This document shows, piece after piece, positions 1-64,000 of a stretch of 64,000 nucleotides of DNA. The stretch is from an uncultured Lachnospiraceae bacterium (GTDB lineage: Bacteria; Bacillota; Clostridia; Lachnospirales; Lachnospiraceae). Under the pieces are notes generated by a model. It did not search any database, was not told the DNA's origin, and saw only the letters and a list, made by a program, of their open reading frames with translations. Numbering within the stretch: the first letter of the stretch is position 1; the number at the start of each line of letters is the position of its first letter. The position numbers were made by a program, and so were the translations under genes. The stretch covers positions 1 to 64,000 of the forward strand of contig CADADA010000009.1 in NCBI GenBank assembly GCA_902786515.1, in the 5' to 3' direction.

Positions 1-70
1 AATAATTATAAAACACCTTTTGAAGCACGATACGAACAGAAGTAAAAAAACATAATTTTAACAGTCAAAA

Positions 71-2512
71 GTGTTACAAAAATGCTTGACCACAACAAAT
101 GTTAATAAAGTATACATGCCTGACGTGGTAAAGACTGTTTCAGAAGGTGCGTTTAAGAATTGTACAAACCTTACGTACATAAGTATTTCGCAGAATATTT
201 CTAAGATATCAAAAGAGATGTTTAAAGGATGTACGGCTTTAACGTATGTTCAGATACCGTATAATGTTACGGACATAGGCTGGGAAGCTTTCTATAATTG
301 TAAAGCTTTACAGATAGAATCGTTGCATGAGAATATCACAGCTCTTGGTTCTTATGTATTTTCTGGTTGTGAAAGTATAGAGAGCATAGAATTTTTAGGA
401 AAGGTAAATATACCGGACGGTGCATTTGAAAGATGTACAAATTTAAAAAATATAGTATGGCCGGATGAAATTACATATGTAGGAAATAGTGCTTTTGCAA
501 ATACTGCATTTGAAACTATGACATTCCCGTATGGCGTAACAGAAATTGGTGGTTGTGTGCTAGAAAATGCAGAGAACTTAAAAGAAGTATTCTTACCACA
601 GACCTTGCAAAATCTGCCGCACGATTATGAAGAATTTTACAAAAAGTTTTTAGGTTCAATAAACAATGATACAATTAGAAAATATGTGCAAAACCATTAC
701 ACAACAGGAACCAACTTTGGTAAAAAAGAAAACAAAAATAACGTAACAGTTTATTATCCTAAAGCGATTAAAACAGTATTGGATAATAAGATAAAATTCT
801 CAATAGGATTTGGACAGACTTTAATGGATACAAATGAAATCTTGTACTCATACACTACAGAAAGTGGATATAATTGTGTAGAGGTGGATGACAACTTTTC
901 ATACAGAGCCGTAGAAGGATACGGTGGACGTACAGAACTGTACATATCGAAAGTAGTAACTGATGCAAAAAGTGTTAAGATACCTGACAGCTATGCCGGT
1001 TACGATATAGTCGGAATCGATGCAAATGCATTTGAAGGTAATAAAAAACTTGAAACCGTAGAAATCAGCAGCCGTGTCTATGAAATAGGAGACGAATGTT
1101 TCAAAGACTGTAGTTCACTTAAAACAGTTATCGTAGGTACGTTTGGAAAGAAAAAAGGTGACGAATTCCTGATGCTTGGTGCAAATCTGTTTACAGGATG
1201 TACGTCCATGAAGACATTTGTTGTAAATGGAGATGTAGTTCAGGCAGAGGAGAATTTCCTTGGCGGACAGAATTCGATTATGGTAATGTCAAGACCATAT
1301 ACAGTACTTGATAATATAGAAATCGAAAAACATGTTACTTACGGAGATGATACACCGATAATAGCAGAAGACGGACTAGCATATAGTTTCCGAGATGATT
1401 CATCTTTAAGTGTCACGGGATATACAGGAACAGCAGATACTGTTACGATACCGAAACAGTATTTGGGAGCAACCGTAAAAGAGATAGCAAAAAATGCTTT
1501 CAAAGATAAAACAAATGTGAAAGAGGTTGTGATACCGAGAGGAATAGAGAAAATAAATCATTTTGCATTTATGAACTCAGGAATCAGAACTATAAATATA
1601 CCGGACACTGTTACGGATATAGGAGCAGGAGTGGTTGCAGGATGTAAGAGCCTCACAGAGATAAAGGTCAATAGTGCAAACAAAGAATATGTAGCTGTAG
1701 ACGGAGTAATGTTTAGAAAAGATATGACAGAAATCATGGCATATCCGGCGGGCAGGACAGATGCTACATATGCAATACCTCAGAGCGTGCAGGAACTTTG
1801 TCCGTATGTATTCAGTGGTGCGAAGTACTTAGAAGAAATCATTTATCCGGAAGGAATGTATTATAAGGACAATACTACGACAGCAGATGCTGAGAAAGAA
1901 ATTGGTGAATACATTGCGCCGGAAGCACCGATTATTATAGGTGCAGTATCACTTGCAGCGGATAAAATGAATGTTACATGGTTACCTGAAATACTTGCAG
2001 ACGGATACATTGTTTACAGAAAACCTGTTGATGGAAGCTGGGAAGAGATTGCCCGTGTGGACGGAACAGTAACGGAAGATACAGAGTACTTCAGTTATAC
2101 AGATGAAAATGTAATTCCGGGAAAAGAATATTGTTACACAGTAAGAGGTTATGTAACTACGACTACAAATGGAAAGACAGTAGAAGGTTCGTTTGATCCG
2201 GACGGAGTGAAGGGCACTACCGTACCTGAAATACCGGTCCTTGAAAAAGTAATAATACCTGCAGGAACAAGAAAAAGACAGGTATACTGGAAAAAAGTAA
2301 CCGGAAGTAAAGGATATTTCATTTACAGAAGAGCATCTAAAGATGATGAATGGATGATGATTAAGAAAATAGAAGGGGAAAATAATCTGATGTATGAAGA
2401 TGTGACGGAAGATGATAAAAATTATTATTATACCGTGCAGGCATATACAGAAAATGAGGATGGAGTCATGGTACGTGGTTACTATGATGAGGATGGAATA
2501 ACGGTAGAATAA
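71..2512 (+). CDS. BspA-like leucine-rich-repeat surface protein with two C-terminal FnIII domains, probably 5'-truncated
   Basis: About 600 residues of LRR_5/BspA-type repeats are visible (motifs such as EGAFKNCTNL, EMFKGCTALTYV, NAFKDKTNVKEVVIP), followed by two fibronectin-III-like domains at about residues 617-716 and 719-813. Such proteins are normally exported and act at the cell surface. Here the frame opens with a GTG at 71 that has no ribosome site; in-frame stops lie at 53-55 and 59-61; and no signal peptide is encoded, so the first residues already read as repeat. A different frame upstream (1-45) ends at 43-45. I infer that the 5' end of the gene has been lost or frame-shifted and that this is a non-exported remnant, unless the true start lies upstream of the window behind a sequencing or programmed frameshift. 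A strong terminator follows the stop. Confidence 0.7.
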   Translation: MLQKCLTTTNVNKVYMPDVVKTVSEGAFKNCTNLTYISISQNISKISKEMFKGCTALTYVQIPYNVTDIGWEAFYNCKALQIESLHENITALGSYVFSGCESIESIEFLGKVNIPDGAFERCTNLKNIVWPDEITYVGNSAFANTAFETMTFPYGVTEIGGCVLENAENLKEVFLPQTLQNLPHDYEEFYKKFLGSINNDTIRKYVQNHYTTGTNFGKKENKNNVTVYYPKAIKTVLDNKIKFSIGFGQTLMDTNEILYSYTTESGYNCVEVDDNFSYRAVEGYGGRTELYISKVVTDAKSVKIPDSYAGYDIVGIDANAFEGNKKLETVEISSRVYEIGDECFKDCSSLKTVIVGTFGKKKGDEFLMLGANLFTGCTSMKTFVVNGDVVQAEENFLGGQNSIMVMSRPYTVLDNIEIEKHVTYGDDTPIIAEDGLAYSFRDDSSLSVTGYTGTADTVTIPKQYLGATVKEIAKNAFKDKTNVKEVVIPRGIEKINHFAFMNSGIRTINIPDTVTDIGAGVVAGCKSLTEIKVNSANKEYVAVDGVMFRKDMTEIMAYPAGRTDATYAIPQSVQELCPYVFSGAKYLEEIIYPEGMYYKDNTTTADAEKEIGEYIAPEAPIIIGAVSLAADKMNVTWLPEILADGYIVYRKPVDGSWEEIARVDGTVTEDTEYFSYTDENVIPGKEYCYTVRGYVTTTTNGKTVEGSFDPDGVKGTTVPEIPVLEKVIIPAGTRKRQVYWKKVTGSKGYFIYRRASKDDEWMMIKKIEGENNLMYEDVTEDDKNYYYTVQAYTENEDGVMVRGYYDEDGITVE

Positions 2513-2517
2513 AACAA

Positions 2518-2559
2518 AAAGCAGGTGTTGGCGCATTGTGGCAGCACCTGCTTTGTTTT
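2518..2559 (+). terminator. Rho-independent terminator of the LRR gene
   Basis: The arms AAAGCAGGTG and CACCTGCTTT (2518-2527 and 2544-2553) enclose a GC-containing loop and are followed by GTTTTATTT. It begins 6 bases after the stop codon. Confidence 0.85.
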
Positions 2560-2675
2560 ATTTGAAAATCAAGTATCAAAGATACATTTCTTCTATTTTT
2601 ATAAAAAAAACGGATGACAAAATATTATATTTATGATACAATACTCGTCGGCTAAAAATGAAAGGAGCAAATATT

Positions 2676-5600
2676 ATGAGAAAGTCAAAAAAAGTATTAG
2701 CTTTACTCCTTGCGGCGTCAGTGTTTAGTACGACGTTTATGAGTAATGGAATGCCTGCTAAAGCAGACATAGTAACGAATGTGGAGGAGTCAGATGGAAC
2801 ATTATCATTAGACCCGACTGACCTCACACATGGGACGGGATTAAATGAAAAAGATTTAGAGGAAATTGCTGCAGAGGCAGAGGAGACGGGAGATTCTGCA
2901 GACAAAAAGATAGAGAAAGCTATTGCGGCTCAGGCAGCAGGGGAACTGCCGGCAGCAGTAGATAACTCAACCGGAGAAAATGGAAAGTATTTTCCTGCAG
3001 TTGGAAATCAGGGAAGTATTGGTTCATGCCTTGCATGGGCCGACAAATACTATAACAAAACTTATATGTTTAACAAATATTTTGACAGAGAAGTAGATGA
3101 CAGTAACACATTCTCACCTAAGTGGGGACATGCAAACACCGGCTGGTTACATGGTTCATTGACATTAGACAGATGCCCGAACACAGATTTCACATCAAAA
3201 TATGGAATGCTTGGTAATGACTTTTATGCAGACTGTGAAGCGGATTACATGGAAGCGGAACTTGGAGCAACCGATGCGTATGGCTATATTTTATCTGGAG
3301 ATACCCGCGAGAATAAACCGGTTGAGGTAGACGGTGTGGACAGCGAAGATATTGCAGTTGTCAAACAGAGCCTTGCGGATGGAAATATATTGCAGTTGGG
3401 AACAAGTGCGTACTGGTTTAACTACAGTAAAATTGATGGTTCATTAACATCTGAGAATAGTAAATATGCAAACCAGAGTATTGTTGTTGCCTGCGCCAAT
3501 AAGTCAACAAGCAATAAGGGCGGTCATGCGATGAATATCGTAGGATATGATGATGGAATAGGTGTTGACTTGAATAAAAATGGTGTCCTTGAAGCAGGAG
3601 AAATGGGTGCATTTAAGGTAGTAAACTCATGGGGTGCATCATGGGGAAATTCAGGGTTTGTATGGATGGCATACGATTCTTTTAATGCTGTATCAAAATA
3701 TTCTGACATCGGAACGGGTGAAGGTGAAAAAAGAATATCTATAGCAGATTATGTTTGCGAGATTATATTAGATGATGAAAGAATGAATAAGTACATCAAT
3801 CACGAAGAACCGGATATGTATTATCAGGTAAGTTTTACGGCAGAAGATAAAGGTGTATATACAGAGTCTGCCAGCAGTTGTATGTATGGAGAAGCAGAAT
3901 TTGGAAAATGTGGAAGACTCGGAGTTGGTGGAGAGAGTTCATTTAAAACAGGAGTTAACTTCAGGGGTAAAAGAGATGGAGCCTGTGATGTAACATATGT
4001 TGTAAGTATCAAAAAGTATTATGGTTCATCTGGGGGGCATTTTATTTATTTATCGAATTATGGAGATAATGCTGCAAATGTAAACAGCATAGTATTTGTG
4101 AATAATAAAGAAAAAACAGCATATAGGATGCAACAGCCTTATACTACTTTATCAGAGGGTGAATCGCATGTTGTTTATAATAGAAGCGAATACCAGCTTT
4201 ACAAAGTACCGTATATCTCAAACATGGACGTAAACGGACAGATTACAGTTGCTGCAGCTGCAAATGACACGGCCGGAAATATTAAGTATGACCTCTCATA
4301 TGAATCAGAGGCAGTAGAGGATGCAGGAAGTCTTACACAGAACACAACAGGTCAGTTCGCATTTGCACCAAATGCATCAGGATACTACAGAGTAAAACTG
4401 ACAGCTACAGACAAAAATGGCGAGACAAATACAAAGACAAAATTAATTAAAGTAAATGTTGAACCACTTCAAGCAGAGATTACAAAAGTGGAAAGCGGTA
4501 ATCCGTTCAGTTATGTAAATATGAAAGTAGAAGGAGGTACAGCGCCATATACATATAGCTATGTATATACAAGAAAGAGTAACGGACAGGAATACGACAG
4601 ACAAACAGACAGAGATATTTCATTATATAATGAAAATCTTTTCGGATTCCCTATAAATACAGATGCATACGCTCCAAACCATGGTGATTATCCATCAGAA
4701 GGATTCAGTGGCGTTGGAACAAATCATTTAAATGTTGTCGTAAAAGATGCAAATGGTAAGACTTGTACAGTTGAGACGGATATTGAAGTAGAGCCGTTTG
4801 AAATTACAGGAGTTACGGCAGATCTTGCATCACCACAGGAGATTGGAAAAGAGATAAAATTCACTGTATCTTCAAAAAATCGTTTCAACGGTTATTGTTC
4901 GAGAGTGCCATTAAGCTATAGCTGGAAAGTAACAAATCTTTTAACAGGAGTAACTGAATCATTATATGGTGTGTCAGCAACACCGAACTGTTACTGGACT
5001 CCTACAGCAGCCGGAAGATATGTTATAGAAGCAAGTACGAGTGATGCGAATTATTCATCAGCAACCATGGAATTTGACATAGTTGGCGATAAGACAACTG
5101 TATACTATGCAAACAGTAACTGGGATAACGCATATATCCATTACAAGACACAGAATGGACAGTGGACAGATGTGCCGGGAGTTCAGATGGAAGCAAGTGA
5201 TGTCGAAGGATATACATGGAAATTTGATATCCAGCTTGCATATGATAACAGCGAAAATGTTCAGGTATGCTTTAATAACGGAAATGGTGACTGGGACAGC
5301 CGAAATGCACAGAACTATTTCCTGAACAAAGGAACATATGGAATTAAAAATGGCAATATCGAAGAATTAGGATTTAAGGTAACATCATTTACAATTAACA
5401 AGCCGATGGTAGTAGGTTTAGGAGATGTGAATATTACATTCACTGCTGAAGCTGGATTTGGAAGCGGAGATTATTCATACAGATTCGGTACAATAAAAAA
5501 CGGTGTTAAGTATTATTCAAGTGAAGACTTTTACAGTTCAGGTACAGGATTATATAGTTTAATGTCAATGATGCATATGGAGTATCCATATCATGATGTG

Positions 5601-6266
5601 ATTGGTACACATACATTATTTGCAGAAGCAAAAGACAATGTTACCGGAGAAATAGCCACAAAGACAATAGAAAACTTTGTAGTAAAACCATTAGCAATTA
5701 AATCATTTACATCAAATGCAACATCAAATGTTATCAAGGTAGGTACACCGGTTACATTGACAGCAGAAACAGAATACGAAGTTGGATATCGCTATAACAC
5801 ATACACATTTACAGCTATTAAAGATGGTGTAAGAACAGAGATTGATTCACATAACTACTGGGCACATTATTCTAAGACATGGACACCGACAGAGCCGGGA
5901 AATTATACGATTGAGTATTATGTTTATGACGGATGTGCTCAGACTGCAACGGCGACATTAGAATTTACGGTAGTAGACACAAATACAGCAACACTTTATT
6001 ACAACAATAACAACTGGTCACAGGCATATGTTCATTACTGTATTAACGGTGGTGAATGGACATCAGTACCGGGAGTTAAGATGGCAGACAGTACAGAACA
6101 GGACGGTTACAGATGGAAATTTGACTTTGACTTAGGCGAAGCAGATGGAGTAACAGTATGCTTCACAGACGGAAACGGTAACTGGGACAGCAGAAATGCT
6201 TCAAATTACTATATAGGAACAGGAACATATGGAATTAAGGATGGTTCCGTAACAGAAATAAATTAA
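2676..6266 (+). CDS. Secreted papain-like (C1A) cysteine protease with two starch-binding-type modules
   Basis: The ATG at 2676 is chosen over the one at 2658 because AAAGGAG (2661-2667) lies 8 bases before it and the protein then starts with a signal peptide (RKSKK, hydrophobic core, cleavage near PAKA-DIV). The protease domain holds the papain set: Gln112 in GNQGSIGSC, Cys118, His284 in GGHAMNIVGYDD and Asn317 in VNSWGASWG. Several Ig/triple-Tyr-like beta domains follow. Two near-identical modules of about 95 residues (about 806-900 and 1101-1196) contain VYYANSNWDNAYIHY- and LYYNNNNWSQAYVHY-type motifs with WTSVPG and GNWDSRN, the pattern of CBM25/26 starch-binding domains. I infer a cell-exterior protease anchored to, or acting near, starch or amylopullulanase complexes. 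There is no LPXTG motif. The catalytic set is intact. Confidence 0.85.
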   Translation: MRKSKKVLALLLAASVFSTTFMSNGMPAKADIVTNVEESDGTLSLDPTDLTHGTGLNEKDLEEIAAEAEETGDSADKKIEKAIAAQAAGELPAAVDNSTGENGKYFPAVGNQGSIGSCLAWADKYYNKTYMFNKYFDREVDDSNTFSPKWGHANTGWLHGSLTLDRCPNTDFTSKYGMLGNDFYADCEADYMEAELGATDAYGYILSGDTRENKPVEVDGVDSEDIAVVKQSLADGNILQLGTSAYWFNYSKIDGSLTSENSKYANQSIVVACANKSTSNKGGHAMNIVGYDDGIGVDLNKNGVLEAGEMGAFKVVNSWGASWGNSGFVWMAYDSFNAVSKYSDIGTGEGEKRISIADYVCEIILDDERMNKYINHEEPDMYYQVSFTAEDKGVYTESASSCMYGEAEFGKCGRLGVGGESSFKTGVNFRGKRDGACDVTYVVSIKKYYGSSGGHFIYLSNYGDNAANVNSIVFVNNKEKTAYRMQQPYTTLSEGESHVVYNRSEYQLYKVPYISNMDVNGQITVAAAANDTAGNIKYDLSYESEAVEDAGSLTQNTTGQFAFAPNASGYYRVKLTATDKNGETNTKTKLIKVNVEPLQAEITKVESGNPFSYVNMKVEGGTAPYTYSYVYTRKSNGQEYDRQTDRDISLYNENLFGFPINTDAYAPNHGDYPSEGFSGVGTNHLNVVVKDANGKTCTVETDIEVEPFEITGVTADLASPQEIGKEIKFTVSSKNRFNGYCSRVPLSYSWKVTNLLTGVTESLYGVSATPNCYWTPTAAGRYVIEASTSDANYSSATMEFDIVGDKTTVYYANSNWDNAYIHYKTQNGQWTDVPGVQMEASDVEGYTWKFDIQLAYDNSENVQVCFNNGNGDWDSRNAQNYFLNKGTYGIKNGNIEELGFKVTSFTINKPMVVGLGDVNITFTAEAGFGSGDYSYRFGTIKNGVKYYSSEDFYSSGTGLYSLMSMMHMEYPYHDVIGTHTLFAEAKDNVTGEIATKTIENFVVKPLAIKSFTSNATSNVIKVGTPVTLTAETEYEVGYRYNTYTFTAIKDGVRTEIDSHNYWAHYSKTWTPTEPGNYTIEYYVYDGCAQTATATLEFTVVDTNTATLYYNNNNWSQAYVHYCINGGEWTSVPGVKMADSTEQDGYRWKFDFDLGEADGVTVCFTDGNGNWDSRNASNYYIGTGTYGIKDGSVTEIN

Positions 6267-6280
6267 AAAAACAAATTAAA

Positions 6281-6373
6281 ACCGGAAGCGTTTCGCAATC
6301 AATTAGGATTGTGAAATATCTCCGGTTAATAAGCCAAATGACAGGAGATTCGCGAAAGCGGGTCTCCTGCTTA
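6281..6373. terminator. Two tandem hairpins between convergent genes
   Basis: First hairpin: ACCGGA...TCCGGT with inner TTTCGCAATC/GATTGTGAAA (6281-6326). Second hairpin: CAGGAGA...TCTCCTG (6342-6369). They sit between the protease gene and the convergent kinase gene and probably terminate both directions. Confidence 0.65.
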
Positions 6374-6385
6374 ATTCTATTCATT

Positions 6386-7702
6386 CTAGGTAACCTTCAT
6401 AGCAATATCCGCATTAAATTCATTGCCCTCATGATAGAACCTTGCCGAACCGCCATTCTTCTCTGAAATGGAAGCAATGGACGAAAGCCCGATGCCGTTC
6501 CCACTGTGGCAGGTAGAGAGATAACGGCCCTTTGACATCCGCACCTTCCCGCTGAAAGAATTGCTCATGGTGATATAGAGGTATTCATTCTTATCCGGGT
6601 TTTCCATGTACAGGTTGATGAAGCGCTTTTCCACTGGTACATCGCCACAGGCGGCAATGGCATTTTCAAGCAAATTGCCGATGACGTTGCACAGGTCAGT
6701 GTCACCTATCTTGCAGAAATCCGGAATGTCGATTACAAAATGAAGAGAAATATGTTCTGTTTTTGCGCTTTCTGCATAATAGTTAAGAAGAGCATTGACC
6801 GCAGGGTTTTTACAAAATCCGGTGATATCATTTTTCGGCATGGTGTTCACATATTTTTTTAGATAGTCATAAATGGCATCATAATCCTTTGTCTCGGCAA
6901 GACTCTCCAATGTCCGGATGGTCTGGCGGAAGTTGTGACGCTCGGCTGTGGTTGCCTGCATATAATTCTGCAGTTTTATATACTGGCTCTGCTGCATCTC
7001 AAGCATGCGGTTCTTTTCAATCGTCTCCATTTCTCTAAGGATTCCCGAAACAATAAAATAAAAGATGACAGTCAGAAGGAGCAGGGTAGTGGCCATCATG
7101 GTAAGCGAACCCCAAAAGGCAAGAAAAACCTTATTGGTATAGAGCGTCTGATACTTCTGTGGGCGAATCAGCAGATTTATGGATAAGAACAGGATGGATA
7201 TCGGAACCGTCGTGCACCACACATGAGGAAGGAGTAGTCTGTCAATGAGAATACTTCCGTATTTCATCACCGGATAGAAAAGCAGTGCGGTGATAACCAA
7301 GCTCAGGACAAGGGAAAACAGAGAATTTTCCATACTGAAGGTGTTTGCACCCGACATTGGATTATTCAGTGCATCAAACCCATTGGCAAAATTGCCAAGC
7401 AGTGACATAAGTGCGCAGACATAGGTAAATACGGCAAATGACCTGTCCGGAGATACTGTAAGGCTTCTTTGGTAACAGGCATAAAATACTATAAGCATAG
7501 GTAATAGGATAGCATTTGGTTTAAGTTCAAAATAGTAAGTTATCCATGCCATAACAGGTATCACGAGGCAAAACATAATGAGCATACGAAGGATAAGCTT
7601 GTAAACTCTGCATTTTAACTGGTTCTTCATCGGAAAGAAACACAGAATTGATGCTGGAACGATGATTAGCTCATGAAGCAGTATAATGAGAAACATTTTC
7701 AT
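6386..7702 (-). CDS. GHKL-type (AgrC-like) sensor histidine kinase
   Basis: The N-terminal half (about residues 1-220) is almost wholly hydrophobic with six or more membrane segments. A coiled linker leads to the phospho-acceptor region ERHNFRQTI (His256), and the C-terminus is a GHKL ATPase with N-box GNLLENAIAAC and G-box GNGIGLSS. This is the HPK10/AgrC architecture that usually senses peptides. The start overlaps the stop of the LytTR regulator gene by 4 bases, so the two are co-translated. No pre-peptide gene of the AgrD kind is seen beside it. Known for the family: it phosphorylates the partner LytTR regulator. The signal is unknown. Confidence 0.9.
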   Translation of the reverse strand: MKMFLIILLHELIIVPASILCFFPMKNQLKCRVYKLILRMLIMFCLVIPVMAWITYYFELKPNAILLPMLIVFYACYQRSLTVSPDRSFAVFTYVCALMSLLGNFANGFDALNNPMSGANTFSMENSLFSLVLSLVITALLFYPVMKYGSILIDRLLLPHVWCTTVPISILFLSINLLIRPQKYQTLYTNKVFLAFWGSLTMMATTLLLLTVIFYFIVSGILREMETIEKNRMLEMQQSQYIKLQNYMQATTAERHNFRQTIRTLESLAETKDYDAIYDYLKKYVNTMPKNDITGFCKNPAVNALLNYYAESAKTEHISLHFVIDIPDFCKIGDTDLCNVIGNLLENAIAACGDVPVEKRFINLYMENPDKNEYLYITMSNSFSGKVRMSKGRYLSTCHSGNGIGLSSIASISEKNGGSARFYHEGNEFNADIAMKVT

Positions 7703-8451
7703 AGGTGCAGTCCCCTTTCATGATTATTCTTGCGGATTCGGGCGAACATAAAATTCTGCCATTTCTGCTCAATCTCCTTCGTCTTTTTGGAGTAGACAGG
7801 AAAGGAAGCATTGTTTTTTAAGAGGCACATACCGTCCTTTAAGGCTTCAACCTGTTCCAGATTCACAAGAATAGAGCGGTTAATCTGCAAAAAGCGGCTG
7901 TCATTTTCCAGCTCTTTTACTATGGCGGAAAAAGTCATGCGTGAATGGTATAAATTTCCAAACCTGTCTGCAATCTCCAGATAATTGCGCTGTGCAGGCA
8001 TGACAGATGCAATGTCCGGATAAGGAAGGGCATAGTCCTGCCCCTCAGCATTAAAGGACAGCTTATCGGAAAAAAATGTCGTATGATTTTCCAAAATATC
8101 GTCCATTACACGGAACAGCTTATCTCTCTTAGTCGGCTTTTCTATATAATCATAGGCATGGATGGAAAAGGCATCAGCCCTGTGATCGCCGCTGGTCGTC
8201 AAGAAGACAAGGAGAGAGTCCCTGTCCGATTCACGCACTTTCTTCGCAGTCTCCACGCCGGTAATTCCTGTCATATAAATATCCAGAAAGATGACAGCAT
8301 AGGAAAATGGGGAAAAACTCTGTAAAAAATCCTCTCCGCATGGAAATACATCTATGGCAAAGGTAAGCTTGTTGAGGGCTGCATATTCATTCAGTATATT
8401 CCTTAGTGCATCACTTTCAGAGGAAAGGTCATCTACAATGGCAATGTTCAT
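7699..8451 (-). CDS. LytTR-family response regulator (AgrA/VirR type)
   Basis: An N-terminal receiver domain has the acidic pair IVDD, a phospho-acceptor Asp in IFLDIYMTG and the conserved Lys in EKPT. The C-terminal LytTR DNA-binding domain is recognised by LEIADRFGNLYHSRMTF and FLQINRSILVNLEQV. The ATG at 8451 follows AAAGGAG. It is the first gene of a two-gene operon with the GHKL kinase. LytTR proteins bind pairs of direct repeats spaced about 20-21 bp; such a pair occurs at 8621-8656 in front of the divergent gene, making that gene the likely target. Confidence 0.9.
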   Translation of the reverse strand: MNIAIVDDLSSESDALRNILNEYAALNKLTFAIDVFPCGEDFLQSFSPFSYAVIFLDIYMTGITGVETAKKVRESDRDSLLVFLTTSGDHRADAFSIHAYDYIEKPTKRDKLFRVMDDILENHTTFFSDKLSFNAEGQDYALPYPDIASVMPAQRNYLEIADRFGNLYHSRMTFSAIVKELENDSRFLQINRSILVNLEQVEALKDGMCLLKNNASFPVYSKKTKEIEQKWQNFMFARIRKNNHERGLHL

Positions 8452-8620
8452 CTCTCACAACTCCTTTCGTGTACAAAAATCAATCTAATGATAGCATAAA
8501 AGACTGCCAATTTCTATAAAAAAATAAATCGGTTATATCTGCTCTCAAGCGGGGTAATAATCAAACAACATTTTTCTTTTAAGGATTTCTCCGTTTAACT
8601 ATCTTCTGACGATAAAATTT

Positions 8621-8687
8621 GCCGGTTGTCACAGATTCGTGCCGTTTGTCACAGATATATTGAAAAAAAGAAATGCAATGTTATAAT
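8621..8687 (+). promoter_or_regulatory. LytTR-type operator plus promoter of the degenerate-receiver gene
   Basis: GCCGGTTGTCACAGAT (8621-8636) is repeated as GCCGTTTGTCACAGAT (8641-8656), 15 of 16 identical with a period of 20 bp. Four bases later comes TTGAAA (8660-8665), a 16-base spacer and TATAAT (8682-8687). The GCCGTTTGT half fits the LytTR consensus except at its first base. The geometry (second repeat beginning 19 bases before the -35) is the same as at 39453-39524. Confidence 0.65.
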
Positions 8688-8727
8688 TTTCGAAGGATAT
8701 ATTTTGGGCAGAAACAGGAGGTGAGAA

Positions 8728-9126
8728 ATGGAGGCAGTAATCTATGAAAAAAATGATGAAGAATACAAAATGCTTTGCAGCATTCTCGAAAAAGAGGCGG
8801 AGCTGATTGACATCTATCGTGATCCGGCAGACGGTTTCTGCCACTATGAGCATGAATACGACTTAGTGGTCGTTGCATTAGAAGGAGCAAAGGGCATGAA
8901 TGTGGTGGAATCCCTAAGCGAGCATTATCCCGATACACAGATTATATGGATTACGAGCGATGAGGACTTTGTTTCTGTGGCAATCAGACATCATATCCAT
9001 GACTTTATAGTGCGTCCCTTTACGCAGGAAAGGATTTCAAGGTCTGTAAGGGAAGTGATTCCGAAATGTCCGCATAGACATGAATGGAGATTTACACCGG
9101 AAGAAAGGCGGAGCGGTTTCAGGTAA
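8728..9126 (+). CDS. Stand-alone degenerate receiver-like protein
   Basis: The 132 residues follow the CheY fold order: an N-terminal strand MEAVIYEKNDEEY, strand 3 DLVVVALEG, strand 4 IIWITSDED and strand 5 HDFIVRPFT. The usual phospho-acceptor Asp is replaced (VVVALEG), the acidic pocket is altered and the conserved Lys before Pro is Arg. There is no output domain. GGAGGTGAG lies 4-9 bases before the ATG. It sits downstream of a LytTR-type operator and 28 bases before a large surface-protein gene, with no terminator between, so the two are probably co-transcribed. It may be a phosphorylation-independent partner or decoy; the function is unknown. Confidence 0.65.
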   Translation: MEAVIYEKNDEEYKMLCSILEKEAELIDIYRDPADGFCHYEHEYDLVVVALEGAKGMNVVESLSEHYPDTQIIWITSDEDFVSVAIRHHIHDFIVRPFTQERISRSVREVIPKCPHRHEWRFTPEERRSGFR

Positions 9127-9160
9127 AAAAATATAATTTATAAAAAATGGAGGAATGATA

Positions 9161-12100
9161 ATGAAACGAAAACGAATTAAAAAGAGAATCTTAGCAGTCA
9201 TACTCTCGTATGCACTTGTGATGGGAATGATTCCGATGGATGTATTATCAGTCAGCATAATGGCGCAGGAGAATACAGAGGGAACAGACACGAGCGAAAC
9301 CATACACTCTGGTTTTACAGCCACCGGAGGAACAAGTGGTGCAGGAACTGACGAAGAATGCGGAAGTCTTGTGGATGGTGATAAAGACACTAAATGGTGC
9401 GTTACCTCGCTAGGAAGCCCGACTTACATTGAATTCCACAGCGATGAGGCAATTACGCCTACAGGCTATATTCTGACCACGGGCGGCGATACCGCAGACT
9501 ATCCCGGCCGTAACCCTGTAAGCTGGACAATCAAGGCAAAAGTGAACGAGAATGATGCTGATTGGACAACACTCACCACAGTTACGGAAGATACGGTGCT
9601 GGGAGCGAAAAGCACAACAGATTATCGCTTTGCACTGGGCAACACTGCGCAGTATCAGTATTTCCGCTTTGAGATTAACAGCATAAAAAGTGGAAGCGTA
9701 TTCCAGCTAGCAGAGTTCCAGTTTATTAGTGGTGTGGATCTTTATCATGATCTTGCCGGCTATGGAACGCTGACGGGAACTGGATACTACAGGCACACGG
9801 GTAGCGAAATCACACCTTTATATATCGTCCGGGCGGTAGACGGCACGTTGCTGACGGAAGGCACGGACTATAGCGTAGCAATTACGAAGGACGGCAACAC
9901 CGTCGCTACTGTACAGGAAAAAGGCGACTATGTTCTGAAAGTTACGGGAATATCCCCGTATACCGGCACAAAAGAGCTTGCTTTCACTGTTGGAGACGGC
10001 TACAAATACATCGATACAGATGACACCGAGAAAAATTGTGAGTTCTTAACTGTACTTACAGGTGGCGGAAGTACCACACTTTCGTCGGGCTGGTATGTTG
10101 TGAACAGAAGCATCGAATACTCAGATACCATCACCATTGACGGCGATGTTCATATTATTCTGGTAAATGGCAAAACTCTGACAGTCGACACTACTGCTGA
10201 ATGTTTTGTTGGTGCAAACGGTAATGATACTCTTAACATTTACGCTCAGAGTAGCGGAATCAGTGCAGGTACGCTAAATGCAACTACTGCACAATCAGGC
10301 TATGCACGAGCGGTGAAAGTAAATTCTTTAGTGTTAAATGGAGGAAATATTAATTTTTATGGCAAATCAGACGCTACAGTTGTAGATACTGGCATGCTGG
10401 CTTTCAATGGTGGTAATGTAAACATTGACGGTGGGGAAGGTGGCCTGTATTTCCAAACTTCAGGTTTTAACTTTAAATGGCGCAGTGCTTCTGACAGTTT
10501 TTATGCTAAAAAATGGGTTTGCAATGATTTTACATTTGAAAAACCTGTCAAATGCATTGACAATTCCAATGCATACAGTGGTGCATTTCATACTGACCCT
10601 AATTACAGTTCGCCGTTGGATGGAAAGAAGCTGGTTCCTGCGACACTTTCCGATGTAACACTTGCAGATATGTCAAATGGCAGCGTAACCAAAAGCGATG
10701 CTTCACTTCAAAGCGGATATTTCGATGGTGAGACCGTTACATTGAGTATTGCACCTGAGTCGGGGTATCGTCTCAGCTCTCTTAATGTTACAAAAACGGA
10801 TGATAATACGCAAGTGGTGCCGGTAAACGGCTCAGGTAACACACGCACCTTTACCATGCCAGCTTATCCCGTTACTGTTACGGCAGTGTTTGTGGAGATT
10901 ACCGAACCGTTTGAAGTAACTTTGGAGGATTTTGATACAGTCTTCGAGGAATATGCGGTGCCCGATGCAAAAACGATTACGCTCCATAGTTTCAGTGAAT
11001 CTGTCAGGATAGAATCTGTGACCATTGATAATATAGAAGAGTTTGAATTGAACAAGACGGACGGAATAACTCTTGCGGCGGGTGGTACAGATACGAGTTA
11101 TACCATTTGGCCGAAGGACGGTCTCACGGTAGGGACGCATACGGCGATTGTAACCATAAACTACGGGGACAGTAAGACTGTGACGGCAGAGACATCCTTT
11201 GTTGTCAAGCCTCACGAACTTACGGTAAGTGCACCGGGGGTGTCGGAACGTGATTATGTCGAGGGTTATACCAATACATATCAAAGTATTATCTTCATTA
11301 CTAATAGCGGTAGTGAACAAAAAACAATCAGCTCCGTGTCACTTTCGGGTGCAGATGTGGATTGTTTCTCGTTGGAGAGCAGGCGTGAGAGTATCAACAT
11401 TCCGGCGGGGAATACGGATCAAAGTAATTATCTTATCCGGCCTGCGACCGGCAAAAGTGCGGGAACCTATACGGCTGTACTTAATGTGACCTGTAACGAT
11501 GGTGAAACTGCGACGACTCAGGTGAAATTTAAGGTGTTAAGTCCAATATATGATATGTCTGTGACTGCTCCGATATTCGATTTGGAATACTATGATGGCT
11601 ATTTTCCTATGAAAAATGTCGTTATTACCTATACCGGTAACATCGAAACGGAAGTAACTTCCATAAAACTAGAGGGAACCGATGCTGATAAGTTTACGAT
11701 GAGTGGCAGTCTGACAGAAATTTCCCCTAGTTATTATGAAAAACTCTTGGTTCCAAGTGTATACGACAGAGAGATTTACATCCAACCAAAGCAAAATCTT
11801 CCTGTGGGAACTTATAATGCGAAAATTACTGTAGTCAATAGCGGTGGTGTAAGTGCATCGGATGAATTTAGCTTTACGGTCGGAAAGGCAACACCTGTGA
11901 TATCAGAACTGCCTGTCGCATCAGAAATCACCTATGGACAAAATCTTTCAGAAAGCAGCCTGACAGGTGGTATTGTAAAGAATGGAGAAAAAGTTGTCGC
12001 AGGACAATTTTCATGGGAAACGGGAACAACAGAGCCGGCAGTATCAGACAGCAATAGTACAGAATATGAAGTGTTATTTACTCCGACAGATACGGAGAAT

Positions 12101-13396
12101 TATGAAACGGTATCCTGCAATGTAAAGATAAAGGTGAACATGGCAGATATTGTTGCATCAGATATTACTACACCAACGGCAAATGAAAATCTGGTATTCA
12201 ACATATCCGCTCAGCCGCTTGTTAATGCAGGAAGTGTTGTCGGCGGAACTATGTACTATGCAGTAACGACAGAGAATAATGCACCCGATGAATTGCTTTA
12301 TACCACATCCATCCCCACAGCTACCGACACCGGAACCTATTATGTATGGTACAAAGCCGTTGGAGATGCAAACCACAACGATACAGAAGCAAATTACGTG
12401 GAAGCAAAAATTAATAAAGCAAAAACAATCACAAATGCTCCAAAGTCAATAATGAATGATGTTGTATACAGCAAAGTTAGTGATGTACAGCTTCCGGAAG
12501 GCTGGATATGGTCTCCAGAAGATTCTGAAAAGGAACTTGTGGCAGGAAAATCACTTACTGTAAAAGCTGTTTATAATAATGATGACAAAGAAAATTATGA
12601 AGAAGAAGGTTGCTCTGTAATGGTTACAATAACCAGAAAGCCGGAAGAGACAACAACAAAGCCGGAAGAGACAACAACAAAGCCGGAAGAGACAACAACA
12701 AAACCGGAAGAGACAACAACAAAACCGGAAGAGACAACGACAAAGCCGGAAGAGACAACGACAAAGCCGGAAGAGACAACGACAAAACCGGAAGAGACAA
12801 CGACAAAGCCGGAAGAGCCGGAAGAGACAACAACAAAATCAGAATTAAAAGGCAAGGTAAGTGGTCTTCGTCAAAGTGATAACTCAAAGAGTTCTATAAG
12901 CTTAACATGGAAAGCATTAGAAGGAGCAGACGGTTATCAGATTTTCAGATTGTATTCTGATGGTAAATACAAAAAGATTGCAACAACTAATAAAACAACG
13001 TATGTAAATAAAAAGTTATCTGCCGGTACAATTTACAAGTACAAAGTAAGAGCTTATGTAAAAGTAAACGGCAAAATCAAGACTGCCTCATTTAGCAAAG
13101 CAGTTGCTATGACCACAATACCTGCTAAAGTATCAGGTGTAACAGTTAAGTCAGTTAAAAAAGCAATCAGTGTTAAATGGCAGTTGACATCAGGTTCGGG
13201 ATATATAGTACAATACTCGACTGACAAAAAATTTAAAACCGGTTGCAAAATAGTAAAGGTATCTTCAAACAAAAAGAAGATAAAGATATCAAAACTTACA
13301 TCAGGTAAAACATATTACGTAAGAGTATGCGCTTTTAGTAAAAACATAGCTAATAGTGGTGCATACAGTAAAAAAATAAAAGTAACAGTAAAATAG
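9161..13396 (+). CDS. Large secreted surface protein: discoidin-like domain, MBG/Ig-like repeats, KPEETTT linker, two FnIII domains
   Basis: GGAGG at 9149-9153 favours the ATG at 9161 over that at 9155. A positively charged start (KRKRIKKRILAV) with a hydrophobic core ending near MAQ-EN is a signal peptide. Residues about 45-192 resemble an F5/8 type C (discoidin) sugar-binding fold (DGDKDTKWC, FRFEIN, QLAEFQF). Next come carbohydrate-associated beta domains, several Ig-like repeats and an MBG-like part (ITYGQNLSESSLTGG). Residues 1160-1225 are nine KPEETTT-type repeats, and the last about 185 residues are two Lys-rich FnIII domains. There is no LPXTG or membrane anchor, so attachment, if any, is non-covalent. 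It is co-oriented with the receiver-like gene and may be under the LytTR system. Confidence 0.8.
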   Translation: MKRKRIKKRILAVILSYALVMGMIPMDVLSVSIMAQENTEGTDTSETIHSGFTATGGTSGAGTDEECGSLVDGDKDTKWCVTSLGSPTYIEFHSDEAITPTGYILTTGGDTADYPGRNPVSWTIKAKVNENDADWTTLTTVTEDTVLGAKSTTDYRFALGNTAQYQYFRFEINSIKSGSVFQLAEFQFISGVDLYHDLAGYGTLTGTGYYRHTGSEITPLYIVRAVDGTLLTEGTDYSVAITKDGNTVATVQEKGDYVLKVTGISPYTGTKELAFTVGDGYKYIDTDDTEKNCEFLTVLTGGGSTTLSSGWYVVNRSIEYSDTITIDGDVHIILVNGKTLTVDTTAECFVGANGNDTLNIYAQSSGISAGTLNATTAQSGYARAVKVNSLVLNGGNINFYGKSDATVVDTGMLAFNGGNVNIDGGEGGLYFQTSGFNFKWRSASDSFYAKKWVCNDFTFEKPVKCIDNSNAYSGAFHTDPNYSSPLDGKKLVPATLSDVTLADMSNGSVTKSDASLQSGYFDGETVTLSIAPESGYRLSSLNVTKTDDNTQVVPVNGSGNTRTFTMPAYPVTVTAVFVEITEPFEVTLEDFDTVFEEYAVPDAKTITLHSFSESVRIESVTIDNIEEFELNKTDGITLAAGGTDTSYTIWPKDGLTVGTHTAIVTINYGDSKTVTAETSFVVKPHELTVSAPGVSERDYVEGYTNTYQSIIFITNSGSEQKTISSVSLSGADVDCFSLESRRESINIPAGNTDQSNYLIRPATGKSAGTYTAVLNVTCNDGETATTQVKFKVLSPIYDMSVTAPIFDLEYYDGYFPMKNVVITYTGNIETEVTSIKLEGTDADKFTMSGSLTEISPSYYEKLLVPSVYDREIYIQPKQNLPVGTYNAKITVVNSGGVSASDEFSFTVGKATPVISELPVASEITYGQNLSESSLTGGIVKNGEKVVAGQFSWETGTTEPAVSDSNSTEYEVLFTPTDTENYETVSCNVKIKVNMADIVASDITTPTANENLVFNISAQPLVNAGSVVGGTMYYAVTTENNAPDELLYTTSIPTATDTGTYYVWYKAVGDANHNDTEANYVEAKINKAKTITNAPKSIMNDVVYSKVSDVQLPEGWIWSPEDSEKELVAGKSLTVKAVYNNDDKENYEEEGCSVMVTITRKPEETTTKPEETTTKPEETTTKPEETTTKPEETTTKPEETTTKPEETTTKPEETTTKPEEPEETTTKSELKGKVSGLRQSDNSKSSISLTWKALEGADGYQIFRLYSDGKYKKIATTNKTTYVNKKLSAGTIYKYKVRAYVKVNGKIKTASFSKAVAMTTIPAKVSGVTVKSVKKAISVKWQLTSGSGYIVQYSTDKKFKTGCKIVKVSSNKKKIKISKLTSGKTYYVRVCAFSKNIANSGAYSKKIKVTVK
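12638..12835 (+). repeat. 21-bp in-frame tandem repeat encoding KPEETTT (8 units plus one KPEEPEETTT unit)
   Basis: Eight 21-base units with only third-position A/G changes are followed by a 30-base unit in which PEE is doubled. The product is a proline/threonine-rich, charged spacer between the outer domains and the C-terminal FnIII pair. Confidence 0.95.
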
Positions 13397-13406
13397 AAAA
13401 TGAACA

Positions 13407-13466
13407 TAAAAAAAGCCGTCAGGATTGATTGGAATATAAATCATCAGTCCGGGCGGCTTTTTCTAA
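13407..13466 (+). terminator. Terminator of the discoidin-like surface-protein gene
   Basis: AAAAAGCCGTC at 13410-13420 pairs with GGGCGGCTTTTT ending at 13463, with a second inner helix, and a T-rich tail follows. Confidence 0.8.
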
Positions 13467-13499
13467 AACATAATAAAATGCCTATATAATGTAAGCTGA

Positions 13500-14884
13500 C
13501 TACAGTATAACTTTTTCTATTTTACACACATGCTCCTTATTCTCGGAACGTTTTTCATAACTAATTCCCACGAGAATAACTTCTCCTTTGTATCCGTTCA
13601 GTGTTTCAACATATTTCTTCTCTCGTATTTGATCCAAAGCTGTCTCGCATTTTTTGTTCCATTTCAGTTCTACAACCATAGCCGGTTTATCCCTGCCTGG
13701 CAACGGGACAAATACCATATCAGCAAATCCATAACCGGCCGGCATTTCACGTATGATTCTATAGTCATTCCGGGCGGTATAGTAAGCCAGTGTAATACAG
13801 CTTGCCAATGAATTTTCATCGTGATAATTTAAAATGCTGGTATTTTCTCTGTGACAGATGTCTATCTGTTCCGCAACCTCCTCTTCATCTCCGGCTATGG
13901 TCGCACGTAATAAACGTTCAGAATGCTCAATTGCATGAATTACGTTAGACCATTTAGTTGCCTTTAAGGTGCGTTCAAAAATCTGGCGGATTTCTTTGTT
14001 TGGAAGATATACTTCTTCTGTTTCCAAGTCAAATGCTACATATCCCAAATGAATCAAAGCAGTCAGCACATCATCTTTATCTTTAAAATTCATCATATCG
14101 TTTTCATAACTAAAAGTATTTACCTTTACCCGGTGACCGCCTAAAATTGCTATTATATCATCCCTCAGACCATCAAAATTCATGGTAATATAATGAACAA
14201 GGTTATTATATGCGACTGTCTGTGACCAGTAAAAAAATTGTTGAGAGCAGATTCGCTGTTGTATTTTTTTATAGGAAGGATACCGGTAAGATATGCCAAT
14301 ACCGTAAATTTTTTTGAACTGTTTCCCTTGAATAATCCACGTAACAAATTGATATAACGTGCCTGTACCTCTTCATTTGATTTGTCATCTCTAAACAGAC
14401 AGTCCCACTCATCAATGATGATTACAAATTTTGCACCCGTCTTGTCGTTGATTTTTGCCAAAGCATCTGCTATGCCATCTTTCTCACAATTTACAATGTT
14501 TGGAAATTCTTCATCTAATTCCATCACAACATCTTTATCAATTGAATCTAAAGTTTCCTCAGGAGTTTTTCTTCTCGCACGGATATCAGCCAAATCTATC
14601 CGGATAACGTTGTATTTATTTAAATTGCAATCCCAATTCTCATACTGGGATATTTTTCTTCTCTGAAATAACGGCCTGGAATCGCAGCCTTTCTCAAAAT
14701 ATGCAGCGATGGTGTTAGCAGTAATTGACTTTCCAAAGCGTCTAGGCCTGCTTACGCATACATATTGCTGTTCTGTATCTAACACTTTATTAAAAAAATC
14801 AATCATGTCGGTCTTATCAACATAAATTTCTGAATTTAAAACTTTTTTAAATTCTTCATTACCACGATTCAAAAAAATTCCCAT
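13500..14884 (-). pseudogene. AAA-ATPase/PD-(D/E)XK (DUF1703-type) gene, broken by a 49-bp deletion
   Basis: This is a close copy of the intact gene at 15227-16663. The N-terminal part (14180-14884; MGIFLNRGNEEF, IYVDKTDM, CVSRPRRFGKS, FVIIIDEWDCLF) runs into a frameshift after NSESALNNF. The C-terminal part (13500-14183, with the nuclease motif GYGFADMVFV...VVELKW) is in another frame. Aligned with the intact copy, 49 bases are missing at about 14231-14237, between two runs of A, which explains the shift and the loss of about 16 residues. The start chosen is the second ATG because GGAG precedes it by 6 bases. The two halves could still be made as separate polypeptides, but a pseudogene is more likely. 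Confidence 0.85.
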
Positions 14885-15091
14885 ATTAATCTCCATTCTG
14901 CAAACACATTCAGTCTGCCATACAAATAGCGGTTTTTGCTAATACATTTAATGACTTATGCCACTCCTTATAGTATAACGGAAACAAAAGATTTTGAAAA
15001 CTATTTTTGTGGATGTATTTGAAAAAGTGATTTTACAATTGTTGCTATATTACGTTCGAGGAACTATAAGTCGCTTTAAGTAGTTATAATT

Positions 15092-15163
15092 GATTACGTA
15101 GATAAAGGTTCATATACTTCAGATATAATTCCATTGTCAGGAAAAATAGGAAAGGCAGGATAA
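15092..15163 (+). pseudogene. Remnant of the 3' end of a lipoprotein gene
   Basis: An open frame of 23 codons ending TAA reads ...SDIIPLSGKIGKAG. This resembles the C-terminus SDRMQLLGRIGKIE of the lipoprotein at 17147-17644, and it is followed by the same terminator hairpin as that gene. It lies in the 342-base gap between the two ATPase/nuclease genes. The rest of that gap (14885-15091) matches, with decay, the stretch upstream of the intact copy (16664-16880). Confidence 0.45.
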
Positions 15164-15168
15164 AAAAG

Positions 15169-15209
15169 CTGCTACCATCATCAAAAAAAGATATGATGGT
15201 AGCAGTTTT
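15169..15209 (+). terminator. Terminator, duplicated at 17678
   Basis: CTGCTACCATCAT (15169-15181) pairs perfectly with ATGATGGTAGCAG (15193-15205), followed by TTTT. The same 13-bp arms recur at 17678-17712. Confidence 0.8.
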
Positions 15210-15226
15210 AAATTTTTATAAAATGG

Positions 15227-16663
15227 CTATAACAATTCAACCTTCTCTATTTTACACACATGCTCCTTGTTCTCGGAACGTTTTTCATAACTAATTCCCA
15301 CGAGAATAACTTCTCCTTTGTATCCGTTCAGTGCTTCAACATATTTCTTCTCTCGTATTTGATCCAAAGCTGTCTCGCATTTTTTGTTCCATTTCAGTTC
15401 TACAACCATAGCCGGTTTATCCTTGCCTGGCAACGGGACAAATACCATATCGGCAAATCCATAACCGGCCGGCATTTCACGTATGATTCTATAGTCATTC
15501 CGGGCGGTATAGTAAGCCAGTGTAATACAGCTTGCCAATGAATTTTCATCATGATAATTTAAAATGCTGGTATTTTCTCTGTGACAGATGTCTATCTGTT
15601 CCGCAACTTCCTCTTCATCTCCTGCTATGGTCGCACGTAATAGTTTTTCAGATTGCTCCACTGCTCGAATTACATTATCCCAGCCGGTGTCTTCCAATGT
15701 ATCTTCAAAACACATCCGAACTTCTTTATTAGGCAGATAAGCCTGTTCTGTTGTCTCATCAAATGCCAGATATCCTAAATGAATCAGGGCAGTCAGCACG
15801 TCATCTTTTCTCTTGAAGCTAATCATGTCATTTTCATAAGTTCTTATCTTTACTTTCACACTATGACCGCCTAAAATTGCTATTATATCATCCCTCAGAC
15901 CATCAAAATTCATGGTAATATAATGAACAAGGTTATTATATGCGACTGTCTGTGACCAGTAAAAGCCAATATATTTTGCCAAACCTTTCGGATTTGTCAT
16001 GGTATACTCATAAAAATTGTTGAGAGCAGATTCGCTGTTGTATTTTTTTATAGGAAGTATACCTGTAAGATATGCCAATACCGTAAATTTTTTGGAACGA
16101 TTTCCTTTGAATAATCCACGAAGTAAATTGATATATCGTGTCTGTACCTTTTCATTTGCTTTGTCATCACGAAAAAGACAGTCCCACTCATCTATTATGA
16201 TTACAAATTTTGCACCCGTCTTGTCGTTGATTTTTGCCAAAGCATCTGCAATTCCATCCTTTTCTAAATCCACGATATTAGGAAAATTTTCATCCAATTC
16301 TTTAACAATTTTCTCATCGATTTCATCCAAAGTTTCTTCCGGTGTTTCAGTAGTTGCACGGATATCAGCCAAATCTATCCTGATTACGTCGTATTTATTT
16401 AAATTGCAATCCCAATTCTCATACTGGGATATTTTTCTTCCCTGAAATAACGGCCTGGAATCGCAGCCTTTCTCAAAATATGCAGCGATGGTGTTAGCAG
16501 TAATTGATTTGCCAAAGCGTCTAGGCCTGCTTACGCATACATAGCGCTGTTCTGTATTGATTACTTTATTAAAAAAATGCAATATATCGGTTTTGTCTAT
16601 ATAAATCTGAGAGTGTATAACCGAATCAAATTCTTCATTACCACGATTCAAAAAAATTCCCAT
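15227..16663 (-). CDS. AAA-ATPase-like / PD-(D/E)XK nuclease-fold protein (PF09820 + PF08011 type)
   Basis: The intact 478-residue member of the tandem pair. The N-terminal AAA-ATPase-like domain shows the family start MGIFLNRGNEEF, IYIDKTDIL, a Walker A-like RPRRFGKS and a Walker B FVIIIDEWDCLF. The C-terminal DUF1703 domain has the PD-(D/E)XK signature FADMVFV...AMVVELKWNK, with Asp, Glu and Lys in place. The ATG at 16663 is used because GGAG lies 6 bases upstream of it. The family is abundant and multi-copy in anaerobes; its biological role is not settled, and mobile-element or defence links have been suggested. The copy here, its broken neighbour and a 3' remnant at 17784 show local duplication. 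Confidence 0.85.
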   Translation of the reverse strand: MGIFLNRGNEEFDSVIHSQIYIDKTDILHFFNKVINTEQRYVCVSRPRRFGKSITANTIAAYFEKGCDSRPLFQGRKISQYENWDCNLNKYDVIRIDLADIRATTETPEETLDEIDEKIVKELDENFPNIVDLEKDGIADALAKINDKTGAKFVIIIDEWDCLFRDDKANEKVQTRYINLLRGLFKGNRSKKFTVLAYLTGILPIKKYNSESALNNFYEYTMTNPKGLAKYIGFYWSQTVAYNNLVHYITMNFDGLRDDIIAILGGHSVKVKIRTYENDMISFKRKDDVLTALIHLGYLAFDETTEQAYLPNKEVRMCFEDTLEDTGWDNVIRAVEQSEKLLRATIAGDEEEVAEQIDICHRENTSILNYHDENSLASCITLAYYTARNDYRIIREMPAGYGFADMVFVPLPGKDKPAMVVELKWNKKCETALDQIREKKYVEALNGYKGEVILVGISYEKRSENKEHVCKIEKVELL

Positions 16664-16888
16664 ATTAATCTCCATTCTGCAGACACATTCAGCCTGCCAT
16701 ACAAATAGCGGTTTTTTGCTAATAAATTTAATGACTTATGCCACTCCTTATAGTATAACGGAAACAAAAGATTTTGAAAACTATTTTTGTGGATGTATCC
16801 GAAAAAAAGGCTTTTTAATTGATGATACATTGTGTTCAAGGAGTTATGAGCACTTTTAATGAGTTATCATTGAATAAAAACAATATAT

Positions 16889-17110
16889 GTGATAAGTTTT
16901 TATGTTCTCTGGATGTGGAAAGGGGATTATTGGAACCTTCAATCCGGTACGGAAATCGGGTTGTATAGATATAAAGGAATATATTCCGGAGTAAAACAGT
17001 ATGATGTTGTTGACTTTGAAGTGCCAATGAAGTTATACTTATACTATAACGAAGGTGGAAGCTATAGTAATGTATTTAGCTGGGAGCCAACAGAAAAAAT
17101 TACTATTTGA
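16889..17110 (+). pseudogene. Fragment of a DUF4474-like domain
   Basis: This 73-codon frame begins with an unsupported GTG and reads WMWKGDYWNLQSGTEIGLYR, then VPMKLYLYYNEGG. This is the LWKGQYG...GAEIGVY...MSMTLY pattern I associate with DUF4474. The N-terminal half of the domain and any exporting region are missing, and there is no ribosome site. It lies between the duplicated nuclease gene and a lipoprotein gene, 36 bases before the latter. Probably a truncated remnant left by the duplication/deletion events in this array. Confidence 0.45.
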
Positions 17111-17146
17111 TGACAGCAGTAAATCAGTGTGGGTGATATGGAATTG

Positions 17147-17644
17147 ATGAAGAAATTTGTTTTAATTATGTTGGTTATATCACTATTAAGCACCATGTTA
17201 ACAGGGTGCGGGGATTCGGATTACCAGATTCCTGATGTAGTAATATCTGAATTGGGTAAAAAAATATATACTGCCTATGTAGATAAAGATGCAGAGGCGA
17301 TAAAAGAAATGTTGTCGCCCAAAATTCAAAATAGAAAAAAAACAGATAAGGAGATAGAGGCATTTTTAAATATAATAGATGGGAATATAGAAGGATATAA
17401 AGAATTACGAGGATCTGCAGGAGGAGGTAAAATACGTGATGGTGAATATGTAGAGAGAACTGGGAGTGGCTCTGTGCATGAGATAACTACAGATACCGGA
17501 AAGACATATATGATAGGATTTGTGGTGTGTTTGAAGAATGTGGAAAATCCTGATGAAGAAGGAATTAGCCTTATTAATATTCAGCAGGAGGAAGAAGATT
17601 CAGACCGTATGCAACTTTTAGGTAGAATAGGAAAGATAGAATAG
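17147..17644 (+). CDS. DUF5104-like lipoprotein
   Basis: The product starts MKKFVLIMLVISLL and has a lipobox LTGC near residue 20, so it should be exported and lipid-modified. The rest (about 145 residues) has a helical start (ELGKKIYTAYVDKDAEAIKEMLSPKIQ) and a beta-rich end (TYMIGFVVCLKNVENPDEEGISLI), as in DUF5104 lipoproteins. The ribosome site is weak for any start; the ATG at 17147 gives the best signal peptide. A decayed tail of a second copy lies at 15092. Proteins of this kind often sit next to secreted toxin-like proteins, and the adjoining DUF4474 fragment would fit that, but this is inference. Confidence 0.7.
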   Translation: MKKFVLIMLVISLLSTMLTGCGDSDYQIPDVVISELGKKIYTAYVDKDAEAIKEMLSPKIQNRKKTDKEIEAFLNIIDGNIEGYKELRGSAGGGKIRDGEYVERTGSGSVHEITTDTGKTYMIGFVVCLKNVENPDEEGISLINIQQEEEDSDRMQLLGRIGKIE

Positions 17645-17677
17645 TTGTTAAAAAACGGCCGTTCTAGGATAAAAAAT

Positions 17678-17718
17678 CTGCTACCATCATCAAAAAGATA
17701 TGATGGTAGCAGTTTTTT
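17678..17718 (+). terminator. Terminator of the lipoprotein gene
   Basis: CTGCTACCATCAT (17678-17690) and ATGATGGTAGCAG (17700-17712) are followed by six T. The hairpin has the same arms as the one at 15169. Confidence 0.9.
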
Positions 17719-17783
17719 GTTTATTATAAAAACAATGAGATGGAAAAAATATATATTGCCTATATAGATACAGTTTTTGATTA

Positions 17784-17845
17784 GTATAACAATGTAACCG
17801 TTTCTATTTTACGCACATGCTGTTTATTCTCGGAACGTTTTCACA
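17784..17845 (-). pseudogene. 3'-end remnant of a third AAA/PD-(D/E)XK gene copy
   Basis: On the plus strand, TTCTATTTTACGCACATGCT followed by TTATTCTCGGAACGTTTT matches the ends of the two larger copies (13514 on and 15242 on) with few mismatches, then stops abruptly one base before the end of the LytTR regulator gene. This marks the edge of the duplicated array. Confidence 0.6.
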
Positions 17846-17846
17846 A

Positions 17847-18575
17847 TTAAAATGGATGCTGCATCTTTTTCATATATTCCTCATATACTTCATGAAAGCT
17901 TCTGGAAGGAATAGGAATTCTTGCTCCACAGGTCATGATAAAGCATTTCTTCTCTACGTGATCCACATAATTTACGTTGATTAAATATCCCTTATAAGGT
18001 GACAGAAAACAGCTGTCCTTAAGCTTTGAGACTAATTCATTCATAGTCATATAAGTGGTTACGGATTCTAATAATTCTCCTGATTTCATATGGAATATTA
18101 GTCTGTGTTTATGAGATTCAATGTATTCAATCTTACTGTAAGAAATATCATACACTCCGGATTTTGTGATAACAGAAATATATGAAGCCGGCTTGCTGAT
18201 TCCGTTAAACCATATAATGGCTCTTTCTAAAGCACGTTTAAGAGAAGCACTATCAATAGGTTTTGATATATATTGAAGTGCCTCTAGGGAAAATGCTTCC
18301 GTGTGATAAGAGTCAGAACTGGTCATAAAAATAATAATACCATTTTTATTGTGTTCGCGGATGACCTTAGCAAGTTCAATACCGTTAATCCCTGGCATAA
18401 CAATATCAAGAATGTAAAGGTCATACACAGTCTGTGATATGGCGTCCAGACATATTTCGGAATCATTATACACTTCGACATCACCCTCAATTCCTGATGT
18501 TAAAAAAAACTGTTCAACAACAGGCAGGACCTGTTGAGAGATAGCATAGTCATCATCACAAATTAAACATTTCAT
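17847..18575 (-). CDS. LytTR-family response regulator
   Basis: Receiver domain: ICDDD, phospho-acceptor Asp in LYILDIVMPGING, ITS-type MTSSDS and Lys in SKPI. LytTR domain: IEYIESHKHRLIFHMKSGELLE and FLSPYKGYLINVNYVDHVEK. The ATG at 18575 follows GAGG by 9 bases; the longer frame would start at a TTG inside that ribosome site. It is downstream of the GHKL kinase gene, separated by 18 bases, forming one operon. The 3' end abuts a duplication remnant. Confidence 0.9.
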   Translation of the reverse strand: MKCLICDDDYAISQQVLPVVEQFFLTSGIEGDVEVYNDSEICLDAISQTVYDLYILDIVMPGINGIELAKVIREHNKNGIIIFMTSSDSYHTEAFSLEALQYISKPIDSASLKRALERAIIWFNGISKPASYISVITKSGVYDISYSKIEYIESHKHRLIFHMKSGELLESVTTYMTMNELVSKLKDSCFLSPYKGYLINVNYVDHVEKKCFIMTCGARIPIPSRSFHEVYEEYMKKMQHPF

Positions 18576-18593
18576 ACAAATAAACCTCAAAAA

Positions 18594-19955
18594 TTAATTT
18601 CTTACAGGACATATATTTATATCCAGACGGAATAAATTATCCGTGGCAGAATATAAAGCAAATCCATTTAGTTTCTCACAATATTGATAAATGCTATTCA
18701 TACCAACTCCATGAATAGCGTTAGATGAATCTGATTTCGTGGAAACAGGAAGTCCGGAAATCCTTTTGTATATAGTACCTGAAAATGGATTTGTAATTGT
18801 TAGCAGCAATTGTTTGTGCCTTCTCATCATCGATATATCAATAACCGGATTGGAATCTTCAAATTTCAAACATGCCTCGAAGGCATTTTCCAAAGCATTG
18901 GAAATGATAACGGATAATAATGCGATATCATCTTTTTTCATTCCCTTTACGATATTCAGCTCAGATTTAACATTCAATGTAATACTTTCACGGGTGCATT
19001 TTCCGTTATAGACATTTAACACCGAATTTAAAAGAGAATTGTCACAATACCGTTTTGGTGTGATAGAAATATCTTTCTTGAAGTACGTGTTCAACAGTTG
19101 TTTTGCCTCATCCCATTTCTTTTCTTCCATCAGCGAATTTACCATTCTAAGATAATGCTTCTTATCATGCTCTACAATTTTTAGAGCCTCAATTTGAGAA
19201 TAAAAATGATCCTGCTGCTCTTCAATCATGGTAAGATGATACTTTAAATCCTGCTCTTCCTCTTTGAGATAATGGAGATTGTGATTTCTTATAATAATAA
19301 TTACAGAAAAAATATACATCACAAAAGTGGTAAGAATAAATAAAATGAAAAAAGGCAGCTCCTCCTTATAAACATAGCTTAAATATGGAATACACACTTT
19401 ATGCATTTTGTCATAATCTCTTGCCGGGTTAATATTATACGAGATAGCCATTAATTCATAGGTAGCAGGAAAAATAAAAAGATATCTTAGACTGTCAAAC
19501 CCGCAATGTCTAAGAGATGAAAAGTATTTTTTTAAAATTGTTCTACAAACATAAAACAGACAAAGCACAAATAAGATATGTAAAATAAATTTGCCGATGT
19601 GAAACGGTAAGGGCAAAATTAACGCAATTAGTGATGTAAAAACACTGATTACAGAGCCAAGCAAACTGATAAACAAAAAGATAAAAATAGTCAGAGCCTC
19701 AGCACCGCCTGCCAGAATAAGCAGACAGATTAGATTTGGAAATGCCGTAGTTATTAGTGAATAATCATATATTGAACGTGAATCACACAAATTATTATGC
19801 AACAATACAAATTCAGACGTAATAGTAAAAAGTATAAATAACGTCATAATCAGTGTAGATATAAAATGACTATATCTGTGATTTATAAGTAAATACATAC
19901 AAACATAGATAATCGATAATGTTATAAATGATTCTGCTAAATATATATAATTCAT
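18594..19955 (-). CDS. GHKL-type sensor histidine kinase
   Basis: Six or so membrane segments fill about residues 1-220, then a coiled coil (NLHYLKEEEQDLKYHLTMIEEQQ), the phospho-acceptor region EHDKKHYLRMV, an N-box SNALENAFEAC and the G-box HGVGMNSI. GAGG lies 6 bases before the ATG at 19955, which is therefore preferred to a start 33 bases upstream. This is the AgrC-like class that pairs with LytTR regulators, and its partner follows directly. A LytTR-like repeat pair in the upstream intergenic region (19999-20029) suggests autoregulation or control of the divergent gene. Confidence 0.9.
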   Translation of the reverse strand: MNYIYLAESFITLSIIYVCMYLLINHRYSHFISTLIMTLFILFTITSEFVLLHNNLCDSRSIYDYSLITTAFPNLICLLILAGGAEALTIFIFLFISLLGSVISVFTSLIALILPLPFHIGKFILHILFVLCLFYVCRTILKKYFSSLRHCGFDSLRYLFIFPATYELMAISYNINPARDYDKMHKVCIPYLSYVYKEELPFFILFILTTFVMYIFSVIIIIRNHNLHYLKEEEQDLKYHLTMIEEQQDHFYSQIEALKIVEHDKKHYLRMVNSLMEEKKWDEAKQLLNTYFKKDISITPKRYCDNSLLNSVLNVYNGKCTRESITLNVKSELNIVKGMKKDDIALLSVIISNALENAFEACLKFEDSNPVIDISMMRRHKQLLLTITNPFSGTIYKRISGLPVSTKSDSSNAIHGVGMNSIYQYCEKLNGFALYSATDNLFRLDINICPVRN

Positions 19956-19998
19956 TATGTACCTCGTATACGTGTAGTATTGCATCAATTATATAAGA

Positions 19999-20029
19999 TG
20001 CAAACGTAATTATAATACTGCAAAACGTA
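19999..20029 (-). promoter_or_regulatory. Candidate LytTR operator between divergent transcripts
   Basis: On the minus strand TACGTTTTG and TACGTTTGC start 21 bp apart (plus positions 20029 and 20008). Each matches 8 of 9 positions of the LytTR consensus, with the classical 12-bp gap. I could not place a convincing -35/-10 pair for the kinase operon beside it. Confidence 0.4.
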
Positions 20030-20175
20030 TAAATCAAGGGAAAAAATATATATGAATATAATAATATTTGAAATAAAAGTATACAATTTTATGGTATGAT
20101 TATCATAATGTTGTAGCCTAAAGTGGTAAAATGTTATATAATCATTTCATATGCTTACAGAAAAGAGGTAGAAAA

Positions 20176-21825
20176 ATGTCAAAAAAAGAAAAACGAATTA
20201 AAGCCGGCAAAAAAAGTGTTGTCATATCATTGTTGATAACGGCAATAGTATTTGCAATCTGGTACTATTTATTTTTCCCGGCAATGTCGCTGATTTCAGC
20301 AAAATTCTGGGTGGTTCCTATCGGTGTATCATTAGTATATGTTACCTTGTACCTGTTATTCAGGAGTACTATAGATAAGGTTGTTATGGTAGATAACAAG
20401 GCATGGAAGAGTATATCTTTTAGAATATCAATGGCAGTAGTTGCAGTTTCGTTTGTCGTGCTTATCATAGGCGGGTTAATCAGTTCGCCAATGTTTAGAA
20501 GCGGAACATATTCAGAAGTAATGAAAGTTAATGAATCAGATTTTGTAAGCGAGATTCCGGAATCGGAAAATGTAGCTGACATAGCACTTATGGATACCGA
20601 ATCAGCTAAGATTATAGGTAAAAGAGCTATGGGAGAACTGACAGACCTTGTCTCACAGTTCGAGGTATCGGAAAAATACAGTCAGATAGATTACAATGGA
20701 AAACCAATGAAGGTCGCTCCGCTTGAATATGCCGGCTTTTTTAAATGGATGAATAACAACAGCGAAGGTATTCCGGGATATATACTTGTTGATCCTATTG
20801 ATAATACTGCAAAATACGTTGAGACCACAAAGCCGATAAAGTATTCTCCGAGTTCATTCTTTGGAAAAAATCTTTACAGACATCTTCAGATGCAATATCC
20901 GACAAAGCTGTTTGGAGATTCTTATTTTGAGATAGACAATGATGGACTTCCGTATTGGATTTGTCCGGTACTGTGCCATGAGGCAGGACCTTTCGGTGCT
21001 GAAAATGTAAAAGGATGTGTCATAATGAACGCATCAAATGGTGAGTGTGAATATTATGAAATTGGTGATATTCCGAACTGGGTTGATATAGTATACAATG
21101 GAGACCTCATTCAAAAACAATACAACTGGTATGGAAATTTGAGCGGTGGATTCATAAATTCTGTTATAGGAAATAAAGGATGTAAAGTCACTACAGACGA
21201 CTACGGATATAAGGTTATGGATGGAGATGTCTGGATATACACGGGAGTAACATCTGTAAATGGTGATGAGTCCAACATAGGTTTTATACTTGTCAATTCA
21301 AGAACCGGTGAGTGTAAATATTTTAACATGTCAGGAGCTGAGGAACATTCAGCCATGGCTGCAGCTGAGGGTGAGGTACAGAATCTGGGATACAAGGCCT
21401 CATTTCCGTCACTGATTAATATTTCAGGCGAGCCGACATATATCATGGTTTTGAAGGACAACGGAGGACTTGTAAAACAGTATGCCATGGTAAATGTACG
21501 TAAATACAATGTGGTTGCCACTGCAACAATACAGAAGGAAGCACTGAAAACATATAAAAAGCTGCTTGGTGCCAACGGATTAATCAGTAAGGGTGAAATA
21601 GAATCAGAGCTTAAGAGTGAATTAATAACAGTAAGTAAAATAAGATTTATTCAGGTAGATGATGAAACGGTTGTATATATCACATCGGAAAAAGGAGACG
21701 TATACAAACAAAACTTCAGTGATAATGAGGAGCTGGTAACGATATCTGAAAATGACAAAATAACAGTGTATTATGATGAGAAAACAGATATTACAATGAT
21801 TAATTCATTTAAAAAAGAATCGTAA
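20176..21825 (+). CDS. Unrecognised membrane-anchored protein with large extracytoplasmic domain
   Basis: The ATG at 20176 follows GAGG with good spacing. The product begins KKEKRIKAGKKS, then shows about three hydrophobic segments (residues about 13-35, 43-60 and 85-110), then about 430 mostly polar residues. Two related motifs recur, GYILVDPIDNTAKYVE and GFILVNSRTGECKYFN, with a third, GCVIMNASNGECEYYE. They read like repeats of a PepSY-like or sensor fold and point to an internally repeated outer domain. I do not recognise the family. It is divergent from a GHKL/LytTR operon and is a candidate target or signal partner of it. Confidence 0.7.
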   Translation: MSKKEKRIKAGKKSVVISLLITAIVFAIWYYLFFPAMSLISAKFWVVPIGVSLVYVTLYLLFRSTIDKVVMVDNKAWKSISFRISMAVVAVSFVVLIIGGLISSPMFRSGTYSEVMKVNESDFVSEIPESENVADIALMDTESAKIIGKRAMGELTDLVSQFEVSEKYSQIDYNGKPMKVAPLEYAGFFKWMNNNSEGIPGYILVDPIDNTAKYVETTKPIKYSPSSFFGKNLYRHLQMQYPTKLFGDSYFEIDNDGLPYWICPVLCHEAGPFGAENVKGCVIMNASNGECEYYEIGDIPNWVDIVYNGDLIQKQYNWYGNLSGGFINSVIGNKGCKVTTDDYGYKVMDGDVWIYTGVTSVNGDESNIGFILVNSRTGECKYFNMSGAEEHSAMAAAEGEVQNLGYKASFPSLINISGEPTYIMVLKDNGGLVKQYAMVNVRKYNVVATATIQKEALKTYKKLLGANGLISKGEIESELKSELITVSKIRFIQVDDETVVYITSEKGDVYKQNFSDNEELVTISENDKITVYYDEKTDITMINSFKKES

Positions 21826-21832
21826 TTATAAT

Positions 21833-21874
21833 TGTCTGCTGTCAGTAGTAATCTGACAGCAGACATTATTTTTT
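21833..21874. terminator. Bidirectional terminator
   Basis: TGTCTGCTGTCAG and CTGACAGCAGACA are perfect 13-bp arms around a 7-base loop, followed by TTATTTTTT. It lies between convergent genes. Confidence 0.9.
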
Positions 21875-22973
21875 AGAAATTATATTGTTCAAGACCACAT
21901 TCTTCACGTAATGCGATTAGTTCTTTCATGAGATCTTTTCCAACGGGAACTCCTTTGTCCTTTCTGTCAAGCCATGCCATATACTCTTTTTCGCCGGCAG
22001 TATATATCCTTGTTTCGCCGTCTGCCTTTTTAGAATTACGGAGACTTCTTAAGATTTCGCCGGCAGTTTTCTTAAATGTTTCAAGTCCCATAAAGAATTC
22101 CGGATTAATCACAAAGAAGAAATGTCCAAGGTGGTACATGGAAGGATTTCCATTTTCATCTACACCGCTTAATGCTTTCAGGAAAGGACCTCCACAAAGG
22201 GCAGAAGACAAAATCTCGACGACGGTGGTAAATCCGTATCCTTTATAACCTGCCGTATCTTCTCCGGGACCCCCGAGAGGAAGAAGCGCAGCATTTCCGG
22301 CTCTCATTTCTTTTAAAATAGTGGCTGCATCGGTCATTGTCTTTCCTTTGGCATCAACAACACATCCTTCAGGTACGGGATGATTCATTCTCTCATAAAA
22401 TTCAATTTTTCCGTTTTGAATAATGCAGGTAGCACAATCGAGATTGAATGGGAAATCTTCATCCGTAGGCATTGTAAAAGTTAAAGGGTTTGTTCCCATC
22501 ATAGGTTCCACACCGAAAGTAGGTGCAACGGACGGCCTTGCATTGGTTCCGGTAATACCAATCAGTCCTTCTTTTGCAGCCATGGTAGTCCAGTAGCCGG
22601 CGATTCCGTAGTGGGTGGAATTGAATATGCTGCCACCTGCCATACCGTAATTTTTAGCTTTTTCAATCAAGAGCTTCATCATCCGGTGGCTTGCAACCAT
22701 TCCCATGCCATCGTTTGCATTCATTACAATCGTGGTAGGAGTTTCTTTGACAATCTCTGTTTTCGTTACAGGAAGAAGTGTTTTTTTCTTGATTCTGTCA
22801 AGATAGATTGGTTTAAATCTGTTCAGACCATGGCTTTCAATACCTCTTCGGTCACTTTCAAGAAGGACGTCTGTACATATAAGTGCATCCTCACGCGGTA
22901 CACCGTATTTGACAAATACATCCACCATAAAATCATGTATCACGTTCCATTCAATGTAAACTCTGTTCTCCAT
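21873..22973 (-). CDS. Ldh2/malate dehydrogenase-family NAD(P)-dependent oxidoreductase (PF02615)
   Basis: 366 residues, the normal length of the family that includes malate, ureidoglycolate and 2,3-diketogulonate dehydrogenases. Visible signatures are ESDRRGIESHGLNRF near the N-terminus, the catalytic-His segment FNSTHYGIAGYW, the nucleotide-binding NARPSVAPTFG and GTNPLTF, and GYKGYG near the C-terminus. This enzyme reduces or oxidises a 2-keto/2-hydroxy acid; which one cannot be told from sequence. The start is supported by AGG upstream. It stands alone and converges on the membrane-protein gene. Confidence 0.85.
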   Translation of the reverse strand: MENRVYIEWNVIHDFMVDVFVKYGVPREDALICTDVLLESDRRGIESHGLNRFKPIYLDRIKKKTLLPVTKTEIVKETPTTIVMNANDGMGMVASHRMMKLLIEKAKNYGMAGGSIFNSTHYGIAGYWTTMAAKEGLIGITGTNARPSVAPTFGVEPMMGTNPLTFTMPTDEDFPFNLDCATCIIQNGKIEFYERMNHPVPEGCVVDAKGKTMTDAATILKEMRAGNAALLPLGGPGEDTAGYKGYGFTTVVEILSSALCGGPFLKALSGVDENGNPSMYHLGHFFFVINPEFFMGLETFKKTAGEILRSLRNSKKADGETRIYTAGEKEYMAWLDRKDKGVPVGKDLMKELIALREECGLEQYNF

Positions 22974-23138
22974 ATAAAAAACCTCCCGAAATGTTATATG
23001 TAATAATTTTATCGTATAACAGATAGTATTAAAAAGTCAATTATATTACAAAGAATTTTCAAATTTATTTGGCTATGCTATAATAGTGTATTATGATATT
23101 AAAAACTGTTTGACAGCAAGAACTGAGGAGGAATCTAT

Positions 23139-24581
23139 ATGTACAATCCAAAATCCATGAAAGCCGAAGAATTTATTCATCATGGGGAGATATTAGAGAC
23201 TCTTGAATATGCAGAGGCGAACAAAGATAATGAGAAATTAATCGATGAAATATTGGAAAAAGCCAGACCCAGAAAAATTGATACCGGATGTGTATGTAAT
23301 GGGCTGACACATAGAGAGGCTGCCGTGCTGCTTGCATGTGAACTTCCGGACAAGATTGAAAAAATGTATAAAATTGCAGAGGAAATCAAGCTTGCTTTTT
23401 ATGGAAACAGAATAGTAATGTTTGCACCGTTGTATTTATCAAATTATTGTGTGAACAGTTGTCTGTATTGTCCGTATCATACGAAAAATCATACTATTCC
23501 AAGAAAAAAACTTACGCAGGAAGAGGTAAGAAATGAAGTAATTGCACTTCAGGACATGGGACATAAGAGACTTGCGCTTGAGGCAGGGGAGGATCCCGTC
23601 AACAATCCGATTGAATATATTCTTGATTGCATCAACACGGTTTATAGTGTTCATCATAAAAACGGGGATATACGTCGTGTTAATGTGAATATTGCAGCAA
23701 CAACGGTGGATAATTATAGAAAATTAAAGGAAGCAGGCATAGGAACCTATATCCTTTTTCAGGAAACCTATCATAAAGAGAGCTATGAGAGACTGCATCC
23801 GTCCGGCCCAAAGCATGATTATGCGTATCATACAGAGGCGATGGATAGAGCCATGGAGGCAGGAATTGATGACGTGGGAATTGGTGTATTGTTTGGATTA
23901 GAACTTTACAAATATGAATTTGTGGGTCTTATGATGCATGCAGAACATCTTGAGGCAGTGCATGGTGTGGGGCCGCATACAATCAGTGTTCCAAGAGTAA
24001 AACGGGCGGATGATATTAATCCGGATGTGTTTGATAATGGAATCAGCGATGAAACATTTACAAAAATTGCGGCATGTATTAGAATTGCCGTACCATACAC
24101 GGGAATGATTATATCGACAAGAGAGAAAGAAGCTGTGAGAAAACAAATGCTCAAGGTAGGAATTTCACAGATATCGGGAGGTTCCAGAACTTCGGTAGGA
24201 GGATACACAGAAGAAGAGAGACCACATGATACGGAGCAGTTCGACGTATCAGATCCTCGTACACTTGATGAAGTAGTAAGCTGGTTGATTGACAACGATC
24301 ACATTCCGTCATTCTGCACTGCATGTTACAGAGAAGGACGTACGGGAGACCGGTTTATGGAGCTGTGTAAGTCGGGACAGATTATTAATTGCTGCCATCC
24401 TAATGCATTAATGACACTCGCCGAATATCTTGAGGATTATGCTTCGTCTGATACGAAGCGAAAGGGCTATGAGATGATAGAGAGGGAGTTAAAAAAGATA
24501 TCTAAAGAAAAAGTAAGAGAGGCTGCAGAAAAAAATATTCAGGATATCAGATTATCTAATTGTAGGGATTTTAGATTTTAA
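23139..24581 (+). CDS. hydG: [FeFe] hydrogenase H-cluster radical SAM maturase HydG
   Basis: 480 residues with the radical-SAM cluster motif CX3CX2C (C104, C108, C111 in YCVNSCLYCPYH) and the HydG-specific C-terminal CX2CX22C (FCTACYREGRTGD...INCCHP), which holds the auxiliary cluster where the Fe(CO)(CN) synthon is built from tyrosine. Other family blocks are LALEAGEDPVNNP, YILFQETYHKESYE and ISGGSRTSVGGY. GAGGAGG precedes the ATG. HydE, HydF and the hydrogenase itself are not in the window, so this is a detached maturase gene, common in Clostridia. It implies hydrogen metabolism in the host. Confidence 0.95.
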   Translation: MYNPKSMKAEEFIHHGEILETLEYAEANKDNEKLIDEILEKARPRKIDTGCVCNGLTHREAAVLLACELPDKIEKMYKIAEEIKLAFYGNRIVMFAPLYLSNYCVNSCLYCPYHTKNHTIPRKKLTQEEVRNEVIALQDMGHKRLALEAGEDPVNNPIEYILDCINTVYSVHHKNGDIRRVNVNIAATTVDNYRKLKEAGIGTYILFQETYHKESYERLHPSGPKHDYAYHTEAMDRAMEAGIDDVGIGVLFGLELYKYEFVGLMMHAEHLEAVHGVGPHTISVPRVKRADDINPDVFDNGISDETFTKIAACIRIAVPYTGMIISTREKEAVRKQMLKVGISQISGGSRTSVGGYTEEERPHDTEQFDVSDPRTLDEVVSWLIDNDHIPSFCTACYREGRTGDRFMELCKSGQIINCCHPNALMTLAEYLEDYASSDTKRKGYEMIERELKKISKEKVREAAEKNIQDIRLSNCRDFRF

Positions 24582-24631
24582 AATGCCATGATATTATAAT
24601 GCTATAAAAATAAAAAGAACCATATGAAAAT

Positions 24632-24675
24632 AGCTGGAATTTGTTTGTATTGCAACAAATTCCAGCTGTTTTTTT
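24632..24675 (+). terminator. Terminator of hydG
   Basis: AGCTGGAATTTGTT (24632-24645) pairs with AACAAATTCCAGCT (24654-24667), followed by GTTTTTTT. Confidence 0.95.
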
Positions 24676-24777
24676 GTTAGTTTTTTTGTGGATAATTTGT
24701 GGAAAATTCATTATAATATGTTAAAATAATAACTGTATTGGTTATAATAATATTAAAACAAGTGGAGGATAAAATGT

Positions 24778-27700
24778 ATGAAAAAAACTTTTTTAATAAT
24801 GCTGATAGTTACTTTTGTATCATTGTTAAGTACAGATGCATTTGCTGATTATAGTAGGGTTGATATTCAAAAAGAGAATATTCCGCTATCATCAATGTCT
24901 GTTTTTAAGGAGTATGACTATACTTTCTTAAAAACATTTAAATATGGAACAACATATGAGGGAGAAGTCCATGCTGAGTTTCTTACTGCGGATAAGGTTT
25001 TAAAGGGAGAAGACCCGAGACTTATTGAAAATGCGATTGTCAGAACAAAGGGATTCCATGTTGTCGGTGACGGCGGTGCCGGTGTATACCGTATTACAAA
25101 GGATCAAAAGTCAGGAAGCATAAAGATGGATAGTGGCTTATACGCAACTTTGATTCCGGATACGACCATGATTGAAGGAAAAAAATGGGCTATTGTTTCA
25201 TCTAAACAGTTAGGAACATATGGTAACGGCGAAAAAGGTGAAAGTGATTTATTAAATGCAACATTTGCAACAGCATCGTTTGCTACGGATGCAGAAGATA
25301 TATTTAGAGGAATTGCGTATATTCCTGCCGGAGAGTACAAGGCAACGGGTCATGTAGAATTTACATCTCATGATATAAATATTGTTGGTGAGGGTGATGA
25401 CACTATAATATTTACAGACAATGATTATACGGTATGGTATGAATTCTTCATGTTTGGCTGGGGAGCTAAAAATCTTTATATCGCTGATATGAGAGTTGAA
25501 GCGCGTGAAGTTGATATGAGTAAATATTACAGACAGGTGGTATTGATTGACAGTGAGAACTGTTATTTTTATCATTTTAACATGAATATTCCACAGGAAG
25601 CTTTTTCGAAGGATTACTATGTGGATAAGCAATACACTAATTTCACATTTTACACGGGAAATAAAGATTGCACTCTCGATAACTGTACCATGGAACTTAT
25701 GTGTGGTACATACAGAGGAGCGAATCTTGGAATACTCGATTTCTGGAAACGTGGAGAAGAAAATATTACGGTTATGAACTGTACTCTTCATGATGATGCA
25801 AGGGACGAGCAGGTTGGTATTTTCTCATTGCATATGGCCGAGGAGTCATTTATACGTAACGTCAACTTTATCAATAACGATATGTATTCATATCAGCCGC
25901 TTGATGAGAGTGCGGCAGGCGGCCACAGGACAATGTGCTTTACCGTAGCATATAATGATTCGCTTAACGTAGAGAATATCAGAATTGCAGGTAACCATTT
26001 CAGAGGAATGGTTGATTCACAGTTTTTTACATTCGGAAACGTTAAAAAATGTGTAATAGAAAATAATACAATAGAAGAAAATTGTACTCAGAATCACGGT
26101 GCTTCAGTATTCTTATCTTCAATAGGAGATCAGGAAGACCTGCAGGTAAGAAATAATGAAATTTATATGTATGGAAATGGCAAGGCAAACATAATGTCCG
26201 GAAAAGGAATATTTGATAACAATAAGGTTGTGCTTGCAGGTTCGCTTAATTCTATTGGATATAATAACTGTAAGGTTACAAATAACAAAATTACGGCACT
26301 TGCCAGAATTGGAGGTCTTGTAAGCTGTGCTCCGGTATGTAATAATAATACTTTGATTGCGTATACGAATATTTCAGACTATTTAGGTCTTTTAACCGGT
26401 TCAAAGGAGAATGCTATTCCTAAATTTGAATTTAATAATAATAAAATATATTATTACAGAAGTTCAAAATATAATTCCGGTGCCTGGGGAGCGTTGATAA
26501 AACTTCAGGGATATTATGCAGATGATTTTGAAATAACAGGAAATACATATGTTGTTCCTAATCAGTTTCTCTATGACGGAGACTCAAGAATTGCAAAATA
26601 CAGAGGTTTATTCTATTTAAGAGATGCCTCATTTGATACTTGTACAATTAAGGATAATGTTTTACAGGGTGTATGTCCTTATGTGGCTTATGGAACTAAG
26701 GAAGAAATAAGAAATAAGATTCCCAAAGAAGAATTTGAAAAGAATAATACTATATCTGAATATACTTATGATGCAGAAAAATCACCGTGTACGAATATAG
26801 ATATTATGCAAAACGGTGAGATTGTAAGACATATTTACACAACGGACAGCACAGTAAAACTTACAACAAATGAGGGTGATGATGTAGAATGGATTCCATC
26901 TTTGGAATGTATGGCATCTGTAGATAAAGGGCTTGTTACACGTAAAATGTATGGTGATGTTACAATATTTGCAACTACAAAAAATGGCGATATTGCGACT
27001 ATAGAGACTGAAGAAGGCACTAAGACTGATACTACAAAACATATGTATGCACAATGTGTAATTCATTTTGATGAAGCAAAGGCTACTGATATTGAGCTTG
27101 AAAGTGATGAGATTACATTACAGCCGGGAAAGAAAAACAGAGTTGTGTATTCTGTATTGCCTGTAGACAAAGTTACACAAAAAGTTACCTGGGAGACTTC
27201 AGATGAAAGTATAGCTACAGTTACAAGCACCGGAATAATACAGGGTGTAGCTCCTGGAACATGTACTGTAACATGTACATCAGATGCGGGAAGTAACCTT
27301 AAGAAAGAAATAAAGGTTACTGTTAATGAACTTACAGTTAAACAAATGTATATGAATAAATCATATCTGGATAGTTTGAAGATTGGAGATACGTACCAGT
27401 TAAAAGTAGTCGGATATTCACCTTCTGAAGCTGCAAATCAGGGTGTCAGCCGTTGGGAAAGCAGAAATACTGAGATTGCCACAGTTGATGAGAACGGTTT
27501 AGTGACAATAGTCGGACAGGGAGCAGTTGATGTAAGAGCATACTCTATGGATGAGTATTGCTACACAAGCTGCAGGTTTGTAATAACACCGGCTAAACTT
27601 ACCGGAATTACGGAAACACACACAGATAAATCAATTACCCTTTCATGGGATGCTGCTAAGAATCTGACCGGTATACATATTTATCAATATAAAGATTCAG

Positions 27701-29604
27701 ACTGGAAACAGATTCAGGAACTTAAGGGTGATGCAACAGGTACTAATTTATGGCAGCTTACAAATGGTATTGAATACAAATTAAAGATATGTCCATATGT
27801 AAAATCAGGTGATAATCTTTATGAAGTGTCATCAGAAGAATTATCAATTACAACATATTCTAATAGTGTAATTTCAAATTTCAAAGATGTACCTGATTCA
27901 ATAGCCGTAACTCCTGGCGGCAGTCAGGCAGTATGCATTTACATAAATAAGGAATCATTTGAATTTTACATGGAAGATACAAGTATTGCAACAGTAGAAG
28001 AGACTTCACCAAACTGGGATTCAAAACTTGCAATTCAAGGTGTAAAAAACGGATTAACATATCTTGTAGTCAGGGGAAAAGATGAATTGCAATATACAAA
28101 AAGGGTTCCTGTATATGTAGGCGAGTTTGAATCGTTAACTTTGAATGGTGAAGGTGGAGTTAAATCAGTAAAATTAAGATGGAAGAGTGAAAAAACCGAT
28201 TCCATTACGGGATTCAGATTACAGAAAAACCAGACAACAGTGGTATATGTTCCGTTAGAAGAATGTACAAAAGAGACTATAGACAGTGAGGAATATTTTG
28301 TATATACATTTGCAGAATTACTGGATAACAAATCATATAAGTTTAGCGTAAAGCCGTATTTTGAAGGTGATGATGTTAAATTTTCCGGAGGCGGAAGCAG
28401 TACGATACAGGTATCAACTATGGAATATGTACTTGCTGAAAAAATAGAAGTTGAAGACAGCGTTGAGCTTGATGTAGATGATACTCATGAGTTTAAAGCT
28501 ACAGTTTTACCTGCAAATGTATCTGAGGGAAATATTGAGTGGATTCCATATGATGATACAGTTTTACAGGTATTATCTACAGGTACAAAGGAAGACGGAC
28601 AGAGCTATGCCGTTGTCAAAGCTTTAAAACCTGGAACTACGACACTCTCGGCAGTTGTAATGGATGATAACAGATTAACTAAAGACATTACTATAAAAAT
28701 AATCGGCAATGAACCTGAGACAACAACAAAGCCTGACGAAACAACAAAACAGGACGAGACAACAACAAAGCCTGACGAAACAACAAAACAGGACGAGACA
28801 ACAACAAAGTCTGACGAAACAACAAAACAGGACGAGGAGACTACAACCGACGAAGATACAGACAAAAATAGCAGGTATAATGTTAAGGGATTATACTATG
28901 TTGTTACAGGAAACAGGGCAGTATCAACAGTAGGTGCTAAGAATAAGAATATTAAAAACATTAATATTCCTGCGACAGTTAAGATAAAGGGTAGAACATA
29001 CAAAGTTACGTCAGTTGGAAAGAATGCGTTTAAAGGATATAAAAAAGCAAATAAAATAAATATTGGTAAAAATGTTAAGATTATCGGTAAAAATGCATTT
29101 AAGAATATTAATAAAAAAGCAGTATTCTTTATAACAAAGGGGAATGAAAAAATACTGAAGAAACTTAAGAAAACATCAACGGGTTATAAAAAAAGCATGA
29201 CTGTCAGGGTAAAGAATGGAACAAAATATGTCCGGTCAGGATATTACTATAAAGTAATATCAGCCGGTACCGTTGCCATAACAGGTGCTAAAAATAAAAA
29301 GTTAAAAGTAATTATTATTAATGATAAAGTAAACTTAGGTGGAATAACATATAAGGTTACGGCTATTACTAACGGAGCTTTTAAAAATTTAAAAAAAGTA
29401 ACAAAGATTGTTGTTGGCAAAAATGTAAGAAGTATTGGTGCAAGAGCATTTTATGGCCAGAGAAATTTAAAGTTAATAATATTGAAGACAAATCTGCTTA
29501 AAAAAGTAGGAACTTTGGCTGTAAAAGGAACACCAAAGAATGTTAAACTTTGTGCAGGTAAAAAATTCATAAAACGCTATAGAAGATTGTTTAGGTTGAA
29601 ATAG
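24778..29604 (+). CDS. Giant secreted beta-helix / Big2 / FnIII surface protein with Lys-rich LRR-like C-terminus
   Basis: 1608 residues. Signal peptide with cleavage near DAFA-DYS. Residues about 80-640 read as a right-handed parallel beta-helix of the pectate-lyase type (GDGGAGVYRI, many N-rich turns such as NNDMYSY, NNKIYYY). Residues about 770-850 and later stretches are bacterial Ig-like Big2 domains (SDESIATVTSTGIIQGVAPGT; TEIATVDENGLVTIVGQG), with FnIII-like domains between. Residues 1314-1352 form a Thr/Lys/Glu repeat linker, and residues about 1367-1608 a very Lys-rich LRR_5-like region (NKINIGKNVKIIGKNAF). GGAGG at 24764 could serve ATGs at 24774 or 24778; only the latter is in frame. 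Likely a cell-surface or secreted glycan-binding protein. I see no convincing catalytic residues. Confidence 0.8.
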   Translation: MKKTFLIMLIVTFVSLLSTDAFADYSRVDIQKENIPLSSMSVFKEYDYTFLKTFKYGTTYEGEVHAEFLTADKVLKGEDPRLIENAIVRTKGFHVVGDGGAGVYRITKDQKSGSIKMDSGLYATLIPDTTMIEGKKWAIVSSKQLGTYGNGEKGESDLLNATFATASFATDAEDIFRGIAYIPAGEYKATGHVEFTSHDINIVGEGDDTIIFTDNDYTVWYEFFMFGWGAKNLYIADMRVEAREVDMSKYYRQVVLIDSENCYFYHFNMNIPQEAFSKDYYVDKQYTNFTFYTGNKDCTLDNCTMELMCGTYRGANLGILDFWKRGEENITVMNCTLHDDARDEQVGIFSLHMAEESFIRNVNFINNDMYSYQPLDESAAGGHRTMCFTVAYNDSLNVENIRIAGNHFRGMVDSQFFTFGNVKKCVIENNTIEENCTQNHGASVFLSSIGDQEDLQVRNNEIYMYGNGKANIMSGKGIFDNNKVVLAGSLNSIGYNNCKVTNNKITALARIGGLVSCAPVCNNNTLIAYTNISDYLGLLTGSKENAIPKFEFNNNKIYYYRSSKYNSGAWGALIKLQGYYADDFEITGNTYVVPNQFLYDGDSRIAKYRGLFYLRDASFDTCTIKDNVLQGVCPYVAYGTKEEIRNKIPKEEFEKNNTISEYTYDAEKSPCTNIDIMQNGEIVRHIYTTDSTVKLTTNEGDDVEWIPSLECMASVDKGLVTRKMYGDVTIFATTKNGDIATIETEEGTKTDTTKHMYAQCVIHFDEAKATDIELESDEITLQPGKKNRVVYSVLPVDKVTQKVTWETSDESIATVTSTGIIQGVAPGTCTVTCTSDAGSNLKKEIKVTVNELTVKQMYMNKSYLDSLKIGDTYQLKVVGYSPSEAANQGVSRWESRNTEIATVDENGLVTIVGQGAVDVRAYSMDEYCYTSCRFVITPAKLTGITETHTDKSITLSWDAAKNLTGIHIYQYKDSDWKQIQELKGDATGTNLWQLTNGIEYKLKICPYVKSGDNLYEVSSEELSITTYSNSVISNFKDVPDSIAVTPGGSQAVCIYINKESFEFYMEDTSIATVEETSPNWDSKLAIQGVKNGLTYLVVRGKDELQYTKRVPVYVGEFESLTLNGEGGVKSVKLRWKSEKTDSITGFRLQKNQTTVVYVPLEECTKETIDSEEYFVYTFAELLDNKSYKFSVKPYFEGDDVKFSGGGSSTIQVSTMEYVLAEKIEVEDSVELDVDDTHEFKATVLPANVSEGNIEWIPYDDTVLQVLSTGTKEDGQSYAVVKALKPGTTTLSAVVMDDNRLTKDITIKIIGNEPETTTKPDETTKQDETTTKPDETTKQDETTTKSDETTKQDEETTTDEDTDKNSRYNVKGLYYVVTGNRAVSTVGAKNKNIKNINIPATVKIKGRTYKVTSVGKNAFKGYKKANKINIGKNVKIIGKNAFKNINKKAVFFITKGNEKILKKLKKTSTGYKKSMTVRVKNGTKYVRSGYYYKVISAGTVAITGAKNKKLKVIIINDKVNLGGITYKVTAITNGAFKNLKKVTKIVVGKNVRSIGARAFYGQRNLKLIILKTNLLKKVGTLAVKGTPKNVKLCAGKKFIKRYRRLFRLK
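28717..28833 (+). repeat. 39-bp in-frame tandem repeat, three units (ETTTKPDETTKQD)
   Basis: Three consecutive 13-codon units, the third with Ser in place of Pro. It is a spacer similar in composition to the KPEETTT linker of the other large surface protein. Confidence 0.95.
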
Positions 29605-29615
29605 TGATTTAGTAG

Positions 29616-29664
29616 AAGTCCGGTCACAATGATATTTGGTTCATTGTGATCGGACTTAATTTAA
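29616..29664 (+). terminator. Terminator of the beta-helix surface-protein gene
   Basis: AAGTCCGGTCACAATGA (29616-29632) pairs with TCATTGTGATCGGACTT (29641-29657), one mismatch, followed by AATTT. Confidence 0.8.
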
Positions 29665-29741
29665 CGGTGCGAAGCTGTACTAGTATAGTGAATAATAAGT
29701 AACTGATACATTACACAGCGAAATCTGTGGGGACGGTTTCA

Positions 29742-29895
29742 CGTACGTATGATTTTCTGATAATGTCAAAATGATACGTAGGACTCTATCGTTTACTACG
29801 TATCATTATACAAAAACGCCAAAGTGATACGTAGGATTCCGACATTTACTACGTATGATATTCTAAAAACCCAAAAATTATACGTAACATGGATT
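29742..29895. repeat. Tandem 53-bp repeats with internal palindromes
   Basis: TGATACGTAGG begins at 29772 and 29825, and a diverged copy (TTATACGTAA) begins at 29878. The companion TACGTATGAT/TACGTATCAT occurs at about 29746, 29799 and 29852. Thus the unit TGATACGTAG-N17-CTACGTATCA plus a C/A-rich spacer repeats with a 53-bp period. Each unit can form a hairpin. The remaining part of this 560-base intergenic stretch (29665-29741 and 29896-30089) holds nothing I recognise. Confidence 0.75.
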
Positions 29896-30089
29896 ATCCC
29901 TACTTATCCATTATAGAAAAATTGAAAATAGTGCGTAAAAACCACAGTTGCAGATGTATGAATACTCATAATCAACCAAGTGTATTAGTTATTTATTATT
30001 CGCTCTACTACCTGCTTTTAACCTCCGCTTTATTTACTAATAAAAACGGTTTGTAGAACAATAAAAAAATTCTTTTTCACATAAACCCA

Positions 30090-30119
30090 TTGACATACTA
30101 GACAGGTAGGTTATATACT
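30090..30119 (+). promoter_or_regulatory. Promoter of the rrf2-suf operon with possible operator
   Basis: TTGACA (30090-30095), an 18-base spacer and TATACT (30114-30119). The spacer contains CTAGACAGGTAG, a short imperfect dyad (CTA-N6-TAG) that could be an Rrf2 binding site overlapping the promoter. The promoter is clear; the operator is a guess. Confidence 0.7.
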
Positions 30120-30165
30120 ATCTATACTTGAAATAAGAAATGTGGAAGTTCGGAGGTGAAGAAAC

Positions 30166-30588
30166 ATGATGATATCGACAAAGGGGAGATATGCCCTGAG
30201 AGTAATGGTGGATTTGGCAGAGGGAGATATGGATGGATATATGCCGTTAAAAGAGATTGCTGCTAATCAGGGAATATCGTTAAAGTATCTTGAAAGCATT
30301 ACGGGACTGTTGTCAAAGGCTCACATGGTTGAGAGTGCCAGCGGTAAAGGTGGTGGCTACAGACTGACAAAAAAAGCCTCCGAATACAAAGTGGGAGATA
30401 TATTGAGAGTGGTAGAAGGCGATTTATCACCGGTAACCTGCCTTGAGAATGAGGGCAGCAAATGTGAACGCAGGAATTTATGTTATGTCCTTCCGTTTTG
30501 GATCGGACTTGAGAAAACCATTAATGATTACATTGATTCACATACCCTGGAGGATGTAATCCGAATGAAAAATGAGAATATAGATTGA
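30166..30588 (+). CDS. Rrf2-family (IscR-like) Fe-S regulator of the suf operon
   Basis: 140 residues: an N-terminal winged helix with the family start MISTKGRYALRVMVDLA and recognition helix ISLKYLESITGLL, then three cysteines Cys92, Cys100 and Cys106 in VTCLENEGSKCERRNLC that can hold a [2Fe-2S] cluster as in IscR. GGAGGTG lies 7 bases before the ATG. It overlaps the ribosome site of sufC and is the first gene of the operon, so it very likely senses Fe-S status and represses its own operon. Spacing of the cysteines (8 and 6) differs slightly from E. coli IscR. Confidence 0.9.
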   Translation: MMISTKGRYALRVMVDLAEGDMDGYMPLKEIAANQGISLKYLESITGLLSKAHMVESASGKGGGYRLTKKASEYKVGDILRVVEGDLSPVTCLENEGSKCERRNLCYVLPFWIGLEKTINDYIDSHTLEDVIRMKNENID

Positions 30589-30605
30589 AAGGAAACATCA
30601 CTGAT

Positions 30606-31346
30606 ATGAGTTTGTTAGAAGTAAAAGATTTATATGTAAATGTAGAAGAAAATGAGATATTAAAAGGAATCAATCTTGAGGTTGGAAATGATGAGACACA
30701 TGTATTGATGGGACCTAACGGGACAGGAAAGTCCACACTGGGATATGCGATAACGGGCAATCCTAATTACACGGTTACATCAGGAAAGATTATGTTTGAT
30801 GGTGAGGATATTACAGAGATGTCTGTGAATGAGCGTGCAAAAAAAGGAATCTTTTTATCATTCCAGAATCCTTTGGAAGTACCGGGAGTTACATTGAGTG
30901 CATTTATCAGAAGTGCACTTGAACAGAAGACCGGAAAAAGAATGAGATTGTTTGAATACAAAAAACGTCTGAGTGAGACTATGAAACTATTGTCAATGGA
31001 CGAGTCTTATGCGGACAGAGATTTAAATGTAGGATTTTCCGGCGGTGAAAAAAAGAAGGCAGAGATATTGCAGATGCTTATGTTAGAGCCAAAGCTTGCC
31101 ATATTGGATGAGACGGATTCAGGACTTGATGTGGATGCGGTAAAGACAGTCTCAAACGGAATACGTATATACAAGGAACAATGCAAGGGCAGTCTTCTTA
31201 TTATCACACACAGCACCAGAATTTTGGAATCACTTAAGGTGGATGCAACTCATGTTATGGAGAGTGGTGTAATAGTGAGAGATGGAGACGCATCTTTGAT
31301 AAATGAAATTAACGAGAACGGATTTGAAGATATTGCAAAAGTGTGA
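30606..31346 (+). CDS. sufC: SufC, ABC-type ATPase of the SUF Fe-S assembly system
   Basis: The ATG at 30606 (MSLLEVKDLYV) follows AAAGGA at the end of the rrf2 gene. The ABC ATPase has Walker A GPNGTGKST, the SufC-type signature FSGGEKKKAEI and Walker B LAILDETDSGLD, where the Asp-Glu-Thr-Asp form is typical of SufC. It powers the SufBCD scaffold in the cytoplasm. The next gene is sufB. Confidence 0.95.
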   Translation: MSLLEVKDLYVNVEENEILKGINLEVGNDETHVLMGPNGTGKSTLGYAITGNPNYTVTSGKIMFDGEDITEMSVNERAKKGIFLSFQNPLEVPGVTLSAFIRSALEQKTGKRMRLFEYKKRLSETMKLLSMDESYADRDLNVGFSGGEKKKAEILQMLMLEPKLAILDETDSGLDVDAVKTVSNGIRIYKEQCKGSLLIITHSTRILESLKVDATHVMESGVIVRDGDASLINEINENGFEDIAKV

Positions 31347-31390
31347 AAATAAACTTTTCACACAATAGTTTATAGAAAGGGCAGATTAGT

Positions 31391-32797
31391 GTGAAAGAAA
31401 AAAGCTATGTTGAAGATATAAATAGAAGCATCTACGATATTAAAGATGAAGAAAAGGATGCTTACAGAATTGAAGAAGGTCTGACAAAAGAGATTGTGGA
31501 AAAATTATCCTCAGAAAAAAATGACCCTGAATGGATGAAAGAATTCAGATTAAAGGCTCTTGAGACATACAACAAATTAGGAGTTCCGGATTGGGGCCCG
31601 TCGATTGAAGGACTTGATATGGAGCATATTGTTACCTATGTCAGACCAAATACAAAAATGCAGGGAAGCTGGGATGAGGTTCCACAGGATATTAAAGACA
31701 CGTTTGACCGCCTCGGCATTCCGCAGGCAGAGAGAAAATCATTAGCCGGCGTGGGAGCACAGTATGATTCTGAGCTTGTTTATCATAATGTGAGAGATGA
31801 TGTTGCTAAGCAGGGCGTTGTCTATACGGATATGGAAAGTGCATTGACCGGAGAGTATGCGGATATGGTAAAAGAGCATTTTATGAAACTTGTTACTCCG
31901 GCGGACCACAAGTTTGCAGCACTCCATGGAGCAGTGTGGTCAGGTGGTTCTTTCGTGTACGTGCCAAAGGGAGTTCAGGTTGAGATTCCTTTGCAGTCAT
32001 ACTTCAGACTGAACGCAAAAGGCGCAGGACAATTTGAACATACTCTGATAATAGTTGATGAAGGTGCGAGTCTTCATTTTATAGAGGGATGTTCGGCTCC
32101 AAAGTACAACGTGGCAAATCTTCATGCCGGTTGTGTGGAATTGTTTGTAAAAAAGAATGCAAAACTCAGATACTCAACTATCGAAAACTGGTCAAAGAAT
32201 ATGTACAATCTGAACACAAAAAGAGTGATTGTAGACGAAGGCGGAACAATAGAGTGGGTTTCAGGTTCGTTTGGTTCTCATGTAAGTTACCTGTATCCTA
32301 TGAGTGTGTTAAAAGGAGATAACTCAAAGATGGAATTTACGGGAGTTACTTTTGCGGCAAACGGTCAGAATCTTGATACCGGAGCAAAAGTTGTTCACAT
32401 CGGTAAGAATACTTCATCATATATGAATACGCGTTCAATCAGTAAGGGCGGAGGTATCAGTACCTTTAGAAGCAGTGTGGTTGTTAAGAAAAGTGCAAAG
32501 CATTCAAAGTCAGCTGTTTCATGCCAGTCTCTTATGCTGGATTCAGAGTCGCGCTCGGATACAATACCTGCAATGGATATCAGAACGAAGGATGCGGCAA
32601 TAGGACATGAGGCAAAGATAGGAAGCATTAGTGATGATGCCGTGTTTTATCTGATGTCCAGAGGAATGAGTGAAGAGGATGCAAGAGCATTGATTGTAAG
32701 TGGATTTGCAGATAATGTATCAAAAGAGCTGCCATTGGAGTATGCAGTAGAGATGAATAACCTGATACGTCTTGAGATGGTCGGTACGGTTGGTTAG
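31391..32797 (+). CDS. sufB: SufB, scaffold subunit of SufBCD
   Basis: 468 residues starting at a GTG preceded by GAAAGGG. Characteristic blocks are VPKGVQVEIPLQSYFRLN, IIVDEGASLHFIEGCSAP and IENWSKNMYNLNTKR, and near the C-terminus DIRTKDAAIGHEAKIGSIS with RGMSEEDARALIVSGF. Right-handed beta-helix scaffold on which [4Fe-4S] clusters are built. sufD overlaps its last base region. Confidence 0.95.
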   Translation: MKEKSYVEDINRSIYDIKDEEKDAYRIEEGLTKEIVEKLSSEKNDPEWMKEFRLKALETYNKLGVPDWGPSIEGLDMEHIVTYVRPNTKMQGSWDEVPQDIKDTFDRLGIPQAERKSLAGVGAQYDSELVYHNVRDDVAKQGVVYTDMESALTGEYADMVKEHFMKLVTPADHKFAALHGAVWSGGSFVYVPKGVQVEIPLQSYFRLNAKGAGQFEHTLIIVDEGASLHFIEGCSAPKYNVANLHAGCVELFVKKNAKLRYSTIENWSKNMYNLNTKRVIVDEGGTIEWVSGSFGSHVSYLYPMSVLKGDNSKMEFTGVTFAANGQNLDTGAKVVHIGKNTSSYMNTRSISKGGGISTFRSSVVVKKSAKHSKSAVSCQSLMLDSESRSDTIPAMDIRTKDAAIGHEAKIGSISDDAVFYLMSRGMSEEDARALIVSGFADNVSKELPLEYAVEMNNLIRLEMVGTVG

Positions 32798-32820
32798 TGA
32801 AAAAGGAGCGTGTGAAGAAA

Positions 32821-33711
32821 ATGGAAAAAAACAGAATCATTAATAAGCTGCCGGCAAAGACATGGTATTGGCTGAATGTAAATGAAGCAAAGCTAGAATG
32901 GAATGATGCATCAGAATTACCTGAAACCGTGATAACATCAGGAGATGAGAGTATTTGTATAGAGTCAGATAATGCATATTCTGAGAAGACAGTGAAGATT
33001 GCACCTGATAAAGGTCAGGAAGTGACAGTGTACATGGATTATCAGTTTAACGGAAATTTAGAGGTTCGTACAGAGTTGAATGCAGTTGAAGACTCCGTTA
33101 TAAAACTTGTTCAGGTACAACATACAAAATCAGACTCCGTTTTGTATAATAGGATTAAAGGTGAATGTACCGGAAATGGAAGAATTGAGATTATACAGGT
33201 ACTTCTGGGTGAAGGTGACGTTTACACCGAAGATGCCATAGATTTGGTGGGTGAAGAAAGCAGCTTAAAAATTGATATAGGATATGTCGGACAAAAAAAT
33301 CAAAAGACAGATATTAATGTAGTTGCAAATCATTTTGGAAAAAAGACTCTTACGGATATTACAGTTTCAGGTGCACTGCGGGATGCTGCACAAAAGACAT
33401 TTAAGGGGACCATAGATTTTAAAAATGGCTCCACTGATTCAGTGGGAAATGAAAATGAAACAGTGCTGTTGCTCGGAGATGACATAGTCAACAAATCGGT
33501 TCCGCTCATTTTATGTGCAGAAGAAAATGTGGTTGGAAATCACGGAGCGAGTATCGGTGACTTGGATGAGGATACATTATTTTATTTTGAAAGCAGAGGA
33601 ATTGATAAAGAAACTGCAGAAAACATTATGGCAAATGCAGCAATCAGCAGAGTTGTTAATCTGATTCAGGATGAGTCAGTCAGGGAGAGTCTGCTGACAG
33701 AAATCAAGTAA
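32821..33711 (+). CDS. sufD: SufD, partner scaffold of SufB
   Basis: A SufD-like protein, diverged in the middle but with the SufB/D C-terminal core (FKGTIDFKNGSTDSVGNENE, NHGASIGDLDEDTLFYFESRGID). The start is uncertain: AAGGAG at 32803-32808 lies 3 bases before a GTG (32812) and 12 before the ATG (32821). About 297 residues, shorter than proteobacterial SufD, as usual in Clostridia. It follows sufB and precedes sufS in the same operon. Confidence 0.85.
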   Translation: MEKNRIINKLPAKTWYWLNVNEAKLEWNDASELPETVITSGDESICIESDNAYSEKTVKIAPDKGQEVTVYMDYQFNGNLEVRTELNAVEDSVIKLVQVQHTKSDSVLYNRIKGECTGNGRIEIIQVLLGEGDVYTEDAIDLVGEESSLKIDIGYVGQKNQKTDINVVANHFGKKTLTDITVSGALRDAAQKTFKGTIDFKNGSTDSVGNENETVLLLGDDIVNKSVPLILCAEENVVGNHGASIGDLDEDTLFYFESRGIDKETAENIMANAAISRVVNLIQDESVRESLLTEIK

Positions 33712-33721
33712 AGGATGGGTG

Positions 33722-34936
33722 ATGGATATGGATTATAGACAGGATTTTCCACTTATAGCAAGTGAACGGACGATTTATATTGACAATGCGGCGACAGCGC
33801 AAAGACCGCAGTGTGTCATCGATGCGGAAATGGATTTTTACATGAACCATAATGCAAATCCTTTAAGGGGAACATATCCTTTAAGCATCGAAGCGACTGA
33901 TGTATACGAGAATGCAAGAAAAACGGTAAAGAATTTTATTAACGCCGATTCTCTGGCAGAAGTGATATTTACAAGAAACACGTCTGAAAGTATCAATCTT
34001 GTGGCATATAGTTATGGATTGTCAAAGATTGAAGAGGGTGATGAAGTCGTAGTTTCTATTATGGAACATCACAGTAACATGCTTCCATGGCAGATGGCAG
34101 CCAGACAAAAAAAGGCAGTTTTAAAGTATTTGTACTGCGAAAAAGATGGAAGTCTTGATATGAATAAGGTGGAATCCCTGATTACTGATAAGACAAAGTT
34201 AGTAGCAATTACACAGGTTTCAAATGTACTTGGAAGAGTTAATGACGTTAAAACGATTGCAGAGATTGCTCATAAAAGAGGCGCAGTTATCGTAGTAGAC
34301 GGAGCACAAAGTATTCCGCATATGCCGGTTGATGTTAAGGAACTGGATGTTGATTTCTTCGCTTTTTCCGGACATAAACTGTATGGACCTATGGGAATTG
34401 GTGTGTTATATGGAAAAAAAGAACTTTTAGAAGAAATGCCGCCTTTTCTGACAGGTGGAGAGATGATAGATTCAGTTACGATTGACGGAGCGGTATATGC
34501 AGAGCTTCCTCATAAATTTGAAGCCGGTACTGTGAATGCAGCCGGAGCGGCAGGACTTGATGCAGCAATCCGTTATGTTCAGTCTGTGGGTTATGATTAT
34601 ATGAGAGAAAGAGAACTTGCCGTGACGGACAGAGCAGTGAAAGGGTTACTGGATATTCCGCATGTTCATGTAATTGGTTCTGAGAAAGCTGACGAACATA
34701 CCGGAATTGTCACGTTTACGGTGGATGATGTACATCCCCATGACGTAAGTGAGGTATTGATATCAGATGGAGTATCAGTAAGAGCAGGACATCACTGCGC
34801 ACAGCCGCTTCTTAGTTATCTTGGCGTAAATGCTACTACAAGGGCAAGCTTTATGTTTTACAACACGGAAAAGGAAGTGGACGCATTTCTGGCAAGTGTT
34901 AAAACTGTAAGAGAGAGGTTAGGATATCATGAGTAG
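33722..34936 (+). CDS. sufS: SufS-type cysteine desulfurase
   Basis: About 404 residues of the group II desulfurase family. The start region is YIDNAATAQRPQCVID, the PLP-lysine segment is FFAFSGHKLYGPMGIGVLYG, and the active-site loop is RAGHHCAQPLL with the catalytic Cys. It delivers sulfur from L-cysteine to SufU for cluster assembly. Several ATG/GTG starts cluster at 33719-33728; the ATG at 33722 has the best spacing to AAAGG. It overlaps sufU by 8 bases, so the two are translationally coupled. Confidence 0.95.
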   Translation: MDMDYRQDFPLIASERTIYIDNAATAQRPQCVIDAEMDFYMNHNANPLRGTYPLSIEATDVYENARKTVKNFINADSLAEVIFTRNTSESINLVAYSYGLSKIEEGDEVVVSIMEHHSNMLPWQMAARQKKAVLKYLYCEKDGSLDMNKVESLITDKTKLVAITQVSNVLGRVNDVKTIAEIAHKRGAVIVVDGAQSIPHMPVDVKELDVDFFAFSGHKLYGPMGIGVLYGKKELLEEMPPFLTGGEMIDSVTIDGAVYAELPHKFEAGTVNAAGAAGLDAAIRYVQSVGYDYMRERELAVTDRAVKGLLDIPHVHVIGSEKADEHTGIVTFTVDDVHPHDVSEVLISDGVSVRAGHHCAQPLLSYLGVNATTRASFMFYNTEKEVDAFLASVKTVRERLGYHE

Positions 34937-35354
34937 TAATATATATAATGAAATTTTAACAGAACATAATATCAGACCTGAGTTTAAATATGATATGGAA
35001 GATGCAGATATTGTGCTGGAGGGTGTTAATCCAAGCTGTGGTGATAATATCTGGCTCAAGCTGAAGCTGGATGGTGATGTCATAGCCGATGGTTCATTTA
35101 TCGGAACTGGATGTGCCATTTCACAGGCATCGGCTGATATTATGCTCGGAATGATTATTGGAAAGAAAAAAGATGAAGCACTTCAGATGGCAGAACTTTT
35201 TATGAAGATGATTAAAGGTGAAGCTACGGATGAAGAGATAGACAGTCTTGAAGAAGCGTCAGCGTTAAAGGATATTGCACACATGCCGGCAAGGGTGAAG
35301 TGTGCCGTACTGGGATGGAGAACACTCAAGGAAGCAATAGACAATTCTCTGTAA
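34929..35354 (+). CDS. sufU: SufU, zinc-dependent sulfurtransferase
   Basis: 141 residues with the zinc ligands Cys37, Asp39 (NPSCGD), Cys62 (GTGCAIS) and Cys125 (RVKCAVL). The insertion MIKGEATDEEIDSLEE between the last two is diagnostic for SufU rather than IscU. Known role: accepts persulfide from SufS and passes sulfur to SufBCD. Last gene of the suf operon. Confidence 0.95.
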   Translation: MSSNIYNEILTEHNIRPEFKYDMEDADIVLEGVNPSCGDNIWLKLKLDGDVIADGSFIGTGCAISQASADIMLGMIIGKKKDEALQMAELFMKMIKGEATDEEIDSLEEASALKDIAHMPARVKCAVLGWRTLKEAIDNSL

Positions 35355-35408
35355 TTGATGGTATAATGTGTTTAAAAGGATTTTTTGGAATGGGAAGGAA
35401 AACACGTT

Positions 35409-36380
35409 ATGGAAAAAGAAAAATTTATGGGGATGGTAGAGTATCTTAGAGGAAAGAATGTATTTGTCCAGACACATAATTTCCCTGATCCTGATGCTAT
35501 TGGAGCAGGAGCGGGACTTGTCGGATTATTAAAGCATTTTGGTATAGATTCTACACTTTGTTATGTAGGCCAGATTGACAGAGTTAATACAAAAAAAATG
35601 ACAGAGCTGTGTAAAATCAGTTTGTATCCCGAAGAAAAACTGCCTGTGGAGATGAAATCAGAAGACCCGATTATCTGTGTTGATTCGCAGAAAGGCGGGG
35701 GAAATATATTGGATTTACCGGGAGATGAGATTGCCTGCATTGACCATCATCCGTTAGTGGGCGGTGAGGATTATATTTATCTTGATGTGAGACAGGTTGG
35801 AAGCTGCAGTACGATTATTGCAGGATACTATTCAGAGCTAGGAATCCAGCCGGATGAATTAACGGCAACTGCGATGCTTTACGGACTTAAGATGGATACT
35901 ATGCATTTTACAAGAGGTGTTACTCCGTATGATATAGATATGTATGCGTTTTTGTATCCGTATGCTTCTAATGAAATATTGACAGATTTATCAATTAACA
36001 GTATTGAGCTGGATGATTTGAAAGCGTATGGTTCGGCTATTGAGAACATATATGTATACGATAAAATCGGATTTGTAGGGATTCCTTTTGCCTGTCCTGA
36101 TGCCCAGATAGCTATTATAGCTGATTTTATTCTGGCATTGGAGGAGGTCGATGTTGCAGTAATTTATGCAACCCGTACAGATGGAATCAAATTCTCAGTC
36201 CGTTCAGAGATTAAATCAGTAGATGCAGGAAAATTGGTGGTTAAGGCTATATCTGATATCGGTTTCGGCGGCGGTCATGCATTTATGGCAGGCGGATTCA
36301 TACCTGAAAAGAATGTGGAACAATTGGGAGAACGTATTGATGAAGAAATTCGAGGCAGATTTTTAAAGCATATTGTATAA
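35409..36380 (+). CDS. DHH/DHHA1-family phosphoesterase
   Basis: The ATG at 35409 is preceded by GGAAGGA. The DHH motifs are HNFPDPDAIGAG, VDSQ, CIDHHP and GSCSTIIAGY, and a C-terminal DHHA1 part has GFGGGHAFMAGGFIP. The family hydrolyses short RNAs, cyclic dinucleotide breakdown products or pAp (NrnA-like), with Mn ions. No GGDEF or membrane region is present, so it is not GdpP. A TATAAT at 35362 may give a separate promoter from the suf operon. Next gene is 29 bases downstream. Confidence 0.85.
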   Translation: MEKEKFMGMVEYLRGKNVFVQTHNFPDPDAIGAGAGLVGLLKHFGIDSTLCYVGQIDRVNTKKMTELCKISLYPEEKLPVEMKSEDPIICVDSQKGGGNILDLPGDEIACIDHHPLVGGEDYIYLDVRQVGSCSTIIAGYYSELGIQPDELTATAMLYGLKMDTMHFTRGVTPYDIDMYAFLYPYASNEILTDLSINSIELDDLKAYGSAIENIYVYDKIGFVGIPFACPDAQIAIIADFILALEEVDVAVIYATRTDGIKFSVRSEIKSVDAGKLVVKAISDIGFGGGHAFMAGGFIPEKNVEQLGERIDEEIRGRFLKHIV

Positions 36381-36409
36381 ACAGGTTTTATGGAAAGGAT
36401 TGACTGCCT

Positions 36410-36883
36410 ATGACAAAAATACTTGTCGTATCTGACTCTCATGGTACAACTGAACATATGACACAGGCAGTCAGAGATTCTATGCCTGATATGATGATAC
36501 ATCTTGGTGACGGATGGCATGACGCTGTAAAGATAAGATATCAGTTTCCGGATTTATATGTTGTGCAGGTTCCCGGAAATTGTGATTATGTGGATGACGA
36601 TTTGGAAAAACTGATTGAGATTGAAGGAAAACGAATTTTTATATGTCACGGACACCAATTTAGTGTAAAGATGGGGTATGGAAGAGTGTTGCAGGAGGCA
36701 CTTGAAAAGAAAGCGGATATTCTTTTGTGCGGTCATACTCATGTGGTATGTCAGGATTATTATAAGGGCATGGCGGTTTTAAATCCCGGTACCATTGGAG
36801 ATGTAAAGGAACCGGGAAGACCGACATATGGAATTATAGAGATTAATAAGGGCAAGATTAATATTGAGGCATGGTGTCTGTAG
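36410..36883 (+). CDS. YfcE/MJ0936-type metallophosphoesterase
   Basis: 157 residues with the five metal-binding motifs: SDSHG, GDG, PGNCD, CHGHQ and GHTH. The family cleaves phosphodiesters with Mn; the natural substrate is unknown. It follows the DHH phosphoesterase, probably in one transcript, and its 3' end overlaps the convergent small gene by 26 bases. Confidence 0.85.
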   Translation: MTKILVVSDSHGTTEHMTQAVRDSMPDMMIHLGDGWHDAVKIRYQFPDLYVVQVPGNCDYVDDDLEKLIEIEGKRIFICHGHQFSVKMGYGRVLQEALEKKADILLCGHTHVVCQDYYKGMAVLNPGTIGDVKEPGRPTYGIIEINKGKINIEAWCL

Positions 36884-37325
36884 GTGTCAGAAATTTTTCC
36901 CATTCCTCTACATCACAGTCCCCACGTACCTTCATGACATAGGTGTGATCTTCCGTATCGATTTCAATCCCGTATATTTCACCGGTTTTAGTTATCCCGT
37001 ATATTGTACAGTTTTCCAAGTCTTTAAGAACTTCATTGTATTTCTCTGATTGAATTTCCTTGTCTTCGACAGAATCAGAAAGATTGCCATCGGCATCATA
37101 TACTTTATATCCTTCTTCTACCAATGAAATAATAGTTCCTTCCGGTATTGTAAGTTTCAGATTATTTGTACGCATATCGCGAATGTCACGGTTCGTACTG
37201 TTAGACGATAAAATCGTAACATTGTCAAGAATTGCATAAAATGAATGTGTATCCTGAACCATTTCTCCAATATATGAATTCTTAAAATCAAAATTGTTTA
37301 ATTCGTTTTTTGTAATATATCCCAT
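36858..37325 (-). CDS. Hypothetical protein, 155 residues
   Basis: I do not recognise the family. The product is acidic, with no signal peptide or membrane segment and a beta-rich pattern (FYAILDNVTIL, LKLTIPEGTIISLVEEGYKVYD, TYVMKVRGDCDVEEW). The start is doubtful: the ATG at 37325 has no ribosome site at normal spacing, and a stop is in frame 6 bases before it. AAAGGAG lies about 30 bases upstream, next to an out-of-frame ATG. The end overlaps the convergent phosphoesterase gene. Confidence 0.6.
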   Translation of the reverse strand: MGYITKNELNNFDFKNSYIGEMVQDTHSFYAILDNVTILSSNSTNRDIRDMRTNNLKLTIPEGTIISLVEEGYKVYDADGNLSDSVEDKEIQSEKYNEVLKDLENCTIYGITKTGEIYGIEIDTEDHTYVMKVRGDCDVEEWEKFLTPTDTMPQY

Positions 37326-37449
37326 AAATTATAACAGTTACTATTCTGTAACATACTCCTTTCTGATATAGTACTCATGAAATCTGCTCAATTATATTAT
37401 GAGCATAAATGATTATAACATATTCCGGAAAAAAAATTCAAGGAGGGTA

Positions 37450-37493
37450 TTGACAAATTATTTATCGAAGTATATTATATGATATATAATATA
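37450..37493 (+). promoter_or_regulatory. padR promoter with overlapping perfect palindrome (PadR operator)
   Basis: TTGACA (37450-37455), a 17-base spacer and TATTAT (37473-37478). TATATTATAT (37471-37480), three bases, then ATATAATATA (37484-37493) is a perfect inverted repeat covering the -10. PadR repressors commonly bind such A/T palindromes and repress their own operon. Confidence 0.75.
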
Positions 37494-37533
37494 TAAAACA
37501 AAATAATAATATATAAAAGAAAGGAGTATATGT

Positions 37534-37848
37534 ATGACATTTACGACAGGTGCAGCACTTCTGGATGCCATCGTATTGGCGGTAGTTTCTAAAGAATCAG
37601 AAGGTAGTTATGGTTACAAGATTACACAGGATGTCAAGGAAATCATTGATGTATCAGAATCTACACTATATCCGGTTCTAAGAAGATTACAGAAGGATGA
37701 CTGCTTATCAAATTATGACAGGCAATGTGACGGAAGAAACCGAAGATATTACAAAGTGACGGAGAGAGGAAATGCACAGCTGAATTTGTATAAATCAGAG
37801 TGGAGTGATTACTCTTCCAAGATTTCATCATTATTACTGGCAAATTGA
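37534..37848 (+). CDS. PadR-family transcriptional regulator
   Basis: 104 residues; winged helix with GSYGYKITQDVKEIIDVSESTLYPVLRRLQKDD, the PadR signature, then a wing and a short C-terminal helix. AAAGGAG precedes the ATG. First gene of a three-gene operon with DUF1700 and DUF4097 proteins, a widespread arrangement in Firmicutes thought to answer envelope or antimicrobial stress. Confidence 0.9.
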   Translation: MTFTTGAALLDAIVLAVVSKESEGSYGYKITQDVKEIIDVSESTLYPVLRRLQKDDCLSNYDRQCDGRNRRYYKVTERGNAQLNLYKSEWSDYSSKISSLLLAN

Positions 37849-37906
37849 AGTAATGCAAAACAGTTCATAAATAGTTGTGAAAATAGTAGAGAAAGGAATT
37901 TGATAT

Positions 37907-38524
37907 ATGAAACGAAGGGAATTTATGAAACAATTGGAGGATAGGCTTGTTGACCTGTCTCCGAATGACAGACAGGAGGCACTTAGTTATTATCAGGATT
38001 ATCTGGATGATGCTGGAATCGGTATGGAAGATAGTGTTCCTGAAGAAATCGGGTCACCGGAAGATATTTCGAAGCAGATTATTCGTTCTATTCTGAATCC
38101 GGATACTGATTTTATGGCAGAGGAAAATGTTAGTGAGAAAACTCCTGCAAGATATATTAAGGTAGAAAAAAAGAAAGAACAAAAAAATGGGATGGATGAC
38201 AGAAATACAAAGATAGTATTGATTGTTTTAATTGTACTTGCGACATCACCGATTTGGACGTCTGTCTTAGGCGTGGCGTTAGGAATTATAGCTGCAGATA
38301 TTGGACTTATTGTAGGCGGAATATCTATGGCGGTGCTTGGTATTTCAATTATCGTGTCACAGATGGCTGCGGGAACAGGACTTGTTGTTACAGGTATAGC
38401 ATGCATTATCACAGCTATTGGTGTGCTGTTGGGTGCTGCCATCGTTAATATATTAAATGTATTTGTGCCATGGATTATCGGAGTGATATCTGAATTCGTA
38501 AATGGCGAGAAAGGAGTGGCATAG
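37907..38524 (+). CDS. DUF1700/HAAS-domain membrane protein
   Basis: The N-terminal HAAS domain (RREFMKQLEDRLVDLSPNDRQEALSYY, GSPEDISKQII) is followed by four or so membrane segments (residues about 100-200) rich in Gly/Ala/Ile. Such proteins are the usual partner of PadR and DUF4097. It overlaps the next gene by one base. Confidence 0.85.
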   Translation: MKRREFMKQLEDRLVDLSPNDRQEALSYYQDYLDDAGIGMEDSVPEEIGSPEDISKQIIRSILNPDTDFMAEENVSEKTPARYIKVEKKKEQKNGMDDRNTKIVLIVLIVLATSPIWTSVLGVALGIIAADIGLIVGGISMAVLGISIIVSQMAAGTGLVVTGIACIITAIGVLLGAAIVNILNVFVPWIIGVISEFVNGEKGVA

Positions 38525-39390
38525 TGAAGAAATTTACTAAGACAGCCTTAACGGTTGGAATTACATTATTCATTATAGGAATTGTATGCTGTGTATCAGG
38601 TACGCTTATAGGAGTAGAGATAGAGCCTGTCAGGGAAGCAATATTAAGCAGAGTTGATGGTATTCTCGGAAACATACACATTAGAGGAACTGATTTAGAG
38701 ATTAAAAACCCACAGACAGAACCCGTCAAATTAGAAGAAAAATATAATCTTCTGGTAGAAGTTGGAGCCTGTGATATGGAAATAAAAAAATCATTAGATG
38801 ACACATTTTATGTGGATGGAGATACTACTTATATTAAATGGGAAGTTGATGATGATGCAAAAGAGGTAAGGGTCGCAGGAAATAACAAATTGTTGGATGG
38901 TAATTTTAAAAGTGTTGGAAAAACAATCATACATGTTCCGGATGGGTACTGCTTCGATAAGGTAGAAGTTGAAGTCGGAGCCGGAGAATTAACCGTAGAT
39001 TATGTAGAAGGAAATGAATTCACACTGGATTTAAGTGCGGGAGAAATGACAGTGAACGACATCATCTGTGATAAAATTAATGCAGATATCAGTGCAGGAG
39101 AGATGAGTTTTAACAACATTTCAACCGACATCCTAAAGGCTGATTGCAGTGGTGGACAGATATCGCTGGAAGGAGATATTAAAGATGAGGCGGATATAGA
39201 TTGTTCAATGGGTGAAGTCAGACTGGAACTTGAGAGAGGAAAAAATGAATATAACTATGAAGTTGATTGCTCAATGGGTGAAGTGCAAATTGACGGACAA
39301 TCACTTAGAAACGGACACATAGATAATGATGCAGATACTGATATAAAAGTTGACTGCTCAATGGGTGAAATTAATATTGATACAAAGTAA
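38524..39390 (+). CDS. DUF4097-family (putative adhesin fold) protein
   Basis: One N-terminal membrane anchor (TALTVGITLFIIGIVCCVSG) is followed by a repetitive beta-helix-like domain. The units VEVGAGELTVDYVEG, DLSAGEMTVNDI, DISAGEMSFNNI and DCSMGEVRLEL are typical of DUF4097. Starts at a GTG that overlaps the previous stop. Third gene of the PadR operon; a terminator follows. Confidence 0.85.
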   Translation: MKKFTKTALTVGITLFIIGIVCCVSGTLIGVEIEPVREAILSRVDGILGNIHIRGTDLEIKNPQTEPVKLEEKYNLLVEVGACDMEIKKSLDDTFYVDGDTTYIKWEVDDDAKEVRVAGNNKLLDGNFKSVGKTIIHVPDGYCFDKVEVEVGAGELTVDYVEGNEFTLDLSAGEMTVNDIICDKINADISAGEMSFNNISTDILKADCSGGQISLEGDIKDEADIDCSMGEVRLELERGKNEYNYEVDCSMGEVQIDGQSLRNGHIDNDADTDIKVDCSMGEINIDTK

Positions 39391-39398
39391 AACAGAGA

Positions 39399-39440
39399 TA
39401 AGACACTTTTGGTTATGCCAATAAGTGTCTTATTTGTATT
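39399..39440 (+). terminator. Terminator of the padR operon
   Basis: ATAAGACACTT (39399-39409) pairs with AAGTGTCTTAT (39423-39433), then TTGTATT. It separates the PadR operon from the thiopeptide cluster. Confidence 0.85.
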
Positions 39441-39452
39441 ATAGTAACGATT

Positions 39453-39524
39453 AATTGCAATTCACGACAGAAAATTGCAATTCACGACGTGAAAATTGAC
39501 AAATAGTTTCCAATAACATATGAT
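39453..39524 (+). promoter_or_regulatory. Thiopeptide cluster promoter with LytTR/ComE-like direct repeats
   Basis: AATTGCAATTCACGAC occurs at 39453-39468 and again, identical, at 39473-39488 (20-bp period). The -35 TTGACA (39496-39501), a 17-base spacer and the -10 TATGAT (39519-39524) follow. The element GCAATTCAC resembles the ComE box of streptococci (ACANTTCAG) and begins 19 bases before the -35, as at 8641. The probable activator is the LytTR protein encoded at 51456-52151. Confidence 0.75.
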
Positions 39525-39562
39525 GGTTTTGTTGATTTAACACAGAGTTAGGGAGATTAATT

Positions 39563-40504
39563 ATGGCTGTAAAAGTTGAGAATATAAGTAAACGATATAA
39601 AAAAGGTAAGCTTGCTCTTGATAATATTAGTTTTAATGTTGACGATGGAGAAGTATTCGGGTTATTAGGACCTAACGGTGCAGGTAAGTCTACTACTATG
39701 AAGATAATGACGACAATATTAAAACCTACGGATGGCAGGATATTGGTGAATGAAGAGGATTTGCAGAGTAATCCTCAAAGGATAAGAAGCAAATTCGGGT
39801 ATATTGCCCAGGACAATTCGTTGGATGAACAATTAACAGGCAGAGAGAATATACTGCTACAGTCAAGATTATATCACTTAAAGCAGTCTGAAGACAGAAC
39901 AGACGAGATTTTGAATTTAATAGATTTGGGTGAGGACATTGATATACCGGTTTCTAAATATTCTGGAGGAATGAAGAAGAGACTTGAGATAGGATGTGCG
40001 TTGATAAGTCGACCTGAGATATTGTTTCTTGATGAACCTACTTTGGGCTTGGATATTGAGGCCAGAATGGATATATGGAATTATATCAGGATGCTGAACA
40101 AATCATACAATGTAACGGTTATTGTTACTACACATTATTTGGAAGAAGCAGATGTGATTTGCGACAAAATAGCTATTATTGATAGTGGTAAGATTGTTGC
40201 GATTGGCAGTCCGAATGTATTAAAGAAAAAAGTAGGGAAAGAAAAAATAGAGATAACTTTCGAATCATTAGATGATAAAGATAAAGCTGACTCTTTTCTT
40301 AAGGATGCAGGTTATGTTGAAAATAAGCAGATTATTGATAACACTATGGTATTGATTGTAGATGATGCAGAGAGCAGAATGTTTGAGATATACGATATAC
40401 TTCGGGGCAAAGGAATCAGAATGACCGGATTGACAAATAAGAAAGTTTCACTAGATGATGTTTATTTGTATTATACGGGTCAACGTTTTGAAATTCAAAA
40501 GTAA
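39563..40504 (+). CDS. ABC exporter ATPase (DrrA/BcrA-like)
   Basis: 313 residues with Walker A GPNGAGKST, Q-loop region YIAQDNSL, signature YSGGMKKR, Walker B ILFLDEPTLGLD and switch His VTTHYLEEAD, plus a C-terminal extension of about 90 residues typical of drug/antibiotic-resistance exporters. First gene of the thiopeptide operon, 28 bases before its permease. Likely pumps out the finished thiopeptide and so gives both export and immunity. Confidence 0.9.
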   Translation: MAVKVENISKRYKKGKLALDNISFNVDDGEVFGLLGPNGAGKSTTMKIMTTILKPTDGRILVNEEDLQSNPQRIRSKFGYIAQDNSLDEQLTGRENILLQSRLYHLKQSEDRTDEILNLIDLGEDIDIPVSKYSGGMKKRLEIGCALISRPEILFLDEPTLGLDIEARMDIWNYIRMLNKSYNVTVIVTTHYLEEADVICDKIAIIDSGKIVAIGSPNVLKKKVGKEKIEITFESLDDKDKADSFLKDAGYVENKQIIDNTMVLIVDDAESRMFEIYDILRGKGIRMTGLTNKKVSLDDVYLYYTGQRFEIQK

Positions 40505-40532
40505 TACATTATGGTATATGGAGAGATAAGAA

Positions 40533-41315
40533 ATGAGTGGATATTTTTATGATGTAATTACGATATTTAATCGGGAGAAGAAGCATTTTTTAAAAAATAA
40601 GGCATCTGTATTTATGGGGGTTACACAACCGTTTCTTTGGTTTTTACTTCTTGGATACGGAATGAATGGTTTTATCGGACAAATGGGAAATACACAATCG
40701 CTGATGAATACAAAGGATTATATCACTTTTATTATGCCGGGAATAATGGCTATGACAGCAATGACCGGTGGGTTGTTTGGCGGCGCAGGAATTGTAAATG
40801 ATATCAGCAATGGCTATGTTAATAAGCTGTTAAGTGCACCTATATCAAGAAAAAGTGTAATAAGTGGAAAAATTTTATTTTCTATAATTGAAACGATGAT
40901 ACAAATACTTATTATATTTATATTATCTTTGATATTTGGAGTAAGATATAGTTTTTCTGTAAAGACTTTAGGTTCTATTGTTTTGCTGTTTTTATTTAGC
41001 GGACTTATGAGTGCTGTCGGAACGATTGTAGCAGTTAAATTAAAAACACATCAGGCAGTTTATGCTTTTTTGGGAACATTAAATGTTCCGATTTTATTTA
41101 CAAGCAATGCTTTTTTTCCGAGAGAAACAATGCCGGTGATAATGAAAGGAATATCATGGGTTAACCCATTGTCGTATGTTGTTGATGGACAACGTGATTT
41201 GTTACTAATGGTAAAGGGAAATATATTATTAGATTTTGTAGTACTGATTGTTGAAACTATGATTTTATACAAATTATCAGTTTCAGCGTTCGTTAGAGAA
41301 TATGACAGACAGTAG
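40533..41315 (+). CDS. ABC-2 type permease (DrrB-like)
   Basis: 260 residues with about six membrane segments. It contains the ABC-2 motif region PFLWFLLLGYGMNGF, a TGGLFGGAGIVNDISNGYVNKLL coupling segment and GISWVNPLSYVVDGQR near the end. Partner of the preceding ATPase. A hairpin straddles its stop codon. Confidence 0.9.
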   Translation: MSGYFYDVITIFNREKKHFLKNKASVFMGVTQPFLWFLLLGYGMNGFIGQMGNTQSLMNTKDYITFIMPGIMAMTAMTGGLFGGAGIVNDISNGYVNKLLSAPISRKSVISGKILFSIIETMIQILIIFILSLIFGVRYSFSVKTLGSIVLLFLFSGLMSAVGTIVAVKLKTHQAVYAFLGTLNVPILFTSNAFFPRETMPVIMKGISWVNPLSYVVDGQRDLLLMVKGNILLDFVVLIVETMILYKLSVSAFVREYDRQ

Positions 41316-41387
41316 GTATATTAGATATACTAATACTGTCAAGGGAGCCGAGAACAGGTATTAACAACTTGCATAAATGCAGTTGTT
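41308..41387 (+). other. Two hairpins upstream of the thiopeptide precursor gene
   Basis: First: GACAGTA (41308-41314) and GTATAT (41316-41321) pair with ATATAC (41325-41330) and TACTGTC (41334-41340), across the permease stop codon. Second: AACAACT-GCAT pairs with ATGC-AGTTGTT (41363-41387) with one bulged T. Neither has a T-run, so they are more likely processing or stability elements that isolate the precursor message. Confidence 0.55.
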
Positions 41388-41420
41388 TAAATACAAATAA
41401 TTAGAAAGGGGAACAATGAT

Positions 41421-41585
41421 ATGAATTTAGACATGAATGAGTTGAATTCTGTACTTAACGACCTAGACATCGCTGAGTTTGAGGTTGTAAGCAACGAGGT
41501 CTTATCAGAGGCAAATGAAAAGACTGTAATCGGGGCTTCCTGCACAACATGTGTATGCTCGTGCAGTAGTTGCTGCTCAGCGTAA
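41421..41585 (+). CDS. Thiopeptide precursor peptide (micrococcin/thiocillin type)
   Basis: 54 codons: ATG at 41421 with GAAAGGGG 8 bases upstream, TAA at 41583-41585. The product starts MNLDMNELNSVLNDLDIAEF; the leader of 39 residues is acidic and ends KTVIGA, and the core is SCTTCVCSCSSCCSA. The thiocillin/micrococcin core is SCTTCVCTCSCCTT, preceded by a leader ending MGA, so the first ten positions match with only Thr8 changed to Ser. Cysteines 2, 5, 7, 9, 12 and 13 would become thiazoles and several Ser/Thr would be dehydrated. An additional Ser is inserted after Ser10, and the C-terminus is Cys-Cys-Ser-Ala. It sits between the exporter and six biosynthetic genes in tcl order. The gene is easily missed because of its size. 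Confidence 0.95.
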   Translation: MNLDMNELNSVLNDLDIAEFEVVSNEVLSEANEKTVIGASCTTCVCSCSSCCSA

Positions 41586-41590
41586 TGCAG

Positions 41591-41625
41591 AAAACTCCAG
41601 GCATTATGCTTGGAGTTTTTTGGAA
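41591..41625 (+). terminator. Attenuating terminator after the precursor gene
   Basis: AAAACTCCAGGCAT (41591-41604) pairs with ATGCTTGGAGTTTT (41606-41619) with one G-U pair and a single-base loop, ending in a run of T. Placed between the precursor and the enzyme genes, it probably lets more precursor than enzyme message be made. Confidence 0.85.
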
Positions 41626-41695
41626 AAAAGCAGGTAGGAGTGAAACGACTATACTAGGGTGAGATGTTTTAATTAATAATTATGAGAGGTTTAAA

Positions 41696-42445
41696 ATGTA
41701 CGCATATTTAAAAGATAATTCTTTCTATTTAAGATTAGAAAATGACGGCTTGTTTTTAAAGAACAATTTTTCGGACATAAGTGTTTCTACACCAAAGAGC
41801 TATGATTTGTTTTTGGCATTTAAAAGGTATCTGGATGGCAAGAATGATGTCGATGTTCTTATTGAGTCTATAGAAAACCAGTGTGCTAAAAGATTTTACA
41901 GAGAATTGCTTATGGTATTAAAGGAACAGAGATTTATACTTTATGATGATAAAGAAATTGATATTTCAAAGTATACGGATTATGAAAAACAATTATTATA
42001 TTATTTCGGAAATCTAAAAGAATGGAAACAAATTGATGATGAAAACTTTTTCATTGAGATAGAAGGCCCTAATGATTATTTAGTAGAAATATTCACAAGA
42101 CTATTAGGAAATAGGATGAATATTAAGAGTCAGGTCACTGATAAGGATTATATAAGAATCAAATTACATAATGCGAAAAAAGAGATTGATAATATATATG
42201 TATATAAGAAAAAGGCAAAAAGAGAATTGCTTGTGTCAACAAATAAGCCGGTAATGAAGCAGCACGAAAGTCTGGTGAACTTGCCATTTCATATTTATGA
42301 AATAATAGGTGGATTATTGGAAATTGAAATATGGTTGATGATACATAATGCGCCTGTTGATAGCTTTTGGGATAAGGATTACGTGTTTGATTTAGATATG
42401 TTAAATGGTAAACATATTGATAAGGAGTATGAAGATGCAAGCTAA
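41696..42445 (+). CDS. RRE / Ocin-ThiF-like leader-binding partner (TclI-like)
   Basis: 249 residues. The N-terminal about 80 residues (FYLRLENDGLFLKN, TPKSYDLFLAFKRYLDGKNDVDVLIESI) fit a winged-helix RiPP recognition element that binds the leader peptide. The rest is the short E1-like scaffold without a metal or ATP site. In thiocillin clusters TclI holds this position and is required by the YcaO protein. It overlaps the YcaO start by 11 bases. The assignment rests mainly on gene order plus this pattern; overall sequence similarity is weak. Confidence 0.7.
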   Translation: MYAYLKDNSFYLRLENDGLFLKNNFSDISVSTPKSYDLFLAFKRYLDGKNDVDVLIESIENQCAKRFYRELLMVLKEQRFILYDDKEIDISKYTDYEKQLLYYFGNLKEWKQIDDENFFIEIEGPNDYLVEIFTRLLGNRMNIKSQVTDKDYIRIKLHNAKKEIDNIYVYKKKAKRELLVSTNKPVMKQHESLVNLPFHIYEIIGGLLEIEIWLMIHNAPVDSFWDKDYVFDLDMLNGKHIDKEYEDAS

Positions 42446-44189
42446 AGAACAGGGCGCAATAATTATAGATTATTTCAATAAAATACTAATTAGTTATATT
42501 GAAGGGCATAATGCTAAGGGGTGTAGAGAGTGCTTACTTAAGCGATTTATAAATACAAGAAAGGACAGGTTATACGTTAAAAACAATCAATACTATTGTC
42601 GGAATATTCAATTATATGAATCTATAGTTAGTGGAATAATTGATAAACTAAAGGACGATGACGAACTTATAGATTTAAATGGACGTAGGGCATTTTATAT
42701 ATTTGACAAATTGAATTTTTCTATAGATAGAGATTTTTTTCTCCCTGTACCAGATTGCGGGTGCTGTGGTGATTTAGAAGAAGATTCAGCGGAAGCAATG
42801 ATTAAAGTGGGTGAAAATATGATTAAAAATATTAACTGTGAAGAAAAAATTCCTTTTAGATCTAAAAAGAAAGAGGAATTATATGACAAACTGGTAAGTA
42901 CAATTTTAAGTAAAAATGTTGGTATTGTTACCACATTAATGGACAGTACAGCTGGTCCCTTGCCGTTGGCAGTTGCATTGCTGCCGGTTGAAAACGGAAA
43001 TGATGAACCTGGTTCAGGACGAATGTCCAGTATAGAGAGCAGTAGAGCAGTGGCAATGCTTGAAGCTATAGAAAGGTATGCAGGTTTTATGCCCAGAGGT
43101 AAGAAAACAATCATATATGATTCGTATAATAATCTGTATAAGACAAATAGAATTATAGATATAAAGAAAATTATTTTACATGAAGATTCTCTTTCCATGA
43201 ATTCCAAGTATGAAAATAATGTTTTTAGATTTAATTATAATCAAAATTATCATTGGGTATTTGGATACAACATTACAACGAGGGAGGCTGTATTGATACC
43301 GGAAACATTAGGATATTATGGGATGAAACTTAAGTCAGATGAATATAATAAGGAGAATTTTGTATATGAAATATCAAACGGATGCTCTGTGGGTTCTACT
43401 GTTCTTGAGTCAGCATATTATGGTGCGTTAGAGGTTATTGAACGAGATGCTTTTTTGAGTACATGGTACACGTCAAGAAAAATAAAAAAGTTGATAATAG
43501 ATACATATGCTTTTGAAGGAGGAGACAGGCTTTGTGAAGAGATAGAAAAATTCAAAGATTACTATGATGATTTTGATATTAATTTTTATGATATAACAAA
43601 CGATGTGGAGATACCTACGGTTCTCGCTACTATGAAGCGTAGACATGTAGATAAAAGGAAAATGAATTTTATGTGTGCAGCGGCAGCAGATATAGATATA
43701 GTTGCGTCTATAAATAAGTCGTTACACGAATTATCTAGTGTATATCTGGGATTTCAGGAAAAGTTTGAAACTGAATATGAGAGGATGGAGTATTTAACAA
43801 ATGATTTGTCAAATGTTGAAGATATGCTTGACCATAGTCTTGTGTATGGATATTATAAAAATTTAAATAAAATTCATTTTGATAAAAATGTTGTTAATGA
43901 AGAAAAACTTAGTGATAAGCTTAATGAAAGAAAGTATTATCTTAACACGGCATATAAAAGGTTAATTGAAAATCTAAAAAAGATAGATAAAGAAATAATT
44001 ATTGTTGATCAGACTACGGAAGAGATGCGGCATATGGGAATTTACTGCACGAAGACACTAATTCCAGGATTGCTGCCTATGACCTTTAATGCAAAGAATG
44101 TTAGAATTTCCAGGTCCAGAATAGATGAGATGCAAAAAAAACAGGATGAAGAACTGAAAGTCCGATTTTTGCCACATCCGTTTCCGTAG
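42435..44189 (+). CDS. YcaO cyclodehydratase (TclJ-like), thiazoline formation
   Basis: 584 residues from the ATG at 42435, which lies 7 bases after AAGGAG (ATGs at 42405 and 42429 are upstream of or too close to it). The YcaO ATP-binding elements are visible: SIESSRAVAMLEAIERYAG and GCSVGSTVLESAYYGALEVIERDAF, then AAAADIDIVASINKSLHEL. The last residues RFLPHPFP give the proline-rich tail needed by azoline-forming YcaOs. A CxxC pair (CGCCGD) in the N-terminal part and CRECLLKR may bind zinc. It activates backbone amides of the core with ATP so that Cys side chains cyclise. Confidence 0.93.
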   Translation: MQAKEQGAIIIDYFNKILISYIEGHNAKGCRECLLKRFINTRKDRLYVKNNQYYCRNIQLYESIVSGIIDKLKDDDELIDLNGRRAFYIFDKLNFSIDRDFFLPVPDCGCCGDLEEDSAEAMIKVGENMIKNINCEEKIPFRSKKKEELYDKLVSTILSKNVGIVTTLMDSTAGPLPLAVALLPVENGNDEPGSGRMSSIESSRAVAMLEAIERYAGFMPRGKKTIIYDSYNNLYKTNRIIDIKKIILHEDSLSMNSKYENNVFRFNYNQNYHWVFGYNITTREAVLIPETLGYYGMKLKSDEYNKENFVYEISNGCSVGSTVLESAYYGALEVIERDAFLSTWYTSRKIKKLIIDTYAFEGGDRLCEEIEKFKDYYDDFDINFYDITNDVEIPTVLATMKRRHVDKRKMNFMCAAAADIDIVASINKSLHELSSVYLGFQEKFETEYERMEYLTNDLSNVEDMLDHSLVYGYYKNLNKIHFDKNVVNEEKLSDKLNERKYYLNTAYKRLIENLKKIDKEIIIVDQTTEEMRHMGIYCTKTLIPGLLPMTFNAKNVRISRSRIDEMQKKQDEELKVRFLPHPFP

Positions 44190-44221
44190 TGTTAATTATA
44201 ATTAAAAAGAGAGGATTAATA

Positions 44222-46831
44222 GTGGATACAAGAGTAGATTATAAGGGTGAAGAAATCAGCCTATGTATTTCGCCATATAAAATTGAAAGAATATGTAATG
44301 TTTCAGAAGTTAAAAACGATGACAGCATGTTCGATTTGGTTAACATCGAAAAGGAAATTAAAGACAGGGAGGAAAGATTGGTTGAATTGCTTAGGGACGC
44401 CGACAAAAAAATTTATCAGGAGATAAGTTTGATGGATTCAGCTTTTGTGAAGCAGGCAATAAAAGCAAAGCAAAGTGTCAGTAAAAGAAGATTTAGTAAA
44501 TTAACTGATGAACAGAAAGCATTGTTTTCTGGAGAGATATTAGAATTGATAAATAAATGTCATGAGATAGATGACGATATAAATCAATTAAAAGAAAACA
44601 AAACAAGTGTGTATCTACAAAATCAAAAAAAATCAGTGGCAGCGATTCGGTCTGCTTTGAGAAGTGACAAAAATTATTATAATGGGTTAGTAATGTCTGT
44701 GTATAATGATGAGTTTTATAAAAATATTCAAGAGCTCAAATCGTACGATGATATAAAGATGAATAAGAAAAATCGTAATACTCTGTACTCTTTGAGAAAC
44801 TACTATAATAGAATGACAAGAAAACCGTCACCATTTAGTACTTTTGTATTGACGCAGGTGTTATTTACGGACAAGAGTTTAGATAGTGGACAGGAGATAT
44901 CAGGATTTTTTCATCCTAAAATATATTTGAATGAGTTGGTAGTTAAATCATTGGAAAACCAGCTTTTGAAAGATAACACCTTTATGGATGAGTTCTATAT
45001 CAAAATTAATCCGACATTGCAGGTTAATGAGAATTATTATGAGTTTTTAAATGTAGATGTACATAATGCAAAAATGTATTACAGCGAAAATGTTATTAAA
45101 GTTAAAAAAAATGCTAGAATAGATAGGTATATAGAATTATTAGCCGATGGAAAAAATCTTCATTTGTCAGATTTGGTAGCTAGAATAAAAAGGACAAGTG
45201 AAATCGAATGTGAAGATGTCAAGATCATAAAAGAAATTTTGGCACTTGATGAAGTGGGGATTTTATATAAGAATTTCAATATAAATCATCAGGATTATAA
45301 TAACATTCAGCAGATTATAAATTTGCTGGAAAAAAGACAGTATGGTCGATATAAAAATATTTCATATGCATTGAAAGATATAGTTGATAAGATAAATACC
45401 ATTAATACATTAACGGATGACATTGAATTGAAGAGGACTTTAAAGGAAAAAATATTTGATGATATAAAGATAATATTTGACAAATATCCGAAAGAAGCTT
45501 TTGATTTTGATTATGTTAAAAAGAATGTTTTATATGAAAACAATACTTTACCTGTGATAAAGCATGAAAAATTGATTAGTCAGAACATTCAAAAAAATTT
45601 TTACTTGGCAGAGAAACTGTATCGTATTTTTGACAACAATTATGTTCAAAGAATTATGTTTAGAAATATTTTTCGTAAACACCATAGCCTTGACGAAAAA
45701 GTAAACGTTTTGGATTTTTATAAGAGTGTTTCAGAAGAATATAAAAAATCAATAGAGTTGCTTTTAAAAAATGATGCTGATATAAAACAAATTGAACAAT
45801 TGCAGATTAAATTTTTAGACTTAATAAAAAGTAAAAAATCAAAAGAAAAAGATTATATCAATATTCTTGATGAAGATATTGAAGATATATATTTTGATGC
45901 TCCCAAAATCATGGATGATAAATTCAGCTATGGAGTTTATTATCAGAAAATAAATGGTGATTACGTGATTAATAATATATCTCCGGGTATGGGAAGACAT
46001 GTAATCAGATATGTTAGTGATTTATATGATGATGAGAAGAGAGAGTTTATTAAAAAATATAAAAATCATGTTAATACTATAGAAAATGACAGAATAGTAT
46101 TTACTGATATTGGAACATCTTTGGGGATTAGTATTAATAAGCATTACGAGGTGTTGAAAAAGGCCTTCGGTTATCCAAAATCAATGTATGAAAACGAGGT
46201 TAAAGCCAGTGAATTAAATGTCGTATATGATAAGAAATCGGAGGCAGTAAAGCTGGTAGACAATGAAAATGTGGTATATGAATCCACTCCGATAGGCTTC
46301 TTGTTTCCAAGAATTTCTCCGGGATTCTACAGTTTCCTTTCCACGTTCTCAAATTCAAGGGGGGCGTCTATGTCATTTTGGGATAGATATTATGATGAGA
46401 TAGAAACGAATGTGGATGATATAGTGCATTATCCTCGTATAGTAGTGAATCACAACGTGATAATAAGCCGTGAGACGTGGAAATTGAAGGGAAACATATT
46501 TAAAGATATAGAGGATACGGAGGATAGTTACGTTGTAATGATAGAGAAAATATTTGATAAAAACCATTTACCTAAGCGTTTTTTTGCCAGAAAGTCCAGT
46601 GATATAAATGCATTGAAGGAAATAGGCAAATCTACTGCTGAATGGGAAAGCATTATAACAAACAATAAGCTTCGAAAACCACAGTATTTTGACCTGAACA
46701 ACTATTTAGATTATGGAATATTTGTTTCGTTTATAAATACAAATAAAGAACTTACCGTAACAATGCAAGAAGTTTTACCGGATAGTAAAACTACGGTTGA
46801 GCATCTTATAGAAATAAACGAAATCAAATAA
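44222..46831 (+). CDS. LanB-type dehydratase, glutamylation domain (TclK-like)
   Basis: The GTG at 44222 follows AGAGAGGA by 7 bases; the longer frame start at 44189 has no site. 869 residues of the Lant_dehydr_N family, showing NRMTRKPSPFSTFVL (the RMTxRPTPFG hallmark), NISPGMGRHVIRYVSD, RISPGFYSFLSTFSNSRG and VVNHNVIISRETWKL. In thiopeptide systems this split enzyme uses Glu-tRNA to glutamylate Ser/Thr of the core; the following gene eliminates glutamate to give Dha/Dhb. The coding sequence is strongly AT-rich. Confidence 0.92.
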   Translation: MDTRVDYKGEEISLCISPYKIERICNVSEVKNDDSMFDLVNIEKEIKDREERLVELLRDADKKIYQEISLMDSAFVKQAIKAKQSVSKRRFSKLTDEQKALFSGEILELINKCHEIDDDINQLKENKTSVYLQNQKKSVAAIRSALRSDKNYYNGLVMSVYNDEFYKNIQELKSYDDIKMNKKNRNTLYSLRNYYNRMTRKPSPFSTFVLTQVLFTDKSLDSGQEISGFFHPKIYLNELVVKSLENQLLKDNTFMDEFYIKINPTLQVNENYYEFLNVDVHNAKMYYSENVIKVKKNARIDRYIELLADGKNLHLSDLVARIKRTSEIECEDVKIIKEILALDEVGILYKNFNINHQDYNNIQQIINLLEKRQYGRYKNISYALKDIVDKINTINTLTDDIELKRTLKEKIFDDIKIIFDKYPKEAFDFDYVKKNVLYENNTLPVIKHEKLISQNIQKNFYLAEKLYRIFDNNYVQRIMFRNIFRKHHSLDEKVNVLDFYKSVSEEYKKSIELLLKNDADIKQIEQLQIKFLDLIKSKKSKEKDYINILDEDIEDIYFDAPKIMDDKFSYGVYYQKINGDYVINNISPGMGRHVIRYVSDLYDDEKREFIKKYKNHVNTIENDRIVFTDIGTSLGISINKHYEVLKKAFGYPKSMYENEVKASELNVVYDKKSEAVKLVDNENVVYESTPIGFLFPRISPGFYSFLSTFSNSRGASMSFWDRYYDEIETNVDDIVHYPRIVVNHNVIISRETWKLKGNIFKDIEDTEDSYVVMIEKIFDKNHLPKRFFARKSSDINALKEIGKSTAEWESIITNNKLRKPQYFDLNNYLDYGIFVSFINTNKELTVTMQEVLPDSKTTVEHLIEINEIK

Positions 46832-46845
46832 CAAAGGGGGATTTT

Positions 46846-47721
46846 ATGAGTTGGAGAGCAATACATGTTTATTATTTTGATAATCAGGATATTATTTTGA
46901 AAAAAGATATAAAAGCGGTATTGAAAAAAAATGATATATATGAATTCTTTTTTATCAGATATTGGGAAAATGGTCCGCATATACGTCTTAGATTAAATGA
47001 TGTTGATGATTCTAAATTTCTGACAGTTATGTCAGAAGTATCGGATTGTGTTGAAAAACATAAGTCATATGTAGAAATTGATGAAAATGTATATGAAGAA
47101 GTTGCTGCAGAACTTGGTAAGAGAGAGGGGATAAAGTCAAGGTATTACCATTTGGAAAAAAATAATACCATAAAGGAATGTAAATATGAGCCTGAACTGG
47201 AAAAATATAGCGGAAAGGAAGGAGTGGCCTTAGCAGAAAAAGAATTTATATATAGCAGTAAAATAGCATTGGATATTTTGCAGTTGAATTTAAAGCAAAG
47301 TCTTAAATATATTTTTGCAGGTTTATATGCTATTGATGTTTCTTGTGCATTTTTAAAAACATTTGAAAAGAATAAAGAATTCTTTAGGCAATATACAGAA
47401 TATTGGATTGGATTCGGAGAAAATACATCTAAATCTGCGATTGACAAGTATAGGAAAAAGATTGAAGAACTTGAATTAAATATGGAAGTAACCGGTCTTA
47501 TTAAGAAATACTATGAAGGACAGAAAAATTATGATTTTCATAAAAAACTATTTAAAGATTTAAAGAATATTATAAGTGAAAAGGATATTATAAGATTTGG
47601 ATTTAATTTTGTTCATTTATTTAATAATCGTATAGGTATAGTTCCGGCTGAGGAAGCTATGATTGGAATAATTGCACTTAAGCTTATGGAGGTTATCGAT
47701 GTCAAAGAAATATATAACTAG
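46846..47721 (+). CDS. Thiopeptide-type elimination-domain protein (SpaB_C/TIGR03891; TclL-like)
   Basis: 291 residues. The start MSWRAIHVYYFDNQDIIL and FFFIRYWENGPHIRLRL are the hallmark of the thiopeptide-type bacteriocin biosynthesis domain. This domain performs glutamate elimination in split LanB systems, and a relative of it performs the [4+2] cyclisation. Position after the glutamylating protein and before a second, more diverged relative matches tclK-L-M. AAAGGGGGA precedes the ATG; it overlaps the next gene by 23 bases. Confidence 0.9.
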   Translation: MSWRAIHVYYFDNQDIILKKDIKAVLKKNDIYEFFFIRYWENGPHIRLRLNDVDDSKFLTVMSEVSDCVEKHKSYVEIDENVYEEVAAELGKREGIKSRYYHLEKNNTIKECKYEPELEKYSGKEGVALAEKEFIYSSKIALDILQLNLKQSLKYIFAGLYAIDVSCAFLKTFEKNKEFFRQYTEYWIGFGENTSKSAIDKYRKKIEELELNMEVTGLIKKYYEGQKNYDFHKKLFKDLKNIISEKDIIRFGFNFVHLFNNRIGIVPAEEAMIGIIALKLMEVIDVKEIYN

Positions 47722-48487
47722 AATTGTTACTGACGTAAATAGTATTGGTGTAAACAGTATATCATTTTGTATGCGGCTCCCGAATGAAAAAAAATTCAAA
47801 ATATATGTGGAGAATGAATCAGGACATGAAAAAATAAATTGTCTGACTCAATATATGGGGAAAAAAAGCGATGAGTTGTTTGAGAGATTTCTAGTTGATA
47901 TGAATGAAATATATTTTTACCTTATTCGCAATGAAGAAGAATTTATGAGTAATGTTATCCTTATAATGTTTTTGTTTTTAGATGTAAATAATGATGGGAA
48001 TATTATTGAGGGCGCTTATTCTTATGCTTCCCATGCGTATGGATTTTTTACTTTCTTCAACAAGAACAAAGAGATTCAGGAATACTTTGAAAATATATAT
48101 CAGAATAATAAAAAAATGGTAAAGCAGATAGCGGAACATTATGAAATGGAAAAGGAAAACTCATCTTCATTGTATCTGAAACTTAGGGAAAATGTTGACA
48201 GGTTACAGCAGAATTTAGAAGTGCATATACAAAACGGAGAAGTGTTTTTTTCGGATTATGATACAGAAAACAAGGAATTAAAGGACCTGTTGTATAAAAG
48301 CGAATTTCATAAACGTAATCGTAATAAATATAATTTTAAGGACTATTCATTTATGAAAAGAAGATTTTTAACAATCTGTGAGTATTATTTCCTTAAGAAT
48401 GTTGGTCTTACCTATGAAAAAAGATGTCTTTTGTGTTATCTGATAATTAGATATTTAGAGGAATATAAAGGTTTTAGATATAATTAG
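47699..48487 (+). CDS. Presumed pyridine synthase ([4+2] cyclase; TclM-like)
   Basis: 263 residues from the ATG at 47699 (GGAGG 9 bases upstream, inside the previous gene). It starts KKYITRIVTDVNSIGVNSISFCMRL, compatible with a diverged SpaB_C-like fold but without clear motifs. TclM/TbtD enzymes are of this size and evolve fast. They join two dehydroalanines of the core into the central pyridine and release the leader. The call depends on position (between the elimination and dehydrogenase genes, the tclL-M-N order) and on the absence of any other candidate in the cluster. Confidence 0.65.
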   Translation: MSKKYITRIVTDVNSIGVNSISFCMRLPNEKKFKIYVENESGHEKINCLTQYMGKKSDELFERFLVDMNEIYFYLIRNEEEFMSNVILIMFLFLDVNNDGNIIEGAYSYASHAYGFFTFFNKNKEIQEYFENIYQNNKKMVKQIAEHYEMEKENSSSLYLKLRENVDRLQQNLEVHIQNGEVFFSDYDTENKELKDLLYKSEFHKRNRNKYNFKDYSFMKRRFLTICEYYFLKNVGLTYEKRCLLCYLIIRYLEEYKGFRYN

Positions 48488-48499
48488 AAAGGAAATGAT

Positions 48500-49891
48500 A
48501 TGGATAATAATAAAATAAAGTGGTATGAAACAAATATAGACGAGTATCTGTTTAATACAGTATATAACCCGGATAGTCTGACTGAATTTGTTCCAAAGGA
48601 TAAGTGGTTCAAGATGAATTTATGTAGAGGAACAAGGGAAGGTCTGGCCGATTATGATATGTCGTATAATAGAGACAACATACTCAGCATGGTATTAAAA
48701 GAGGCATATGGAGAAATAGAAGTATGCAGAAATACAGTTGATAATCATGTTTACATATTTAACAGGCGTTTAGTCGCATGTGGCGGTGCATTATATCCTA
48801 ATATAGTATATGTGGTTATGGAAGAAGAGGATAGCGAAGACGTGTATCAATATATACCTGCTTTAAATGTTCTTAGGTTGATTAGAACTGAAAAAAAGAA
48901 AAAGAATAAGGTTGATGATAAATTATATTTTGTATTTACCGATTATTACTGGAGAAATTGGCCGAAGTATAAGTATTTTGGGTACAGATTAATGCTGGTT
49001 GATACGGGATACGCAATGGCTAATCTTAGTCTTGTATTATCAAGTTTGGAAATAGAATATGATTTTAAAATATCATCGGATTACAATAAAAGAATGAATG
49101 ATTTACTCGATATTAATTGCAGTTATGAGGCTGTAGAAGGTGTAATAGAGACGTCAGACCGCAGAATAATTCGAGCAGTTTCTGAATTAAAGCAGTCTGA
49201 TAAGATGTTTGAGGTAGTGGATGATTGGGATACAGAACCCATAAGTTTATATAATGTAATAGAAAAAAATGTTCTGGATGAAGAATATAACATCAGTCAG
49301 TTTGTTAGACAGGAAAAAGGCTTTGAAAGGATAAAAAGTTTTAATAGAATCTCTCCGGGGGGAGGTTTGATGATTTCACATAATCAAGTGAAAAATATTA
49401 AGATGGGGTCATTTATAAAACTTTTTGGCTATCTGAGAACCGTGTTTGATAAAATTGGAGCAGGTGTTGATATATTTGTGTATATTAATAATGTAGAAGG
49501 ATTTGAACCAGGTGGATATCAGCTTAAAGGACAAAAACTAGTTATGGTGAAACGTGTCAATAGTGATACAGACAAGTATTTAGATTTATTGTTGCGACGG
49601 AAGAATTTTAATTTGCAGGAAATACCGGTTTTGTTCTTCGTAGGAGAGAATAGGGATGAAGTTTTGAGAAAAAATGATATAAATATTTTTAAAGTGGCAA
49701 ATATTAAAGCTGGCTTTATAAGTCAGCTTATAACATATGCAATGTGTCAGAATGATTTTTGGACACATCCAATACTTGGGTACGAAGCTGATATTGCTGA
49801 AAAGATATTTGAGAGAGATGATATGTGCTTTTTGAATTTCATACCTGCTTCGGAGGTAAAACCGCTTGACAGAGAGTGTATTGGGTATTAG
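48500..49891 (+). CDS. SagB/McbC-type FMN-dependent azoline dehydrogenase (TclN-like)
   Basis: 463 residues. The nitroreductase-fold signatures are RRLVACGGALYPNIVYVVM (cf. SGGALYP), FTDYYWRNWPKYKYFGYRLMLVDTGYAMANL (cf. YxGYRYAxLDAGHxAANL) and a second half with similar but degenerate features (ISPGGGLMISHN). It oxidises thiazolines to thiazoles using FMN. Last gene of the biosynthetic run; a 140-base gap with its own promoter follows. Confidence 0.9.
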   Translation: MDNNKIKWYETNIDEYLFNTVYNPDSLTEFVPKDKWFKMNLCRGTREGLADYDMSYNRDNILSMVLKEAYGEIEVCRNTVDNHVYIFNRRLVACGGALYPNIVYVVMEEEDSEDVYQYIPALNVLRLIRTEKKKKNKVDDKLYFVFTDYYWRNWPKYKYFGYRLMLVDTGYAMANLSLVLSSLEIEYDFKISSDYNKRMNDLLDINCSYEAVEGVIETSDRRIIRAVSELKQSDKMFEVVDDWDTEPISLYNVIEKNVLDEEYNISQFVRQEKGFERIKSFNRISPGGGLMISHNQVKNIKMGSFIKLFGYLRTVFDKIGAGVDIFVYINNVEGFEPGGYQLKGQKLVMVKRVNSDTDKYLDLLLRRKNFNLQEIPVLFFVGENRDEVLRKNDINIFKVANIKAGFISQLITYAMCQNDFWTHPILGYEADIAEKIFERDDMCFLNFIPASEVKPLDRECIGY

Positions 49892-49927
49892 CAAAAACGT
49901 TTCTTGTTTAATTATACATATTGTAAC

Positions 49928-49956
49928 TTGACTAAAAAATATTTCTAAAGTATATT
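49928..49956 (+). promoter_or_regulatory. Promoter of the TipAS-like/AAA+/LytTR module
   Basis: TTGACT (49928-49933), 17 bases and TATATT (49951-49956). CTTGACT at 49927-49933 pairs with AGTCAAG at 49963-49969, an inverted repeat that spans the promoter. No copy of the 39453 direct repeat is seen here. Confidence 0.6.
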
Positions 49957-50030
49957 AAAAAAGAGTCAAGAGTCTGACAACTATAAGTGACAGTCAGCAT
50001 GAAATGACATATAGGAAGGAGTAATAAAAA

Positions 50031-50486
50031 ATGGGAAAAAAGAAGAAAAAAGGACCTTTTAAATTTTTTGAAGAAGATGTTCAAAATGAGATGCAGGAGG
50101 CCATTAAAGAAAAATTTGGAGAGAAGAAAGTTAATGAGTACAATCGTAACTTTTCATCCATGAATAAAGATGAACAGCAGCGTGTACTGGATGAATGTAA
50201 TGAGATATTTACAGAGTTGGCAAAGTACATTCATGACGACAATTATTCAGATGAAGTCAGGGAATTGCTTGTCAGATGGCACGAATGGATTAGAAACTTT
50301 TATGAACCTTCTATGGAGACTTTGAGAGGCTTAGGAGCTATGTATGCAAAGGCACCTGACTTTAGAAAAAACTTTGAAGAAATTGACCCGGATTTGCCGG
50401 ATTATTTACCAAGAGCCATAGGTGCTTATGTAGATGAGCTTGAGGAAAAATGGTTAGAAGAACAATGTAATGTTATGGAACATTGA
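50031..50486 (+). CDS. Stand-alone TipAS-like thiopeptide-binding protein
   Basis: 151 residues, all-helical and soluble, with a basic start (GKKKKKG). Residues about 89-134 align without gaps to the TipAS domain of Streptomyces TipA as I recall it: NFYEPSMETLRGLGAMY against NHYDCGYEMHTCLGEMY, then FRKNFEEIDPDLPDYLPRAI against FTRNIDAAKPGLAAYMRDAI. The upstream part (KFGEKKVNEYNRNFSSMNKDEQ...HEWI) fits the earlier TipAS helices. TipAS binds thiostrepton-class peptides. The two TipA cysteines (one of which bonds to the drug) are Pro93 and Gly100 here, so binding would be non-covalent. It has no MerR DNA-binding domain. In this cluster it is the best candidate for self-immunity by sequestration or for product sensing. 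Confidence 0.75.
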   Translation: MGKKKKKGPFKFFEEDVQNEMQEAIKEKFGEKKVNEYNRNFSSMNKDEQQRVLDECNEIFTELAKYIHDDNYSDEVRELLVRWHEWIRNFYEPSMETLRGLGAMYAKAPDFRKNFEEIDPDLPDYLPRAIGAYVDELEEKWLEEQCNVMEH

Positions 50487-50516
50487 CTATACCAGTATAA
50501 AGGGGGATGATTTAGA

Positions 50517-51413
50517 ATGGCATATACTATACCTGATACGATAGATTTAGGAAATGAAAGATATGTAAAGCCACTTCATAAAGAAAATAAAAAACCACAG
50601 GAAGCATTATTCAGCGTTGAGAGACCACGTCGTGGTTTTGACAAGCTGGTTTTACCACCTAAAACGGAGATACAGCTAAAAAGTCTTCTTACAAAGATTA
50701 AGAATTACGACCTGTTATATAATAAGTTTGGATTAAAGGAAATTGATGCAACTGGTGGAAGAACTTCTATTAATCTATATGGACCGCCTGGGACAGGAAA
50801 AAGTATGGCGGCTGAGGCTATTGCATATGAATTGGGTAAAAAAATAATAAGGGTAAACTATGCAGAGATTGAATCTAAATATGTTGGTGAGACACCAAAG
50901 AATATTAGAGCGGTTTTTAATGCAGCAAAGGAAGAGGATGCGGTTATCATTTTTGATGAGGCGGACTCAATTCTGGGTAAACGTTTATCAAATATTACAC
51001 AGAGCACGGATCATGCTGTAAATGTAAGTAAATCCGTGACACTGCTTGAGTTAGATGCATTCCCGGGCATAACTATTTTTACCACCAATTTTGGTAGTAA
51101 TTATGACGGAGCATTCGTAAGAAGAATTTTGGGACATATTAAATTTGAATTACCACACGAAGAGGGAAGAAGAAAGATACTAAAAAAGCTGATTCCGGAA
51201 AAACTTCCGCTCTCTATAAGTGAAGAAGAAGAGAATGTGATAATCGAAGAGACAGAAGGATTTTCAGGCGGAGATATGGTAAATATGGTTATTTACGCCA
51301 GCTCTTCGGCTGTCCAGCGTGATGGTGAAAAATGTAAGGTTGGCATTAGTGATTTCATGGAGGCTATAGAGATTATAAAAAATGCAAAACTGGAAATCGG
51401 CATAAATGGATAA
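50517..51413 (+). CDS. AAA+ ATPase, single-module (FtsH/Vps4-like class)
   Basis: 298 residues: Walker A GPPGTGKS (89-96), pore-loop region ESKYVGETPKNI, Walker B IIFDEADS (Asp147, Glu148), sensor-1 Asn191 in FTTNFGSN, an arginine pair at 202-203 for the Arg finger and a sensor-2 GFSGGDMV. There is an N-terminal extension of about 80 residues and no protease domain. AGGGGGATG precedes the ATG, 30 bases after the TipAS-like gene. Possible roles are remodelling thiopeptide-bound ribosomes, handling the TipAS-like protein, or assembly of the synthetase. I know of no such ATPase in characterised thiopeptide clusters. Confidence 0.85.
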   Translation: MAYTIPDTIDLGNERYVKPLHKENKKPQEALFSVERPRRGFDKLVLPPKTEIQLKSLLTKIKNYDLLYNKFGLKEIDATGGRTSINLYGPPGTGKSMAAEAIAYELGKKIIRVNYAEIESKYVGETPKNIRAVFNAAKEEDAVIIFDEADSILGKRLSNITQSTDHAVNVSKSVTLLELDAFPGITIFTTNFGSNYDGAFVRRILGHIKFELPHEEGRRKILKKLIPEKLPLSISEEEENVIIEETEGFSGGDMVNMVIYASSSAVQRDGEKCKVGISDFMEAIEIIKNAKLEIGING

Positions 51414-51455
51414 TTTTTAGTCATACCATTTATGTATACGTGAGGTGAGATAAAA

Positions 51456-52151
51456 ATGATAAGAATTGGGATTTGTGATGATGAGGATATTTTTCGGGAG
51501 AATTTGAGAAACATTATCCGTAAATATACAGATGAAAACAGGATAACAGTGGAGCTTTCAGAATATGATGATGGAATCAATTTTATAGAGAGCGGTGATA
51601 AAGTTGATGTTTTATTTCTGAATGTTGAAATGAAAACAATGTCCGGTATAGAAGTAAAAAATACATTAGCAATGAACAGAGAGGATACAATCATTGTATT
51701 CACCACAGCTTATTCAAAATACACAAAAGATATGATAGGTCGGAATGTATATTATTGTTTGGAAAAACCTGTAAAGACAGATGAGGTATATCATATATTG
51801 GATAACCTGTTTTCTGCACTTCATGAAAATACAAAGATTGAGGTAGAGGAAGCAGGGAAAATATATCTCCTTGATTACAGGAAGATAAAATATATCATTG
51901 CGGAAGACAAATACACAAGAATATACACCGAAAACAAAAAGTACTTATTACGGAAGAAAATGAAGTATTGGAAAGAAATACTTCCTAAAGAACTATTTTG
52001 CGAGATTAATCGTTCTACAATTGTATCCTTTGCTCATTTTGAAAGAAAGGCAGGTGGTGTAAAACTGGATAATGGTAATATAGCAAAATTTAGCCGGAAA
52101 CATAAAAATGAAATAATGGAAAATTATAAGCAATATTTGAGGACACTATAA
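51456..52151 (+). CDS. LytTR regulator with Asp-to-Asn degenerate receiver
   Basis: 231 residues. The receiver domain keeps the acidic pair (CDDED), the Thr (VFTTAY) and the Lys (EKPV), but the phospho-acceptor in VLFLNVEMKTMSG is Asn56 instead of Asp. The LytTR domain is intact (IKYIIAEDKYTRIYTENKKYLLRKKM, FCEINRSTIVSFAHFE). GAGGTGAG precedes the ATG. No histidine kinase is near. I infer phosphorylation-independent control of the cluster, through the direct repeats at 39453-39488, perhaps answering to the TipAS-like protein or the peptide itself. Confidence 0.88.
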   Translation: MIRIGICDDEDIFRENLRNIIRKYTDENRITVELSEYDDGINFIESGDKVDVLFLNVEMKTMSGIEVKNTLAMNREDTIIVFTTAYSKYTKDMIGRNVYYCLEKPVKTDEVYHILDNLFSALHENTKIEVEEAGKIYLLDYRKIKYIIAEDKYTRIYTENKKYLLRKKMKYWKEILPKELFCEINRSTIVSFAHFERKAGGVKLDNGNIAKFSRKHKNEIMENYKQYLRTL

Positions 52152-52238
52152 ATACGATAGTGTTGTTCAGCTTACGAAGATTACAAATGGTATGAAAAAG
52201 GGAAAATCGACATTCTGAATATAAGGGTTGATTCGATT

Positions 52239-52733
52239 TTGATTATTATCATACAAAAATGTAAGATTTTTGCTGTGCAAAAGATAAATTATGATGATAA
52301 TATAGCAAGAGCAATAAGATATGCTGTTTCAAATGGAGCTAAAGTTATCAATTTGAGTCTGGGGTGCTATGCTCCCGATGAACAAGTGTTGGTTGATGCT
52401 ATTGAGGAAGCATATGCAGCAGGAGTGACTGTTGTAGCATCAGCTGGAAATTCTGGAAAAAATACGAACATAGAAAGACACTATCAATCTTCAGAAGAAC
52501 ATGTTATTTCGGTTATGTTTACAAATCCGGATAATACTAGAAATTATCAGTCTAATTATGGGAAAATATATAATGATATTTGTGCACCGGGACATAATAT
52601 ATTTACGACAGATATTAACAATAATTATAATCCTGAGGCAGGAGGGTCGTCGATGGCTGCACCGATAGTATCAGCTGTTGTAACAATGATGAAGGGTGTT
52701 AAATGTCAGAGCAGTATACAAAAGTTAGGATAA
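52239..52733 (+). pseudogene. 5'-truncated subtilase (S8) remnant
   Basis: The frame opens at a TTG with no ribosome site. It contains the second half of a subtilisin: IARAIRYAVSNGAKVINLSLG, the oxyanion Asn in VVASAGNSG and the Ser motif GGSSMAAPIVSAVV. The Asp and His regions are absent, so no active protease can be made. The C-terminus is also cut short. It is not obviously part of the thiopeptide cluster; a former leader peptidase cannot be excluded. Confidence 0.7.
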
Positions 52734-52890
52734 AATAGTTGTAAAAAGTGTGAATATTTACACTGGATGCAAATTAAGAAGTAATCATCTAAGCACGTAT
52801 AATAAATTATATTATTTGGCCTTTTGCTTGTATTTTATTTCATGAAGATTACGAACGGTAGTTAATAAATAATTTTATATGTTAAGATAG

Positions 52891-52935
52891 TAATAGATAA
52901 AGAAAATGAAATTTTCTTTATCTATTATTTTATTT
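52891..52935 (+). terminator. Strong terminator closing the thiopeptide region
   Basis: TAATAGATAAAGAAAAT (52891-52907) pairs perfectly with ATTTTCTTTATCTATTA (52911-52927), then TTTTATTT. The 157 bases before it (52734-52890) contain nothing I recognise. Confidence 0.85.
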
Positions 52936-53130
52936 GCACGCCATGGGCGCGCTCTAACGGGTGCTAGTCCCGAACATGCCCAGGTAGTGGGGGTTGAGTA
53001 TGTCTTGTGTTGCAAAGATGACAACATCTGCCGTAACCAATTGGATCAAAGAGTACATAGGAATGCTGGAACTGAAAAAGAGTATACTTTTTTAGGGTTG
53101 CAGATGGTTGGTCGTATGGATTGAGATATC
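52936..53130 (+). other. Possible group II intron 5' fragment (domain I-like RNA)
   Basis: An abrupt GC-rich block starts right after the terminator: GCACGCCATGGGCGCGCTCT, AACGGGTGCTAGTCCCGAAC, ATGCCCAGGTAGTGGG. CATGGGCG/CGCCATG and CGGGTGCTAGTCCCG give compact paired elements like those near the 5' end of bacterial group II introns (cf. GGTGAAAGTCCC). No reverse transcriptase and no domain V are present, so at most a truncated remnant. From 53131 to 53290 I see no feature. Confidence 0.4.
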
Positions 53131-53306
53131 TCTCTCTAAGCGAATCAGATATAGGATGTCAGACTACGATTGTGCCGCCTTCTAAAGTAGAATAATTGGT
53201 TAAATATGGTATTGACATTTTAGTCATATATATTAACATATTAAAGAGGTTACAATTTTGATGTAAGTTTTTTAGTCGAAAATGAATGATAATAGGAGGA
53301 TATAAT

Positions 53307-53561
53307 ATGTTTTCAAATGGAATTATTGTAGGAAGTGTAGCGGTTGTTGTTGTATTTGCTATAATAGCATTAATTAGTATCAAAAAATCAAATATAAAAA
53401 AAGGGTTTTCTATCTCACTTGTACTAGTAGGAATTATATTTGTTTTGTTGGGAGCATATTTAGTTAGAATGTATTCGTGGAGAATGATTGCATATGCTTT
53501 TATTAGCATTGGAATAATTGTAATTCTTGGAACGAGTGTTGTTGCAAAGAGAATAAAATAA
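53307..53561 (+). CDS. Small three-helix membrane protein
   Basis: 84 residues from the ATG at 53307, which lies 8 bases after AGGAGG. Three hydrophobic segments are separated by KKSNIKKG and RMYSWR loops. I do not recognise the family. It sits alone between the intron-like remnant and a bidirectional terminator; in position it could be an immunity-type protein, but nothing in the sequence proves it. Confidence 0.65.
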   Translation: MFSNGIIVGSVAVVVVFAIIALISIKKSNIKKGFSISLVLVGIIFVLLGAYLVRMYSWRMIAYAFISIGIIVILGTSVVAKRIK

Positions 53562-53571
53562 AACAGCACAT

Positions 53572-53620
53572 AAAAATAACGGTGTTGTCGCCTAAACTTA
53601 GCGACAGCACCGTTATTTTT
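53572..53620. terminator. Bidirectional terminator
   Basis: AAAAATAACGGTG-TTGTCGC pairs with GCGACAGCACCGTTATTTTT (53601-53620) with one mismatch; A-run and T-run flank it on either side. It lies between convergent genes. Confidence 0.9.
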
Positions 53621-54882
53621 TACTCATACCTTAACGCATCAATAGGATCAAGATTCGCTGCCTGTATGGAAGGAATCAATCCGAATATAATTCCAATCAG
53701 CATTGAAAATGCTACGGCAATAACCGATGCCGGAATACTGATTGCAACCGGAATGTTGGCAATCTTCGATACGACCTGAGCAAGTCCTATGCCACAAAGG
53801 ACACCGAGGAAACCACCCATACTGGTAAGAACCACGGATTCCGTGAGAAACTGTGAAAGAATCCTGCTCTTTCTCGCTCCGATTGCTTTTTTAAGACCGA
53901 TTTCACGTGTTCGCTCGGTAACAGATACAAGCATAATATTCATGACACCAATACCACCAACCAGTAAAGAAATACTTGCAATCCAAATCAACTGAGTGTT
54001 AGTAGAATTGCTTATATCCTGAATACTTTCCAAATCATCCATAGCACTGTCAGACTTATATTTGAAAGATTTGGATGTAACAATCTGTTCATTTAGGATA
54101 TTTGCAGCCTTCTTACCCACCGAATTCATTGAATCAGTATCCTTAGCCTTAATGACCATAGACTGAGGCTCGTCAAAAAAGTAGACAGTAGGCCAGCTGA
54201 CATTAGGGATATAAATACTGCATCCGCCTTCGGAGTCAGACAGATAATTATAATAATCATCAACACTATTGATAATAGGCTTAAAAGAATCATTCTTTTC
54301 TACAACACCGATTACGGTAAAAGGTTCATTATTAATATCGATTACCTTATTCAGAGGGTCGGCATTATCAAAAAGATTTGTGACAGTAGATGAGTCGATG
54401 ATAACCACCTTGCGTTTCTTGTCAAAATCAGATTGATGAAATCCTCGTCCGTAAGAAATAGAATAACCGCATGTTGAAAAGTATCGGTCGTCTATTCCGT
54501 ATACAGAAGAAGAACCGAGAGCGGTGTCATTGTAAAAAATGGAATCACCCCAGTCAACCCTCTTATTATAAACAGAGTAACTTTCAACATTTTCAATATT
54601 TTGAATCTCATCTTCAATCTCGCTTGAAATTGTATTTATTCCGGATGGAAGGCCGGAGTAACTATTAATTTCATACTCATAACCATCCTGGTAAATAGAA
54701 ACAGTAACATTATTATTTCCTGAACCTACAAGGTTTTCTTTTATTTGCTCGTTCGTTCCTTTAATAGTTGAGACAATCGTAATAATAGCCGCAATACCAA
54801 TAATAATACCAAGCATTGTCAAAATAGAACGGAGCTTGTGTGACCAGATTCCCTGAAAGGAAAGTCTTATATTTTCCAGCAT
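53620..54882 (-). CDS. MacB-like ABC exporter permease
   Basis: 420 residues: N-terminal membrane segment with the FtsX/MacB start MLENIRLSFQGIWSHKLRSILTMLGIIIG, a large extracytoplasmic MacB_PCD-type domain (residues about 45-285) and three C-terminal segments with SVTERTREIGLKKAIGARK. Last gene of a four-gene minus-strand operon with an ATPase and two adaptor proteins. Likely exports a peptide, macrolide-like compound or lipid. Confidence 0.9.
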   Translation of the reverse strand: MLENIRLSFQGIWSHKLRSILTMLGIIIGIAAIITIVSTIKGTNEQIKENLVGSGNNNVTVSIYQDGYEYEINSYSGLPSGINTISSEIEDEIQNIENVESYSVYNKRVDWGDSIFYNDTALGSSSVYGIDDRYFSTCGYSISYGRGFHQSDFDKKRKVVIIDSSTVTNLFDNADPLNKVIDINNEPFTVIGVVEKNDSFKPIINSVDDYYNYLSDSEGGCSIYIPNVSWPTVYFFDEPQSMVIKAKDTDSMNSVGKKAANILNEQIVTSKSFKYKSDSAMDDLESIQDISNSTNTQLIWIASISLLVGGIGVMNIMLVSVTERTREIGLKKAIGARKSRILSQFLTESVVLTSMGGFLGVLCGIGLAQVVSKIANIPVAISIPASVIAVAFSMLIGIIFGLIPSIQAANLDPIDALRYE

Positions 54883-54894
54883 AAATATACCTCC

Positions 54895-56550
54895 TTATTC
54901 AACGCTATCAATATCTGCCATTGCACCTTCAGCAGCATATTTTGTATACGGAGAGGCGATGTATGAGTCAGTATCAATATCATCCAGAATCTGGATATAC
55001 CAATCATAAAGCGTCTTTCCCGTCTTAACATAGGTTTTGTGAAGAATATAGTCCTCATCAGTTAAGTAAAGAAAAGAACCTTTTTCATCAGAACCTACAT
55101 ACGCTTTGTCGATAGCAAGCACATCCTCGTCATCATCATTATTGGTTTCAAACGAAATATCAACATACTCATCTGCCGATAACTTAACATCCTTATCAAA
55201 CGCGGCAACCACTGGATAATAAGAAACGTTAGAATGAGATGAATAACTAAATGATGAATCAGTTGTCGGGTATGGCGAAATAGAAGTAATGGAAGCTTCT
55301 ATTTGCTGAGAGCCATTCTCACCCCATGTAGTAACAGTTAATTTATCGCCCACCTCAAAATCACTAAAAGAAAATTCATCGATAGCAGTCTTTACATACA
55401 AACCTGTTCCATCTGAAATAACCATTGCGGGTTCACCGGAAATAGCATTTGTATTTATAGAAGTAACCACACCGTTCACTGTACTGGTGATGGTAGCTTT
55501 ATTATATTTACTCTGTGCCTGCTTAACAGCAAGTTCATCCTCCCGCTTTTGTAACTGGAGTTTAGAAATCTCCTGCTGTTTCTCGAAAATCATTTTATTC
55601 AATTCTTCCTGAGTGTAAGCACCATCGATGCCATCTGCCGATTCAGGATTATCTTCATCGTCGATTAAATCTTCCTGCTCATCGTCTATATCATCTTCAT
55701 CATCAGAGTCGTCAAAAAGACTTTCGTCTACATAAGTTGAAAACTCACAAGGAACAGGAGGTAATTCAGGATTAAGCTGAATGGTCTCGGTTCCGTCTGC
55801 GAGAGTATAAATCGTTCCTACTGACCATTTAGTATCCTTCCTGACAAAAATATTTTTTCCCGAAGGAGACAGGTCGCATACATAAGCAAAACTATAAAAT
55901 TCTTCAGAAAAAATGTAAAGCTTGCAATAAGTTCCGTTCTTTTCAATAGATTTAAAAAGCTTACCGTCAATCATGCAGTCGCCCGTACATTTAAACTGAT
56001 AAGGATCATCAGCAGTGCCGCTTCCTGAAAAAGCCTGTGAAATATTATTGATTTCAGATAAAATATTATCAGGAGAAATCGACTCATGCTGAACAGGTTC
56101 TTCCTCGGTGTCCGGTTCTTCTGTCTCAGGCTCCTCAACGTAAGGAACAGCCTTCTTATATTTTTCCAGCATTCCCTGTGCGACACCAATATCCAAATCG
56201 TCCTGTGAAACCGTAAGAAGGCATGAATCCAATTCGAGTTTCAGCTTTTCGGAATCCAGCTGGATAACCGGAGTACCTGCCTGCACTTCATCACCCTCAT
56301 TTACGAGAACCTGAGATACAATATCGCCGTCATTCAGGAAAATATTCTGACCGCCTCCCGAATAGACAATTCCATAAGTGCTGTTATTCATTTCCATATC
56401 ATCAAACATAGAAATATTATCAAATGAGGCTACTTCTACAAGATGAGAAGTTTTTGTATTCCTTTTATAAAAATAAATACCTGTACCGCATCCTGCTACA
56501 ATGATTGCTATAACAACAATAACAATGATTACCTTTTTATACATTTTCAT
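54895..56550 (-). CDS. HlyD/MacA-like membrane fusion protein with inserted domain
   Basis: The ATG at 56550 lies 7 bases after AGGAGGTG, inside the ATPase gene, giving 551 residues. There is one N-terminal anchor (KKVIIVIVVIAIIVAGCGTG), biotinyl-lipoyl halves (DIVSQVLVNEGDEVQAGTPVIQLD; YNKATITSTVNGVVTSINTN) and a beta-barrel. Between the halves is an insertion of about 150 residues with a cysteine-containing beta domain and an acidic stretch (DDSDDEDDIDDEQEDL). The second adaptor of the operon. Confidence 0.85.
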   Translation of the reverse strand: MKMYKKVIIVIVVIAIIVAGCGTGIYFYKRNTKTSHLVEVASFDNISMFDDMEMNNSTYGIVYSGGGQNIFLNDGDIVSQVLVNEGDEVQAGTPVIQLDSEKLKLELDSCLLTVSQDDLDIGVAQGMLEKYKKAVPYVEEPETEEPDTEEEPVQHESISPDNILSEINNISQAFSGSGTADDPYQFKCTGDCMIDGKLFKSIEKNGTYCKLYIFSEEFYSFAYVCDLSPSGKNIFVRKDTKWSVGTIYTLADGTETIQLNPELPPVPCEFSTYVDESLFDDSDDEDDIDDEQEDLIDDEDNPESADGIDGAYTQEELNKMIFEKQQEISKLQLQKREDELAVKQAQSKYNKATITSTVNGVVTSINTNAISGEPAMVISDGTGLYVKTAIDEFSFSDFEVGDKLTVTTWGENGSQQIEASITSISPYPTTDSSFSYSSHSNVSYYPVVAAFDKDVKLSADEYVDISFETNNDDDEDVLAIDKAYVGSDEKGSFLYLTDEDYILHKTYVKTGKTLYDWYIQILDDIDTDSYIASPYTKYAAEGAMADIDSVE

Positions 56551-57238
56551 CTGCCTGCACCTCCTCTGATTTATCAGGAATGATACAACCGTCTTTGATA
56601 TGTATAATCCGTTTTGCATGGGAGGCAATCTCCTGCTCATGAGTAATCATAACAACAGTAACGCCTTCATCATTTAACTGTCCGAACAACTCCATAATCT
56701 GTTCACCGGACTTTGAATCAAGAGCACCGGTAGGCTCGTCGGCGAGAAGAACCTCAGGCTTATTTACCATTGCGCGGGCGATTGCAACTCGCTGGCACTG
56801 ACCGCCGGACATCTGATTCGGTTTAAAATTAATTCGCTCGCCCAATCCGACCTTTTCAAGCATCTCAGCAGCAATTTCCTTTCGCTGCTTTTTTGGAACC
56901 CCTGCATATTGCAAAGGTAACATTACGTTGCTTAAAGCACTTTGTCCGGGCAGCAGATGGAAGCTCTGAAAAACAAATCCAATCTTGTTAAGACGCAGGT
57001 CCGACAACTGTCTGTCACTATATCCAAAAATGTTAGAACCGTCAAAGTGATATGCTCCCTTAGTAGGTCTGTCAAGACAACCGATAATGTTCATCAAAGT
57101 TGATTTACCGGAGCCGGAGGCACCCATAATCGCAACATATTCGCCTTTATCAATTGTCAGTGATATATCGTGTAAAACAGGAACCTCCATCTTACCATTT
57201 TCATAAGATTTAAAAATGTTAGAGAGTTCAATAATCAT
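56537..57238 (-). CDS. MacB/LolD-like ABC exporter ATPase
   Basis: 233 residues with Walker A GASGSGKST, Q-loop VFQSFHLLPG, signature MSGGQCQRVAIARA, Walker B VLLADEPTGALD and switch VMITHEQE. It overlaps the first adaptor gene by 4 bases and the second by 14, showing translational coupling. It energises the MacB-like permease at 53620. Confidence 0.93.
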   Translation of the reverse strand: MIIELSNIFKSYENGKMEVPVLHDISLTIDKGEYVAIMGASGSGKSTLMNIIGCLDRPTKGAYHFDGSNIFGYSDRQLSDLRLNKIGFVFQSFHLLPGQSALSNVMLPLQYAGVPKKQRKEIAAEMLEKVGLGERINFKPNQMSGGQCQRVAIARAMVNKPEVLLADEPTGALDSKSGEQIMELFGQLNDEGVTVVMITHEQEIASHAKRIIHIKDGCIIPDKSEEVQADENV

Positions 57239-58725
57239 TGGCCGGCCTCCTTACCTGATGCAATCCTTCCGGGAAGTCCGATACCCATGCCGCCATCAGC
57301 ATCCTCATCATCGACGTCCCCGTCGTCATAATCTTCATCATCGATGTCCTCGTCATCAGCATCCTCATCGCCTGCATCTTCATCATCAAGGTCCTCGTCG
57401 TCATAATCTTCGTCATCGATATCCTCATTATCAAAGTCTTCTGCGTCTGCGTCAACGTCAACATCATCGATATCATCAATATCAAAATCCTCAATTGAGT
57501 GAGAGCATTTCTGACCTTCTTCTATATCATCAGAAGGGAATGCTATATAATCGTCAGGAGTGATTCCGCCTAATACTTCATAAGTCATTTCATCCTGATT
57601 ATACTCTCCAAGTTCAAGCTTCTGCTTGGTAATTTTTCCATCTTTTTCTTTCCATACATAGTAACTTTCATCATCATCCTGTGCAAGATAAAACTCAGAA
57701 AGCCATAAACCTTCACGTTCAGTATTCTGTCCGTAATCCGGTTCGATAAACACATGTTGTCCAAGCATAAGCCCTGCTGAATTATCAAACGTTACGTAAA
57801 AATTCCATTTCGAACCGGTTTCACCCGAATCTCCTTCTTCGTCATCCATGTACATCTCAGATGAACCTGACGATACAGTATTATTAAAATCAATCTTTGA
57901 GACAGTACCTGTCACATGCACTTCCTCATTTACTCTTGAAGTTACAATAACCGGAGTACCTTCAGAAATGTCATCCTTATTTAATTCATTAAGAACGCCT
58001 TTAATCTGATAATCTCCAACCGGAAGAATGGCAATGTACGGACTCATCTGAGAAGAAGCCCCGCCTTCATCACTATAATTATCATAATCTGAAGAGCCTG
58101 ACTCACCGATAGATTTGATAATACCGGCAGCAGTACTTGTAATAACAGCATTAGAAAGACTATCCTTTAATTTTTGCAATTCAGCAGATTTCGTCTTAAC
58201 ATCATATTGATTGGAAGAAATCTCGGAAGTCAGTGACTGGATTTCCATAGTGTAGCTTAATTGTTCCTCAGCAGGAGCAGAATTCTTTTCATTCTGTAAC
58301 TCCTTGATTTGCTCCTGTGCAGATGAAATCTCCAGATTCAGTTTGTCAATTTCAAGCTGCATTTCATCGATAGAATTGTTGATTTCATCCGTATCATATT
58401 CAAACAGCTGAGTGCCAATCTGCACTTCGTCTCCTACATTTACAAAAGTCGTCTTAATAGTCTTGTTTGAATCATAATTCACCATTACAGGTTTTTGTGA
58501 TTCGACAATTCCCGTAAAACGGTTGGCAGCTCCTACAGAGCCGTATCCGGTAATCTCTGCAACAGATGCCGTATATACTTTTGCACCATCATCACCGGAT
58601 TTCAGATTCTTAACTACAACAGTTACAATAACAGCGGCAATAACAGCTATTACAATAATGATAAAAATCATTTTTTTCTTTTTCTTTTTCGATTCATTTC
58701 CTTTAATAATAGAATCATTATTCAT
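57235..58725 (-). CDS. HlyD/MacA-like membrane fusion protein with long Asp/Glu-rich tail
   Basis: 496 residues. The N-terminus is basic (ESKKKKKKMIF) followed by one membrane anchor, then lipoyl-like half, coiled coil (IDEMQLEIDKLNLEISSAQEQIKEL), second half (VITSTAAGIIKSIGESG) and beta-barrel. Residues about 412-479 are almost only Asp, Glu and Ala/Tyr/Ile spacers in DDEDxDDED repeats, an acidic low-complexity tail that would lie outside the membrane. First gene of the exporter operon, so two different adaptors serve one ATPase-permease pair. Confidence 0.85.
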   Translation of the reverse strand: MNNDSIIKGNESKKKKKKMIFIIIVIAVIAAVIVTVVVKNLKSGDDGAKVYTASVAEITGYGSVGAANRFTGIVESQKPVMVNYDSNKTIKTTFVNVGDEVQIGTQLFEYDTDEINNSIDEMQLEIDKLNLEISSAQEQIKELQNEKNSAPAEEQLSYTMEIQSLTSEISSNQYDVKTKSAELQKLKDSLSNAVITSTAAGIIKSIGESGSSDYDNYSDEGGASSQMSPYIAILPVGDYQIKGVLNELNKDDISEGTPVIVTSRVNEEVHVTGTVSKIDFNNTVSSGSSEMYMDDEEGDSGETGSKWNFYVTFDNSAGLMLGQHVFIEPDYGQNTEREGLWLSEFYLAQDDDESYYVWKEKDGKITKQKLELGEYNQDEMTYEVLGGITPDDYIAFPSDDIEEGQKCSHSIEDFDIDDIDDVDVDADAEDFDNEDIDDEDYDDEDLDDEDAGDEDADDEDIDDEDYDDGDVDDEDADGGMGIGLPGRIASGKEAGQ

Positions 58726-58867
58726 ATATTTCCTCTTTTCTGCACTGTGATTTTGTTATATATTAGAATAGCTGACAGTACACAGCCAAATCTCCTATAT
58801 TAGATTACTAGTAAAAGTAAAATTATGCAACTGAAAATTCCGTGAAATCATAAAGCGAGGCAGGTAA

Positions 58868-59896
58868 ATGCAGATAAAAGTGATAAAAGCATATAAAAAA
58901 TTTGAATGTATCGCCTCCGGGTGTGAGGACAGCTGTTGCGACGGCTGGAGAATCGATATAGATGAAAACAGTGCCACCCTATATAAAAAGCACACCGGAG
59001 AATTGAAAGAAATGATAGAACAGTATCTTTTGAAAGATAAAAAAGGATATCATTTTCATTTAAAAGACGGGCACTGTCCTTTCCTAAATAAAGAAAAACT
59101 CTGTGACATATACAGATGCATGGGAAAAGAATCCCTTTCACAAATATGTACATCATTTCCGAGAAAAATGAATATATACGGAAACTCGATGGATGTGTTT
59201 TTAAATATGTCATGCCCGCGCGCAGCAGAACTTATGCTAAGCGGTGATGGATTAGAAATAGAAGAATATGAAGACGACATTATAAATCCGGATGCAGGGC
59301 AGGATGAGACAGCGGTTAAAGAGATAAAAGAACTTTTTATGAAAATAGCAAAAACAGCGAACTTCAGTACAAAAAGAAAACTGGTAATGATGATGTACAT
59401 TGCAGATACAATCAAGCGTGAAAAAGAAGACGCATTAAATATAATAGAAAGTTATTTACGGGAAGGCTTTGAAGAACTAGATAACAGCCTGCCACCCGAT
59501 GAAAATATAAAAAATGAAAAAATAAGAAATACTGTAATAAATGAACTGTCAGAAATGTACGCATACATTTGCGAAAAAAGACAATATAAAAGCCTGCCGG
59601 GAAAAAAGGCTGCAAAAAACATATCAGAGCAGGAAGTCTATGGCAGATATTTTACTTACTATCTCTTAAGACACATGAACCATGCGGATTACGATAAAAT
59701 ATATGAAAAAACAGTAATGCTCTGTGTGTCGTACATGATGATAAAAGAACTTACGGAAACAAATAGTGATATAGTAAGGTGTATACAGCGATATTGCAAA
59801 ATATTTGAACACTCAAAAAAAGATTACGGGATGTTAAAAGAGATGATATATGAAAATGGATTCGACAGATTTGAAATCGTTATAGTATCTCTCTAA
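58868..59896 (+). CDS. fliB: FliB-type flagellin lysine N-methylase
   Basis: 342 residues. The N-terminal cysteine cluster matches the family: FECIASGCEDSCCDGWRIDID, HCPFLNKEKLCDIYR, LSQICTSFPRK and MSCPRAAELML. The rest is helical with few motifs. FliB methylates surface lysines of flagellin, and related proteins bind an Fe-S cluster and use SAM. GAGG precedes the ATG. No flagellar gene is in the window, so either the flagellar genes are elsewhere or the target differs. Divergent from the exporter operon. Confidence 0.85.
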   Translation: MQIKVIKAYKKFECIASGCEDSCCDGWRIDIDENSATLYKKHTGELKEMIEQYLLKDKKGYHFHLKDGHCPFLNKEKLCDIYRCMGKESLSQICTSFPRKMNIYGNSMDVFLNMSCPRAAELMLSGDGLEIEEYEDDIINPDAGQDETAVKEIKELFMKIAKTANFSTKRKLVMMMYIADTIKREKEDALNIIESYLREGFEELDNSLPPDENIKNEKIRNTVINELSEMYAYICEKRQYKSLPGKKAAKNISEQEVYGRYFTYYLLRHMNHADYDKIYEKTVMLCVSYMMIKELTETNSDIVRCIQRYCKIFEHSKKDYGMLKEMIYENGFDRFEIVIVSL

Positions 59897-59915
59897 TGAA
59901 ATATATAAAAAATAT

Positions 59916-59943
59916 TTGACAAAAAAGAAATAAATGTTAAAAT
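59916..59943 (+). promoter_or_regulatory. Promoter of the MBOAT operon
   Basis: TTGACA (59916-59921), a 16-base spacer and TAAAAT (59938-59943), about 30 bases before the start codon. Confidence 0.65.
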
Positions 59944-59974
59944 ATTCTTAAAATGTTTTGGAGGATGAAAAGAG

Positions 59975-61471
59975 ATGTTATTTAATTCACTGCAATTCTT
60001 GATATTTTTACCCATAGTGGTATTGGTATATTATATACTTCCTAAGAAAATAAGGTATATATGGCTGTTAGTAACAAGCTATTACTTTTACATGTGCTGG
60101 AATGCAAAATATGCCATATTAATCCTGTTTTCAACAATTGTGACATACTTAACGGGTATATTGCTTGAAAAATGTAAAAAGTCACCTATGGATGAAGCAA
60201 AGAGAATCAGATATAAAAAACTGTGTGTTGCCGGGAGTATGATAATAAATCTGGCTATTCTGTTTTTCTTTAAGTACTTTAATTTTGCATTTTACAATCT
60301 GCAGCAGTTATTTGCTCATTTTCACATAGTATTAAACCAGCCGAAATTCGATGTGGCATTGCCGGTGGGAATATCATTTTACACATTTCAGGCATTAGGT
60401 TACACCATCGATGTTTACAGGGATGACATTTATGCAGAGAAAAACTTTTTCAGATATGCTCTGTTTGTATCATTTTTCCCACAGCTGGTTGCCGGTCCTA
60501 TTGAGCGTTCAAAGAACCTTTTACATCAGCTTGCGAAACCAAATAAAGTAACTTTTAAAGACATGCGTCAGGGAGTATTGATTATGCTGTGGGGATATTT
60601 TTTAAAAGTAGTACTTTCTGACAGAATTTCAATATTTGTAGATTATGTATATGGAAACTACGAGACAAAACCGGGGGCATACCTTATAGTGGCAACACTA
60701 TTATTTGCGATTCAGATATATTGCGACTTTGCCGGATATTCAATAATCGCCATCGGCGTGGCAAAGATGTTCGGAGTAAATCTTATGGAAAACTTTAACG
60801 CACCATATCTGTCACAGTCGGTTGCGGAATTCTGGAGAAGATGGCATATATCCTTAAGTTCATGGTTCAGGGATTACCTGTATATTCCTCTCGGAGGAAA
60901 CAGAAAAGGAAAACTTAGAAAGTACATCAACATAATGATTACATTTGGCGTAAGCGGATTGTGGCATGGTGCGAGCTGGTCTTTTGTTGCATGGGGATTG
61001 TTAAACGGGTTATATCAGGTGATTGGGGCATTGATGGCGCCTGTAAGGGACAAAGTGGTTAAAATATTTGGCTTCCACAGAGAAAACTTCAGCCACAAAC
61101 TTTTTAAAAGAGCAGTTACATTCATATTGGTAGATTTTGCATGGATATTCTTCCGTGCCGACACCTTCCGTCAGGGACTTAGAATTGTAAAAAGCATGTT
61201 TACCGTGTATAATCCGTGGATACTCGTAGACGGCTCATTATACAGATGCGGGGTGGAACGCCATGGCTTTACACTAATGTTAATCTGTATAGGTATTTTT
61301 ATAATAGCGGACATACTAAAATACAGAGGCGTAAAAGTCAGCGAAGAGATAGAAAAACAGGATTTCTGGTTCAGATGGCTTGTTTATATCGGTGCGATAA
61401 TGGGAATATTGGTATTTGGAGTATGGGGTTCTGATTACGATGTAGCAGGATTTATATACTTCCAGTTTTAA
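59975..61471 (+). CDS. MBOAT-family O-acyltransferase (AlgI/DltB-like)
   Basis: 498 residues with about 11 membrane segments. The family motifs are PVGISFYTFQALGYTIDVYR, FFPQLVAGPIERS, CDFAGYSIIAIGVAKMFG, FWRRWHISLSSWFRDYLYIPLGGNRKG and the catalytic His331 in GLWHGASW. It moves acyl groups across the membrane to acetylate or acylate a surface polysaccharide. GGAGG precedes the ATG. The next gene, 16 bases on, is its expected extracellular partner. Confidence 0.93.
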   Translation: MLFNSLQFLIFLPIVVLVYYILPKKIRYIWLLVTSYYFYMCWNAKYAILILFSTIVTYLTGILLEKCKKSPMDEAKRIRYKKLCVAGSMIINLAILFFFKYFNFAFYNLQQLFAHFHIVLNQPKFDVALPVGISFYTFQALGYTIDVYRDDIYAEKNFFRYALFVSFFPQLVAGPIERSKNLLHQLAKPNKVTFKDMRQGVLIMLWGYFLKVVLSDRISIFVDYVYGNYETKPGAYLIVATLLFAIQIYCDFAGYSIIAIGVAKMFGVNLMENFNAPYLSQSVAEFWRRWHISLSSWFRDYLYIPLGGNRKGKLRKYINIMITFGVSGLWHGASWSFVAWGLLNGLYQVIGALMAPVRDKVVKIFGFHRENFSHKLFKRAVTFILVDFAWIFFRADTFRQGLRIVKSMFTVYNPWILVDGSLYRCGVERHGFTLMLICIGIFIIADILKYRGVKVSEEIEKQDFWFRWLVYIGAIMGILVFGVWGSDYDVAGFIYFQF

Positions 61472-61487
61472 TTATCAGGAGGATGAA

Positions 61488-62765
61488 ATGGGAAAAATAC
61501 TAAAAAAAATAATAGGGTGTATAGTATTTATATGCTTATTTGCCGTAGTGTTTTATAAAGTAGACAAGCTTTTAGAAGACAAAAGAGGACTAAGTAAGTA
61601 CAATCAGTTTTATAACAGTGACACAAATTTTGATGTTATTTTTTTCGGGACAAGTCATACCTACCACTCTGTTTTCACCCAGGAGCTGTGGAAAAATTAC
61701 GGTATAACATCCTATAACTGGGGATATTCACACTGTACTCTTGCAGAGGACTATTATCTGTTGCAGGAAGTTGTAAAATATACGGATCCGAAGCTTGTTG
61801 TGATAGATTTGTACGGTCTTACGGAATATGAGGAAAAAGGAAACGGAAAATATAATACGGAAAAAGTTGAATTACAGCATCCGCAGTTTGATACTATTCC
61901 GTTTTCAAGTTCAAAGTATACGGCAATTAAGGATATCTTTGATGATTATTATGATAATTGGGATTATCTGTTTAATTTTGCATTGTATCACAACAGATGG
62001 GGCGAACTTACAGAGTATGATTTTGGTTCAGGTTATCTTAAGCATAAAGACAATTACCAGAAGGGGTCAAGTATATTGTTTGGACACGCAAGTACGGTAT
62101 ATATACCGAATGCACAGTACACACAGGTTGATATAGATACGAAATGTGCTGAATACATTCCGAGAATCATTGAGTTTTGTAAAGAAAAAGATATCAAGCT
62201 CCAGTTTGTATACCTGCCGTATCCTGCGGAGGAATACCAGCAAAATGTTGCTCATACACTGGAAGACTATTTTGTACAGTACGACAGCTGCTCATACAGA
62301 AACTTTTTAGATGACGGAATACTTGATGAGATGACTGATATTTACGACGATGGTTCCCACGTAAATTACTTGGGAGCATATAAAATTACCATGGAGTTAG
62401 GAAAATATCTGCAGGAAACGTACGGATTAAAGGATTACAGAGAAGACCCGGAATATGCATCGTGGGATAAGGATTATGAAAAATATGTAAATTTCAAATC
62501 AGGACGTTTTAAAAGAAATCAGGTTATAGATAATCTCATACTGGGATATGGTGGAGACTATCGTATTAAACTTCAGGTGAATGCAGCATCGGATATACTG
62601 AAGAAAAACAAGGTGTTAAAAAGCCTTGTGAAACAATACGGTGACAGCCTGGAAGTAGAATACGTAGAGAACCTTTCAGCAAACGAAGAAGATTATGAAA
62701 CAATCATCTGGATATATGATGCAAAAACAGATGCAGAAGTAATGGTAACCGGAACAAAAATGTAA
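61488..62765 (+). CDS. SGNH-like membrane-anchored acyl-transfer partner (DltD/AlgJ-like role)
   Basis: 425 residues: one N-terminal membrane anchor, then an SGNH-hydrolase-like domain with the nucleophile block FFGTSHTYHS near residue 55, an Asn/Gly block (YNWGYSHCTLAEDYY) and the Asp/His block DDGSHVNYLGAYK near residue 290. About 80 further residues at the C-terminus have no motif. It pairs with the MBOAT protein to finish O-acylation of a cell-surface glycan outside the cell. The exact acceptor is unknown. Confidence 0.8.
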   Translation: MGKILKKIIGCIVFICLFAVVFYKVDKLLEDKRGLSKYNQFYNSDTNFDVIFFGTSHTYHSVFTQELWKNYGITSYNWGYSHCTLAEDYYLLQEVVKYTDPKLVVIDLYGLTEYEEKGNGKYNTEKVELQHPQFDTIPFSSSKYTAIKDIFDDYYDNWDYLFNFALYHNRWGELTEYDFGSGYLKHKDNYQKGSSILFGHASTVYIPNAQYTQVDIDTKCAEYIPRIIEFCKEKDIKLQFVYLPYPAEEYQQNVAHTLEDYFVQYDSCSYRNFLDDGILDEMTDIYDDGSHVNYLGAYKITMELGKYLQETYGLKDYREDPEYASWDKDYEKYVNFKSGRFKRNQVIDNLILGYGGDYRIKLQVNAASDILKKNKVLKSLVKQYGDSLEVEYVENLSANEEDYETIIWIYDAKTDAEVMVTGTKM

Positions 62766-62771
62766 TAACAT

Positions 62772-62800
62772 TTGACATGGCAAAAAACTTGTGGTATAAG
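62772..62800 (+). promoter_or_regulatory. Promoter of the antiporter gene
   Basis: TTGACA (62772-62777), 17 bases and TATAAG (62795-62800), 43 bases before the start codon. Confidence 0.8.
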
Positions 62801-62843
62801 AATATGTATTTGCATTAAAGAAAAATTTTAATGGAGGTACATT

Positions 62844-64000
62844 ATGGAAAATCTTGGAGAAACACTGCCACTATGGTTTTGCATACCATTTGCAGGAATG
62901 CTTTTATGCATTGCCGTGGTTCCGCTTATAAAGGCTGAGTGGTGGGAAAAACACAAACCTATAGTTGTAGCATTTTGGTCATTACTATTCTTAATACCGT
63001 TCGGTATACGTTACGGGGCATCTTTGGCGGTTGAAAAGCTGACAGAGGTAATGGTTGGAGATTATATAACTTTTATAGTATTGTTATTCGGCTTGTTTTG
63101 CGTTGCGGCAAATATCAGTCTGGAAGGCGACCTTGCAGGAAGCCCGAAGGTAAATGTATTGATGCTGCTTATCGGAACACTGCTTTCAAGCTGGATAGGA
63201 ACAACCGGCTCAAGCATGCTTATGATTAGACCTATCATAAGGGCAAATAAATGGAGAGCCAGAAAAAAGCAGATAGTAGTATTCTTTATTTTTCTTGTAT
63301 CAAATATCGGAGGCTGTCTTACGCCTGTAGGAGACCCGCCATTGCTTATGGGATTTACTAATGGAATAGATTTCTTCTGGAGTTTAAAACTTCTGCCGAT
63401 AATGCTGATAAATACTTTATTGCTGTTGATTATATTTTATGTGCTGGATAGAAGAGCGTACAGAAAAGACCTCGCAGCAGGTTTGCGTCCGGTACTTAAG
63501 AAAAATCCGGAAAAACTTCACATAACCGGAGCACACAACATTTTATTTATCGGCATTATCGTGGGAGCTGTTATATTAAGCGGAATCCTTCCGAAAATCA
63601 ATCCGGTATTCGGAGAAGGACCAGTTATATTTGGAGAAACATTTTCGTTCGCATCCATGATAGAGATAGTCCTGATTTTGATTTCATCATATCTGGCATT
63701 TAAAACCACTGATAAACACATAAGAGAAAAGAACCATTTTACATGGGATGCAATAGAAGAGGTAGCCGTGTTATTTATAGGAATATTCATCACCATGATT
63801 CCTGCGCTGATGATACTTAAATCACAGGGAGGAAAACTTGGACTTACCGCACCGGGACAGTACTTCTGGATTACAGGAGCGTTGTCATCCTTCCTCGATA
63901 ACACACCTACATATCTTGTATTTTTTACAACTGCAGCATCTGCAGGTTACAAGGCGGGAGTCAGCACCATTATGGGAATCATCCCGGAGACGATTCTTAT
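62844..64000 (+). CDS. Sodium:proton antiporter / citrate-transporter-like protein (3' end beyond window)
   Basis: The frame is open from the ATG at 62844 (GGAGG 6 bases upstream) to the end of the window, 385 codons. The product has about ten membrane segments and motifs of the NhaD-like part of the ion-transporter superfamily: TTGSSMLMIRPIIRAN, SNIGGCLTPVGDPPLLMGF and ALSSFLDNTPTYLVFF, which form the two conserved transport sites. It probably exchanges Na+ for H+; a dicarboxylate substrate cannot be excluded. The C-terminal part is missing. Confidence 0.85.
   Translation, partial: MENLGETLPLWFCIPFAGMLLCIAVVPLIKAEWWEKHKPIVVAFWSLLFLIPFGIRYGASLAVEKLTEVMVGDYITFIVLLFGLFCVAANISLEGDLAGSPKVNVLMLLIGTLLSSWIGTTGSSMLMIRPIIRANKWRARKKQIVVFFIFLVSNIGGCLTPVGDPPLLMGFTNGIDFFWSLKLLPIMLINTLLLLIIFYVLDRRAYRKDLAAGLRPVLKKNPEKLHITGAHNILFIGIIVGAVILSGILPKINPVFGEGPVIFGETFSFASMIEIVLILISSYLAFKTTDKHIREKNHFTWDAIEEVAVLFIGIFITMIPALMILKSQGGKLGLTAPGQYFWITGALSSFLDNTPTYLVFFTTAASAGYKAGVSTIMGIIPETIL

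Follow-up and report, generated by a model that had tools for sequence, protein, structure and literature searches.

The window analysed here is a stretch of 64,000 nucleotides from a bacterium related to Lachnospira, and its positions 39453-52151 hold a series of genes that all lie on the forward strand. The series begins with an exporter of the DrrAB type, i.e. the ATPase DrrA (39563..40504; PF00005 and PF13732 over cut-off) and the permease DrrB (40533..41315; PF01061 over cut-off), which are 75% and 87% identical, respectively, to their counterparts in L007, the second carrier of the cluster. Next come the gene for a 54-residue putative thiopeptide precursor with the C-terminal core SCTTCVCSCSSCCSA (41421..41585), a stem-loop with a T run (41588..41622), and the genes for an RRE-type protein resembling TclI (41696..42445), a TclJ-type YcaO cyclodehydratase with the C-terminus PHPFP (42405..44189), the two parts of a split dehydratase, i.e. 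a TclK-type LanB glutamylation protein (44189..46831) and a TclL-type elimination protein (46846..47721), a predicted TclM-type [4+2] pyridine synthase (47699..48487) and a TclN-type SagB-like azoline dehydrogenase (48500..49891). This is the order of tclI-N, and the open reading frame list bears out the claim of an earlier note on this DNA that each gene of the thiopeptide set is present and intact in that order. That note overlooked the genes at 50031-51413, which encode a stand-alone TipAS domain (50031..50486) and an AAA+ ATPase, its likely partner (50517..51413). The last gene codes for a LytTR response regulator (51456..52151; PF00072 and PF04397 over cut-off, 88% identical in L007), a possible regulator of the cluster.

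The YcaO protein scores 194 bits with PF02624 (cut-off 25.7) and 247 bits with TIGR03604 (219), the glutamylation protein 39.8 bits with PF04738, Lant_dehydr_N (28), and the elimination protein 117 bits with PF14028, Lant_dehydr_C (24.4), and 74 bits with TIGR03891 (48). The YcaO, Lant_dehydr_N and TIGR03891 assignments, with which the earlier note had let its interpretation stand or fall, are therefore all over the curated cut-offs. Other proteins score lower: the precursor is narrowly under the cut-off of NF033401 (35.8 bits, cut-off 37.5) and under that of TIGR03892 (17.4, cut-off 25), the pyridine synthase reaches 73 bits with NF045556, under the equivalog cut-off of 325, and the dehydrogenase 70.2 bits with TIGR03605, under the cut-off of 78.4. 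These three sub-threshold scores count against a reading of the locus as a thiopeptide cluster. With the more specific exporter models, DrrA has 305 bits (TIGR01188, under the cut-off of 312) and DrrB 125 bits (TIGR01247, under 223). The proteins can also be compared with those encoded by the cluster on a plasmid of Lactobacillus paragasseri JV-V03, which we take to be the lactocillin cluster: The glutamylation protein is 33%, the pyridine synthase 32% and the dehydrogenase 28% (E 1e-46) identical to its JV-V03 counterpart. The start codon of the TclK-type protein is uncertain; similarity to L007 starts at residue 12.

For the RRE-type protein, domain scans gave no family model over its cut-off, and the structure model (mean pLDDT 52, built from two sequences) was not good enough to be compared with known folds. 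The protein is 27.8% identical to its JV-V03 counterpart over 234 aligned positions (E 1e-26), and its N-terminus is predicted to consist of three strands followed by three helices, the order of an RRE. The product of 47699..48487 had been left unnamed in the earlier note as a second small protein; the protein is indeed there, and both NF045556 and the structure model give it an identity. In the model, its fold is that of a [4+2] pyridine synthase: The best 12 matches among solved structures are all PbtD, TbtD, TsrL or [4+2] aza-cyclase chains, although only one of them passes an E-value of 0.001. A scan of genome contigs with the pyridine synthase gave one locus. The cluster of the window combines a YcaO protein and a leader-binding partner (the latter recognised from its JV-V03 plasmid counterpart), a split LanB dehydratase (PF04738; PF14028, TIGR03891), a pyridine synthase (by fold, the sequence model being under cut-off) and a precursor that has a Cys/Ser/Thr-rich C-terminal core starting at Ser, and eight relatives. 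The stem-loop between the precursor and the enzyme genes (-22.8 kcal/mol, z -5.9) is likely an attenuator: only one out of 200 shuffles was as good, and the same stem-loop is present in L007. It is absent from the pattern-scan list. A promoter scan gave 88 sites versus 75 expected (sd 9.3), which is near chance.

The cluster is part of a chromosomal island. The YcaO gene is present in two of the five genomes of the genus and absent from the other three; in two of these cluster-free genomes the genes on either side adjoin each other, with 108 and 79 bases between them, and the third has another insert at this place. This comparison places the island edges near 39.4 and 53.6 kb, in agreement with the extent of 39453-52151 given in the earlier note, and the DrrA and LytTR genes are inside. 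The second carrier, L007, has the identical core, the same gene order and the same flanks. A phage home of the cluster was considered and rejected, as no phage record matches the YcaO protein; its plasmid relatives are all less than 60% identical (36/36 records). Among 398 sampled genomes of the phylum, only two more YcaO relatives were found, at 32-33% identity. YcaO matches were also seen in the genomes G131 and G254.

The truncated S8 peptidase and the dispersed repeat at the edge near 52.2-53.6 kb might suggest a remnant cluster, silent or in decay, for instance from an assembled mixture, that makes nothing. We regard this as very improbable, since all frames of the cluster are open, the flanks are common to L007 and the sister genomes, and a comparison of the two carriers shows purifying selection on the cluster genes: dN/dS is 0.03-0.25 in all twelve genes, at a synonymous divergence near 1. 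The lowest values belong to the precursor (0.03), TipAS and the AAA+ ATPase. In the core, nine of the 15 codons differ between the carriers without a single residue change. The synonymous divergence is 0.54 for the AAA+ ATPase and 0.43 for the LytTR gene as compared to 0.95-1.91 for the other cluster genes, so that these two may have a different history.

The core has one Ser more than that of micrococcin. Instead of the 14 residues of the SCTTCVCTCSCCTT kind it has 15, with S8, an added Ser at position 11 and the end SA. The extra Ser is common to all nine precursors found, one of them from Streptococcus pseudoporcinus, whose core insertion has already been noted in print (PMC11832629). A profile search from eight pyridine synthases returned ten proteins, none of them with a Streptococcus name. 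Ring letters are identical to those of micrococcin at nine of ten positions, and Cys9 precedes Ser10. The extra Ser implies either a ring of 26 members plus a dehydroalanine as spacer, the version that we prefer, or a ring of 29 members. In the pathway that we propose, the RRE protein would present the precursor, the YcaO protein and the dehydrogenase would convert six Cys to thiazoles, and the split LanB pair would dehydrate Ser and Thr via glutamylation. The pyridine synthase would then join Ser1 to Ser10 and expel the leader, so that no protease would be needed. The ring would have 26 members, the size known from micrococcin, and Ser11, converted to dehydroalanine, would separate the pyridine from the bis-thiazole tail; the predicted product would have a free C-terminal Ala and an [M+H]+ of about 1199.19 (calculated as 1199.187 for six thiazoles, the pyridine and three further dehydrations). 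When two more dehydrations and a decarboxylation of the tail are included, this calculation yields the formula printed for micrococcin P1 in PMC8878052. It would bind the ribosomal L11/23S GTPase centre, and DrrAB would export it.

The same cluster could, with lower probability but as a serious contender, close the ring between Ser1 and Ser11. This would give a macrocycle of 29 members in which Ser10 has become an oxazole or a dehydroalanine, and the micrococcin-like pyridine-bis-thiazole tail would be kept. For six thiazoles, one oxazole, the pyridine and two further dehydrations, the calculated [M+H]+ is 1197.171. Such a closure requires a Ser-to-oxazole step, or a dehydroalanine that replaces an azole, which is unexpected for a YcaO protein whose relatives act on Cys. 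Ser11 is invariant in the nine precursors and is followed by Cys-Cys, just as the ring Ser in micrococcin and in the JV-V03 plasmid core. Moreover, the lactazole ring is closed at Ser12, and the residue before it, at position 11, is an oxazole (excerpt of PMC7210931). By the same source, the lactazole pyridine synthase reads an azole-Dha pattern; Cys9-Ser10 of the window core forms such a pattern, in favour of the preferred closure at Ser10. Thiopeptides with 29-membered rings that act on EF-Tu retain an Asn in the ring (partial text of PMC3917276), and against a closure at Ser11, the window core has no Asn. According to that text, the target of a thiopeptide is held to depend on macrocycle size, with the L11/23S centre bound by rings of 26 members and EF-Tu by rings of 29. 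The rule becomes directly testable here because a natural core nearly keeps the ring letters of micrococcin and adds one residue.

TipAS is a single-domain protein (PF07739, 91 bits, cut-off 23.8; 43% identical to the JV-V03 protein and 92% in L007) and lacks both Cys of the aligned Streptomyces lividans stretch. The AAA+ ATPase (PF00004 over cut-off) has Walker A and Walker B motifs and a KYVG pore-loop-like motif; it is 63% identical to the JV-V03 plasmid protein, and the next best plasmid record has 47.5%. The two do not form a common family pair, an idea that we rejected: in the family samples, within about 1.5 kb on each side, the pairing is absent at 18 other TipAS and six other AAA loci, and AAA relatives, both in the family and on two plasmids, adjoin other genes. 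As the earlier note had stated, the cluster has no rplK copy; the sole rplK of the genome is on contig C32, with none in 36-56 kb. In this chromosomal L11, the PAPPVGPALGQHG stretch equals that of all eleven other genomes compared and is thus unchanged, which led us to reject resistance via an altered or second L11. Among six cluster loci, TipAS is present in the three without an L11 gene and in none of the three with one. The TipAS-AAA pair, which is shared with the JV-V03 plasmid, stands where micrococcin clusters have the L11 copy, and is likely a self-immunity system. TipAS would capture leftover drug non-covalently, and it is our conjecture that the AAA+ ATPase unloads or renews TipAS. 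In the JV-V03 core, neither Ser nor Thr follows the ring and TipAS is nevertheless present, so that TipAS is not tied to a tail dehydroalanine there.

It is also conceivable, if unlikely, that TipAS serves as a sensor: bound to the drug, and acting alongside the AAA+ ATPase and the response regulator, it would report the product level and control the cluster rather than provide immunity. TipAS domains are known as sensor domains of MerR regulators (excerpt of PMC7762955), 17 of the 18 TipAS matches elsewhere in the family sample are in frames of at least 249 residues, and the LytTR gene follows the AAA gene. The TipAS protein of the window, however, lacks a domain for DNA binding, the JV-V03 cluster has TipAS-AAA but no LytTR gene in the annotation of the plasmid stretches compared, and neither an L11 copy nor any other immunity gene was recognised in the cluster. 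We favour self-immunity. Among the papers that an open library listed on TipAS with thiopeptides or bacteriocin clusters, none reports such a pair, as judged from titles, the beginnings of abstracts and, in the case of PMC2893106 and PMC3917276, excerpts. The presence of the pair beside two distinct kinds of thiopeptide clusters, where others have an L11 copy, makes it a testable form of antibiotic self-protection.

Gene content, gene order, intact frames, purifying selection, the island edges and the extra Ser in the nine precursors are direct observations. We consider it probable that 39453-52151, as an intact cluster on the chromosome, encodes a thiopeptide of the lactocillin/micrococcin lineage whose core bears an extra serine; a six-thiazole pyridine macrocycle is the predicted product, and TipAS-AAA is the likely self-protection. 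If this product is made, relatives of Lachnospira would have a compound that acts on Gram-positive neighbours; for another Lachnospiraceae strain, a thiopeptide has been proposed to act against C. difficile (partial text of PMC11352710). More tentatively, and with considerable doubt on our side, the cluster may represent a subfamily of Bacillota thiopeptides in which an inserted Ser leads to a 29-membered ring or a dehydroalanine tail spacer, i.e. ring size or tail uncoupled from the ring sequence, combined with a new self-immunity, a non-covalent TipAS trap reset by an AAA+ ATPase.

Judged by its sequences, the cluster is a thiopeptide cluster of the Bacillota micrococcin/lactocillin lineage. 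The label micrococcin/thiocillin type of the earlier note needs to be narrowed, because the JV-V03 plasmid cluster is the nearest named relative, the core is one residue longer and TipAS-AAA probably takes the place of the L11 copy. The TclO/P/S tailoring genes are missing, as claimed: neither the open reading frames inspected by eye nor the family scans revealed a methyltransferase or short-chain dehydrogenase of that type. The JV-V03 plasmid (NZ_CP040501) shares with the window the order precursor-I-J-K-L-M-N followed by TipAS and AAA, and carries no L11 gene; its YcaO protein is 46% identical over the whole length. In contrast to the chromosomal cluster of the window, that of JV-V03 is on a mobilizable plasmid, its core SCTTCTCCCSCCA is without the extra Ser, DrrAB does not directly precede the precursor, and AMP-binding and alpha/beta-hydrolase genes lie between N and TipAS (L004 14565-16926), where the window has neither room nor an open reading frame (49891-50031). 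The micrococcin-type plasmids of S. hominis S34-1 and Macrococcoides caseolyticum pBac115 encode the same I-J-K-L-M-N enzymes (YcaO 39% identical over 452 positions and 34%, respectively) and a core that starts with SCTTCVC, but their core is SCTTCVCTCSCCTT, they carry an L11 gene in place of the TipAS-AAA pair, and they have extra SDR genes. The extra-Ser core is shared by the S. pseudoporcinus precursor P0013 (SCTTCVCTCSSCCSA), and strain NCTC5385 of this species (LR594035) has a micrococcin-like operon (excerpt of PMC11832629). The thiopeptide cluster of Lachnospiraceae UBA3401, reported in 2024, is likewise a predicted one and belongs to another genus, COE1 (PMC11352710, in part). We do not regard the window as that cluster, as the published forward primer was unmatched at up to two mismatches in all five genomes of the genus, a result that is suggestive only because no primer-bearing genome served as a positive control. 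The pyridine-synthase fold is common to the window and to the lactazole and GE2270/thiomuracin pathways (PbtD, TbtD). The latter are encoded by clusters of actinomycetes and differ in their cores and in the size of the ring; the lactazole core, too, has a run of Ser before the ring Ser, as in the core of the window.

The region at 39453-52151 is, judged by its gene content, an intact thiopeptide gene cluster with a predicted product, and the earlier note, which had claimed a complete cluster of this type, was thus right in kind. The ORF list and the family scans reveal an uninterrupted series of genes on the + strand (39563-52151), in the order that had been proposed as far as the dehydrogenase: DrrA (39563-40504), DrrB (40533-41315), the precursor (41421-41585), an RRE-type protein (41696-42445), YcaO (42405-44189), a LanB glutamylation protein (44189-46831), an elimination protein (46846-47721), a pyridine synthase (47699-48487), a SagB-like dehydrogenase (48500-49891), TipAS (50031-50486), an AAA+ ATPase (50517-51413) and a LytTR regulator (51456-52151). 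The assignments to YcaO (PF02624, TIGR03604), Lant_dehydr_N (PF04738, the LanB protein) and TIGR03891 (with PF14028, the elimination protein), which had been named as a check, all score above the curated cut-offs; DrrA and DrrB with the DrrAB subfamily models as well as the precursor, the pyridine synthase and the dehydrogenase with their family models score below the respective cut-offs. A YcaO protein with a neighbouring Lant_dehydr domain, the thiopeptide rule quoted in the accessible part of PMC13289728, is found here, and a profile search of 36-56 kb of the window without any L11 match agrees with the statement that the cluster lacks an rplK-type copy. No YcaO besides the cluster's own was found in the window genome (3.23 Mb, 108 contigs).

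The presence of the "second small protein" was confirmed as well, and this gene, which had been left unnamed, can be named a pyridine synthase based on its fold matches. The 262-residue protein had no Pfam match and only a weak match to TbtD among PDB sequences (E 0.029). When an AlphaFold2 model (10 sequences, mean pLDDT 75, residues 1-46 below 50) was compared with the PDB, the best 12 matches were PbtD, TbtD, TsrL, which we take to be the pyridine synthase of thiostrepton, and chains titled [4+2] aza-cyclase, each with a probability of 1.00; the 13th had 0.06. The top match, PbtD (E 1.8e-4), was the sole one of the 12 below 0.001.

The core SCTTCVCSCSSCCSA is identical in the window and in L007, a MAG contig deposited as uncultured Lachnospira sp. 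and taken as the YcaO-bearing contig of a genome (G398) of the same genus; the Staphylococcus hominis S34-1 plasmid has SCTTCVCTCSCCTT and the Lactobacillus paragasseri JV-V03 plasmid (NZ_CP040501) SCTTCTCCCSCCA. All nine precursors found in our search, the window's own counted, retain S1, C2, T3, T4, C5, C7, C9, S10, S11, C12 and C13 and vary at positions 6, 8, 14 and 15. Since, moreover, 9 of the 15 core codons but none of the residues differ between the window and L007, and since the precursor dN/dS is 0.03, the serine that is extra relative to micrococcin is, by these sequence comparisons, a conserved trait rather than a sequencing error. Directly 3' of the precursor gene there is a stem-loop followed by T residues (41588-41622, -22.8 kcal/mol, z -5.9), which is also present in L007 and is likely an attenuator yielding more precursor than enzyme. 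The overall count of promoter-like sites in a pattern scan was near chance.

In pyridine formation, the second serine is converted to dehydroalanine (Dha), and the reacting unit takes in the carbonyl of the preceding residue, normally an azole; the minimal motif of lactazole is oxazole11-Dha12 (PMC7210931, accessible part). If closure occurred at Ser10, Cys9 would provide the azole, the ring would be 26-membered as in micrococcin, and Ser11 would become a Dha linking the pyridine to the bis-thiazole. The less favoured possibility, ring closure at Ser11, would give a predicted 29-membered ring but would require Ser10 as an oxazole or Dha. We lean towards the predicted 26-membered ring, since it would need no new azole chemistry and would keep the ring letters, and since tipA induction has been linked to a Dha-bearing tail near the central ring (PMC3917276, accessible part). 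By mass calculation, the oxazole case and either Dha case are 2.016 apart, whereas telling one Dha case from the other takes MS/MS.

The gene after the dehydrogenase encodes a stand-alone TipAS domain and the next one an AAA+ ATPase with Walker motifs, and a TipAS-AAA pair likewise lies downstream of the JV-V03 cluster. Profile searches of six loci detected TipAS and no L11 in the window, L007 and JV-V03 stretches, and L11 and no TipAS in those of S. hominis, Macrococcoides caseolyticum pBac115 and G104, a genome of another genus of the family. A search of all plasmid records with TipAS gave two matches, one on the JV-V03 plasmid and one to a MerR-type regulator of Legionella. TipAS matches occur in 19 of 378 sampled family genomes, the window's own counted; of the other 18, 17 fall within frames at least 249 aa long, as expected of MerR-type regulators, one falls within a 146-aa frame, and no AAA gene was found in the fetched flanks of any of the 18. 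Relatives of the ATPase (E 1e-40, 34-44%) were present in 6 other family genomes of 397, never beside TipAS, and the two plasmid relatives inspected, out of 119 records, both have other neighbours. Thus, in what could be seen, the TipAS-AAA pairing goes with thiopeptide clusters. The match in the 146-aa frame is located in G212 (L084, C9 29690-30073).

The accessible part of PMC7762955 describes covalent binding of thiopeptides by Streptomyces lividans TipAS via cysteine. The S. lividans stretch YDCGYEMHTCLG aligns with YEPSMETLRGLG in the window and YTPSIEVMRGLS on the JV-V03 plasmid; since both cysteines are missing, thiopeptide binding by the window TipAS would be non-covalent. An immunity role of the pair is predicted, and it is tempting to speculate that the ATPase acts by unloading, refolding or degrading drug-bound TipAS; its best match in a defence library is IetA (106 bits). 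The PAPPVGPALGQHG stretch of the window genome's single L11 is identical in the chromosomal L11 of 11 out of 11 other genomes and missing from both cluster-borne copies aligned.

The cluster, including DrrAB, TipAS, AAA and LytTR, occupies a single variable chromosomal site: in two cluster-less sister genomes (G397, G014), 108 and 79 bases separate the flanking DUF4097 gene from the MacB-type permease gene of the other flank, and a third (G339, L050 4214-8743) carries another insert here, about 4.5 kb long, with, by eye, ABC-exporter-like and regulator-like ORFs, so that the site looks like a variable spot. The G+C content is 0.29-0.33 over 40-50 kb versus 0.36-0.40 over 30-40 kb. Synonymous divergence from L007 is 0.95-1.35 for the precursor and enzyme genes and 1.20 for the DUF4097 gene, and this similarity suggests that the age of the cluster probably matches that of the divergence of its two carriers; dN/dS is 0.03-0.25 across all 12 cluster genes. 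For the AAA and LytTR genes (50517-52151), synonymous divergence is 0.54 and 0.43, about half that of the other cluster genes, which may reflect later exchange. Downstream of the IetA-like AAA gene there is a truncated S8 subtilase (52239-52733, profile positions 82-254 of 288), not seen at the corresponding place in L007, with a 75% DNA match elsewhere in G398 (C6); IetA belongs to an anti-phage system in which its partner is a subtilase. The island edge carries a small dispersed repeat (52875-53027, inverted repeat 52884-52934); several similar copies occur elsewhere, both on further contigs of the window genome and in sister genomes.

A search of about 5.8 billion proteins with the pyridine synthase gave five matches including itself, the others 70, 68, 54 and 50% identical, and a profile search gave 10 proteins. 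In 397 sampled family genomes, YcaO matches at E 1e-30 occur in four (its own, G104, G131, G254) and pyridine-synthase matches at 0.001 in two (its own, G104); in the phylum sample, YcaO matches at 1e-50 occur in 3 of 398, its own counted. G104 harbours a second, micrococcin-type cluster (L025 7277-18371, L026 322-3850), in which an apparent IS66-type element (by eye) separates YcaO from the dehydratase genes; its core is SCTTCTCTCSCCTT, with its own L11 copy close by. In L007, gene order, core and flanking genes are identical in kind to the window's. Among the papers listed by our literature searches, the accessible parts of PMC11352710, PMC13289728 and PMC11832629 included, we found no account of Lachnospira-type clusters; the last had already pointed out that the mature peptides of L. 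monocytogenes and S. pseudoporcinus show exchanges and insertions, so the extra-serine variant is not entirely without precedent. Among plasmids, that of JV-V03 gives the best match (46% over 595 aligned positions), followed by the micrococcin-type plasmids of S. hominis and Macrococcoides (39 and 34%). We take the JV-V03 plasmid to be the lactocillin plasmid. Compared with the micrococcin clusters, what appears new here is the extra-serine core, TipAS-AAA in place of L11, and a Lachnospira relative as the host.
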